This document shows, one piece after another, positions 1 through 36,694 of a stretch of DNA of 36,694 nt. Source of the DNA: Planctomycetota bacterium (GTDB lineage Bacteria > Planctomycetota > Phycisphaerae > WQYP01). The first letter of the stretch is position 1. Each line of letters starts with the position of its first letter. Below the pieces are notes generated by a model. That model worked only from the letters and a program-made list of their open reading frames with translations. It ran no database searches and was not told the DNA's origin. Location of the stretch: positions 1 through 36,694 of the forward strand of contig JAJZGD010000006.1 in assembly GCA_021804985.1 (NCBI GenBank), read 5' to 3'. A program made the position numbers and the translations under genes.

Positions 1-2
1 GT

Positions 3-698
3 GCTGCGGCCAGTGGTGTGTGCATTAAAAGTTCGCTTGGTACCGCGAGCATTCCATGGGATCGCGTCCGGAGGCTGGAGCTTGGCGGGCTTCCCTACCG
101 AGCCATCCACGCACCGGATTATAAAATCGTGTTGGACAATCGATCCATTTTAATGGCGCGCCGCATCGAGATGTGCGGTGACACGCTGGAGGCCGAATTG
201 CTCATCGGCGTGACACTTCGTCTGGCACCTGCAGCGATTGACAAAATTGATGTGCTGCGCGGGCGGGTGCGTCGGCTTTCATCGCTTCAACCGAGCGCCT
301 ACCGGCAGCAGCCGCTGTTCGGCGCGGTATGGCCCCTGATGGTCAATAAAAATGCATTGGGCCGAAGCATTAAGGTGGGCCAGCGCCGCTATCGCCATGG
401 CATTGGACTTCATGCCCCGGCGACCATCACCTACGACCTGCACGGGAGATTTGCATGGTTGGTTTTGGCACCCGCGATGGATGATTCGGCCGCTACGTCC
501 GGGCATGGCAGCATTCAAATTCGCGCGGATGGCCAAATCATATATTCCAGCGGCGACCTGATAACTGGCCAACCGGTGAAATTTATTAAATTACCGCTGG
601 CGAATGCGAAATGGTTGACCATTCGGGCGATGTCGCCAAGCCCGTTTGCCACGCGCAGCCGCATTGATTTACTGCGGCCGTGCTTAATACTTAAATAG
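3..698 (+). CDS. NPCBM/NEW2 domain protein, 5' end outside window
   Basis: The reading frame is open to the left edge, so the GTG at 18 is probably internal and the gene is 5'-truncated. The C-terminal ~120 residues match the NPCBM (novel putative carbohydrate-binding module) pattern: 'HGIGLHAPATITYDL', then a hydrophobic strand, 'DDSA', 'GSIQIRADGQIIYSS' and a closing 'RIDLLRPCLIL'. The preceding ~100 residues are beta-rich and look like the scaffold region that often precedes NPCBM in planctomycete proteins. The domain is thought to bind carbohydrate, probably on an exported protein, but the signal peptide would lie outside the window. The next gene starts 1 bp after the stop or shortly thereafter. 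The domain call is strong; the substrate is unknown. Confidence 0.8.
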   Translation, partial: AAASGVCIKSSLGTASIPWDRVRRLELGGLPYRAIHAPDYKIVLDNRSILMARRIEMCGDTLEAELLIGVTLRLAPAAIDKIDVLRGRVRRLSSLQPSAYRQQPLFGAVWPLMVNKNALGRSIKVGQRRYRHGIGLHAPATITYDLHGRFAWLVLAPAMDDSAATSGHGSIQIRADGQIIYSSGDLITGQPVKFIKLPLANAKWLTIRAMSPSPFATRSRIDLLRPCLILK

Positions 699-699
699 C

Positions 700-1551
700 T
701 TGCAGCAGTTCGTTACCGGGAGGACCGCGGCCATCGCATCCGACGAAGTATTGCCGAATGAGAATTCATGGGAAGCGACCTGCATCTGTGGGCAAGTGAT
801 GGAAATCAGGCCGGCGGATATCGGCCGACATGTCGTCTGCAAAGCCTGTAACCGGGTGGTGATTCCGATTGCCGCTGCGCCCCAGGTTGCAGTTACGGGG
901 GCCCGCCAAGGCAATGGTTCATTTAAAGACTGCCCTTTTTGCAGCGAACGTATTTTCACCAGTGCCGTTAAATGCCGGCACTGCGGCGAATTTTTGCGAT
1001 CTGCAGATGGTTCGGAGCCGCACAACGGGGACGGGCTGAAAGCAGAGTCTGCCGATGGAGGCACCATCAGCGCAGATGCCGATGCGCCGCAGCCGGAATT
1101 TGTGTTTCGCGTAAGCACCTCGCAATGGGATAATTTTTTTAAGTATGTGATCTGCGCGGTGATTCTCATAATATCGGCGGGCGTCTATCTGATTCCCACG
1201 GTGCGCCCCTACGCTGGAATCATTTTCGGATCGGTTCTGCTTGTTGATTGCCTCGCCGTATTCCTGATTTACTCCGGCACGCGGTCTTCCCGCTGCTTTG
1301 TGGGGCCCGAGCGTATTGAACTGCACTCCGGCATTTTCACCCGCCAAATTGACTGGATATCGCTCACATCCATTCAGGATATGCAATTGCGTCAGGGCGC
1401 AATTGAGCGTGCGCTGAATATTGGAACGATCACGATAAAGAGCATGGATCAGACAACCCCGATGCTGGAGTTTTATCAAATACCCAAGGCCCGAAAACTT
1501 TTCACTTACATGCAGGAACAGGTGGCCCGCCATAAGCGCCGGCCGAAATGA
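700..1551 (+). CDS. Zinc-ribbon and bacterial PH (bPH2) domain membrane protein
   Basis: I see two cysteine clusters, 'CICGQ...VVCKAC' (about residues 27-50) and 'CPFCSERI...KCRHCGEFL' (about 75-97). Two hydrophobic segments follow (about 150-168 and 172-190). A C-terminal block, 'VGPERIELHSGIFTRQIDWISLTSIQDMQLRQGAIERALNIGTITI', is typical of bPH2 (formerly DUF304) domains of the YdbS/YdbT type. It is probably an inner-membrane protein with cytoplasmic zinc ribbons; its role is unknown. The start is unclear. TTG at 700 has no ribosome-binding site, while a strong GGGAGG at 718-723 lies 9 nt before an in-frame ATC (733), so initiation may be non-canonical or at TTG 751. The frame is closed by a TAA at 685. 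Confidence 0.75.
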   Translation: MQQFVTGRTAAIASDEVLPNENSWEATCICGQVMEIRPADIGRHVVCKACNRVVIPIAAAPQVAVTGARQGNGSFKDCPFCSERIFTSAVKCRHCGEFLRSADGSEPHNGDGLKAESADGGTISADADAPQPEFVFRVSTSQWDNFFKYVICAVILIISAGVYLIPTVRPYAGIIFGSVLLVDCLAVFLIYSGTRSSRCFVGPERIELHSGIFTRQIDWISLTSIQDMQLRQGAIERALNIGTITIKSMDQTTPMLEFYQIPKARKLFTYMQEQVARHKRRPK

Positions 1552-1618
1552 GCCACGCCGCTGGCGTAGCGTGTCAGGCAGAACCGTTGCTCGCTATGCC
1601 ACATAAAGGAATATTCAG

Positions 1619-2200
1619 GTGCCGTGTAAAATTGATACCCTCGGTAAAATAACTCGCCTCTTAACTGGATTGATGGCCGAGCCACCGTGCGTGGCAGCGC
1701 TTGCAACGGTGGATGCCGCAGGGGGCTCGCGGGTGCGCATGGTCGTGGTTCGGGCATTGGCGTTGCCGCAGCTGGAAATCACCATCAGCAGTGACAGCCG
1801 AAGTGATAAAATTCCGCAGTTGATCCGAAGCCCATTTGCTGAGGTATGTATCTGGGCGGAGGATCAGCGCATTGCGGTGCGTTTGCTGGCACAGTGGACG
1901 ATTATCTCTGGCTCGCAACGCGCACCGCAGGTAGCCCGTGATTTGCAGGCCTTCTGGGAGGCCCATAGTCCGCGATCACGTTCCATATTTGCCGGAGCAC
2001 AGCCCGGTGGGGGCTACCGCCCGCCGCGCCGGCGGACGCCCGTTCGCGGCAGCATCGAAAGCTATCCCATGAATTTTGCGATGCTTTGCGGCCGTATTTT
2101 GGAGATCGATGCGGTGGAATTGCATCGCGATGGTCAATTGCGATGGCATTATTTTCGCCGGGTCGGGAACGCCTGGGATAAGCGCCGGATCAATCCGTAG
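1619..2200 (+). CDS. PPOX (pyridoxamine 5'-phosphate oxidase)-family FMN protein
   Basis: The 193-aa product resembles the Alr4036/PPOX split-barrel flavoproteins. The N-terminal strand pair has 'CVAALATVDAAGGSRVRMVVVRAL', then 'ISSDSRSDKIPQLIRSPFAEVCIWAEDQRIAVRLLAQWTI'. The C terminus, 'LRWHYFRRVGNAWDKRRINP', matches the short basic tail of PPOX enzymes that ends in R-x-x-P. Such proteins bind FMN and act on pyridoxamine phosphate or other small substrates. The sequence is too divergent from PdxH to assign vitamin B6 synthesis. Start GTG at 1619 is supported by AAAGGA at 1605-1610, 8 nt upstream. The gene converges on rpoN, with about 75 bp between the two stops. Confidence 0.72.
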   Translation: MPCKIDTLGKITRLLTGLMAEPPCVAALATVDAAGGSRVRMVVVRALALPQLEITISSDSRSDKIPQLIRSPFAEVCIWAEDQRIAVRLLAQWTIISGSQRAPQVARDLQAFWEAHSPRSRSIFAGAQPGGGYRPPRRRTPVRGSIESYPMNFAMLCGRILEIDAVELHRDGQLRWHYFRRVGNAWDKRRINP

Positions 2201-2275
2201 TGCGTTATCCGCCATTGACCGCGGATCGGCGTGGGCCACGCTGAGAAATGGGAAGCAAGGGGTGATGGGGCTTTT

Positions 2276-3742
2276 TTAATATTGGCGGCGGCGGCGGGCG
2301 GGGGCGATTTTGCAGAGTTTGCGATATTTGGCCACCGTCCGGCGGGCAAGGCTCAAACCCTGAATGCTGAGCTGCTCGACGATTTCATCATCATTGAGCG
2401 GATTTTTTTTATCTTCATGCGCGACGACTTCGACCAATTTCGCCTTGATTGCATCCCAGCTAACCGATTCGCCGGCGGCATTTTCCATCCCCCCGGTAAA
2501 AAACTGCCGGAGCGGAAAGACGCCCCGCGGCGTTTGAACATATTTGTCAGCCACGGCCCGGCTTACGGTCGCTACATGAATGCCAAGTTGATCCGCAACG
2601 CTCGTCATGGGAAGCGGCTTTAAATGCTCTGGCCCCATTTCGATAAAATCGCGTTGGGCATCGACCACCACTCGCAGGACGCGCAGCAGCGTATGCCGGC
2701 GCTGTTCGATGGATTCAATCAACCACCGCGCATTGCGAATGTTATTGGAAATAAAATGCCGGGTATTTTCATCAACCGATTTAACCCGCGTCATGCGGCT
2801 GTACATTTCGTTAATGCACAGGCGCGGAAGTCGATCATCGGTAAGGCGGATGCGATATTCGCCGGTCTGCTCGTCCACCTCAATAACCGCATCCGGCGTT
2901 ACGGTAGGAACCTTGGCATCGACCAGCAGTCGGCCGGGGCGTGGGTTGAGGTGGCGTGCCATATATGCCCGGGCGGCGTTGATCTGATCGAGTGAAAGGC
3001 CACTTTTGCGACTGATCTGCGGCAGGCGGTTCATTTCCAGATCATCGAGATAATCCTTTACCAGCGTGCGCGGAATGGATAATTCCATCCCCTGCTCGCG
3101 CACCAATGCGTCAATTTGCAGCAGCAGGCTTTCCTGAATATTTCGGGCGCAAATGCCGGGGGGTTCGAGCCGCCGCTGCAAGATGGGCCACGCCTGGAGC
3201 ACATCTTCGCGCCGCACGCCACGCGGTAACTCTCGGCAGATGGTATCGAGGCTGTCGCGGATGTAGCCGTCATCATCCACCCAGTCGATCAGGATTTTCC
3301 CGGCTTCCTGGATGTTTTTGCGCACTTCCACCAGCGTCCATTGCTGCAAAAGGGCTTCGGGCAAGGACAAGCTTCGCGCTGCCGTATTGGCGAGGGCATC
3401 GAGTTTGGGATCCCTATCGCCCCCGGTACTTGAGGAACGATTCATGCGAAAACGGCCGGACGCATCATCCCATGAATCCGAGGAAGTCTGAGTGGGTGCG
3501 GTATTTTCGCCGGGCGTAGGATTGACGGACGCTTCGGGGGGCATACCGGCAACGAGGGCCGTATCCGAGGAAACTTCGGTCGAGTCCGCCCGTTCGAGCA
3601 CCGGATTGGACGAAAGCTCCTGATCAATGCGTTCTTCCAGCGCCATGGTGGAGAGCTGAAGAATTTCCATCGATTGAATCATGCGGGGCGCCAGCTTCAT
3701 CCGCTGGTCCAGACGCATATGTTGCGAAGTATCAAGCCGCAT
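2276..3742 (-). CDS. rpoN: RNA polymerase sigma-54 factor
   Basis: This is sigma-54, which directs RNA polymerase to -24/-12 promoters and needs AAA+ activators. All three regions are visible. The N-terminal activator-interacting region contains 'MRLDQRMKLAPRMIQSMEILQLS'. The central core-binding region follows. The C-terminal DNA-binding region has the helix-turn-helix 'LGIHVATVSRAVADKYVQTPRG' and the RpoN box 'ARRTVAKYR' near residues 466-474. I chose ATG at 3742 (488 aa) because homology starts here and AGGGA lies about 10 nt upstream; the longer ORF adds 39 unrelated residues. It lies 167 bp downstream of lptD on the same strand. This recalls the lptA-lptB-rpoN order of proteobacteria. 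Length is normal for the family. Confidence 0.97.
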   Translation of the reverse strand: MRLDTSQHMRLDQRMKLAPRMIQSMEILQLSTMALEERIDQELSSNPVLERADSTEVSSDTALVAGMPPEASVNPTPGENTAPTQTSSDSWDDASGRFRMNRSSSTGGDRDPKLDALANTAARSLSLPEALLQQWTLVEVRKNIQEAGKILIDWVDDDGYIRDSLDTICRELPRGVRREDVLQAWPILQRRLEPPGICARNIQESLLLQIDALVREQGMELSIPRTLVKDYLDDLEMNRLPQISRKSGLSLDQINAARAYMARHLNPRPGRLLVDAKVPTVTPDAVIEVDEQTGEYRIRLTDDRLPRLCINEMYSRMTRVKSVDENTRHFISNNIRNARWLIESIEQRRHTLLRVLRVVVDAQRDFIEMGPEHLKPLPMTSVADQLGIHVATVSRAVADKYVQTPRGVFPLRQFFTGGMENAAGESVSWDAIKAKLVEVVAHEDKKNPLNDDEIVEQLSIQGLSLARRTVAKYRKLCKIAPARRRRQY

Positions 3743-3909
3743 GCAAACGCAATCCCTGAGCAATCCTCTCGGCACCATGCCCAACCGGTGAATTATAACC
3801 GCTTTACGCCGATTGGCAGGCAATTGCGTAAATAGCCGCGCAACCAGGCGGATCGGCATAAAAGCGATGACCGGAGACGGCCTTATTGGAGAGGCGGATG
3901 GGCACCGGC

Positions 3910-6900
3910 CTATTGCTGCAGTGCGTCGATGGTGCTGGAGTTGACGACCCCGTATTGGGGGTACCCCGCGGGGAAAATACTGAAAAATACCGCAGTGTTT
4001 TTCGTGTAGGCGTCGTAGCCGAGCGTAACGGCGGCATAAAAGCGGGGCAACTTGCGCACAATCGTTACTTCTGAAAGCACATTATGGGCCAGCGAAAAAT
4101 CATAGCTTTGCACGACGGAGAGCAGATACTTCCGCGTGAGTTGGTAATTTACGGCCACCGTCCATTGGTCGGTGGAAAGCGGACCGAGATATTGGTTGCC
4201 AAAGAAGTAGCTTAAATTGGGGGACTGGTCCACCGCTATGCCGGTATCGAATTTTTGCAGTTTCTGATTGTCGATGTTCCAATCTTCATCGGCCAGGGCC
4301 CGCACATCGGCACCGACGCGCCAAGAGACATTGCTGTTAATGCTGTCCGCAACCTGGCTGAGTTCCGGGCGGCTGAAATCAAAATAGCCCAGAGCCGGCT
4401 GGCCAAAGTCGCTGGTGGAGAAGGGCGCCCCGGCGTAAATCGGATTGCTGGGGTTAAACGGCCCCGTCTTGGGCTGATTCCAAAACACGTCGGTATCAAA
4501 ATTGAGCGTTATCCAGTTGATCTGTCGGCGATGGCCGGGCCTGCCACGGAGTGTCTGAAATACTTGCCGCAGGGCAAACTGGGCCCCGCTGGCATCGGTA
4601 ATTCCTTCATTGCCGCGGCTGAATGGCTGGAGATAGCCGCGCTGCACAGTCGAGCCGGTGGCAAAGACGGAAACTTCTGGTTCGATAATGTGCCGAATTT
4701 CATGGACATCGAAGAAATTGGAATGGATGTGATGATAGGTTTTCCAGATTTCAACGGACGAACGAAAACCGACTTGACCCCACAGCCGGGTGGTGTTGCC
4801 GTTGAGCTGATTACCGCTGGCCGGGAAACGTGTATTCCAGTAAGTAACGCGGCCGGTTAGATAGGGATCAAACTGTATGGGGCCCAGCGCCAGCGGCAGA
4901 TCCAATTCATCTCGGGTATCGAGTCGGGTCACGTTTTGGTTCGTCCAGCCGTTGTTAAGGTAGTAGGTTGAAAAACTTTCATTGGGATTAATCCCCGGAA
5001 AATTCAGTTGCAGTGCCCGGGCGGCGGCGGTGGTGCTGCTGAATTTATCGTTCAGGAGCGCCCCGCTGGATTCCGTATAGAAAGTAAATATGCCCAGCAC
5101 CTTGTCGCCGTTTCGCCAGTATTTTGCCTCGGGGTACTTCTGAACCGAATATTCATTATTTTCGAGGTCGGCATTGGCGATGAACCGATTGAGCTGCACT
5201 TTGCCCAAAAGGGTGAATGCTTCATTTTCATGCTGCTGCTTAAGGTAGACGGATGTTTGCTGTTCGGGTGCGGTGGCATAAACGTTCTGAAAATACTGCT
5301 CAAGAAAATTGGGGTCCGAAATGTATGACCCCTCCACGGCGACCGACCACTGATGATTAAGCGGTTGTTTATAGCGGCCGGAGATAAATCCGCGGACATG
5401 CTGGGGCAGCGGAATATTATCTCTATTGGCGCCAAGCTGATCCGTGCCATCGTCATACATGATGAAACTATTGAGAACACCCCGTGCATTGCCGTGATTG
5501 TAGTATGCATTGACGCCCGTACCGGGCCCCCGATTGGAATATTCATTGATGGCCAGATCGGCTTTCAGTCCGGGCGGGGGCGCACTGTTCAGCAGGCCGA
5601 AAAGATCCCAGTCTGTGCGAACTGTTGCACCATAGATACTTGAATAGCCGGCTGAGACCCGCCGAAGCGGTGTAGTATTCTGGCGCGTGGTGCCACTTAA
5701 ATAGGGCCAGTAAAAGAACGGCACGCCCATGAAATTCGCCACCACGTTTCTGGCCTGATAGGCATAAACGTGCGTTTGGGTTGGCGCCGGGGCCGAAAGG
5801 CTCTGCACGGCCATACTGCTGGCGCCGATGTAATAATGCGGCACGTAAAACTCATCGGTTGAAAGCTTTACAGACTTGGCGACAAATTGACCCTGCGCCA
5901 GTTGGAGCATCTTTTTAGCCCGCATATAAAGCGGCGAATGATTCTGGAGTTCATAAGTGCTCAATACCACGTTAAGCATAATGGCGCGGTTCGTTGTGAA
6001 ATCATAATAGACTTTTTCGGCGTGAATGGTTTGGTCGCCATAGGTGATGGTGACATCTCCATCCAAATAGATGCCCTGCACTTTCTGATTAATCACCTTG
6101 GGATGAAGACCGCCGAGATGGGATTTGCCGCCGCCGGCCGGGCTGAAAAGCACGGCGTTATCCGCGCGCAGCTCCAACGGGGGCTGACCTGCCGCACCCT
6201 GGCGCACCATATAGAATTGCCCGCGCGCCACGGTAACCCGCTGGGCGCCAACTCGTTCAACGGTGAGTTCCTGACCCGTCGCAAACACACGCGGCGCCGC
6301 CACCGGCGTCGTCGCCTGCGCCACATTGTGTCGGGCTGTGGAGAGTTTGGGTTCGGCGACCAGGGCGTTATTGGCTCCGCGAGCGAGCCAGCCGGCACGC
6401 AAGGCCGTTTCAAGATTTTGTATTCGGATGCGGGGAAGATACGCGCGGGCCAGTGGCGCCGAATTTGCCTTTTTGATTACTGCCAAGCCGGCTTTATAAA
6501 CCACGGCGGTGGTAAGGACTGCGGCACGGGGCGCACCTTCGGTTAATCGAACGGTATTTTGTGTATGGGTGGTAACGAGCAGCTGCGGCGCATGAAGCAC
6601 CGTGTTTCCATGGACACCATCTTGCAGAGACACATTACCCATGAGAAAAATCTGGGCGTGAAACGTGTGTAGCCCCGTGGCGGTGGAGGCCTTCAGCCAG
6701 ATCGCCGCCTGAGCGGCCCTAAGCAAACGATAACCGACATGGATCACCACGCCTCCGGTGGCCACAAGGTGAATGGTGCCGTCGGATGTTTGCCAGGTGG
6801 TAACGCCGGGGGCCCCAACGGAAATCGGTAAATCAATGGCGGTACTCGGACGCAAAACCGGAAACACGGTGGGCTGAATGGCACCCGCAGCCAGCGGAAG

Positions 6901-7023
6901 CATCAGGGCTGCGGTAACGGCGCATGCGCTGACGGCCGCGAGAGCCGCCATCCGCCCACGGAGGCCGGCAGGGTTGAATGGTAAGTTAGGCGCGTGGCCA
7001 TTTTTCCGCATCGTGTGCCGCAT
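3910..7023 (-). CDS. lptD: LPS-assembly outer-membrane protein LptD (OstA)
   Basis: The product of about 1037 aa has an N-terminal signal peptide ('RMAALAAVSACAVTAALMLPLAAGA'). A periplasmic OstA-like beta-jellyroll region follows, including 'LRADNAVLFSP', 'GIYLDGDVTITYGDQTIHAEKVYYDFTTNRAIM' and 'YMRAKKMLQLAQGQF'. Next comes the LptD-typical junction 'GVPFFYWPYLSGTTRQ', and then about 600 residues of alternating aromatic strands consistent with an outer-membrane beta-barrel. LptD inserts LPS into the outer leaflet together with LptE. The mature part seems to contain no cysteine, so the disulfide-controlled maturation known in E. coli cannot operate. The ORF track starts at TTG 7047; I prefer ATG 7023, with ATG 7011 also possible, and none has a good ribosome-binding site. 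Neighbours are mcsA-like upstream and rpoN downstream. Confidence 0.85.
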   Translation of the reverse strand: MRHTMRKNGHAPNLPFNPAGLRGRMAALAAVSACAVTAALMLPLAAGAIQPTVFPVLRPSTAIDLPISVGAPGVTTWQTSDGTIHLVATGGVVIHVGYRLLRAAQAAIWLKASTATGLHTFHAQIFLMGNVSLQDGVHGNTVLHAPQLLVTTHTQNTVRLTEGAPRAAVLTTAVVYKAGLAVIKKANSAPLARAYLPRIRIQNLETALRAGWLARGANNALVAEPKLSTARHNVAQATTPVAAPRVFATGQELTVERVGAQRVTVARGQFYMVRQGAAGQPPLELRADNAVLFSPAGGGKSHLGGLHPKVINQKVQGIYLDGDVTITYGDQTIHAEKVYYDFTTNRAIMLNVVLSTYELQNHSPLYMRAKKMLQLAQGQFVAKSVKLSTDEFYVPHYYIGASSMAVQSLSAPAPTQTHVYAYQARNVVANFMGVPFFYWPYLSGTTRQNTTPLRRVSAGYSSIYGATVRTDWDLFGLLNSAPPPGLKADLAINEYSNRGPGTGVNAYYNHGNARGVLNSFIMYDDGTDQLGANRDNIPLPQHVRGFISGRYKQPLNHQWSVAVEGSYISDPNFLEQYFQNVYATAPEQQTSVYLKQQHENEAFTLLGKVQLNRFIANADLENNEYSVQKYPEAKYWRNGDKVLGIFTFYTESSGALLNDKFSSTTAAARALQLNFPGINPNESFSTYYLNNGWTNQNVTRLDTRDELDLPLALGPIQFDPYLTGRVTYWNTRFPASGNQLNGNTTRLWGQVGFRSSVEIWKTYHHIHSNFFDVHEIRHIIEPEVSVFATGSTVQRGYLQPFSRGNEGITDASGAQFALRQVFQTLRGRPGHRRQINWITLNFDTDVFWNQPKTGPFNPSNPIYAGAPFSTSDFGQPALGYFDFSRPELSQVADSINSNVSWRVGADVRALADEDWNIDNQKLQKFDTGIAVDQSPNLSYFFGNQYLGPLSTDQWTVAVNYQLTRKYLLSVVQSYDFSLAHNVLSEVTIVRKLPRFYAAVTLGYDAYTKNTAVFFSIFPAGYPQYGVVNSSTIDALQQ

Positions 7024-7187
7024 CCATTGCGCTAAAGCCCGAAGCAATCAGCGGAAGTTTAGCCATATTCTCGCAGCTTGGCGAGCGCGGCTGTACCGGC
7101 GAAATTGGAGATCACGACAACTTGTGCGGTATCTCGCAAGCACGGCAGCCATGCAACGCCATTCGATCGATCTGAGGCCGGGCAATT

Positions 7188-7754
7188 TCAGCCGGGGGGC
7201 TGCAGCGTGCGGAGTTCATCACGAAGCAGTGCGGCACGCTCGTAATCCTCCTGTTTCAGGGCGAGGGAAAGCTTTTCCTGCAGGCGGGTGATGCGTCCCT
7301 GCAGAGCGGCCGTGGATGATCCCGATCGCGTCGGCACTTTGCCGACATGCTGCGTACGTCCTTCATGAAGCCCCTTGATCACATCGACCAATTTGGATTC
7401 GAAGGTTTCAATATCATGCGGACAGCCCATCAGCCCGGATTTTTCAAAATCGCCCCACGTGCTGCCGCAGATGGGGCAGGTGAGTTGCTTGCCCGCACCG
7501 CTGCGCTTTTTTTTGGAACCGGCGGCCAGCGTGGTCGCCGCCGTAAGCTGCGCGAGCGACAAGGGATCATCTTCGCTTGCCAACTCTGAGATTACGCCTT
7601 TGGGAAGCCCGGCGACGAGACCGGCATCAACCGCATGGAAGAGGCAAAGGTGCACATCCCGCACCTCTTTGGAGCCGCCGTCGTCGGAATAGTTGATCTC
7701 AGTAACATGAATGAGAGCCGGCCGATCGCATCTTGAGCATTTCATGGATTTCAT
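7188..7754 (-). CDS. UvrB/UvrC-motif zinc protein, McsA-like
   Basis: The 188-aa protein has an N-terminal CxxC pair ('CSRCDRPALIHVTEI') and a second cysteine pair 'CPICGSTWGDFEKSGLMGCPHD' in the middle. Its C-terminal UvrB/UvrC motif helix pair is 'ITRLQEKLSLALKQEDYERAALLRDELRTL'. This is the McsA architecture. In Firmicutes McsA partners the arginine kinase McsB in stress control and feeding of ClpCP, but no McsB is visible here. Start ATG at 7754 is chosen because GGAG lies about 7 nt upstream; the ORF-track start at 7769 would contain that GGAG within the gene. It sits between argD-like and lptD on the same strand. Confidence 0.85.
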   Translation of the reverse strand: MKSMKCSRCDRPALIHVTEINYSDDGGSKEVRDVHLCLFHAVDAGLVAGLPKGVISELASEDDPLSLAQLTAATTLAAGSKKKRSGAGKQLTCPICGSTWGDFEKSGLMGCPHDIETFESKLVDVIKGLHEGRTQHVGKVPTRSGSSTAALQGRITRLQEKLSLALKQEDYERAALLRDELRTLQPPG

Positions 7755-7785
7755 ATTGCGCTCCGACATAGGTCGAATGGCAATC

Positions 7786-7813
7786 CGCAGGCCGATGAAA
7801 CCAAAGGCCTGCG
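7786..7813 (-). other. 8-bp hairpin in the leader of the McsA-like gene
   Basis: CGCAGGCC (7786-7793) and GGCCTGCG (7806-7813) form a perfect 8-bp inverted repeat with a 12-nt loop. It lies between the argD-like stop and the McsA-like start. On the minus strand a T-run precedes the hairpin instead of following it, so this is not an intrinsic terminator for argD. It may be a leader structure or mRNA-processing site; no function can be assigned. Confidence 0.4.
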
Positions 7814-7890
7814 AAAAAACGCCCTGCCACCGAATGAAGTACGACGCTTAATTTCGTCGCCACCACCATTTTACCGGCGAACGGCTGCGG

Positions 7891-9069
7891 TCATAGGGCA
7901 TCGAGCGCCTGATCGAAAATTTTCAATCCCTGCTCAAGCTGGGCATCGGATATGGTCAGGGCCGGGCAGATGCGGATAACATTTTTTTGCGTCAGATTGA
8001 TAATCAGCCCGGCATCCAGACAGCGGTGAAGTACCGGGGTGGCATCGGCCGCATCCAGCTGAACGCCGATAAAAAGGCCTCGGCCGCGAATATCGACAAT
8101 TTTTGCGGCATTGCGGCAGGTTTGTAGTATGCGAACGATCAAGGCGCCCGCGTCGGTTGCCCGCGCCAGCAGGTTATCCCTGCGAATAACTGAAAATACC
8201 TCCGCACTGACTGCTGCACAGATCGGATTGCCGCCCAGCGTGCAGCCATGCGTTCCCGGCTTAAAAAAGGATGCCCGCTCCGGAACCGCCCATATCCCCC
8301 CTACCGGAAGGCCACCGCCCATGGCTTTGCCCATTGTCATAATGTCCGGCGTAACGCCCACATGCTGGTGGCCGAAGAATTTGCCCGTGCGACCTACGCC
8401 CGTCCACACTTCATCAAAAATCAAGGCGGTGCCGGTTTGATCGCAAAGCGCCCTTACCCCCGCCACGTATTGCGGCGACGGGACATTCATTCCGCCTTCG
8501 CTTTGGATCGGCTCCATGATCACCGCCGCCGTTTGCTCATCAACGACGTTTTGCAGCGCCGGCAGATCGTCATAGGGCACATGCAAAAACTCTGGCATGA
8601 GCGGTTCAAAGCCCTGCTGCGCCGCTCCGGGCGTGGCTGATAGTGCGCCGAGCGTTCGGCCGTGAAAGCCCTTGAACATGGATACAATTTTTTTCCGCCC
8701 CGGCCCACCGGAAATACGTGCGAGCTTGATAGCTGCCTCGGCGGCCTCGGCCCCGCTGTGGCAGAAAAAACCGCGGCCGTCAAAACTGGCACGACGCAAT
8801 TCTTCCGCGAGGCGCACCTGCGGCTCGGTATAGAATTGGTTGCCGACGTGCCAAAGCATTTGCGCCTGCAGATTGATGGTCTTGACCAGATCCGGATGGG
8901 CATGGCCGAGAATGGTGCCGCCGAACCCGGCGAAAAGGTCGATGTACGATCGACCGTCGGCATCCCAAATTGTGGAGCCTTTCCCACGCGTTAATACCGC
9001 CGGAAGTTTTCCATAATTCCCGACAATAAGCCGGGTATGACGATCGACAATTTGCTGGGAAACCGACAT
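7891..9069 (-). CDS. argD: Class III aminotransferase, probable acetylornithine transaminase
   Basis: This is a PLP-dependent fold type I enzyme of the acetylornithine/ornithine aminotransferase group. It shows 'DLFAGFGGTILGHAHPDLVKTI' near the N terminus, 'HSGAEAAEAAIKLAR' (cofactor phosphate region), 'LIFDEVWTGVGRTGKF' (Asp contacting the pyridine nitrogen) and the Schiff-base lysine in 'PDIMTMGKAMGGGLPVGG'. ArgD converts N-acetylglutamate semialdehyde to N-acetylornithine in arginine synthesis; a partial argH at the right end fits that pathway. Other omega-transaminase specificities cannot be excluded. Start ATG at 9069 (392 aa) has CGGAG about 6 nt upstream, unlike the longer ORF-track start. 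It lies 46 bp downstream of rsmE. Confidence 0.82.
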   Translation of the reverse strand: MSVSQQIVDRHTRLIVGNYGKLPAVLTRGKGSTIWDADGRSYIDLFAGFGGTILGHAHPDLVKTINLQAQMLWHVGNQFYTEPQVRLAEELRRASFDGRGFFCHSGAEAAEAAIKLARISGGPGRKKIVSMFKGFHGRTLGALSATPGAAQQGFEPLMPEFLHVPYDDLPALQNVVDEQTAAVIMEPIQSEGGMNVPSPQYVAGVRALCDQTGTALIFDEVWTGVGRTGKFFGHQHVGVTPDIMTMGKAMGGGLPVGGIWAVPERASFFKPGTHGCTLGGNPICAAVSAEVFSVIRRDNLLARATDAGALIVRILQTCRNAAKIVDIRGRGLFIGVQLDAADATPVLHRCLDAGLIINLTQKNVIRICPALTISDAQLEQGLKIFDQALDAL

Positions 9070-9115
9070 ATCCATCTCCGTGTATTGCAAGTAAGACAAT
9101 ACGATGCGGCCCAAT

Positions 9116-9841
9116 TCATGACAAGGGGCGCGTGGATAGATGACCGAGAATGGCGGCTGCCGCAGCAACGGCGGTTTCAATTCTCAGAATATTTGGGCCG
9201 AGATTCACCATCACAGCGCCGGGCCGCGATCCGATGAGGTCCATTTCCTGGGGTGAAAACCCGCCTTCCGGCCCAATGAGAACGCTGGCACTCGGCGGCG
9301 TGGCCGGCCCCCGCGACCATTGGTGAAGCCCGATGAGAGAACGGGGACAAGCACAGAGAATGGGTTCCCGGCAGCCGTTCAAAAATTCCGTCAATGGCAG
9401 CATCGGCTGGATTTGCAGCACATGGTTTCGACCGCATTGCTTAGCCGATTCGATGGCCAGCCGCTGCCATTTGAGCATTTTGTTGCCGTGCGTATGGGGC
9501 TTAACCACACTGCGCTGGCAATCGAGCCATACCAGAGACGCAGCGCCCAACTGGCTGGCGGAATCAACAAGTTGATCGCTTCGATCGAGCTTGGGAACGG
9601 CGCTGGCAATGCGCAGCGAAAATGGGGGCGGCGCACTGATTTGAACCGGCCCTTCCAATTGACAGATCATCCGCTTTTTTCCAAGTCGCACCCGCGCCGT
9701 CGCATAATGCCCCGCACCGTCGAAGAGCTCGATTAACTGCCCCTCGCCAATCCGCAAAACATGCATGGCGTGGTGGGCCTGATCTTCTGAAATTTCCAGC
9801 GCATCAGCAGATGTCAGATCGCCGCAATAAAAGCGTTCCAT
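9116..9841 (-). CDS. rsmE: 16S rRNA (uracil1498-N3)-methyltransferase
   Basis: This SPOUT-class enzyme methylates U1498 of 16S rRNA using S-adenosylmethionine. The N-terminal PUA-like domain includes 'HHAMHVLRIGEGQLIELFDGAGHYATARV'. The C-terminal SPOUT knot has 'ESAKQCGRNHVLQI', 'VLIGPEGGFSPQE' and 'VNLGPNILRIETAVAAAAAIL', which are the family signatures. With start ATG at 9841 the protein is 241 aa, the usual length; GGGAG lies about 10 nt upstream. The ORF-track version carries 64 extra N-terminal residues unlike the family. It starts 17 bp after the methyltransferase stop, so co-transcription is likely. Confidence 0.93.
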   Translation of the reverse strand: MERFYCGDLTSADALEISEDQAHHAMHVLRIGEGQLIELFDGAGHYATARVRLGKKRMICQLEGPVQISAPPPFSLRIASAVPKLDRSDQLVDSASQLGAASLVWLDCQRSVVKPHTHGNKMLKWQRLAIESAKQCGRNHVLQIQPMLPLTEFLNGCREPILCACPRSLIGLHQWSRGPATPPSASVLIGPEGGFSPQEMDLIGSRPGAVMVNLGPNILRIETAVAAAAAILGHLSTRPLS

Positions 9842-9858
9842 GAAAGAAGGCTCCCGAT

Positions 9859-10566
9859 CTAAGCGAACTTCGGTTTTAAGACTCCGGCTCGAGTGATTTT
9901 CAAGAGTGTACCACTGACGGCGGGTGAGCTTTCGCCCTCCCAGGATATGGATGACGCCTCGACCCGTAACCCGCGGGTTGCCGCAAGCAGTGGAAAATCC
10001 GCTGCAGCGGTACGCTGCGGATCGGTAATCCATAGGACGCCGTCGGGCCGCAACATCACTTCGATGGCGCTCAATAGCGTTTCATGCAATCGCCGTTCAT
10101 AAAGCACATCCGAGGCGATGATCCAGTCAAATTGTTCCGGTTGCGGCGTTCGCCAATCCAATAATCGGTGTTGAAATGTTTTCACGCCATTGGCAATCGC
10201 ATTGTGTCGGGCAAAATCCAGCGATTCGCGGTCGTAATCCGTAAAGGTGACATCACACCCCATCAAGCCTGCGGCGATCCCTGCGATGCCCAGGCCGCAG
10301 CCGAGCTCAAGGGTTTTGCAGGGCAATCGGGGAACATCGGTACTGCTTTGCAGAAGTATTTGAACGGCCAGCATCAAACTGCTCGGCCAGATAATCGGCC
10401 AATAGGGAAGTGAATTGTCGGCGGCGTAGCGCTTTTGCGTTTCAGGGTCATCGAGTAACGCATCGGGATCGGCCGGGGCAGTGATTTCCAGGCGGTGGCC
10501 CACCAAATTAAAAATATGGATGCGGGTTGCAAACCGATACGAGAAGGCCGGCCGCTGGTCGCTCAT
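9859..10566 (-). CDS. Class I SAM-dependent methyltransferase (protein-lysine MTase type)
   Basis: The 235-aa product has a clear Rossmann SAM site: motif I 'LELGCGLGIAGIAAGLMGCDVTFTDYD', then 'NAIANG' and the post-II segment 'FDWIIASDVLYE'. The 'ASDVLYE' form together with the upstream 'YWPIIWPSSLMLA' resembles the METTL/methyltransferase-16 family, whose known members methylate lysines in proteins such as the ETF beta subunit. The substrate here is unknown. ATG at 10566 overlaps the upstream stop codon as ATGA, which suggests translational coupling. rsmE follows after 17 bp. Confidence 0.8.
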   Translation of the reverse strand: MSDQRPAFSYRFATRIHIFNLVGHRLEITAPADPDALLDDPETQKRYAADNSLPYWPIIWPSSLMLAVQILLQSSTDVPRLPCKTLELGCGLGIAGIAAGLMGCDVTFTDYDRESLDFARHNAIANGVKTFQHRLLDWRTPQPEQFDWIIASDVLYERRLHETLLSAIEVMLRPDGVLWITDPQRTAAADFPLLAATRGLRVEASSISWEGESSPAVSGTLLKITRAGVLKPKFA

Positions 10567-11165
10567 GGATCTGACCGGGAAGTGACCACTGCAGCAGGCC
10601 GCGAGGTGCCTGGTGGCTTGATGCTGCCTGATTGCGTGGCGGCGGCGCGGGTGGCCGCCGGTTTTTGTATGGGTGGCGTAGCGTGCCGCGTCGTCAGAAT
10701 AACGCTGGCCGCGATGCCCACAATCAACACCACGGCCGCAGCAACAACAAACCGTGACCACGGCGAAAGATTGAAGCCGTCAGAGCCGTCGTCGGGCGAA
10801 CCTTTTTTTCGTGGTGCCAGCAACGGATCATATTCCAACATCGATTGTTCGGTGGCACCACCGAGCTTGGCGGCATCAATCTGAACGGCCGCTGCGAGCC
10901 GTGCCCAAATGGCAGCGGGCATCGCCGACACTACAACTTCGTCGGACAGGCCGCCGGGAGCACTTTGGCGCAGTTGGGCTTCGACCCGGTCAACCACGGC
11001 GGCCGGTTGGAGATTTTGCGTGTGAAAAAGTTCGAATACATTCCGAACACTGCGTTGCAGGCACATTTCAGTATGCGACGGAGCAGCCGCAGATGCCAGC
11101 GAAAACAACCGGTCTTTCACCGGATCAAGGATTTCCAGAAACGCCCGACTCGTGGATTCAATCAT
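10563..11165 (-). CDS. One-pass membrane protein with sigma-region-2-like N terminus
   Basis: The family is not recognised with certainty. The 200-aa product has a soluble N-terminal part, one hydrophobic segment ('FVVAAAVVLIVGIAASVILTT', residues ~139-159) and a C-terminal tail of ~40 residues rich in Pro, Ala, Thr and Ser. Residues 10-50, 'LEILDPVKDRLFSLASAAAPSHTEMCLQRSVRNVFELF', resemble the helices of ECF sigma region 2. No region 4 helix-turn-helix follows, and the layout (cytoplasmic domain, one TM, outside tail) is that of an anti-sigma factor. It could therefore be a degenerate sigma or a regulatory membrane protein. Start ATG at 11165 gives the conserved-looking N terminus. Its stop overlaps the methyltransferase start (ATGA). 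Confidence 0.6.
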   Translation of the reverse strand: MIESTSRAFLEILDPVKDRLFSLASAAAPSHTEMCLQRSVRNVFELFHTQNLQPAAVVDRVEAQLRQSAPGGLSDEVVVSAMPAAIWARLAAAVQIDAAKLGGATEQSMLEYDPLLAPRKKGSPDDGSDGFNLSPWSRFVVAAAVVLIVGIAASVILTTRHATPPIQKPAATRAAATQSGSIKPPGTSRPAAVVTSRSDP

Positions 11166-11320
11166 ATCGGTAGAATTCCGCCCATTGAACTTTGGCCTCA
11201 AACGGACAATCACAGAGGGGGCGCCGCAGCGCCTGCCGGATGCCCATGCCCCATGCCCACTTTAACTTTCCGCTGCGCTGACGCGTACGCCATGGCAGCG
11301 AGGTGAGCCGCCCGTCTGAG

Positions 11321-12034
11321 TCAGGGCTGCGCGGCAGCCGGAACGGCAGCTGGAGCGGCGGCTGGGGCCAAGGCATCGGCGACTGTTACGCCGTCGGCCT
11401 GCATCCGGGCGACAAGCCCGGGCGTTTCCGGAGCGATGCGGTAGGCCATTGCGTAGTATTTGCCGGCGGATGCCTTATCTCCCACCGAATCGAGAAAAGT
11501 TGCCACCTTAAGCAAAATGGACACGCTTTGCGGATCCATGGCTGCGGCCTTTTCATAATTCAGTCGCGCATCATCGAGATCACCGATCTTTTTGTAAAAG
11601 CGCGCAACTCGCAGACGCCCTGTGACTGTGCCGGTAAGCTGGGCATCGCGTTCCAGAAAATTCATAGCGCCATTCGGCTCGCCCATCTTCAGATAGGTGT
11701 TGGCGAGTGCGGATTTCACATGCGGATAGTGCGGGTCGGAATTCCAAGTCAGCTTGAAGTGGAACGCCGCCAATTGGTAATTCTTCCGCGCGTACTGGAT
11801 CATGCCCGCGTAATAATTGGCTTCGGCCGCGGTGGGGTCATATTTCAGACTGCCGTTAAGTGCTGTAAGTGCCTGCGAATATTTATGCTGATGGTAAAGG
11901 GATACGCCCTGCTGCCGCAGTTGCACGCCACGGTTTGCACATCCCCCCAACAGCAGCACGGACGCCAAAAGCGCAAAGGCCGCCACCCCCCCGCTCCAAT
12001 TGTTCCGAGTGTTTCGATGAAGATTGTCCGCCAT
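11321..12034 (-). CDS. TPR-repeat lipoprotein
   Basis: The 237-aa product begins with an N-terminal hydrophobic stretch ending in a lipobox, 'LLLGGC', so it should be lipidated and held at a membrane facing the periplasm. About four to five tetratricopeptide repeats follow, for example 'QGVSLYHQHKYSQALTALNGSLKYDPTAAEANYYAGM' and 'ARFYKKIGDLDDARLNYEKAAAMDPQS'. The C terminus is an Ala/Pro-rich low-complexity tail. TPR lipoproteins usually act as assembly or docking factors; the partner is unknown. Start ATG at 12034 has AAAGGAG about 7 nt upstream. It is the first gene of the long minus-strand run and is divergent from the gene at 12084. Confidence 0.85.
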   Translation of the reverse strand: MADNLHRNTRNNWSGGVAAFALLASVLLLGGCANRGVQLRQQGVSLYHQHKYSQALTALNGSLKYDPTAAEANYYAGMIQYARKNYQLAAFHFKLTWNSDPHYPHVKSALANTYLKMGEPNGAMNFLERDAQLTGTVTGRLRVARFYKKIGDLDDARLNYEKAAAMDPQSVSILLKVATFLDSVGDKASAGKYYAMAYRIAPETPGLVARMQADGVTVADALAPAAAPAAVPAAAQP

Positions 12035-12071
12035 GCCAAACTCCTTTAACCAACTCCGATGACAACGATAG

Positions 12072-12077
12072 TATCAT
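12072..12077 (+). promoter_or_regulatory. Candidate -10 box placed for a leaderless mRNA
   Basis: TATCAT ends 6 nt before the ATG at 12084, which would put the transcription start at or near the start codon. No Shine-Dalgarno sequence precedes the ATG. I see no good -35 at 16-18 bp, so support is weak. Confidence 0.25.
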
Positions 12078-12083
12078 TGAAGC

Positions 12084-12485
12084 ATGGTTTGGCAACAAGA
12101 TGCACAATCCGACGCACTCGTCATCCTTTACCATATCAGCCCGTGGGGCATCCATTGGGACATTTTCATTGGATTGGCAGGGGCGCCTGACCTGCTCACC
12201 TGGCGCTGCCCTATCGACCCGGCAAGCTGGTTTTGGGCGGCCGGTCAATATGACGGCATCGTTATCAGGCTGCCCAACCATCGGCCGGAATATCTCGACT
12301 ACTGTGGCCCGATTTCAAATGATCGCGGCTGGGTGGTGCCAATTTTCCAAAGGTCTGCCACTGCTCGCAGGCATACGGCGGATGAGATTGAAATCTTTGT
12401 GCCCGATCTGAGCGCCTCATGGACGATGCATCTGAAACATGTCGAGGGGCAGCGGTGGCGGTTGTCGGTTCAAAAGGTGCCGTAG
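12084..12485 (+). CDS. Stand-alone LigD 3'-phosphoesterase-like domain protein
   Basis: The 133-aa protein resembles the N-terminal phosphoesterase domain of bacterial DNA ligase D, found alone. 'LYHISPWGIHWDIFI' corresponds to the LigD 'H...LHYDFRLE' segment, and 'LPNHRPEYLDYCGPISNDRG' to 'DHPLEYADFEG'. The LigD domain trims 3' phosphates and ribonucleotides at breaks during end joining. The His, His-x-Asp and His/Tyr positions seem kept, but the Arg of 'DFR' appears replaced by Phe, so activity is uncertain. No ligase, polymerase or Ku gene is in the window. The stop TAG is followed at once by a sequence like the stop-codon repeat seen at clpX. The assignment is moderate. Confidence 0.6.
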   Translation: MVWQQDAQSDALVILYHISPWGIHWDIFIGLAGAPDLLTWRCPIDPASWFWAAGQYDGIVIRLPNHRPEYLDYCGPISNDRGWVVPIFQRSATARRHTADEIEIFVPDLSASWTMHLKHVEGQRWRLSVQKVP

Positions 12486-12501
12486 GGGCCTGTCCGTAAG
12501 T
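12482..12501 (+). repeat. Diverged copy of the stop-codon repeat
   Basis: GTAGGGGCCTGTCCGTAAGT at the end of the LigD-like gene matches the end of the clpX/glycosyltransferase repeat (TAGGAGCCTGTCCGAGTAAT on the gene strand). Up to CCG only one base differs. As in the other two copies, the TAG is the stop codon of the gene. Confidence 0.5.
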
Positions 12502-12510
12502 GTGAAACCA

Positions 12511-12789
12511 TCATTTGTGCCCCGCAGGCCCGTCCCCGTGCAGATATTTTTCATGGATTGCCGCCGCTAGATCCACGCCAGTAATGTTGGCCAACGTACA
12601 CAGCCACGCGAAAACATCGGCAAATTCTTCCCGCAGATTGGCGGGGTCATTGGAGCCCAAGGCGGTGGCTAGTTCGCCAACTTCTTCGATGAACCACATA
12701 AAAGTTGGTGCCGCGCCACGCTGTTTGTCGTGCTCGCCATATTTTTCAAGAATGTGCGTTTGAAATTCACGGATGCTGTTATCTGACAT
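12511..12789 (-). CDS. MazG-like nucleotide pyrophosphohydrolase
   Basis: The short all-alpha NTP pyrophosphohydrolase (92 aa) carries the MazG/dUTPase-superfamily metal motif in two parts: 'FIEEVGELATAL' (ExxE) and 'REEFADVFAWLCTLAN' (ExxD). Members hydrolyse NTPs or dNTPs to monophosphates and pyrophosphate, often in pool sanitation. Length is typical of single-domain MazG-like proteins. Start ATG at 12789 has GGAG about 10 nt upstream and lies 15 bp after the trmL stop, so it is probably the last gene of the TauE-to-MazG run. It converges on the LigD-like gene with 25 bp between stops. Confidence 0.87.
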   Translation of the reverse strand: MSDNSIREFQTHILEKYGEHDKQRGAAPTFMWFIEEVGELATALGSNDPANLREEFADVFAWLCTLANITGVDLAAAIHEKYLHGDGPAGHK

Positions 12790-12804
12790 TTCAAATTTCT
12801 CCAG

Positions 12805-13272
12805 TCAAGGGGTCATCTGCCGGATCGCCGTGTAAAGCCCAATGGCCGCCGCCGATGAAACGTTCAGGCATCGCGGCCCATCAACCATAGGTATCTGCAC
12901 CAGGGAGTCCGAAAACAATGATACAAACTCTGCGGGCAGGCCCGATGTTTCACTGCCAAATACCAAGCGATCGCCGGGAGCAAAATGAACATCAAACAGA
13001 TTGCGTTCCGCGTTGGCGGAAAACAGCCAGTGGCGAGCCTGCGTGCTGCGCTGGTAAGCCGGTATATCGGCGTGCAGTTGAACATCCACGCGCGCAATAT
13101 AATCCATCGAGGCGCGGCGGACATGCCGATTCGACCATACAAAGCCCAGCGGTTTGATCAGATGAAGGCCTGCACCGGCCACCGCACACAATCGAATAAT
13201 GTTCCCGGCGTTTTGCGGGATGTCCGGCCAAACCAATACGAGCGATAAATTGTATAACTCTTTCTTCAGCAC
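12805..13272 (-). CDS. trmL: tRNA (cytidine/uridine-34-2'-O)-methyltransferase TrmL
   Basis: This SPOUT methyltransferase of the TrmL type modifies the wobble base of leucine tRNAs. It shows 'PDIPQNAGNIIRLCAVAGAGLHLIKPLGF' near the N terminus and the knot motifs 'LVFGSETSGLP' and 'IPMVDGPRCLNVSSAAAIGLYTAIRQ' at the C terminus. At 155 aa it is the usual single-domain length. The start is GTG at 13272, 7 bp after the RDD-protein stop; no strong ribosome-binding site is seen, so coupling to the upstream gene is likely. Related SPOUT family members could be confused, but the 'MVDGPRCLNVSSAAAI' block is characteristic. Confidence 0.92.
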   Translation of the reverse strand: MLKKELYNLSLVLVWPDIPQNAGNIIRLCAVAGAGLHLIKPLGFVWSNRHVRRASMDYIARVDVQLHADIPAYQRSTQARHWLFSANAERNLFDVHFAPGDRLVFGSETSGLPAEFVSLFSDSLVQIPMVDGPRCLNVSSAAAIGLYTAIRQMTP

Positions 13273-13279
13273 GGCGTGA

Positions 13280-15046
13280 TCATTTCTTTCGCTGAATCAC
13301 GACGGTACGTGCGATTAAATCGCCGAGGCGCTGGCGCTCCTCACTGACAAACATAAATATAAGTAGAACAATCAATAGCATTTCGGGTATGCGGATGATG
13401 TTCCGGAGCAGCACAGGGAGCGGCCCGGCGGGCTTTCCAGTCATATCACAGACGCGCAGGCCCATGAGCGCCTTGCCGATGGAGCGCCCCACAACCGCCT
13501 CGCCAATCATGACCTGTAATTCATAAATGCTAAGCCACATCAGCAGTTCCGGGGTTGAAAAAAGCAATCCCGGGCGCGTGATAAGATTTTCCGCCGCATT
13601 GAATACCGGTTGCCACGCCGCCCATGTGTAAAGCTTGAATACGACAGCCACGATGATCGCAGCGAGTGCCATGTCGATTAACGCCGCAAGGAAGCGCCAG
13701 CGCAGCAGCGCGATGCGATAGATCGCATTTTTATCCGGCGGCGTCGTGCCTTTGCGCTGCCAAAGTGAAAAAATCAGCAGCGCCACGATCCCCAGCACAA
13801 TATATTGTGGAAAGTTCTGCGAGTGGTGCTGCGGCAACTTTTGAACACTTACGGCGGCCAGGGAATAAATGATATTGCCCCGGCTTCCCAGCGTCATTGA
13901 CTGAATATTGCCGTGCGGGGCCAGCAAGATCGTGGTCACGCAGTCGCCGTCGCGCCCGAGCGCAATATCGGTCAGGGGGGAAGAGAGATGCATATTTTTC
14001 AAAATGATCGTCTTAGGCCATGAGATAAAGCGCGCGGCCGCTCCGGATGCCGGAATAAACCCGCCGGCGATCCGCACCGAGTTCTGCGGCAGCGGTGCCC
14101 CCACCATTAGCACAACACCACGGTGAACCGCAATTTCAAAAATATGCCGCAGTCCCTTACCGACGGTGACCGAAAAGGGGGCTTGCCATACCAGACGGGA
14201 TTTCAACCATGATGCACGAAAACACCAGACCGACGAATGAGCAGAGACCGGGTTGGCGAACAGCCACCATTTGCCCGCACGGTATACCAGAACAAAATGG
14301 TGAGAGGCGGCCAACCCCGTGGCGGCGGCTGGCAGCAATATCACGCGCCACTGGTTCCCATCGAGCCATAATATTTCAGGCGTTGCGGCGGCGATCGGCT
14401 TGGTAATGGGGCGCGTGGCGGCCTGCGCGGCGACGGTTGGCGTTTGGCTGCGGCCGGCCGTTAGGCCCGGTTTCGCGCTTGCGGGTTTGGTGGCGGCCTG
14501 CGCCGCCGGCTGGGATTGCGGGGGCGCGCTGTGCGGCGACGGCGGGGTTTTGGAAGGGCTGGCTGCCAGCGATCTTCCGATCACCATCAATCCCTTGCCA
14601 CTTCCACAGGCGGAACGCGGAACAAAACCCGCGGGAAGTGGTGGTAAAGCGAGCTTACCAGCAGTAGAGAATACCCAGCCGGTTCCGGAGCCGAAAAGGG
14701 CCGCCATTGAAGACAATCCGGGTCGCCGTGCCGAGATATGCAGAGCCGAGATACATGCCGGATGCCCGACCAGAGGGGCACTGTAAAGCCGCTGCCACAA
14801 ATCGCCAGCGCCGGAGCGATGGTTGGCCCGATGGTAAAGGATGGAGAATTCCGCATGCCCATGCGGGGATATCTCGGGAACGCACAAAAAGAGCGTTTGC
14901 CCGTCGCCCGTAGCGACAAGGCCCGTGGGCGTGAGGGTTGTGGCACCATGCGCTGTGGCAGCCATCTGAAATATCAGCAGCAGACATCCCGCCAGCCAGA
15001 ACATGGGGTTGAGCGTTTTGGCGCCCCGCCGGGGCGAAAAGTGCAT
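13280..15046 (-). CDS. RDD-family membrane protein with large extracytoplasmic N domain
   Basis: The 588-aa protein has a signal peptide ('FWLAGCLLLIFQMAATAHGA'). About 370 residues with Gly/Pro/Ser-rich, beta-strand-like composition follow, including a low-complexity Pro/Ala/Thr stretch. A TM near 'YIVLGIVALLIFSLW' comes next, then an RDD domain starting 'RWRFLAALIDMALAAIIVAVVFKLYTW' with 'GRSIGKALMGLRVCDMTG' and a last TM 'MLLIVLLIFMFV'. RDD proteins are polytopic and mostly uncharacterised; some are linked to ion transport. ATG 15046 is preferred (GGGGA 8 nt upstream) over ATG 15076. The gene precedes trmL by 7 bp and follows DUF1634. Confidence 0.8.
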   Translation of the reverse strand: MHFSPRRGAKTLNPMFWLAGCLLLIFQMAATAHGATTLTPTGLVATGDGQTLFLCVPEISPHGHAEFSILYHRANHRSGAGDLWQRLYSAPLVGHPACISALHISARRPGLSSMAALFGSGTGWVFSTAGKLALPPLPAGFVPRSACGSGKGLMVIGRSLAASPSKTPPSPHSAPPQSQPAAQAATKPASAKPGLTAGRSQTPTVAAQAATRPITKPIAAATPEILWLDGNQWRVILLPAAATGLAASHHFVLVYRAGKWWLFANPVSAHSSVWCFRASWLKSRLVWQAPFSVTVGKGLRHIFEIAVHRGVVLMVGAPLPQNSVRIAGGFIPASGAAARFISWPKTIILKNMHLSSPLTDIALGRDGDCVTTILLAPHGNIQSMTLGSRGNIIYSLAAVSVQKLPQHHSQNFPQYIVLGIVALLIFSLWQRKGTTPPDKNAIYRIALLRWRFLAALIDMALAAIIVAVVFKLYTWAAWQPVFNAAENLITRPGLLFSTPELLMWLSIYELQVMIGEAVVGRSIGKALMGLRVCDMTGKPAGPLPVLLRNIIRIPEMLLIVLLIFMFVSEERQRLGDLIARTVVIQRKK

Positions 15047-15111
15047 TCGATCCATCCCCAAGATTCTACGTGTCATCCTTGATCATAGCGAACCGCAAAG
15101 ACGGCCGTTAC

Positions 15112-15549
15112 TTAACGAATCAAAAACAGCGAAATCAGCGTTATCAGCAATACGCCAAGCGTAACGAAGGCATAAAATCGGTCTTTATCAAAAAAGGTGA
15201 ACAACACCACGCTTACCGCCACGCGCGTAACGGGGGTTAATACCAGCAGAAGCAGGCCAACTTCAATAATCGATTCGCCGGAGCCCCGCAGTGCGCCCGC
15301 TATCAGACGATGGTTGCTCCACTTGAATGTAGCATGCTCCATGTATTTCACACTCGGTGATCGCTGGATGAAGCTGAGAACAAATCCGATCAGCATCACA
15401 ATTACACTGAGCGCTACACCGATCCGGAGCACCCAGCCCGACACATCTTGAATCAGGCTGTCATCGCGAATTGCCGGCGGAGCCGGTGTCTGCGGTGAAT
15501 CCGGCTCGGCCGGTGGTTGGGGCGATCCGATGGGAGCTGTATCATTCAT
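15112..15549 (-). CDS. DUF1634 membrane protein
   Basis: The 145-aa protein has a Pro-rich N terminus and three hydrophobic segments: 'VLRIGVALSVIVMLIGFVLSF', 'SIIEVGLLLLVLTPVTRVAVSVVLF' and 'YAFVTLGVLLITLISLFLI'. This matches DUF1634, a family repeatedly found next to TauE/SafE permeases. Its ATG overlaps the upstream TauE/SafE stop as TAATG, so the two are translationally coupled and probably form one membrane system. The function is unknown; a partner or regulator of the permease is a reasonable inference. Confidence 0.85.
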   Translation of the reverse strand: MNDTAPIGSPQPPAEPDSPQTPAPPAIRDDSLIQDVSGWVLRIGVALSVIVMLIGFVLSFIQRSPSVKYMEHATFKWSNHRLIAGALRGSGESIIEVGLLLLVLTPVTRVAVSVVLFTFFDKDRFYAFVTLGVLLITLISLFLIR

Positions 15550-16403
15550 TACATGTGCACCTTGAAACCGCGAAGCAACATTTCCAGACCGACAATGCCG
15601 AGCGCCAGGGCAAAGACCTTGCGAACGGCCACATTGGACATTCGCTCCATTAATTTTGTGCCAATTAGCGCCCCCAACAGCACGGATGTTGCCACCGGAA
15701 CCACGAGATAGGGTAGCACCAGACCGCGGCGAAGATATACACCGGCTGCGGCGGCCCCGGTTACTCCGATCATAAAGTTGCTGGTAGCGGTCGATACTTT
15801 CGTTGGCAACTTCATGGCAATTTCCTGAGCCAGAACTTTAAGCACCCCCGCCCCGATCCCCAGGATGCCCGCCATCAGACCGGCAACAAACATGATGGCC
15901 ATAGCAGGCGGCACATGGGCGGCGTTGTAGAACACCTCCCGATTCATGCGTTTGTCGAAGTAGCTGCCCTGCAACTTGAGGAAATTGGCAAGCCGGTCAT
16001 TTTTGATGTTTTTGGGCAGCTCATCACCAAAGCGAAACATGACCGGAATCAGCGAAAGCAAAAGTGTGACGCCAAACAGAATCGATAGCAGCTGCGCATT
16101 GAGAAACCTGGCCAAAACCGCTGCACCGAATACCGCGCCCGTAGCGGTTGACAATTCCAGAAACATGGCAATGCGAACATTGGTGATATGATCGCGCACA
16201 TATACAGCACCCGCACCCGACGATACGGCAATAACCGAAACGATGCTGGCGCCGATCGCATCTTCAATGGGAAGGCCCATGAAAATCGTCAGAACGGGCA
16301 CAATGACAATCCCGCCCCCGAGGCCGCTGATGGCCCCCACGATGCCGCCGATGCATGAAAAGACCGCAATTTTTAATATCCATAGGATCGATACGAATGA
16401 CAC
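15549..16403 (-). CDS. TauE/SafE-family sulfite/anion exporter
   Basis: This polytopic protein (about eight hydrophobic segments) opens with 'IAVFSCIGGIVGAISGLGGGIVIVPVLTIFMGLPIEDAIGAS'. Its second repeat half carries 'FVAGLMAGILGIGAGVLKVLAQEIAMKLPTKVSTATSNFMIGVTG'. These paired GxxxGxGGG-type loops define TauE/SafE permeases, which move sulfite, sulfonates or similar anions; the substrate here is unknown. The ORF-track start at 16541 adds 46 residues that are not membrane-like. GTG at 16403 has GGAG about 10 nt upstream and gives 284 aa, a usual length. The stop overlaps the start of DUF1634. Confidence 0.87.
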   Translation of the reverse strand: MSFVSILWILKIAVFSCIGGIVGAISGLGGGIVIVPVLTIFMGLPIEDAIGASIVSVIAVSSGAGAVYVRDHITNVRIAMFLELSTATGAVFGAAVLARFLNAQLLSILFGVTLLLSLIPVMFRFGDELPKNIKNDRLANFLKLQGSYFDKRMNREVFYNAAHVPPAMAIMFVAGLMAGILGIGAGVLKVLAQEIAMKLPTKVSTATSNFMIGVTGAAAAGVYLRRGLVLPYLVVPVATSVLLGALIGTKLMERMSNVAVRKVFALALGIVGLEMLLRGFKVHM

Positions 16404-16661
16404 GCGTGGCGGACTCCGCAAAAGAAAAAAGCCATGATTACTGCGATGGCTCAATGAGCAGCGTGTTAGGCTAGAGGATTCTTTCCGGATGATCAAATGG
16501 ACGCACACGGCGCCCCAACCACTATCGACAGCCAGACACACTCAAGACCTGCAGACGGAGGGAACGAGACACCGGTGGAATGGGACTTTACCCTTTCCCT
16601 CAAGCCATTTGCCCTACCCTTTCCCACTCTTTGGTCCAGCCAACTCTTTGGGCCATTTTGG

Positions 16662-16690
16662 CAGACACACCCCAACGGCCGCAGTATAAT
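16662..16690 (+). promoter_or_regulatory. Promoter for the 74-aa/nucleotidyltransferase unit, leaderless
   Basis: CAGACA (16662-16667) and a perfect TATAAT (16685-16690) are separated by 17 bp. The TATAAT ends 6 nt before the ATG at 16697, so transcription should start at the A of the start codon. No Shine-Dalgarno sequence is possible in such a transcript. The surrounding 16404-16696 shows no other feature that I can support. Confidence 0.55.
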
Positions 16691-16696
16691 CCTGGC

Positions 16697-16921
16697 ATGG
16701 ATTCGGGAATTGACAAAGCGCAGTGGCTCAAGACCTACCGCCAAACCACTGAGATGTTGGAAGTCATACGTGCGAGGGAACTGGTCGCCTTAACCGATGA
16801 AGAAGTGTGGCGACGAATCAAATCATTAAAAGTGGTGGGCAAACCGTGGCGTGAACGACCGGATTGGTCGGGGCTGGTGGAGCAGCAGGAATTATTCCAT
16901 CGCGGCAGAAAGCGCCAATGA
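16697..16921 (+). CDS. Small protein (74 aa) with SGLVEQQ motif, paired with nucleotidyltransferase
   Basis: The family has no function known to me. The protein is charged, mostly helical and soluble: 'WLKTYRQTTEMLEVIRARELVALTDEEVWRRIKSL', followed by 'PWRERPDWSGLVEQQELFHRGRKRQ'. I believe similar small proteins with an 'SGLVEQQ..F' end occur beside nucleotidyltransferases in other genomes, but this is from memory and unchecked. Its stop overlaps the next start as ATGA, so the two are translationally coupled. The order (small gene first, larger enzyme second) is that of many toxin-antitoxin operons, and an antitoxin or adaptor role is inference only. The ATG at 16697 is fixed by the TATAAT just upstream; the longer ORF-track start at 16580 lies upstream of that promoter. 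Confidence 0.68.
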   Translation: MDSGIDKAQWLKTYRQTTEMLEVIRARELVALTDEEVWRRIKSLKVVGKPWRERPDWSGLVEQQELFHRGRKRQ

Positions 16922-17502
16922 ACGGCTTGGACGATGTGATTGCTGCAGCGGCGGAAGTTGAGATATTCTGCCACAGCCACGGGTGGCAGTTCTGCTTCAT
17001 TGGCGGCATTGCGGTGCAGCGCTGGGGCATGCCACGTTTCACGCAGGATGTTGACCTTACCCTGATGACCGGGCTGGGCGACGAGAGTAAGTTTATTGAC
17101 ACCTTGCTGGAAACATTTCCCGGGCGACTGGCAAACGCGCGGCAATTCGCGTTAGAGCACCGCGTTCTCCTGGCCCGGACCACGGGCCTGATAGACCTGG
17201 ATATTGCGATGGGGGCATTTCCGTTTGAGGAAGCATCCATCAGGCGAGCCACGCCGTGGAATGTCAACGAGTTGGTGACATTGACCACCTGCTCCGCGGA
17301 AGACCTGATTATTCATAAAGTGTTTGCGGCTCGGGATCGCGATTGGAGCGACGCTGAAAGCATTCTTGTTCGGCAACACGGTGCGCTCAATCTGACTCAT
17401 ATTCGGCGCGAACTGCCGCCCTTGCTTGAGTTGAAGGACGATATTGGATCGATGAGAAAATTGGAACGGATGATGGCCATGGTGGCACAGCGATCACGGT
17501 AA
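16918..17502 (+). CDS. AbiEii-like nucleotidyltransferase
   Basis: The 194-aa protein has a DNA polymerase beta-type nucleotidyltransferase core. 'CFIGGIAVQRWGMPRFTQDVDLTLMT' gives the GG and the RxTxDxD metal-binding pair, and 'GLIDLDIAMGAF' is a likely third acidic strand. The C-terminal 'SAEDLIIHKVFAARDRDWSDAESIL' fits the helical region of AbiEii/DUF6036-type proteins. Members include type IV toxins that transfer nucleotides to tRNA as well as uncharacterised enzymes. The catalytic residues look intact. ATG at 16918 overlaps the stop of the 74-aa gene (ATGA). Whether this is a toxin, a defence factor or a housekeeping enzyme cannot be decided from sequence. Confidence 0.8.
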   Translation: MNGLDDVIAAAAEVEIFCHSHGWQFCFIGGIAVQRWGMPRFTQDVDLTLMTGLGDESKFIDTLLETFPGRLANARQFALEHRVLLARTTGLIDLDIAMGAFPFEEASIRRATPWNVNELVTLTTCSAEDLIIHKVFAARDRDWSDAESILVRQHGALNLTHIRRELPPLLELKDDIGSMRKLERMMAMVAQRSR

Positions 17503-17503
17503 A

Positions 17504-17522
17504 CCGCCATTTACAATGGTGG
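17504..17522 (+). terminator. Hairpin just after the nucleotidyltransferase stop
   Basis: CCGCCATT and AATGGTGG form an 8-bp stem (one G-U pair) with a 3-nt loop, starting 2 nt after the TAA. No T-run follows, so it may act as an mRNA 3'-end stabiliser or a Rho-dependent end rather than a classic terminator. A second inverted repeat, CACCCGC/GCGGGTG, lies at 17586-17610 in the same convergent gap, which otherwise holds nothing. Confidence 0.35.
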
Positions 17523-17679
17523 GCCCGACCGCAAAAAGAATGGCAAATCACACATCGATCATCGTTTGATGCAGAAGCGGTGCGCCACCCGCGGTGTTAT
17601 TTGGCGGGTGTATGCACGCCCATTGGAATCCGATGTATTGGGGCGTATTCACGCCGATCCGCCGCCATCATCGGACGGA

Positions 17680-19059
17680 TTAATCGGGTCGCCTGACAAT
17701 CAAAAGCTTCGCTCCATGGCTTGCCACCGGCAGGCTGATCCAGCCGTTGTGTTCGCCCAGGCTGCTGTTATTCCACACATCGCGAACCACGCACCGTGCG
17801 GGCAGGCCGAGCTTCCGCCATGCGGCGGCCACCATTGTGCCGTCATTGGGGCCCCGATTGAACAGGGCGATTGCCAAGGCGCCGCCAGCCAAATGCTTGG
17901 CCCAAAATTCCAATGGCCCGTTTTGCGTGATGCGGATGCCTTGGGCGCCAAGCGGGTCTTGGTTGATCGCCAGCATTTCCGGATTCGTGAGAAGGGAAAG
18001 CGTCCACGGGTCCATCCCTGGTAGTTTGCTGCCGATTACCAGTGGCGACGGAGCAATGCCCCAAAGCGTCATAACCGTGCGCTGCTCATCCATGGTGAGA
18101 TGGGTCATCCTTAAGCCCCCTACCGCCGATCTGCCAATACGGCCCAGCGGTAACATGTCGCAATCGGGCCAATGCCCCGGCCCGCCATGGCCTTTCCACT
18201 CCGCGACAAGGTCGATCATGTTGTCGATGATCCGCCAGGAATCCCAGCAGTCATTGCGGATTCGCCACATGTTGGCATGATGGGAAATATCCTCCGCTTC
18301 GGAAATCGGAGTAGGCCCGGGTGAAGTGCTGAAGACAATTTTGGGCCCATATTGATTGAGCGCCCGACGCAGGGCGTGAATTTCAGCCTTGTGATAGGGA
18401 TACGAAAGATCATCGACCTTAATAAACCGCACACCCCATGACGCATAAAGTCGGATGATCGAATTGAAATAGGCCTGCCCAGCGGGGGTATTGCCGCGAA
18501 CACCGTACATGTCACTATTCCAGGCGCAGACGCTGTGAACATCGGCGGCATCGCGAGCGGTGAAATGGGAATCAAAAATGGGTGTGTTGGCGGCGACCGC
18601 CTGCCGGGGAATGCCACGCATAATATGAATACCAAATTCCAGGCCCATGGCGGCGATCCTATCGGCCAACGGCGTAAAGCCGACACCCCCGCGAGCGGAC
18701 GGAAATTTATTGGTTGCCGGCAGCAGTCGGCCATATTTATCCATCGCCAGCGGGCCGTTATGTGCGACGCCCCCGGTGGCCTGTGATGGATCAAACCAGA
18801 GGTAATCAATCACGCAATATTTGTAGCCAAAATCCAAAAGATGCGTTTGTTGATATTCGGCGTTGGCAAGAACTTCCGCCTCGGTAACGGTCGAGCCGTA
18901 ATAGTCGTAGCTGTTCCAACCCATGGGCGGCGTGAGGGCGAGTTTCCAATAGGCTGGTGCAACCGATTTTTGAGCCGCCTGCGATGAACCGGCAAAGCCA
19001 CCGGCCGCAGCAAGGGCGGCAGCCGCCGCCGCGGATTGGATAAAGTCTCTACGATTCAT
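17680..19059 (-). CDS. GH27 alpha-galactosidase, Tat-exported
   Basis: The 459-aa enzyme has a twin-arginine-type signal ('MNRRDFIQSAAAAAALAAAGGFAG'). The (beta/alpha)8 barrel begins 'TPPMGWNSYDYYG' (residues ~43-55). The nucleophile region is 'RFIKVDDLSYPY' (Asp216) and the acid/base region is 'WRIRNDCWDSW' (Asp270), matching the KxD and RNxxD sites of GH27. A C-terminal beta domain follows. GH27 members cut terminal alpha-galactose; some act on N-acetylgalactosamine or arabinopyranose. Start ATG at 19059 has CGGAG 8 nt upstream. It is the last of three same-strand hydrolase genes, 109 bp after GH92. Confidence 0.93.
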   Translation of the reverse strand: MNRRDFIQSAAAAAALAAAGGFAGSSQAAQKSVAPAYWKLALTPPMGWNSYDYYGSTVTEAEVLANAEYQQTHLLDFGYKYCVIDYLWFDPSQATGGVAHNGPLAMDKYGRLLPATNKFPSARGGVGFTPLADRIAAMGLEFGIHIMRGIPRQAVAANTPIFDSHFTARDAADVHSVCAWNSDMYGVRGNTPAGQAYFNSIIRLYASWGVRFIKVDDLSYPYHKAEIHALRRALNQYGPKIVFSTSPGPTPISEAEDISHHANMWRIRNDCWDSWRIIDNMIDLVAEWKGHGGPGHWPDCDMLPLGRIGRSAVGGLRMTHLTMDEQRTVMTLWGIAPSPLVIGSKLPGMDPWTLSLLTNPEMLAINQDPLGAQGIRITQNGPLEFWAKHLAGGALAIALFNRGPNDGTMVAAAWRKLGLPARCVVRDVWNNSSLGEHNGWISLPVASHGAKLLIVRRPD

Positions 19060-19168
19060 TTCGATCGCTCCGTAATTAAGACCCGCATGGCGAGAGGAAC
19101 AACGCTTAATACCAACCGTTATTTCGAATTTAAAAGGCTAATTGGATTTTGCTCCGGCGGTGCCCTCG

Positions 19169-21655
19169 TCAAACAATTAGACCGGATGGCGGACGATCGG
19201 CTTTAGCGGCAGCCCATTCCTTATTGGGCTTAGGCCCCATGTGAAATCGCAACTCGCCGCCAGCAAGAATGTCGGCATTGGTAAACCATGATCGTGTGAG
19301 TTCTTTGCCGTTGAGGGCGGCTTTCTGAATGAACATGTTGGCCTGCGAATTATTTTCCGCAACGATGGTGAATACTTTTCCCGTGAGGGGATTGCGAATT
19401 TTCGCGCGACGGATGAGTGGGCTTCCAATGATATAAACGCCCGTGACCGCATTGACGGGATAAAAGCCCAACGCCCCGAGCGTGAAGCAACTCGATATCT
19501 GGCCGCAATCATCATTACCGGGAATGCCATTGGGTGTGTTGTTGTACAGCGCGAGGACTTTCCTGATCCAGTATTGCGTCTTCCATGCGGCGCCGGCGAA
19601 GGGATAAAGATAGGGTATATGGTTACTCGGTTCATTGCCCTGCGCATCTTGCCCGACCATACCGCTGACATCCGGCGACGTGCGATAAGTTTTTGACGGC
19701 GCCCGAAAGAAGGCATCGAGCCGGGCGATAAATGGCGCATCTCCGCCGTAAAGATCAATCAAACCCTGCACATCCTGCATGACATTGAAGCTGGCCTGCC
19801 ATGCATCGGATTCGGTGTAATCACTCCAGTATTCCTCATTGGGTCGGAACGGCTGGCGCCATTTTCCTGATTCGGTTTTGCCCCGCATAAAGCCCGAGGC
19901 AGGATCAAAAAGATTTTTATAGTTTTGGCCAAGTTTATAGAACATTTCGGCATCGGCATGATGCCCGAGAAGCTGTGCCATCGCCCCGACGCACCAGTAA
20001 TCGTAAGCAAAATCCAGCGTTCGCGAAACGGATTGCCTGCCCGGCCCCGTCGGCACATATCCGAAATGCCGGAATTGCCGCTGGAGCTCTTTGTTGTCAT
20101 TGGTGGTGGCTCCCACCAAAGCTGTATCGCGCATCGCCTGATAAACCGCGGCAACATCGTAATTTCTGAACCCTCTTACATAAGCACCTGCAATCATGCC
20201 GACGACATGAAACCCGGTCATGCACCAGGTTTCGTTGCCCCAGAGAGGCCAGACCGGCAACGAATGTTGCTGCAACTGCTGATAGTCTGCCAGAAGGGTT
20301 TTGATCACATCATTGGTGCGATGCGGTTGTGCCAGCATCATGAGGGGAAATTCTCCCCGATAGATATCCCAGATCGACATGGTCGTATAGTTGGTGAATC
20401 CCGGATTGGGGTGATTTTTTCGATCTTCACCGCGATACGTTCCATCAACATCATTGAAGGTGGCTGGCGCCACCATGTTGTGGTAGGCGGCGGTATAAAA
20501 TGTTTCCGCGTGGGCTTGGTCTGAAAAATGGGCGTCCAGCGCGGCCAGAGCGCTACTCCACGCCTGCTGTGCCTTGCGCTTTATGGCGTCAAAATGCCAA
20601 TGGGGTATCTCCGCCGCCAGATTCTTCTCTGCGCCGTGAACGCCGGTGGCCGAAATTCCGACGCGCATCATCAGTGAGCTGTTTGCGGGCGAGCTGGTGA
20701 ACATGGCGCGGATGTGCTTGCCCGACAGGCTGTCGCCCGGCTTAGCGGTTTGAATTTTTCCATCCACCTGAACCTGCACCTGCGTAAAGGGCTGGGAAAA
20801 TTCAATGACAAAATAGACCTGACGATTGGGCGCCCAGCCATGCGTAAATCGGCTGCCGGTAATGCGTGTATCGCTTTCTACCTTTAGATCGGCGTGATAT
20901 ACCGCACATCCCAGGCCATGCACCAGATCCAAAATAACTCCCCGGCGTGCGGCTGGCGGCACGGCGGAGTAGTCATATCGATGCATGCCACACCGACACG
21001 TTGCGGTCAGTTCCGCCTTGACGCCTGGTGTTTGCAGATCCACGCTGTAGTAGCCGGGGCGAGCAACCTCTTGCCGGTGTGAAAACCAAGAGCAGTATCC
21101 GTGTGCTTTATCGCGGGGAACCCAACCTGAATTCGGGCCCAATGCCTGCAATTGATCTTCGTGTTGTTTGCCGGGGGCCTGGGCATGCCACGCCCAGTTA
21201 GCGCCTTCGACGATCGGCATCAGCAGCACATCGCCAAGGTCTTTGGCACCGGTTCCTGAGAGGTGGGTGTGGCTAAAGCCCTTAATTATGTTGTCGGGGT
21301 AGTGATAGCCGGAGCAATGATCCCAGTGGTAAATATCCCAGCGAGTGTTCCATTTTGGTTCAGGCGGCCCCAGCGTGTCGGGGCTAAGTTGCACCAGGCC
21401 AAACGGCACCGTGGCGCCGGGAAACGTATGGCCATGCCAGCCGGTACCGATCAAAGGTCGAACCAGATGGACGGGTTCAAAGCGATCTGGTTTCAGCATT
21501 GGGCCGGTGGGCGCAACGGCATCGGCCGAAGGCGAGGTGGCGCCCCGGGACGCGCGCGGCAGCCATATTGCCGCCGCGGCCGCCGCCATCATGGCCTTCA
21601 CTATGGAACGGCGATTTAGATATCCGCCGGTTCTAGTTTGATCGAGCTCCACCAT
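19169..21655 (-). CDS. GH92 alpha-mannosidase, exported
   Basis: The 828-aa protein has a twin-arginine-type N-terminal signal ('NRRSIVKAMMAAAAAAIWLPRASRGA'). GH92 hallmarks follow: 'PLIGTGWHGHTFPGATVPFGLVQLSPDT' at the start of the N-terminal beta-sandwich domain, 'GNETWCMTGFHVVGMIAGAYV' in the (alpha/alpha)6 barrel, and 'GNDDCGQISSCFTLGALGFYPV' near the C terminus, whose acidic pair fits the family's general base. GH92 enzymes are calcium-dependent exo-alpha-mannosidases acting mainly on N-glycans and yeast mannan. ATG at 21655 is preferred to the ORF-track GTG 21664 because AAGGG lies about 10 nt upstream. It sits between GH2 (113 bp) and GH27 (109 bp). Confidence 0.93.
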   Translation of the reverse strand: MVELDQTRTGGYLNRRSIVKAMMAAAAAAIWLPRASRGATSPSADAVAPTGPMLKPDRFEPVHLVRPLIGTGWHGHTFPGATVPFGLVQLSPDTLGPPEPKWNTRWDIYHWDHCSGYHYPDNIIKGFSHTHLSGTGAKDLGDVLLMPIVEGANWAWHAQAPGKQHEDQLQALGPNSGWVPRDKAHGYCSWFSHRQEVARPGYYSVDLQTPGVKAELTATCRCGMHRYDYSAVPPAARRGVILDLVHGLGCAVYHADLKVESDTRITGSRFTHGWAPNRQVYFVIEFSQPFTQVQVQVDGKIQTAKPGDSLSGKHIRAMFTSSPANSSLMMRVGISATGVHGAEKNLAAEIPHWHFDAIKRKAQQAWSSALAALDAHFSDQAHAETFYTAAYHNMVAPATFNDVDGTYRGEDRKNHPNPGFTNYTTMSIWDIYRGEFPLMMLAQPHRTNDVIKTLLADYQQLQQHSLPVWPLWGNETWCMTGFHVVGMIAGAYVRGFRNYDVAAVYQAMRDTALVGATTNDNKELQRQFRHFGYVPTGPGRQSVSRTLDFAYDYWCVGAMAQLLGHHADAEMFYKLGQNYKNLFDPASGFMRGKTESGKWRQPFRPNEEYWSDYTESDAWQASFNVMQDVQGLIDLYGGDAPFIARLDAFFRAPSKTYRTSPDVSGMVGQDAQGNEPSNHIPYLYPFAGAAWKTQYWIRKVLALYNNTPNGIPGNDDCGQISSCFTLGALGFYPVNAVTGVYIIGSPLIRRAKIRNPLTGKVFTIVAENNSQANMFIQKAALNGKELTRSWFTNADILAGGELRFHMGPKPNKEWAAAKADRPPSGLIV

Positions 21656-21768
21656 TTGGCGCACACCCTTCGTTCATTGTGGTATCCATCGCGGCCAACC
21701 AGGCTCTGCGGTATCTCGGCCTTGCGCGCCGGCAGATGCGCCAGGGGCGCACGGCCGCTGCAAGACGT

Positions 21769-24693
21769 CTAAGCTGGCAATGCGGGCAGCGTCACCTGCG
21801 CGGGGGTAAGCCCGGGCGAGCGTGCCATCAGTGTGAGGCTTCCGGCGTGCCGATCGGCCCGCACCAACGCCATGCACAGCCCATTAAATGCACTGCGATA
21901 ATTCGCTTGATTGGGCTCAAGGCAACTCGGGTCGCCATTACCCACACCACTGATGACGCCGGGCCCCTGCAGAGAAAAACTCACCATATTCGCGGCCGTC
22001 GGCACCACGCGCCCAAGTTTGTCAACGATACTCACCGCAATGGGGACCGTATCCTGGCCATCGGCGATCATGCTGCGGCGATCCGGTGTCAGGCGAATGG
22101 CCGCCGGTGCGCCGGTGGTCGCAACCATGGTAGTGGCGACGAGCACCCCGTTGTTGTAACCGCGTGCCTCGAGATGGCCAGGCGTGTAAAGCACTCGGTT
22201 CCATTGCAGGTGGCGAAACGCCGCCATGCGTTTTTTACCCAGGCTTTTCCCGTTTAGCAGCAGTTCGACATACTGGCAATTGCTGAAGCACCAGACGGGG
22301 ATATTTTTACCCTCCATGCCAGGCCAATTCCAATGGGGAAAAATGTGGAGTACTGGGGTATCGGGCATCCACACCGATTTCCAGTAATAGGCCCCATCCT
22401 TGGGAAAACCGCACATATCCAGAAAACCGAAATTGGAGTTGATTTCGGGCCAGCCGAAAGGCGCTGTTTCACCGCGGTAATCAAAACCCGTCCAATAGAA
22501 GCCGCCGGCGACGAATCGCCGCGTGGCCAGCGGATGCCATGATCCTTCGGGCGACATGTAGCTGGTCAGGTGACCGGCTTTCTTGTTGGTATGGTAAATG
22601 CCACGGCATTCGAGATTGCTGCCGATTTCACTGCCAAAGATCATTTTGTCCGGGTAGGCGTGATGGAGCCAATCGAAGTCACCATAATTGTAGTTCACGC
22701 CAAGAATACTTTCGGCCGCTCCGTCGCCGTGGAGCCAGCCGTGTTTACCGAGGCCATGATTATCCGCACAGGTAATGGGGCGGGTTTCATCATGGCGGTG
22801 AACTACCTCCATGAGAAATGCCATCATCTTGCGTCCGTAGGCGTCGCTTTGGATGTTCCATTCTTCATTCCACATCGACCACATGATGATGCTCGGGTGA
22901 TTGCGATCGCGCAGAACCAGCGACTCCACGTGCCAGACATTGTGATAGGGCTGCCCAACCCACGATTTTGTGGCGATGGTCGAGCCCGGGTGTCGATTTT
23001 CGTCCATGACGAGCAGACCGAGTTCATCACACGCGTCATACATGGATGGCGCCATCGGATTATGTGAACAGCGAATGGCATTGCAGCCGAACTCTTTGAG
23101 GCGCTTCATGCGGTAGAAAAGGATGCTGTCGGGCAGGCCGATGCCAACGCCGGCGAAATCCTGATGGTTGCAGGTGCCCTGGATTTTCACGGGCTGTTCG
23201 TTCAGGAAAAAGCCGGCGTCCGGATCAAAACGGAGGGTGCGAATGCCGAACTTCTGCTTATGCCGATCCACTACGTTGCCATCGGAAAGAATTTCGGTTT
23301 CAACGTGGTAGCGATGAGTATGCTCGAGCGACCAAAGCAATACACTGGGTAAATGCAATTCCTGAATTAACTTGGTACCGAGATGCAGATCGCTGGGCTG
23401 ATCGATATTCGACGCGTCAGATTCTAACACCGCTTTTTGCACGGCAGGGAGAATCATCGGCCCGACCGGCGGAACGCCAATCTCGGTGGATACGGTTCCG
23501 ACAAGCTGCCCGGTTGGATCGTATACCTTGGAGACGACGCCGCAGCGCTTCGATGCCGCGGTGTGGTTGGCCACGGTGGTCTGGATGCTGAGCGTGGCCC
23601 ACGGATTGGTTTCCACCGCTTGCACGTTGCTGGTGACATACACGCCCCACGGGGCGACATGCACGCGGTCGGCCACGTTAAGCCACACATGGCGGTAAAT
23701 GCCGCCCCCTTCATACCACCACCCCTCAAAATTGGTGGGGTCTACATACACCGCGAGCAGGTTGTCATGGCCGAACGCAACATGATCTGAAATATCAACA
23801 TGAAAAGATGTATAACCGCCGGGGTGCTCGGAAATTAATTTTCCATTGAGATAGATTTTGGCATCGCGGTAAACGCCCTCAAAGTAAAGCCACAGCGATT
23901 TGCCTGCATCTGCAGCCGGGATATGAATATGCCTGCGATACCATGCCGGATAGACGGGCAGCGAGCCATGACCGCGGACGGCGGCGCGGCTGTATTTACC
24001 CTCGACAATGTAATCGTGGGGCAACTGCACCTTTTGCCATGACGAATCATTGGTTTGCGGCGCATAGGCGGCCAATTCCGCGGGCATGTAACCAGCCAGA
24101 ACCGGTCCATAAATGCCACCCGGGCCGGCCGTGTTGTTAACGAGCACCGTGAGAATGTTGGGGCCATTGGGGTTCCAATGATCGTCCAATGGCACATAAA
24201 ACTTTAAATCCCATCCCTGGTGCGATTGGATGAAGTGCCCATTAAGGTAGATGCTTCCATTGTCATCCACATGGGTGAATTCAATCGCGCGCCCGGCATG
24301 GTTCATGGGTGGCAGTGTTGTGCGGTACCACGCATACCCCACCGGCATACCTTGGAACTTTGTGTCGACCTTATGCCAGCCGTGGCCAGTTGTGTCCACG
24401 TGCATGGCGGTCATCTCGGCAACTTGGTCGGGCGTGCCTTGCTTCCAAAACCAGGTATCAATGGAGACTGCATTTTTGGGGTTGGAAAAATGGGCTGCAC
24501 GTTTGAAGCGCCAGTCAAAATCCAGCAATTCCACCCTGCGGGGAGCGCAGCCATGATTCTTAGCGGTCTCCAATCGGCCGACTTCGAATCGGTCCGCCTG
24601 CGACATTTCTGCCGCTGAGCCGCTGGTACAGGAAGGAATCGCCGCCAACGTTGCCGTGCCGATACCGAGCTTGAGAAGATCACGCCGTTTCAT
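21769..24693 (-). CDS. GH2 beta-galactosidase-type hydrolase, Tat/lipoprotein signal
   Basis: The 974-aa enzyme has the GH2 layout. A jelly-roll sugar-binding domain includes 'KSLWLYFEGVYRDAKIYLNGKLISEHPGGYTSFHVDIS', followed by an immunoglobulin-like domain. The TIM barrel carries 'IRCSHNPMAPSMYDACDELGLLVMDE', acid/base Glu in 'SIIMWSMWNEEWN' and likely nucleophile Glu in 'KMIFGSEIGSN'. A DUF4982-like module and a C-terminal beta domain complete it. The N terminus, 'MKRRDLLKLGIGTATLAAIPSC', has a twin arginine and a lipobox-like Cys, so it may be a Tat-exported lipoprotein. Beta-galactosidase is most likely; beta-mannosidase or glucuronidase activity is possible. Start ATG at 24693 has GAGG 8 nt upstream. 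It is first in the hydrolase run. Confidence 0.9.
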   Translation of the reverse strand: MKRRDLLKLGIGTATLAAIPSCTSGSAAEMSQADRFEVGRLETAKNHGCAPRRVELLDFDWRFKRAAHFSNPKNAVSIDTWFWKQGTPDQVAEMTAMHVDTTGHGWHKVDTKFQGMPVGYAWYRTTLPPMNHAGRAIEFTHVDDNGSIYLNGHFIQSHQGWDLKFYVPLDDHWNPNGPNILTVLVNNTAGPGGIYGPVLAGYMPAELAAYAPQTNDSSWQKVQLPHDYIVEGKYSRAAVRGHGSLPVYPAWYRRHIHIPAADAGKSLWLYFEGVYRDAKIYLNGKLISEHPGGYTSFHVDISDHVAFGHDNLLAVYVDPTNFEGWWYEGGGIYRHVWLNVADRVHVAPWGVYVTSNVQAVETNPWATLSIQTTVANHTAASKRCGVVSKVYDPTGQLVGTVSTEIGVPPVGPMILPAVQKAVLESDASNIDQPSDLHLGTKLIQELHLPSVLLWSLEHTHRYHVETEILSDGNVVDRHKQKFGIRTLRFDPDAGFFLNEQPVKIQGTCNHQDFAGVGIGLPDSILFYRMKRLKEFGCNAIRCSHNPMAPSMYDACDELGLLVMDENRHPGSTIATKSWVGQPYHNVWHVESLVLRDRNHPSIIMWSMWNEEWNIQSDAYGRKMMAFLMEVVHRHDETRPITCADNHGLGKHGWLHGDGAAESILGVNYNYGDFDWLHHAYPDKMIFGSEIGSNLECRGIYHTNKKAGHLTSYMSPEGSWHPLATRRFVAGGFYWTGFDYRGETAPFGWPEINSNFGFLDMCGFPKDGAYYWKSVWMPDTPVLHIFPHWNWPGMEGKNIPVWCFSNCQYVELLLNGKSLGKKRMAAFRHLQWNRVLYTPGHLEARGYNNGVLVATTMVATTGAPAAIRLTPDRRSMIADGQDTVPIAVSIVDKLGRVVPTAANMVSFSLQGPGVISGVGNGDPSCLEPNQANYRSAFNGLCMALVRADRHAGSLTLMARSPGLTPAQVTLPALPA

Positions 24694-24839
24694 GCAGTTA
24701 ACCTCAAAAAAAACAAATGATCGCGTGCCTGACTAAATAATGGTGCAGGCTGCGCAGACGCTCGCGAGTTTAAAATTTGTGATTTGGCTGCCAGCCCGCC
24801 ATATTAAATCAAAACTTCGCACACCCGGCTTTCGCCCGA

Positions 24840-24920
24840 GAGCCTATCGGAGTAATCGCCGGGTTGCGGCGGCCATTACTCGGATAGGCTCCTAACGCTT
24901 TAGCCGTCGGAGTATTGCCC
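24840..24920. repeat. Palindromic copy of the dispersed repeat
   Basis: GAGCCTATCGGAGTAAT (24840-24856) and ATTACTCGGATAGGCTC (24875-24891) are inverted copies with one mismatch. The 18-nt centre again folds (CGCCG/CGGCG). The sequence belongs to the same family as the repeats at clpX and the glycosyltransferase: it shares AGTAATCGCCGGGTTGCG and CTCGGA(C/T)AGGCTCCTA. A further partial unit, TCGGAGTATTGCC, ends at about 24919. It looks like a REP/BIME-type extragenic element. Confidence 0.75.
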
Positions 24921-25055
24921 ACGCAAAATAACCCGGGCGGCAACGCTGCCTTGGCGCGCCTTAAGTACGGGGGCGCTTCGATGGCCGTTGCCGCACGCTG
25001 CAGGCGCCGACGAAATAAAACTTTTTGGCGACGCAATAGACCGGAGCGCACCGCG

Positions 25056-25061
25056 TATACT
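25056..25061 (+). promoter_or_regulatory. Candidate -10 box before the cytochrome/LRR gene
   Basis: TATACT ends 7 nt before the ATG at 25069, which is compatible with a leaderless transcript. No clear -35 is seen at the usual distance and no Shine-Dalgarno sequence precedes the ATG. Confidence 0.3.
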
Positions 25062-25068
25062 TCCCAGC

Positions 25069-26394
25069 ATGTTTGCACGCTCCGCGAATCTGATGCTGTT
25101 TATCGGGCGATTCCACCCGATGTTGGTTCATCTGCCGATTGGCATATTGTTCATTCTCGCCATTTTGGAACTATCCGCAATGCGGCCCACCTGGCGAGCG
25201 CCCGTTGCCACCGTGCGGCGATTGATGGTGCCCGTGCTGGCCATCTGTGCCGTGATAACCGCCACCTGCGGGTGGCTATTGGCGACCGGCGGCACGTACA
25301 ACCCGGCGTTACTTTTCTGGCATCGGTGGCTGGGCGTGAGTGTCGCGGGGCTATGCGTATTAATGTGGGCGCTATGCCAATTGAAGCAATTCACGGTCTA
25401 TTACGTAACGTTGGGTATTTCAATGGTGATGATTATTATCACCGGGCACTACGGAGGCTCGATGACATATGGCAGCAATTATCTCACCGAATACGCACCG
25501 CCGGCAATAAAAAGCCTTTTGGGGGACACCGCTCCCCAGGCGGCCAAACCGTTGCCAAAAATCGCGCATCTCTCCACTGCGCTCGTCTATCCGCAAATTA
25601 TCCAGGCCATTTTTACGGACAACTGCGTGTCTTGTCATGGGCCGGACCGACAGAAGGCGGGGCTGCGCCTCGATTCGTATGCATGGCTGATGCGTGGCAG
25701 TCACCATAAGGCAATCGTTTTGCCAGGCGATGCCCAGCGGAGCATTCTGCTGCAACGAATTCTGCTGCCGTTGGGGCATAGCCACCGCATGCCGCCGCGC
25801 AGCCATCCCCAGCTCACCGCTGGCGAGATCGCGATTTTAAAATGGTGGGTCAACGCCGGCGCCAGCCCCACCCAACGGCTCGACGCGCTCCGGCCGCCCC
25901 GAAATATTCTTACGGATGTCCAGACCCTTTTTGCGGCCGCGACCAACCGGTCTCCGCTGCCTATGCGAAAGATTGCGGCGCTGATAAAGCACCTTTCGAA
26001 GCGCACCGGTGTCAGGATAAGTGCTGCCGGGAAAACGGGTGGGATGTTGCGATGCAGTGCGCGCCATGTCAAAGCATTCTCCGATGCCGAGTTGCAAATG
26101 CTCACCCCCCTGAGGCTCAATATCATCGACATGAATTTGGATTCCACGGCCATTACCAACCGCAGCCTCGCACTGATTAATCAGATGGTCAATCTGGAAT
26201 CATTGCATCTCCGGCATACAGCCATAACGTCGAAAGGACTCAATCTGCTTTCCAACCTCACCCACCTGAAATATTTAAGTGTTCCGGGGCCGCAAATCAG
26301 CCAAACGGCAATACACGCGCTGAAAAAACGGAACTATATTGAACACCTTGTGGTAACGGGCGACGGAGGGTTAAATGATCTGCCTGCATATTAA
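25069..26394 (+). CDS. DUF2231 - planctomycete cytochrome c - leucine-rich repeat protein
   Basis: The 441-aa protein has three parts. Residues ~1-130 are a four-helix membrane domain starting 'RFHPMLVHLPIGILFILAILE', typical of DUF2231. Residues ~172-290 are a planctomycete-type cytochrome c domain: heme site 'CVSCHG' (Cys186, Cys189, His190), 'LRLDSYAWLMRGS', and 'HRMPP', a candidate Met ligand. The rest is a linker and three LRR-like units ('LINQMVNLESLHLRHTAITSKGLNLLSNLTHLKYL'). It is predicted to be a membrane-anchored heme protein with the heme and LRR outside the cytoplasm. No PSD1/DUF1549 partner is in the window. ATG at 25069 begins the conserved part. A paralogue lacking the membrane domain follows. 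Confidence 0.85.
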   Translation: MFARSANLMLFIGRFHPMLVHLPIGILFILAILELSAMRPTWRAPVATVRRLMVPVLAICAVITATCGWLLATGGTYNPALLFWHRWLGVSVAGLCVLMWALCQLKQFTVYYVTLGISMVMIIITGHYGGSMTYGSNYLTEYAPPAIKSLLGDTAPQAAKPLPKIAHLSTALVYPQIIQAIFTDNCVSCHGPDRQKAGLRLDSYAWLMRGSHHKAIVLPGDAQRSILLQRILLPLGHSHRMPPRSHPQLTAGEIAILKWWVNAGASPTQRLDALRPPRNILTDVQTLFAAATNRSPLPMRKIAALIKHLSKRTGVRISAAGKTGGMLRCSARHVKAFSDAELQMLTPLRLNIIDMNLDSTAITNRSLALINQMVNLESLHLRHTAITSKGLNLLSNLTHLKYLSVPGPQISQTAIHALKKRNYIEHLVVTGDGGLNDLPAY

Positions 26395-26450
26395 CCATGG
26401 CGCGTCATGCGTCAGAATTTTCTCCGGCCATGCGCCGGTGCCACCTGAAA

Positions 26451-26507
26451 ACCTGATCCCATTGCCGCAGGCGCATCGGATTCCGCTGCGGGTGGTTTTA
26501 ATCAGGT
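26451..26507 (+). other. Nested inverted repeat upstream of the second cytochrome gene
   Basis: ACCTGAT (26451-26457) pairs with ATCAGGT (26501-26507). Inside it, CCGCAG (26465-26470) pairs with CTGCGG (26486-26491). The two-tier hairpin lies in the 188-bp gap between the paralogues, about 75 nt before the second start. It could be a leader structure or an operator; no T-run follows. Confidence 0.3.
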
Positions 26508-26582
26508 AAGATGGATTGCAAGTTGTATGACGCCGTGCGCGGCGCCGTTCCCATGAACGCTTTGGAAGAAGGAAGCTGTTTT

Positions 26583-27548
26583 ATGCCTGATTTAGGATGC
26601 TCGAAGAATTCTTGGATTGTGCTGACCATGTCGGCGGCAGTGCTGATGTCTGCCGTTCTTGGGCTTAGGTTTGCAGCCGGAGGGCAGGCCGCAGCAGCGC
26701 CGCTGGCACGTGCCCACCGACACTGGATTATGGCCGACGTCGGCGGCGGTGGTGCAGCGGCGGTGTACCCGCGTTTGATTCAGCCCATCTTCATTCAGAA
26801 TTGCGTGATGTGCCATGGCGTTCACAGGCAAAAAGGGCATCTGCGACTCGACACCTACGCCAATGTGATGTATGGAAAATACGGGCACAAAGTGGTGCTG
26901 CCGGGGGATGCGGCGCACAGCGCCTTGATCCGTCGAATTCTGCTACCGCGGTGGAATCATCACCGCATGCCACCCCATGGCCATGGCAATCTGACTTCAG
27001 CGCAAATAACGCTGCTGAAATGGTGGGTACAAAGCGGCTGCAGCGCCGCCGGCACACTTGATTCCCTGCATGCGACGCGCGCCATTCGGCAGGCCGCATC
27101 TGCGGAGTTACGAATTGCCCGCATGTTTATCCCCCAACCGCTAAGCAGAATTTACGCGGAGATTCACCGGATTTCGAAACAGACGGGGATCGCCATCCGG
27201 GCACTCCGGCGCGGATTGCCGTGGCTCGCATGCGACGCCTCGCGCGATCATCGCTTTAACAACGGGGATATTGCCACGCTCTCTCACATCGGGGCAAATA
27301 TTGTTACATTAAATTTGAGCCATACCGCGGTGACCAATCGCGGCATCTCGGGCTTGAGCGTCATGGTTAATCTGATGTATCTGCATCTGGAGCACACCGC
27401 GGTGACCAACGCCGGCCTGGCGGCAATTTCAAACCTCGGACATTTGCGGTACCTGAATGTGACCGGCACGCGGGTGACGCAGGCCGGGGTTAACGAATTC
27501 AAGCGGCGCAATCACCTCTGGCGGCTATGGGTTGTAGGGCTCCGGTGA
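26583..27548 (+). CDS. Planctomycete cytochrome c - leucine-rich repeat protein
   Basis: The 321-aa protein is a paralogue of the preceding gene. It keeps the cytochrome and LRR parts but has a single N-terminal hydrophobic segment ('WIVLTMSAAVLMSAVLGLRF') in place of DUF2231. The heme site is 'CVMCHG' (Cys74, Cys77, His78), followed by 'LRLDTYANVMYGKYGHKVVLPGDAAHSALIRRILLP' and 'HHRMPP'. The shared linker has 'ISKQTGIAIRALRRG', and the LRR units read 'LNLSHTAVTNRGISGLSVMVNLMYLHLEHTAVTNAGL'. It is likely extracytoplasmic and anchored by the uncleaved or cleaved N terminus. ATG 26583 has AAGGAAG about 8 nt upstream, better than the ORF-track start 26511. The role may be electron transfer or heme-based sensing; neither is shown. 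Confidence 0.83.
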   Translation: MPDLGCSKNSWIVLTMSAAVLMSAVLGLRFAAGGQAAAAPLARAHRHWIMADVGGGGAAAVYPRLIQPIFIQNCVMCHGVHRQKGHLRLDTYANVMYGKYGHKVVLPGDAAHSALIRRILLPRWNHHRMPPHGHGNLTSAQITLLKWWVQSGCSAAGTLDSLHATRAIRQAASAELRIARMFIPQPLSRIYAEIHRISKQTGIAIRALRRGLPWLACDASRDHRFNNGDIATLSHIGANIVTLNLSHTAVTNRGISGLSVMVNLMYLHLEHTAVTNAGLAAISNLGHLRYLNVTGTRVTQAGVNEFKRRNHLWRLWVVGLR

Positions 27549-27584
27549 ATTGCCGCTGGTCAGGGGCACAAACCGCGCGGCGTC

Positions 27585-28346
27585 TTACGCATGAATTCCC
27601 TGACGGATGAGAAATGCTGCGTAGTCTTCCGGCGTGTCAATACCGTGGTGCGCGTGCGGGCTGTCGTGAACAATAATTCGCGCCCCTAAGTACAGGGCAC
27701 GAAGTTGCTCGAGCTTTTCCATCTGCTCGAGTTCGCATGGCTGCGTCTCACTGAGCGTGAGCAGAAATTCCCGCCGATAGCCGTAAATGCCCAGATGCTT
27801 GCGGTAAAGGCCGGCCAGCATGAGCCGGGGTGCATCGCGGCTTAGGCCCTCGCGGTCATGCGGAATTACACTGCGGGAAAAATACATCGCAAAACGGCGC
27901 TGATCGACCACCACCTTGACAATGTTCGGGCGGTAAATTTCTTCAACGTCGTCGAAGGGTGCGGCGGCCGTGGCCATGGGCACATCCGTACTTTCCAGCA
28001 GGCGAAAGAGACTGTCGATCAAGGCGGGATCAATTTCGGGCTCGTCTCCCTGAACATTGACGATCCTTGCAAAATGTTGGTATTCCGGCATGCGAGCCAC
28101 TTCGGCAATGCGGTCGGTTCCGGATGCATGGGCGGCGGAAGTAAGGACCGCCACACCCCCAAAGCTTTTCACAGCTTTAACAATTCGAACATCGTCGGTG
28201 GCCACAACCACGCCGCTGGCGCGCGTTGCGGAAACCGCCCGCTCATAAACATGCTCAACCAGATATTTTCCGGACTGCCTGAGAAGTGCCTTGCCCGGCA
28301 GGCGCGTGGATTCGTAGCGGGCAGGAATAACGATAAGATTGGACAC
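27585..28346 (-). CDS. kdsB: 3-deoxy-manno-octulosonate cytidylyltransferase
   Basis: KdsB activates Kdo as CMP-Kdo for lipid A inner-core synthesis. The 253-aa product begins 'VIPARYESTRLPGKALL', the nucleotide-binding loop of this family. It has 'VVVATDD', 'SGTDRIAEVA' and 'NVQGDEPEIDPALID', with the metal/substrate Asp, and 'MYFSRSVIPHD' further on. Length is standard. The start is GTG at 28346, with GGGAGA 5 nt upstream. The HIT gene stops 19 bp upstream, so the pair is probably co-transcribed. With lptD it supports LPS-type outer-membrane lipid in this organism. Confidence 0.95.
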   Translation of the reverse strand: MSNLIVIPARYESTRLPGKALLRQSGKYLVEHVYERAVSATRASGVVVATDDVRIVKAVKSFGGVAVLTSAAHASGTDRIAEVARMPEYQHFARIVNVQGDEPEIDPALIDSLFRLLESTDVPMATAAAPFDDVEEIYRPNIVKVVVDQRRFAMYFSRSVIPHDREGLSRDAPRLMLAGLYRKHLGIYGYRREFLLTLSETQPCELEQMEKLEQLRALYLGARIIVHDSPHAHHGIDTPEDYAAFLIRQGIHA

Positions 28347-28365
28347 GATTTCTCCCGATAGAAAT

Positions 28366-28887
28366 TTAAAGGGCCGGGGGGGCCAGACGCTCTTTCAGTT
28401 TCGCTCGCTCCTGACACAATTGCGCAAAGGCGGCTTCCAAGGCTTGTGGAATTACCCGCACCTGCCCGACGGTTGTCATGAAGTTGATGTCCCCATTCCA
28501 GCGCGGAACCACGTGCATGTGAACATGTCCGGGCAGTCCCGCTCCGGCACACCTGCCAATGTTCACACCCATATTAAACCCTTGCGGATTCATGGCGCCA
28601 ATCAGCAATTGCTGGCCGTGTAGCGCCAGTTCCAAAAGGGCCGCGCGCTGCTCGGCCACCAAATCTGACAAGTCCGCGACGTGGGCGTACGGCGCCACAA
28701 GCAGGTGGCCGTTGACATACGGAAAGCGATTCATAAGCAGAAGCGCAGTATCCGTCCTGGCAATAACGAGTTGGCCAGTGTCCAGTTCCGGCTGTCTGGC
28801 AATATCGCACAGGAAGCACCCCTTGGTTTCACCGGTGACGCTTCTAATGTAATCCAGACGCCATGGCGCCCAAATGGATGCGGTCAT
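28366..28887 (-). CDS. HIT-family nucleotide hydrolase/transferase
   Basis: The 173-aa HIT (histidine triad) protein carries the triad 'GHVHMHVVPRW', preceded by 'NPQGFNMGVNIGRCAGAGLP'. An N-terminal 'CFLCDI' pair probably binds zinc together with a later His. The opening 'IWAPWRLDYIRSV' is typical of the Ap4A phosphorylase-like/FHIT-like bacterial branch. Such enzymes cleave dinucleoside polyphosphates or adenylated substrates; which one is not known. It lies 19 bp upstream of kdsB on the same strand and is divergent from zwf (about 100 bp between starts). Confidence 0.9.
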   Translation of the reverse strand: MTASIWAPWRLDYIRSVTGETKGCFLCDIARQPELDTGQLVIARTDTALLLMNRFPYVNGHLLVAPYAHVADLSDLVAEQRAALLELALHGQQLLIGAMNPQGFNMGVNIGRCAGAGLPGHVHMHVVPRWNGDINFMTTVGQVRVIPQALEAAFAQLCQERAKLKERLAPPAL

Positions 28888-28986
28888 AAAATCATCTCAA
28901 GCATTTGCAACACTTTCCGCTAGAATACCGCAATGCGGCCCCGGCGAAACCACCGCCGCAAAACATGCTCCTGAACAGGAATCGCA

Positions 28987-30516
28987 ATGCTGGAAAATTC
29001 TCAAAGCACCCCCGCCATCACGGCGGAGCCATGTGCCTTGGTTATATTCGGAGCCACCGGCGATTTAACCGCTCGCAAGCTTCTACCCGCTATTTATAAC
29101 CTGAGTAAAGACGGCCTGCTGCCCCCGTCCAGCGTGGTCATTGGTTTTGCCCGACGCCCGAAAACCGACGCTGAATTTCGTGAAGAAATGCTCCGCGGCA
29201 TCAATGCCTTTTCGCGGAGCCGACCCGTGGATCCGGGTGTTTGGGAAAAATTGGCCCCCCGCCTTTTCTATCACCAGAGTTCCTTTGACCAAGCCGACGG
29301 CTATCAGTCGCTGGCGACGCGCCTGTTAGAGTTGGACAAAACTCACGGCCTTGGTGGTCGGCGGCTGTATTACCTCTCGACGAGTCCCACCGAATTCGGA
29401 ACCATCGTGTCGCAACTTGGTCAGGCGGGTTTGGGCAATATTGATCCCTTTAATTCCAAGGCGTGGCGACGCGTTATTGTCGAAAAGCCTTTCGGGCATG
29501 ATCTGCAATCGGCGCAACAACTAAACTGGGCAATCAATCGGGTGTTCGACGAATCGCAGGTTTTTCGAATTGACCACTACCTCGGCAAACAGACGGTACA
29601 GAATCTGCTGGTATTCCGATTCGCCAACGGCATCTTTGAGCCGATCTGGAATCGGCGATATGTCGATCATGTGCAAGTCACCGTTGCGGAAGACATCGGC
29701 GTGGAGGGCCGGGGCGGCTACTTTGATACTGCCGGCACCTTGCGGGATATGATCCAGAATCATTTGATGCAATTGCTCACGCTTGTCGCGATGGAGCCGC
29801 CGGTTTCGCTTGATGGCGACGCCATTCGGGATGAAAAAGTTCGGGTGCTTAAGGCGATCTCCGCGTTTACGCCCGAACAGGTGGAAAAAATGACCGTGCG
29901 CGGGCAATATTCCGCCGGCAGCGAAAATGGCAAACCGGTGATCGGCTATCATGAAGAACGGGGCGTCAAGGCGGACAGCACGACGGAAACATACGCCGCC
30001 GTGCAGCTGGCCATCGACAACTGGCGGTGGTATGGGGTGCCTTTTTACCTTCGAAGCGGCAAGCACCTGAAGCGTAAAGGATCGGAAATTAATATTCATT
30101 TTAACCGTGCACCCGGCGTGCTCTTCAACACGCCCCAGCGCGGTACCAGCGCCAATGTATTAACACTCCGCATTCAACCGCGTGAAAGCATTGGCCTGCG
30201 CATGAACGCCAAGCGTCCCGGAACGGCGGCGACCATCGCACCGGTTGGCATGAATTTTCATTACAGTGAGGCCTTCGGAAGTTATTCTCCGGAAGCTTAT
30301 GAGCGGCTGCTGCTGGATGCCATTTTAGGGGATTCCACACTTTTCATACGTCGCGATGAGGTTGAAAGCGCCTGGCAGATTATTGATCGAATTGAAGGCT
30401 CATGGGCCGCCGGAAAACCACCGCTCAAGATTTATTCACCGGGATCGTGGGGGCCGGCCGAAGCTGAAGAGCTTCTCAAGAGCAGCGGCCGTAGCTGGGA
30501 TGAATTACCGACTTAG
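28987..30516 (+). CDS. zwf: Glucose-6-phosphate 1-dehydrogenase
   Basis: Zwf oxidises glucose 6-phosphate to 6-phosphogluconolactone with NADP+, the entry to the oxidative pentose phosphate pathway. The 509-aa product has the Rossmann motif 'LVIFGATGDLTARKLLPAIY', 'RVIVEKPFGHD' and the active-site signature 'FRIDHYLGKQTVQNLLVFRFAN'. The substrate-binding region has 'WYGVPFYLRSGKHLKRKGSEI'. Length is normal. Start ATG at 28987 has AGGA 6 nt upstream. A TAGAAT at 28921-28926 could be its -10 box but lacks a matched -35. No pgl or gnd gene is adjacent, so it appears monocistronic. Confidence 0.97.
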   Translation: MLENSQSTPAITAEPCALVIFGATGDLTARKLLPAIYNLSKDGLLPPSSVVIGFARRPKTDAEFREEMLRGINAFSRSRPVDPGVWEKLAPRLFYHQSSFDQADGYQSLATRLLELDKTHGLGGRRLYYLSTSPTEFGTIVSQLGQAGLGNIDPFNSKAWRRVIVEKPFGHDLQSAQQLNWAINRVFDESQVFRIDHYLGKQTVQNLLVFRFANGIFEPIWNRRYVDHVQVTVAEDIGVEGRGGYFDTAGTLRDMIQNHLMQLLTLVAMEPPVSLDGDAIRDEKVRVLKAISAFTPEQVEKMTVRGQYSAGSENGKPVIGYHEERGVKADSTTETYAAVQLAIDNWRWYGVPFYLRSGKHLKRKGSEINIHFNRAPGVLFNTPQRGTSANVLTLRIQPRESIGLRMNAKRPGTAATIAPVGMNFHYSEAFGSYSPEAYERLLLDAILGDSTLFIRRDEVESAWQIIDRIEGSWAAGKPPLKIYSPGSWGPAEAEELLKSSGRSWDELPT

Positions 30517-30659
30517 GGGGCGGGAGCCAAAAATCACGCCGCCCCGCCTGCGGCGCGGCTCCTCGGTGTACCCTCTGCGTCGGGTACGCCATCGTCGCCG
30601 CTGCTTGATGGGCGCCAAAAATCACGCCGTCGCAACCCGGCGATTACTCGGACAGGCTC
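30517..30659. other. Hairpin-rich convergent gap between zwf and glycosyltransferase
   Basis: The gap starts with GGGGCGG...CCGCCCC around the 16-mer GCCAAAAATCACGCCG, which recurs at 30614 and 31812. A 9-bp hairpin follows, GGTGTACCC/GGGTACGCC (30565-30573/30582-30590, one wobble). Then comes the left copy of the 66-bp repeat (30597-30662). No coding signal is seen. Confidence 0.6.
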
Positions 30660-30662
30660 CTA
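30597..30662 (-). repeat. 66-bp repeat, copy at the glycosyltransferase 3' end
   Basis: This sequence recurs at 31795-31860 in the same orientation with only a few mismatches, so the two copies bracket the glycosyltransferase gene. Its 35-bp core (30628-30662) ends in GGACAGGCTCCTA. The terminal CTA, read on minus, is the TAG stop codon of the glycosyltransferase. The outer part contains CCAAAAATCACGCC. Confidence 0.85.
30616..30642 (-). terminator. Terminator-like hairpin within the repeat
   Basis: On the minus strand CGCCG and CGGCG form a 5-bp stem with an 8-nt loop, followed by TGA and then TTTTT. It lies about 20 nt after the glycosyltransferase stop. The short stem makes it a weak intrinsic terminator. 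The same layout, with a mismatch, recurs in the copy at 31816-31840. Confidence 0.4.
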
Positions 30663-31763
30663 GTGTTTCGGCGGCAGTTCAAGTGCCAGTGAACCACGTT
30701 TCAAAACTTTGAGCAAATGGGAAAGTTGCGATGCCGTGGTGCTCATCGCATATTGCTCTCGCACCCGGTTGGCCGCAGTGGTGGCCAGCAAGCGTGACGT
30801 CGCATGGTCGCTCTCCAATGATGTTAGACACGAGCCCCAATCCGCTTGCCTGCTGACAATGCGACTGGTTTGGGCACAGAACAACGAGCCGACCGATCGA
30901 CCACGGCAGGCCGTTGGACACATGGCGGCCATGGCCTCAAGCCCGGCGTGCCAGAATCTGGTTTGCGGTTCGATATTGATTAAGGCATCCACGGATGAAA
31001 TGACGCAACTGGCCGCGGCAATCGCCGGGATGAAACTCACGCGCGCCGACAATTTCATATCTCGCGCCATGCGCCATACCGCATCGACCGCGGGGCCGGT
31101 ATCAAGAAACAAGGCCATTGTGGCAGCGGGCGGGGGTATCTGAGAAAATGCGCGCAGAAACCCCTCTATTTCGGCGGGGTTTTGGATCATATCCAGACAC
31201 GCGATTGAAAACATTCCGTCCTGCTTAGGTCGGACGGGTAAATCCGCATGGGTAAAAACGCCGGGCGGAATGACGGTGCCGCGAGCCGGCGATACCGATG
31301 CGTAGGCGGCTTGTAACTCGGCGGTGGCGAAAATCCGATGCACATCCAGGCCGACATCCTGCGTTTCATTCAGATCGAAATGCCAACGCAGCAAAACGGT
31401 AGTGACCAATTCCGCGAGCACTGGCGACTGCGTCGGGTTGAAGCCGAAGAGAATAACTGCATCCAAGGCTTGACTGCGCAATTGATTGGCCAGTTTGGCA
31501 TGAGTGCGCCGATCGCGGGAAAATAAAGCGCTTGGAAGCGATGCGGGTTTCACCACGAACTGCTCGGCGACGAGCCCTGCAAGCGGTTGAAGGGCAACCG
31601 ATTCCGGTGCCACAATAACAACGTGATGCCGTTCGGCGCGAAGCGCCACACAAAGCTGCCGAAGAAAGGTGAATTCCGTCAGGAAAGTGCGCTCGTCGAG
31701 CCACAGCGCCAGCCGGAGGCCGCCATCGGTGGACTGGGGCGGGTTTAAACCGCTTGTCATCAT
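30660..31763 (-). CDS. Glycosyltransferase-like protein (GT-B, family 4-like)
   Basis: The 367-aa protein resembles GT-B glycosyltransferases. An N-terminal Rossmann-like half has 'LALWLDERTFLTEFTFLRQLCVALRAERHHVVIVAPES'. A linker, 'RGTVIPPGVFTHADLPVRP', is the usual hinge before the nucleotide-sugar half. The C-terminal half has 'SIACLDMIQNPAEIEGFLRAFSQIP', 'SFIPAIAAASCVISSVDALINIEPQTRFWHAGLEAMAAMCPTACRGRSVGSLF' and a final helix. The Glu of the family's ExxxxxxxE motif seems to be in 'GLEAMA', but the second Glu is not evident, so activity is uncertain. The donor and acceptor are unknown. The gene is flanked by 66-bp direct repeats and its TAG stop lies inside one. Confidence 0.68.
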   Translation of the reverse strand: MMTSGLNPPQSTDGGLRLALWLDERTFLTEFTFLRQLCVALRAERHHVVIVAPESVALQPLAGLVAEQFVVKPASLPSALFSRDRRTHAKLANQLRSQALDAVILFGFNPTQSPVLAELVTTVLLRWHFDLNETQDVGLDVHRIFATAELQAAYASVSPARGTVIPPGVFTHADLPVRPKQDGMFSIACLDMIQNPAEIEGFLRAFSQIPPPAATMALFLDTGPAVDAVWRMARDMKLSARVSFIPAIAAASCVISSVDALINIEPQTRFWHAGLEAMAAMCPTACRGRSVGSLFCAQTSRIVSRQADWGSCLTSLESDHATSRLLATTAANRVREQYAMSTTASQLSHLLKVLKRGSLALELPPKH

Positions 31764-31794
31764 AAAGAAGCGCCTATGTCAGGGGCTGGGCGCC

Positions 31795-31860
31795 GCCGCT
31801 GCTTAATGGGTGCCAAAAATCACGCCGTCGCAACGTGGCGATTACTGGGACAGGCTCCTA
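31795..31860 (-). repeat. 66-bp repeat, copy upstream of the glycosyltransferase
   Basis: This is a near-identical direct copy of 30597-30662, with changes at a few positions, including GTG for CCC within the core. It lies 32 bp upstream of the glycosyltransferase start and runs directly into the tandem array next to clpX. Confidence 0.85.
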
Positions 31861-32004
31861 CACAGCCCCGCCCACAAAGCTGTTGATGGCGTTGACCCGT
31901 CGCAACCCGGCGATTACTCGGACAGGCTCCTACACAGCCCCGCCCACAAAGCTGTTGACGGCGTTGACCCGTCGCAACCCGGCGATTACTCGGACAGGCT
32001 CCTA
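31826..32004 (-). repeat. Tandem array of the 35-bp core, three copies with 72-bp period
   Basis: Cores lie at 31826-31860, 31898-31932 and 31970-32004. They are separated by two 37-bp spacers that are identical except for one base (GATGG/GACGG). Cores two and three are identical; core one has a few changes. The spacers contain ACAGC/GCTGT inverted arms. The last three bases of the third core (CTA) are, on minus, the TAG stop codon of clpX. Identical spacers rule out a CRISPR array. Confidence 0.9.
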
Positions 32005-33336
32005 AGCGCTTTTATTCAGGGGAATGGGCTTGGTATCAAACAGGCTTTCCTGCCCACTTACAATCGATTCGGTAATCAGATATCGGCCCTTTTCCGTCTG
32101 GTCCGGCAGATGGTACATATAGTCGAGCATAATTTCTTCCATGACGCCCCGCAGTGCCCGTGCGCCCGTATCCCGCTTAAGGGCGCGTTGCGCTACCAAA
32201 CGCAACGCCTGATCGGTGAACTCAAGTTCACACCCCTCCATCTGGAAAAATCGCTGATACTGCTTCACGAGCGCATTTTTTGGATCGGTAAGTATCTGCA
32301 TCATTCCATTTTCATCCAGCGGAGCAAGGGGCGCGATGATCGGCAAACGCCCGACAAATTCCGGAATCATTCCGTATTCGATCAAATCATCGGGGGTTAC
32401 CTGCTTAACCAAGGCGGTTTGCCGCTTGGTCTCTTCTGAAATGATCTGGACCTCCGCGTGGAAGCCAATAAGTTTTCGTCCCAGCCTTTTGGCAATGATT
32501 TGGTCCAGACCAACAAACGTTCCACCGCATATGAACAAAATATGCGTCGTATCGAGCTGAATGTATTGCTGCTCGGGGTGTTTTCGGCCGCCCTGCGGTG
32601 GCACGTTGGCCAGCGTTCCCTCCAGCATTTTCAGCAACGCCTGCTGCACGCCCTCGCCGGATACATCCCGCGTGATCGAGACATTCATATTGGTCTTGCC
32701 GATTTTATCGATCTCATCAATGTAGATGATGCCGCGTTGGGCCGCCTCGAGATCGTAGTCGGCGTTCTGCAGAAGTTTCAGAAGCAAGTTCTCGACATCC
32801 TCGCCGACATAACCGGCTTCGGTCAGCGTGGTAGCGTCGCCAATGGCAAATGGCACATTGAGGCAGCGTGCCAAGGTTCTGGCGAGGAGCGTCTTTCCGG
32901 AACCGGTCGGCCCAATCAGCAGCACATTGGATTTATCGAGTTCGACATCTTCCTTCCCGCGGGCATCGGCATGGGCGAGGCGCTTGTAATGGTTATGCAC
33001 CGCCACCGCCAAAGCTCGCTTGGCGTCGTTTTGCCCGATGACATACTGATCCATGAATTCTTTGACCTGGCGTGGCGGCGGAATCTGCCCGATCGGCTGT
33101 TTGGAGCCCGTTACCTTGCGCTTTTCCTGCTTAAAAATATTCAGGCAAAGTTCGGAGCAATTTTCACAGATGTATATGTCGTTGGGGCCTTCAACCATCA
33201 GCCCAACTTCGCGGCTGGATTTTCCGCAAAACGAGCAATTGGTTACACGGCGACCCTTAAATTTCGTGCTTGCCGGATCGTCACCGCGATTTCCGCCATT
33301 GCCCCCATTACCGCTTCCACTGGATTGATTTGCCAT
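32002..33336 (-). CDS. clpX: ATP-dependent Clp protease ATP-binding subunit ClpX
   Basis: ClpX is the AAA+ unfoldase that feeds substrates to ClpP. The 444-aa product has the N-terminal C4 zinc-binding domain ('[12 protein letters not shown]...CENCSELC'), Walker A '[13 protein letters not shown]', pore loop '[13 protein letters not shown]', Walker B '[11 protein letters not shown]' and the IGF-type ClpP-contact region '[10 protein letters not shown]'. The C-terminal small domain has '[21 protein letters not shown]'. Start ATG at 33336 ('MANQSSGSG') is chosen because upstream residues of the ORF-track version are unlike the family; the ribosome-binding site is weak. clpP and tig are not adjacent. 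The TAG stop is supplied by the tandem repeat. Confidence 0.96.
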
Positions 33337-33653
33337 AATTTTACCCGCCGATAAACGGGGGCCTGCCTCATCTTCGATCTGGCATCGAACACCACCGTCC
33401 GAAACCCCCAGACCAACCTCCATTGGACGACACGGAGATGGTCAAAGCGTGAGTTGCACCTGCGCCCCGCGCTATCGGCAATGCACGCCAACGAATACTT
33501 CTACTATAACATAAACCGCTCAAGGCTGCGGTAAATAACGCCATTCAAAGGCATATTTTCCGCCTAACCGTTGATGCGTACAGGACTTGTGGCGGCCCAC
33601 GGCCGATAACGCGGCGGCAGCCTTAATCAACCGCGATCCATGCTGCGCCCGCC
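33337..33653. other. Intergenic region upstream of clpX
   Basis: This 317-bp stretch lies between the SHOCT-like gene and clpX, both on minus. A minus-strand TATAGT at 33508-33503 could be a clpX -10 box with a ~165-nt leader, but no matching -35 is seen. AAGGCTGC (33522) and GCAGCCTT (33617) are widely spaced inverted copies of unclear meaning. I see nothing else. Confidence 0.35.
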
Positions 33654-33944
33654 TTAATGGTCATCATCGGTCGCCTTAAAGCGCTTCGCCATTTTCATGG
33701 CGCGGGCCCGCTTGATTTCTTTGAATTCATCCGGAGTGATGAGGCCCCGCTCCACCATTTTTTCCATATCCCGAAATGAAAAGCCCTCGCTGGTTTCATC
33801 CGTGTCTTTCACGGCCCGACGCCGCACCCACGCAATGAGAATAAAACCAGCAACCACCATAACCAGCAGTACACCGCAGGCGACTATTAAGTCTGTCGTA
33901 ACCAGCGGTCCGGATGGTGCGGGCGGAAGTTTGGAATCACTCAT
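33654..33944 (-). CDS. SHOCT-like single-pass membrane protein
   Basis: The 96-aa protein has one TM segment ('LIVACGVLLVMVVAGFILIAWV') and a cytoplasmic C-terminal part. In it, 'FRDMEKMVERGLITPDEFKEIKRARA' matches the short SHOCT-type helix hairpin (length-then-LIT-x-EEF pattern), usually found at protein ends and thought to mediate oligomerisation. The rest is charged. ATG at 33944 is preferred to the ORF-track GTG 33956 because GGTGA lies about 5 nt upstream. It is divergent from the DUF4870 gene and has no obvious operon partner. The function is unknown. Confidence 0.75.
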   Translation of the reverse strand: MSDSKLPPAPSGPLVTTDLIVACGVLLVMVVAGFILIAWVRRRAVKDTDETSEGFSFRDMEKMVERGLITPDEFKEIKRARAMKMAKRFKATDDDH

Positions 33945-33991
33945 AAGTTTCACCAAACGTTACAATTTACAGCGTGCGGAGGCACGGACGG

Positions 33992-34020
33992 TTCACGCAA
34001 GCCCCTGCCTTGAGTATTAT
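33992..34020 (+). promoter_or_regulatory. Promoter candidate for the DUF4870 gene
   Basis: TTCACG (33992-33997) and TATTAT (34015-34020) are 17 bp apart. The predicted start would be near 34027, giving a leader of about 34 nt with AAGGAG before the ATG. Confidence 0.45.
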
Positions 34021-34060
34021 ACGATCAACGCCATGGCGATGGCAGCGCGAAGGAGAACAT

Positions 34061-34558
34061 ATGGGTGACGACTACGAACTAAAGCCATCCAAGCCTGCTG
34101 AAAAGCCGGGGGATAGTCTTCCAGCGGATCCGGTGGCGGCAGCGCTGGTGCCGGTTCCACCGATGCCGAGCGAAACCCACGCCGCAGAACCGCTCGATGA
34201 CAGCGCCGTCGGAAATAACCGTGCCATGGCCATTCTTGCGTACATTCCGATCTTGGTCATCATACCCTTGGTTTTCGGGCAACAGAGCCGCTTTGTTCGC
34301 TATCACACCAATCAAGGCTTTTTGCTTTTCATCCTTGAGGTGTTGCGATGGGCGGCCATGCAGGTATTGCTCACCGGGCTTCCTTACATTTTCAATCTGA
34401 CGCCAATTGCTGCGCTATTTGGTTTTATCAATGGCATCATCTCAGCATTGTTTCTGGTTCTGGCAGTTGTCGGCATTCTGCACGTGATGACCGGTAGTTG
34501 CGAAGAGTTGCCCATCTTTGGCAAATACCGCGTGATTGAAATTGACCCCCAGCATTGA
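34061..34558 (+). CDS. DUF4870-type membrane protein
   Basis: The 165-aa protein has a Pro/Ala-rich, charged N-terminal tail (about 50 residues), then 'NNRAMAILAYIPILVIIPLVFGQQSRFVRYHTNQGFLLFILEVL'. This is the typical start of DUF4870/YtxH-like small membrane proteins ('A.laYi.il.liPll....s.fvrfHa.QGl'). Two further hydrophobic segments follow. It is probably a three-TM inner-membrane protein of unknown function. Start ATG at 34061 has AAGGAG 6 nt upstream; the ORF-track start at 33974 lies upstream of the likely promoter. The M19 dipeptidase begins 14 bp after its stop, so co-transcription is likely. Confidence 0.82.
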   Translation: MGDDYELKPSKPAEKPGDSLPADPVAAALVPVPPMPSETHAAEPLDDSAVGNNRAMAILAYIPILVIIPLVFGQQSRFVRYHTNQGFLLFILEVLRWAAMQVLLTGLPYIFNLTPIAALFGFINGIISALFLVLAVVGILHVMTGSCEELPIFGKYRVIEIDPQH

Positions 34559-34572
34559 GCGGCCACCGCCCG

Positions 34573-35574
34573 ATGAGCGAAATACGCACCACCCGCTGGT
34601 TTGACGCGCATCTGGATTTGGCCTATCTCGCACTCAATGGGCGCGATATGCTGGCCCCGCTGCGGCAGGTGCAAATCGAGCAACCCGGCGCGGCCGTTAC
34701 CATTCCCTCGCTACGCGACGCTGCGGTAGCGACCGTTCTCGCCACCATCTTCGTTCAGCCATTGAATTCCGCTGCACCGGCGGAAAACGGACGGTGGTGC
34801 TACCGGACCGCCGACGAAGCCTATGCGTGCGCCGAGGCCCAACTTAATATTTATGACCAATGGCTTGCGTGCGGAGCGTTAATCGATGCGCGAACCAGTG
34901 CACACCCGAGACGAGCACCCGGCATTCTTCTACTTATGGAAGGGTGCGCCTGCGTGCGAACGCTCGACGATTTAAATCACTTTTATCAGCGCGGTGTGCG
35001 GGTGATCAGCCTGACGTGGACGGAGGCCAACCGATGGGCCGCCGGCAACGAAGCGCGTGGCGGCCTTACGCAGGAAGGCAAATCCCTGCTGATGCGGGCT
35101 GCGGAACTCGGCATGGTATTGGACACATCACATCTTTGCGAAGAATCTTTTTTCGATGCGCTGCAGTCTGCGCAGATGCCGAAAATCGCCTCGCATTCCA
35201 ATTGCCGTTCGCTGTTGCCGCCAGCCCGGCAAACGCCCCGCAATCTTTCGGATCGCCAGATTTCCGAGCTTATGGCAGCCGGAGGTGTCATTGGGATTAA
35301 TCTATTTTCGAAGTTTCTCGCGGCCGGTCGAGCGGCCATCGACGACGTCATCGGTCACATCGAACACATCAGCGATCTAGGGGGTTCCATGGATGGTGTG
35401 GGGTTGGGATCGGATATGGATGGCGGATTTGATTCCCACGCGCTGCCGAGATCGCTGGAGTCGCATCTCGAACTGCCACATCTGTGCGACGCGTTATCCG
35501 CGCGCGGCATAAGCGATGCGGACATAGCCAAATTTTCCCATGCAAATTGGGAGAGATTTTTTACCCGCCGGTGA
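34573..35574 (+). CDS. Membrane dipeptidase (peptidase family M19)
   Basis: The 333-aa protein belongs to the renal dipeptidase/M19 family of metal-dependent amidohydrolase-fold enzymes. They split dipeptides, including D-amino-acid and dehydro forms. Metal-site motifs are visible in order: 'DAHLDLAY' (HxD), 'LLLMEGCACV' (bridging Glu), 'VLDTSHLCEESF' (His) and 'KIASHSNCRSLLP' (His). 'GVGLGSDMDGGFDS' follows near the C terminus. Length is close to the family's usual 320-400 aa. No signal peptide is seen, so it is probably cytoplasmic despite the family name. ATG at 34573 lacks a clear ribosome-binding site; a TTG overlapping the upstream TGA (34555) is the alternative. It converges on argH. 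Confidence 0.93.
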   Translation: MSEIRTTRWFDAHLDLAYLALNGRDMLAPLRQVQIEQPGAAVTIPSLRDAAVATVLATIFVQPLNSAAPAENGRWCYRTADEAYACAEAQLNIYDQWLACGALIDARTSAHPRRAPGILLLMEGCACVRTLDDLNHFYQRGVRVISLTWTEANRWAAGNEARGGLTQEGKSLLMRAAELGMVLDTSHLCEESFFDALQSAQMPKIASHSNCRSLLPPARQTPRNLSDRQISELMAAGGVIGINLFSKFLAAGRAAIDDVIGHIEHISDLGGSMDGVGLGSDMDGGFDSHALPRSLESHLELPHLCDALSARGISDADIAKFSHANWERFFTRR

Positions 35575-35590
35575 TCGATAGGCCCGGCCG

Positions 35591-36694
35591 TCAACGTTTA
35601 GACCGCTCGCCCGCAGCGAGCTCATAGAATTTTCTCTTCCACCATTTTATTTGCAACTCAACGGACTGCACCGAGCCTGATCCATCGGACTGATAAGCCG
35701 CTACCACATTGACCGAACCGAGCACGGCATACACATCTTCGCCGATCTCGGGACAGACCGTGTGCATTTGTTCCAGAGTCAAATCTGAAAGGGTGCGTTT
35801 GGCGGCCTGGTCGCAAAACGCCACCAACTTCCCCACCATCTGATGAGCCGTCCTGAAGGCCACGCCCTTTTTTACCAGATATTCCGCCAGCACCGTCGCA
35901 TCGGGGAAACCTTCATCGATGCGGGCAGCCATGGATGCCTTATTGATCCGGACGCCCGCGACAATGTCGGCCGTTATTTGCAGACAGGGAAGGATGGCAT
36001 CAAACGCGGCAAACAACAGCCGCTTATCCTCCTGCATATCGCGGTTGTATGAAATGGGCAGGCCCTTGAACATGGTAAGAAGGGCCATGAGTTGTCCGTA
36101 AACGCCGCCCGCTTTCCCACGAATCAACTCTAACACGTCCGGATTGCGTTTCTGCGGCATCATCGAACTTCCCGTGGTGTGCTGATCGGCGAGGCGAATA
36201 AAATCGAATTCGGTGGAGCTGTAAATGATCCATTGTTCGGCAAAGCGCGACAAATGCATGGCAATCATGGCCATATCAAAAACCAACTCGATGGCAAAGT
36301 CGCGGTCACCAACCGAATCAAGGCTGTTGCGTGTAACCAGCGGCATGTCCAATATTTTAGCGGTGAATCTGCGGTCGATGGGAAGGGTCGATCCGGCAAC
36401 GGCGCCGGAGCCCAGAGGCGACGCAAATGTTCGGGTGGCACAATCCCAGAGGCGCAGCCGATCGCGTTCCAGCATCTCGACATACGCGAGCAGTTCGTGC
36501 GCAAATACGATGGGCTGTGCCCGCTGCAAATGCGTGTAAGCGGGCGCCGCGAACTGCCGCGTTGACCCCGCGAGTTTCAGCAGCGATTTTTGAACATCCA
36601 TGACGGCTTCGCGCAATGTTTTAATGGCATCGATGCACCATAATCGGATGTCGAGCGCCACTTGATCATTGCGGGATCTCCCCGTGTGCAGTTT
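35591..36694 (-). CDS. argH: Argininosuccinate lyase, 5' end outside window
   Basis: ArgH splits argininosuccinate into arginine and fumarate, the last step of arginine synthesis. The frame stays open to the right edge and there reads 'KLHTGRSRNDQVALDIRL', the conserved substrate-binding segment. The GTG at 36661 used by the ORF track is therefore internal and the gene is truncated by the window. Other hallmarks are 'YTHLQRAQPIVFAHELLAYVEML', 'LGSGAVAGSTLPIDR' and the fumarase/lyase signature 'GSSMMPQKRNPD'. About 367 residues are present; the missing N terminus should be ~90 residues. It converges on the M19 gene with 16 bp between stops. Confidence 0.96.
   Translation of the reverse strand, partial: KLHTGRSRNDQVALDIRLWCIDAIKTLREAVMDVQKSLLKLAGSTRQFAAPAYTHLQRAQPIVFAHELLAYVEMLERDRLRLWDCATRTFASPLGSGAVAGSTLPIDRRFTAKILDMPLVTRNSLDSVGDRDFAIELVFDMAMIAMHLSRFAEQWIIYSSTEFDFIRLADQHTTGSSMMPQKRNPDVLELIRGKAGGVYGQLMALLTMFKGLPISYNRDMQEDKRLLFAAFDAILPCLQITADIVAGVRINKASMAARIDEGFPDATVLAEYLVKKGVAFRTAHQMVGKLVAFCDQAAKRTLSDLTLEQMHTVCPEIGEDVYAVLGSVNVVAAYQSDGSGSVQSVELQIKWWKRKFYELAAGERSKR

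What the first reader, a model, noticed from the sequence alone, without database searches (positions are those of the whole stretch)
16697..17502. Coupled 74-aa protein and AbiEii-like nucleotidyltransferase: possible toxin-antitoxin or defence pair
The two genes overlap by ATGA, have their own consensus promoter, and are isolated from their neighbours. The second has an intact GG...RxTxDxD nucleotidyltransferase site. The first is a small charged protein ending in a distinctive 'SGLVEQQ' motif, unlike AbiEi or HEPN antitoxins that I know. Known relatives of the enzyme include tRNA-modifying toxins, so the small protein could be a new type of cognate partner.
Basis: partly seen in the sequence, partly recalled or inferred. 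Interest (0 to 1): 0.6.

Follow-up and report, generated by a model that had tools for sequence, protein, structure and literature searches.

The report
MenT-like toxin with new antitoxin family
A planctomycete chromosome carries a two-gene module that looks like a cell-poisoning tRNA-modifying enzyme plus a tiny protein that probably keeps it in check; the tiny protein belongs to no family in the libraries searched, and the enzyme half has been disabled many times in related bacteria while the small protein stays.

Summary
A 74-aa gene (16697-16921) and a 194-aa nucleotidyltransferase gene (16918-17502) overlap by ATGA and stand alone between two opposite-strand genes. Both evolve under strong purifying selection. 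The enzyme passes Pfam AbiEii; its nearest solved relative by sequence profile and predicted fold is the M. tuberculosis toxin MenT1, and the mapped MenT1 catalytic residues are present. The 74-aa family (invariant SGL...Q..F motif) has no significant hit in Pfam, NCBIfam, PADLOC, PHROGs or PDB. I found it at 28 loci in several planctomycete classes and families. In 397 class genomes searched from both sides, 14 of 15 close enzyme homologues carry it. Ten loci keep the small gene with the enzyme absent, broken or mutated at D46; none keeps an intact enzyme without the small gene. This asymmetry fits enzyme = toxin, small protein = antitoxin. The small gene has a conserved -10 box exactly 6 nt before its ATG, implying a leaderless transcript. 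Best reading: a MenAT1-like toxin-antitoxin module with a new antitoxin family. Toxicity, tRNA target and binding are inferred; no evidence of phage defence was found.

The parts
16662..16690 (+). Promoter-like site: weak -35 CAGACA, 17-nt spacer, perfect -10 TATAAT ending 6 nt before the ATG; predicts a leaderless mRNA starting at or next to the A of the start codon
   Evidence: fixed TANAAT-N6-ATG spacing in 14 of 20 representative relatives
16697..16921 (+). 74-aa small protein, predicted antitoxin; predicted long N-terminal helix 7-31, short helix 34-43, loop, C-terminal helix 60-73 with the SGLVEQQ..F motif
   Evidence: invariant W10, S58, G59, L60, Q64; near-invariant Q63, F67; AF2, pLDDT 76, pTM 0.39; purifying selection; no significant family hit
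16918..17502 (+). 194-aa MenT/AbiEii-type nucleotidyltransferase, predicted toxin; catalytic set R40, T42, D44, D46, K134, D142, D145 intact
   Evidence: Pfam AbiEii 1.4e-7, over cut-off; PDB profile hit MenT1 2e-7; AF2 pLDDT 90.9, Foldseek MenT1 9.4e-9, TM 0.75; residues
16918..16921 (+). ATGA stop-start overlap coupling the two genes
   Evidence: the same 4-nt overlap in 10 of the 16 loci with a full-length NTase; other loci have small gaps or overlaps, one has a 190-nt gap (L063), one the reverse order (L102)

Best explanation
The pair is a chromosomal toxin-antitoxin module of the MenAT1 kind with an antitoxin from a previously unclassified family. SHOWN by sequence: two co-transcribable, overlapping genes; a MenT1-like nucleotidyltransferase with an intact active site; a conserved small partner encoded upstream in nearly all homologues; repeated loss of the enzyme, but not of the partner alone. 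INFERRED: the enzyme adds nucleotides to the 3' acceptor end of tRNA and so stops translation, as MenT1, MenT3 and MenT4 do. The small protein is made first, from a leaderless mRNA, and binds the enzyme, its long N-terminal helix lying across the active-site face as in MenA1. It either blocks the site or pushes T42 (equivalent of MenT1 T39) toward bound nucleotide to cause self-inactivating phosphorylation.
For: Pfam AbiEii 1.4e-7. A 12-sequence profile finds exactly one PDB sequence at E<=0.1, MenT1, E 2e-7; Foldseek ranks MenT1 structures 1-5 (best 9.4e-9, TM 0.75). MenT1 residues R37/T39/D41/D43/K137/D149/D152 (PMC10435456, PMC11375011) map to R40/T42/D44/D46/K134/D142/D145, intact here and, D46 aside, invariant in 16 full-length homologues. 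In 397 class genomes, 14 of 15 close NTases (E<1e-40) have the small gene. Small gene intact with NTase absent (G710, G531, G447, G701), broken (G410, G400, G399) or D46-mutated (G417, G408, G409): 10 loci; intact NTase without small gene: 0; at least 8 events if neighbours in one genus are merged. The absent/broken pattern recurs outside the class (G032, G320) and D46G in G061. Both genes purified. MenA1 is likewise a short upstream protein with a long alpha1, loop and short alpha2, alpha1 alone sufficing (PMC10435456); the AF2 model here has long helix, loop, short helix. Patchy: absent from the three congeners, where synteny with the window stops at the sulfite-exporter gene next to the pair. 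Known TA neighbours at one orphan: L065 is followed by RHH plus PemK/MazF. Leaderless TA transcripts are typical in M. tuberculosis (PMC8485053).
Against: No toxicity, binding or tRNA data. The small protein shows no detectable sequence or fold similarity to MenA1, whose complex 8an5 is in the PDB set searched, and its own model is low confidence (pTM 0.39). The small gene persists as an orphan at many loci, which could also mean a function of its own. Many loci come from MAGs, so single breaks (for example the G400 frameshift, listed coverage 1.8) may be assembly errors. Distribution was sampled only inside Planctomycetota.
Confidence: 0.72

Rival explanations
1. A housekeeping or regulatory enzyme: the NTase modifies a tRNA, protein or small molecule usefully and the small protein is an obligatory subunit or substrate adaptor.
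For: Both genes are under purifying selection. A sister NTase group with a different 66-76 aa partner sits repeatedly beside argJ in many planctomycetes (L082-L095), as a vertically kept gene pair might.
Against: The pair itself is patchy (13 of 28 family genomes including weak remnants, absent from the three congeners) and the enzyme is recurrently deleted or catalytically mutated while the partner stays, odd for an enzyme with a dependent subunit.
Confidence: 0.13
2. Inverted roles, as in HEPN-MNT modules: the small protein is the toxin and the NTase its modifying antitoxin.
For: In HEPN-MNT systems the nucleotidyltransferase is the antitoxin (established knowledge).
Against: The small gene survives without an active NTase at 10 class loci, which would be self-poisoning. 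The window protein has no HEPN R-x4-6-H motif (its histidine H68 is 14 residues after the nearest arginine, R54; inspection) and is half the length of a typical HEPN domain. The NTase resembles MenT1, not a minimal MNT.
Confidence: 0.05
3. An AbiE-like abortive-infection (anti-phage) module.
For: The enzyme belongs to Pfam AbiEii and matches PADLOC AbiEii weakly (E 0.001; 6 of 12 members at E<=0.01).
Against: No AbiEi-type antitoxin; no phage, plasmid or viral-contig carriage found; no defence genes recognised next to the pair. Not exclusive with the TA reading.
Confidence: 0.07
4. A decaying selfish relic without present function, kept only by chance.
For: Many relatives are remnants.
Against: In the window both ORFs and every mapped catalytic residue are intact and dN/dS is low.
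Confidence: 0.03

Closest known systems
MenA1-MenT1 (Rv0078B-Rv0078A), M. tuberculosis, PDB 8an4/8an5/8rr5
   Same: Short antitoxin gene upstream of a roughly 195-aa MenT-fold NTase; the catalytic residues map one to one, including the phosphoacceptor threonine (T39 = T42); best PDB hit by profile and by fold. MenA1 has a long alpha1, loop, short alpha2; the model here is similar in order.
   Different: The small protein has no detectable sequence or fold similarity to MenA1; it carries a C-terminal SGLVEQQ..F motif more conserved than its N-terminal helix, whereas MenA1's C-terminal part is dispensable when overexpressed (PMC10435456). NTase identity is only about 17-20% in the structural alignment.
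AbiEi-AbiEii (AbiE) and MenA3/MenA4-MenT3/MenT4
   Same: AbiEii/DUF1814-family NTase as the second gene.
   Different: Their antitoxins are COG5340-type, winged-helix two-domain proteins; here the partner has 74 aa, no HTH and no Pfam hit.
DUF6036-type NTase plus 66-76 aa partner beside argJ (L082-L095)
   Same: Same gene order and often a one- or four-base overlap; related NTase (A5 profile E about 1e-17 to 1e-26).
   Different: The partner family does not align with this one (hhalign probability 0.7%); fixed genomic location; the NTase prefers the DUF6036 and DUF2204 models.
HEPN-MNT
   Same: Nucleotidyltransferase plus small partner.
   Different: Roles reversed; no HEPN motif here.

Membership tests
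MenT / AbiEii-type NTase toxin | Homology to the AbiEii/DUF1814 domain | tested here: met
   PF08843 1.4e-7, 32.1 bits over a 22.5-bit cut-off
MenT / AbiEii-type NTase toxin | MenT fold | tested here: met
   AF2 pLDDT 90.9; Foldseek to MenT1 9.4e-9, TM 0.75
MenT / AbiEii-type NTase toxin | Catalytic residues D41, K137, D152 (needed for MenT1 toxicity), D43 and T39 | tested here: met
   D44, K134, D145, D46, T42 in the window; D46 lost in L013, L016, L017, L102 (PMC10435456)
MenT / AbiEii-type NTase toxin | Toxic; modifies tRNA acceptor ends | not testable with these tools
   needs expression and in vitro assay
MenAT1 system | Short antitoxin gene directly upstream of menT | tested here: met
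   74 aa versus 68 aa; ATGA overlap (PMC10435456)
MenAT1 system | Antitoxin homologous to MenA1 | tested here: not met
   Profiles of the small family do not find 8an5 even at E<=10; Foldseek of the small model finds nothing
MenAT1 system | Antitoxin with long alpha1, loop, short alpha2 | tested here: inconclusive
   Predicted helices 7-31, 34-43 and 60-73, but pTM 0.39
MenAT1 system | Asymmetric T:A:T heterotrimer; antitoxin-induced threonine auto-phosphorylation | not testable with these tools
   The phosphoacceptor equivalent T42 is invariant in 16 homologues
AbiE | AbiEi antitoxin: wHTH plus COG5340 domain | tested here: not met
   74-aa partner, no Pfam/PADLOC hit
HEPN-MNT | HEPN partner with R-x4-6-H motif | tested here: not met
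   Motif absent from P0001 by inspection; no HEPN Pfam hit

The most novel reading that the evidence does not exclude
A new antitoxin family, defined by an invariant C-terminal SGL...Q..F motif, pairs with MenT-type tRNA-modifying toxins across Planctomycetota. It acts differently from MenA1, with the C-terminal motif rather than the N-terminal helix as the inhibitory element, and is expressed from a deliberately leaderless mRNA so that antitoxin is still made when the toxin disturbs translation. Loci with a lone D46 mutation in an otherwise conserved enzyme have turned it into a non-catalytic regulator.
Probability: 0.2. Interest if true: 0.7.

Novelty: new variant of a known kind. Interest (0 to 1): 0.5.

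Why it matters
MenT-type toxins poison cells by blocking tRNA 3' ends, and how such varied antitoxins silence one enzyme fold is an open question; a further antitoxin family with its own conserved motif, found with natural catalytic-dead and deleted versions of its enzyme, offers a direct test. It also adds planctomycetes to the map of this toxin class and gives a concrete case of a TA operon with a conserved leaderless promoter.

Tried and rejected
Plasmid and phage records with both proteins and with more distant members, and viral contigs with four profiles: no relatives. PHROGs, NCBIfam: none for the small protein. A common origin of the 74-aa family and the 66-76 aa partners of the DUF6036-type NTases: not supported. 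Clean empty-site comparison in congeners: only the sulfite-exporter block is syntenic, so no target site could be defined. Within the window TANAAT-N6-ATG occurs twice against 0.95 expected, so the leaderless claim rests on conservation across relatives, not on the window alone. First family scans failed from a wrong frame and were repeated. L098 (NTase stops near a contig end) was left out of the decay tally. No complex prediction was possible with the single-chain tool. The PIN-like identity of an ORF next to the pair in L114 was not confirmed by Pfam and is not used as evidence.

Full report
What is there. The window lies in a 3.1-Mb planctomycete MAG (the nearest named relatives are Planctomycetota/Phycisphaerales MAGs). 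At 16697-16921 (+) is a 74-aa ORF and at 16918-17502 (+) a 194-aa ORF; they share ATGA. Both neighbours run on the other strand: a sulfite-exporter-like gene (15549-16541, named by eye) and an alpha-galactosidase (17680-19059; Pfam Melibiase_2 1.2e-22). The own genome holds one copy of the small gene and one AbiEii-type gene over the cut-off.

The enzyme. It passes Pfam AbiEii (1.4e-7). Alone it finds MenT1 of M. tuberculosis only marginally in the PDB (0.032), but a 12-member profile finds MenT1 and no other PDB sequence at E<=0.1 (2e-7). The AlphaFold2 model is good (pLDDT 90.9, pTM 0.86) and the five best Foldseek hits are MenT1 structures, the best at 9.4e-9, TM 0.75. From the profile alignment, MenT1 R37, T39, D41, D43, K137, D149 and D152 fall on R40, T42, D44, D46, K134, D142 and D145. 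MenT1 toxicity needs D41, K137 and D152; D41 and D43 hold the metal; T39 is the phosphoacceptor (PMC10435456, PMC11375011). All are intact in the window.

The small protein. It has no significant hit in Pfam, NCBIfam, PADLOC, PHROGs or PDB, singly or as a profile. In a 19-sequence alignment W10, S58, G59, L60 and Q64 are invariant and Q63 and F67 nearly so. More distant members read SGLAELQRWF, SGLLEMQKYF or SGLVEMQAWF. The predicted structure is a confident long helix (7-31), a short helix, a loop, and a helix carrying the motif, at modest overall confidence (pTM 0.39).

Co-occurrence. Searching with the small protein gave the pair or its remnants in 13 of 28 genomes of the window's family, two of them weak hits with stops, in further families of the class and in other classes: 28 loci in all (L079 and L099 are one locus). 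Sixteen have a full-length NTase next door; ten of these have exactly the 4-nt overlap, one has a 190-nt gap and one the reverse order (L102). From the enzyme side, 397 class genomes gave 15 close homologues (E<1e-40); 14 have the small gene. The exception, L080, is frameshifted and has a different small partner.

Asymmetric decay. Among the class genomes searched from both sides, ten loci have an intact, or essentially intact, small ORF but an NTase that is absent (G710, G531, G447, G701), truncated or frameshifted (G410, G400, G399) or altered at D46 (G417 D46N, G408 D46A, G409 D46G). In G408 the first ATG is ATA with another ATG 9 nt on, and in G531 the C-terminus is extended. Ten loci have both intact, one has both broken, none has an intact NTase without the small gene. 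Merging same-genus cases that may share an event leaves at least eight losses on one side against none on the other (sign test about 0.008; my arithmetic). Two of three further cases from other classes are losses of the enzyme body (G032, G320) and one is D46G (G061). All other mapped catalytic positions are invariant, so D46 is the one catalytic position lost by substitution, in three or four lineages. If the small protein were a toxin, or a dependent subunit, this pattern would be unexpected; for an antitoxin it is what one expects. Caveats: MAG assembly error can explain single breaks (G400 has listed coverage 1.8), and the small-gene search is biased toward finding small genes; the enzyme-side search guards against that.

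Selection. Close pairs give dN/dS of 0.03-0.18 for the small gene and 0.14-0.30 for the enzyme. Both are real proteins.

Expression. A -10-like hexamer ends exactly 6 nt before the small-gene ATG in 14 of 20 representative loci, across families whose flanks do not align; no other spacing has more than two. Transcription would then begin at or next to the ATG: a leaderless mRNA. In M. tuberculosis TA transcripts are generally leaderless, and toxin-altered ribosomes can prefer such mRNAs (PMC8485053). Whether leaderless starts are common in this organism was not tested.

Mechanism. By analogy, the NTase adds nucleotides to tRNA 3' ends and stops translation, and the small protein binds it. MenA1, also short and upstream, lies across two MenT1 active sites with its long helix and induces T39 auto-phosphorylation (PMC10435456, PMC11375011); T42 is invariant here, so the same route is possible. 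That it works like MenAT1 is likely; that the small protein is a MenA1 is not supported.

Novelty. Module type known, antitoxin family apparently new: no entry in the libraries searched and no paper found. Absence from the open-access library does not prove it undescribed. Defence is possible but nothing found here points to it.

Noticed in passing
L082-L095 (several planctomycete families), e.g. L084:1277-2037: A second, different 66-76 aa protein family precedes DUF6036-type NTases with one- or four-base overlaps, repeatedly between a carbon-nitrogen hydrolase and argJ-like gene (names by eye); unrelated to the 74-aa family by hhalign.
   Followed up: partly
L013, L016, L017, L102: Only the second Asp of the DxD motif (D46) is lost (N, A, G, G) in otherwise conserved full-length NTases, in at least three lineages; it may be a favoured way to disarm the enzyme or a switch to a non-catalytic role.
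   Followed up: partly
L065:1468-2387: Orphan small gene without an NTase, followed by a ribbon-helix-helix gene and a PemK/MazF toxin.
   Followed up: partly
L114:4520-7974: The distant pair in G156 lies between two short-gene pairs whose larger members look like PIN-type proteins by eye; Pfam gave no hit for the one tested. In the same-genus L009 only the NTase is missing.
   Followed up: partly
L102:821-1737: Reverse gene order: NTase (D46G) first, small gene second, overlapping.
   Followed up: no
window 17680-24693 (-): Run of three glycoside-hydrolase-like genes with signal peptides (alpha-galactosidase by Pfam; the other two by eye GH92-like and beta-galactosidase-like) directly beyond the pair; in three congeners synteny with the window stops at the sulfite-exporter gene, so this side is lineage-specific.
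   Followed up: no
window 28921-28935 (+): Second TANAAT-N6-ATG match, upstream of the ORF at 28987 that looks like glucose-6-phosphate dehydrogenase; probably chance.
   Followed up: no
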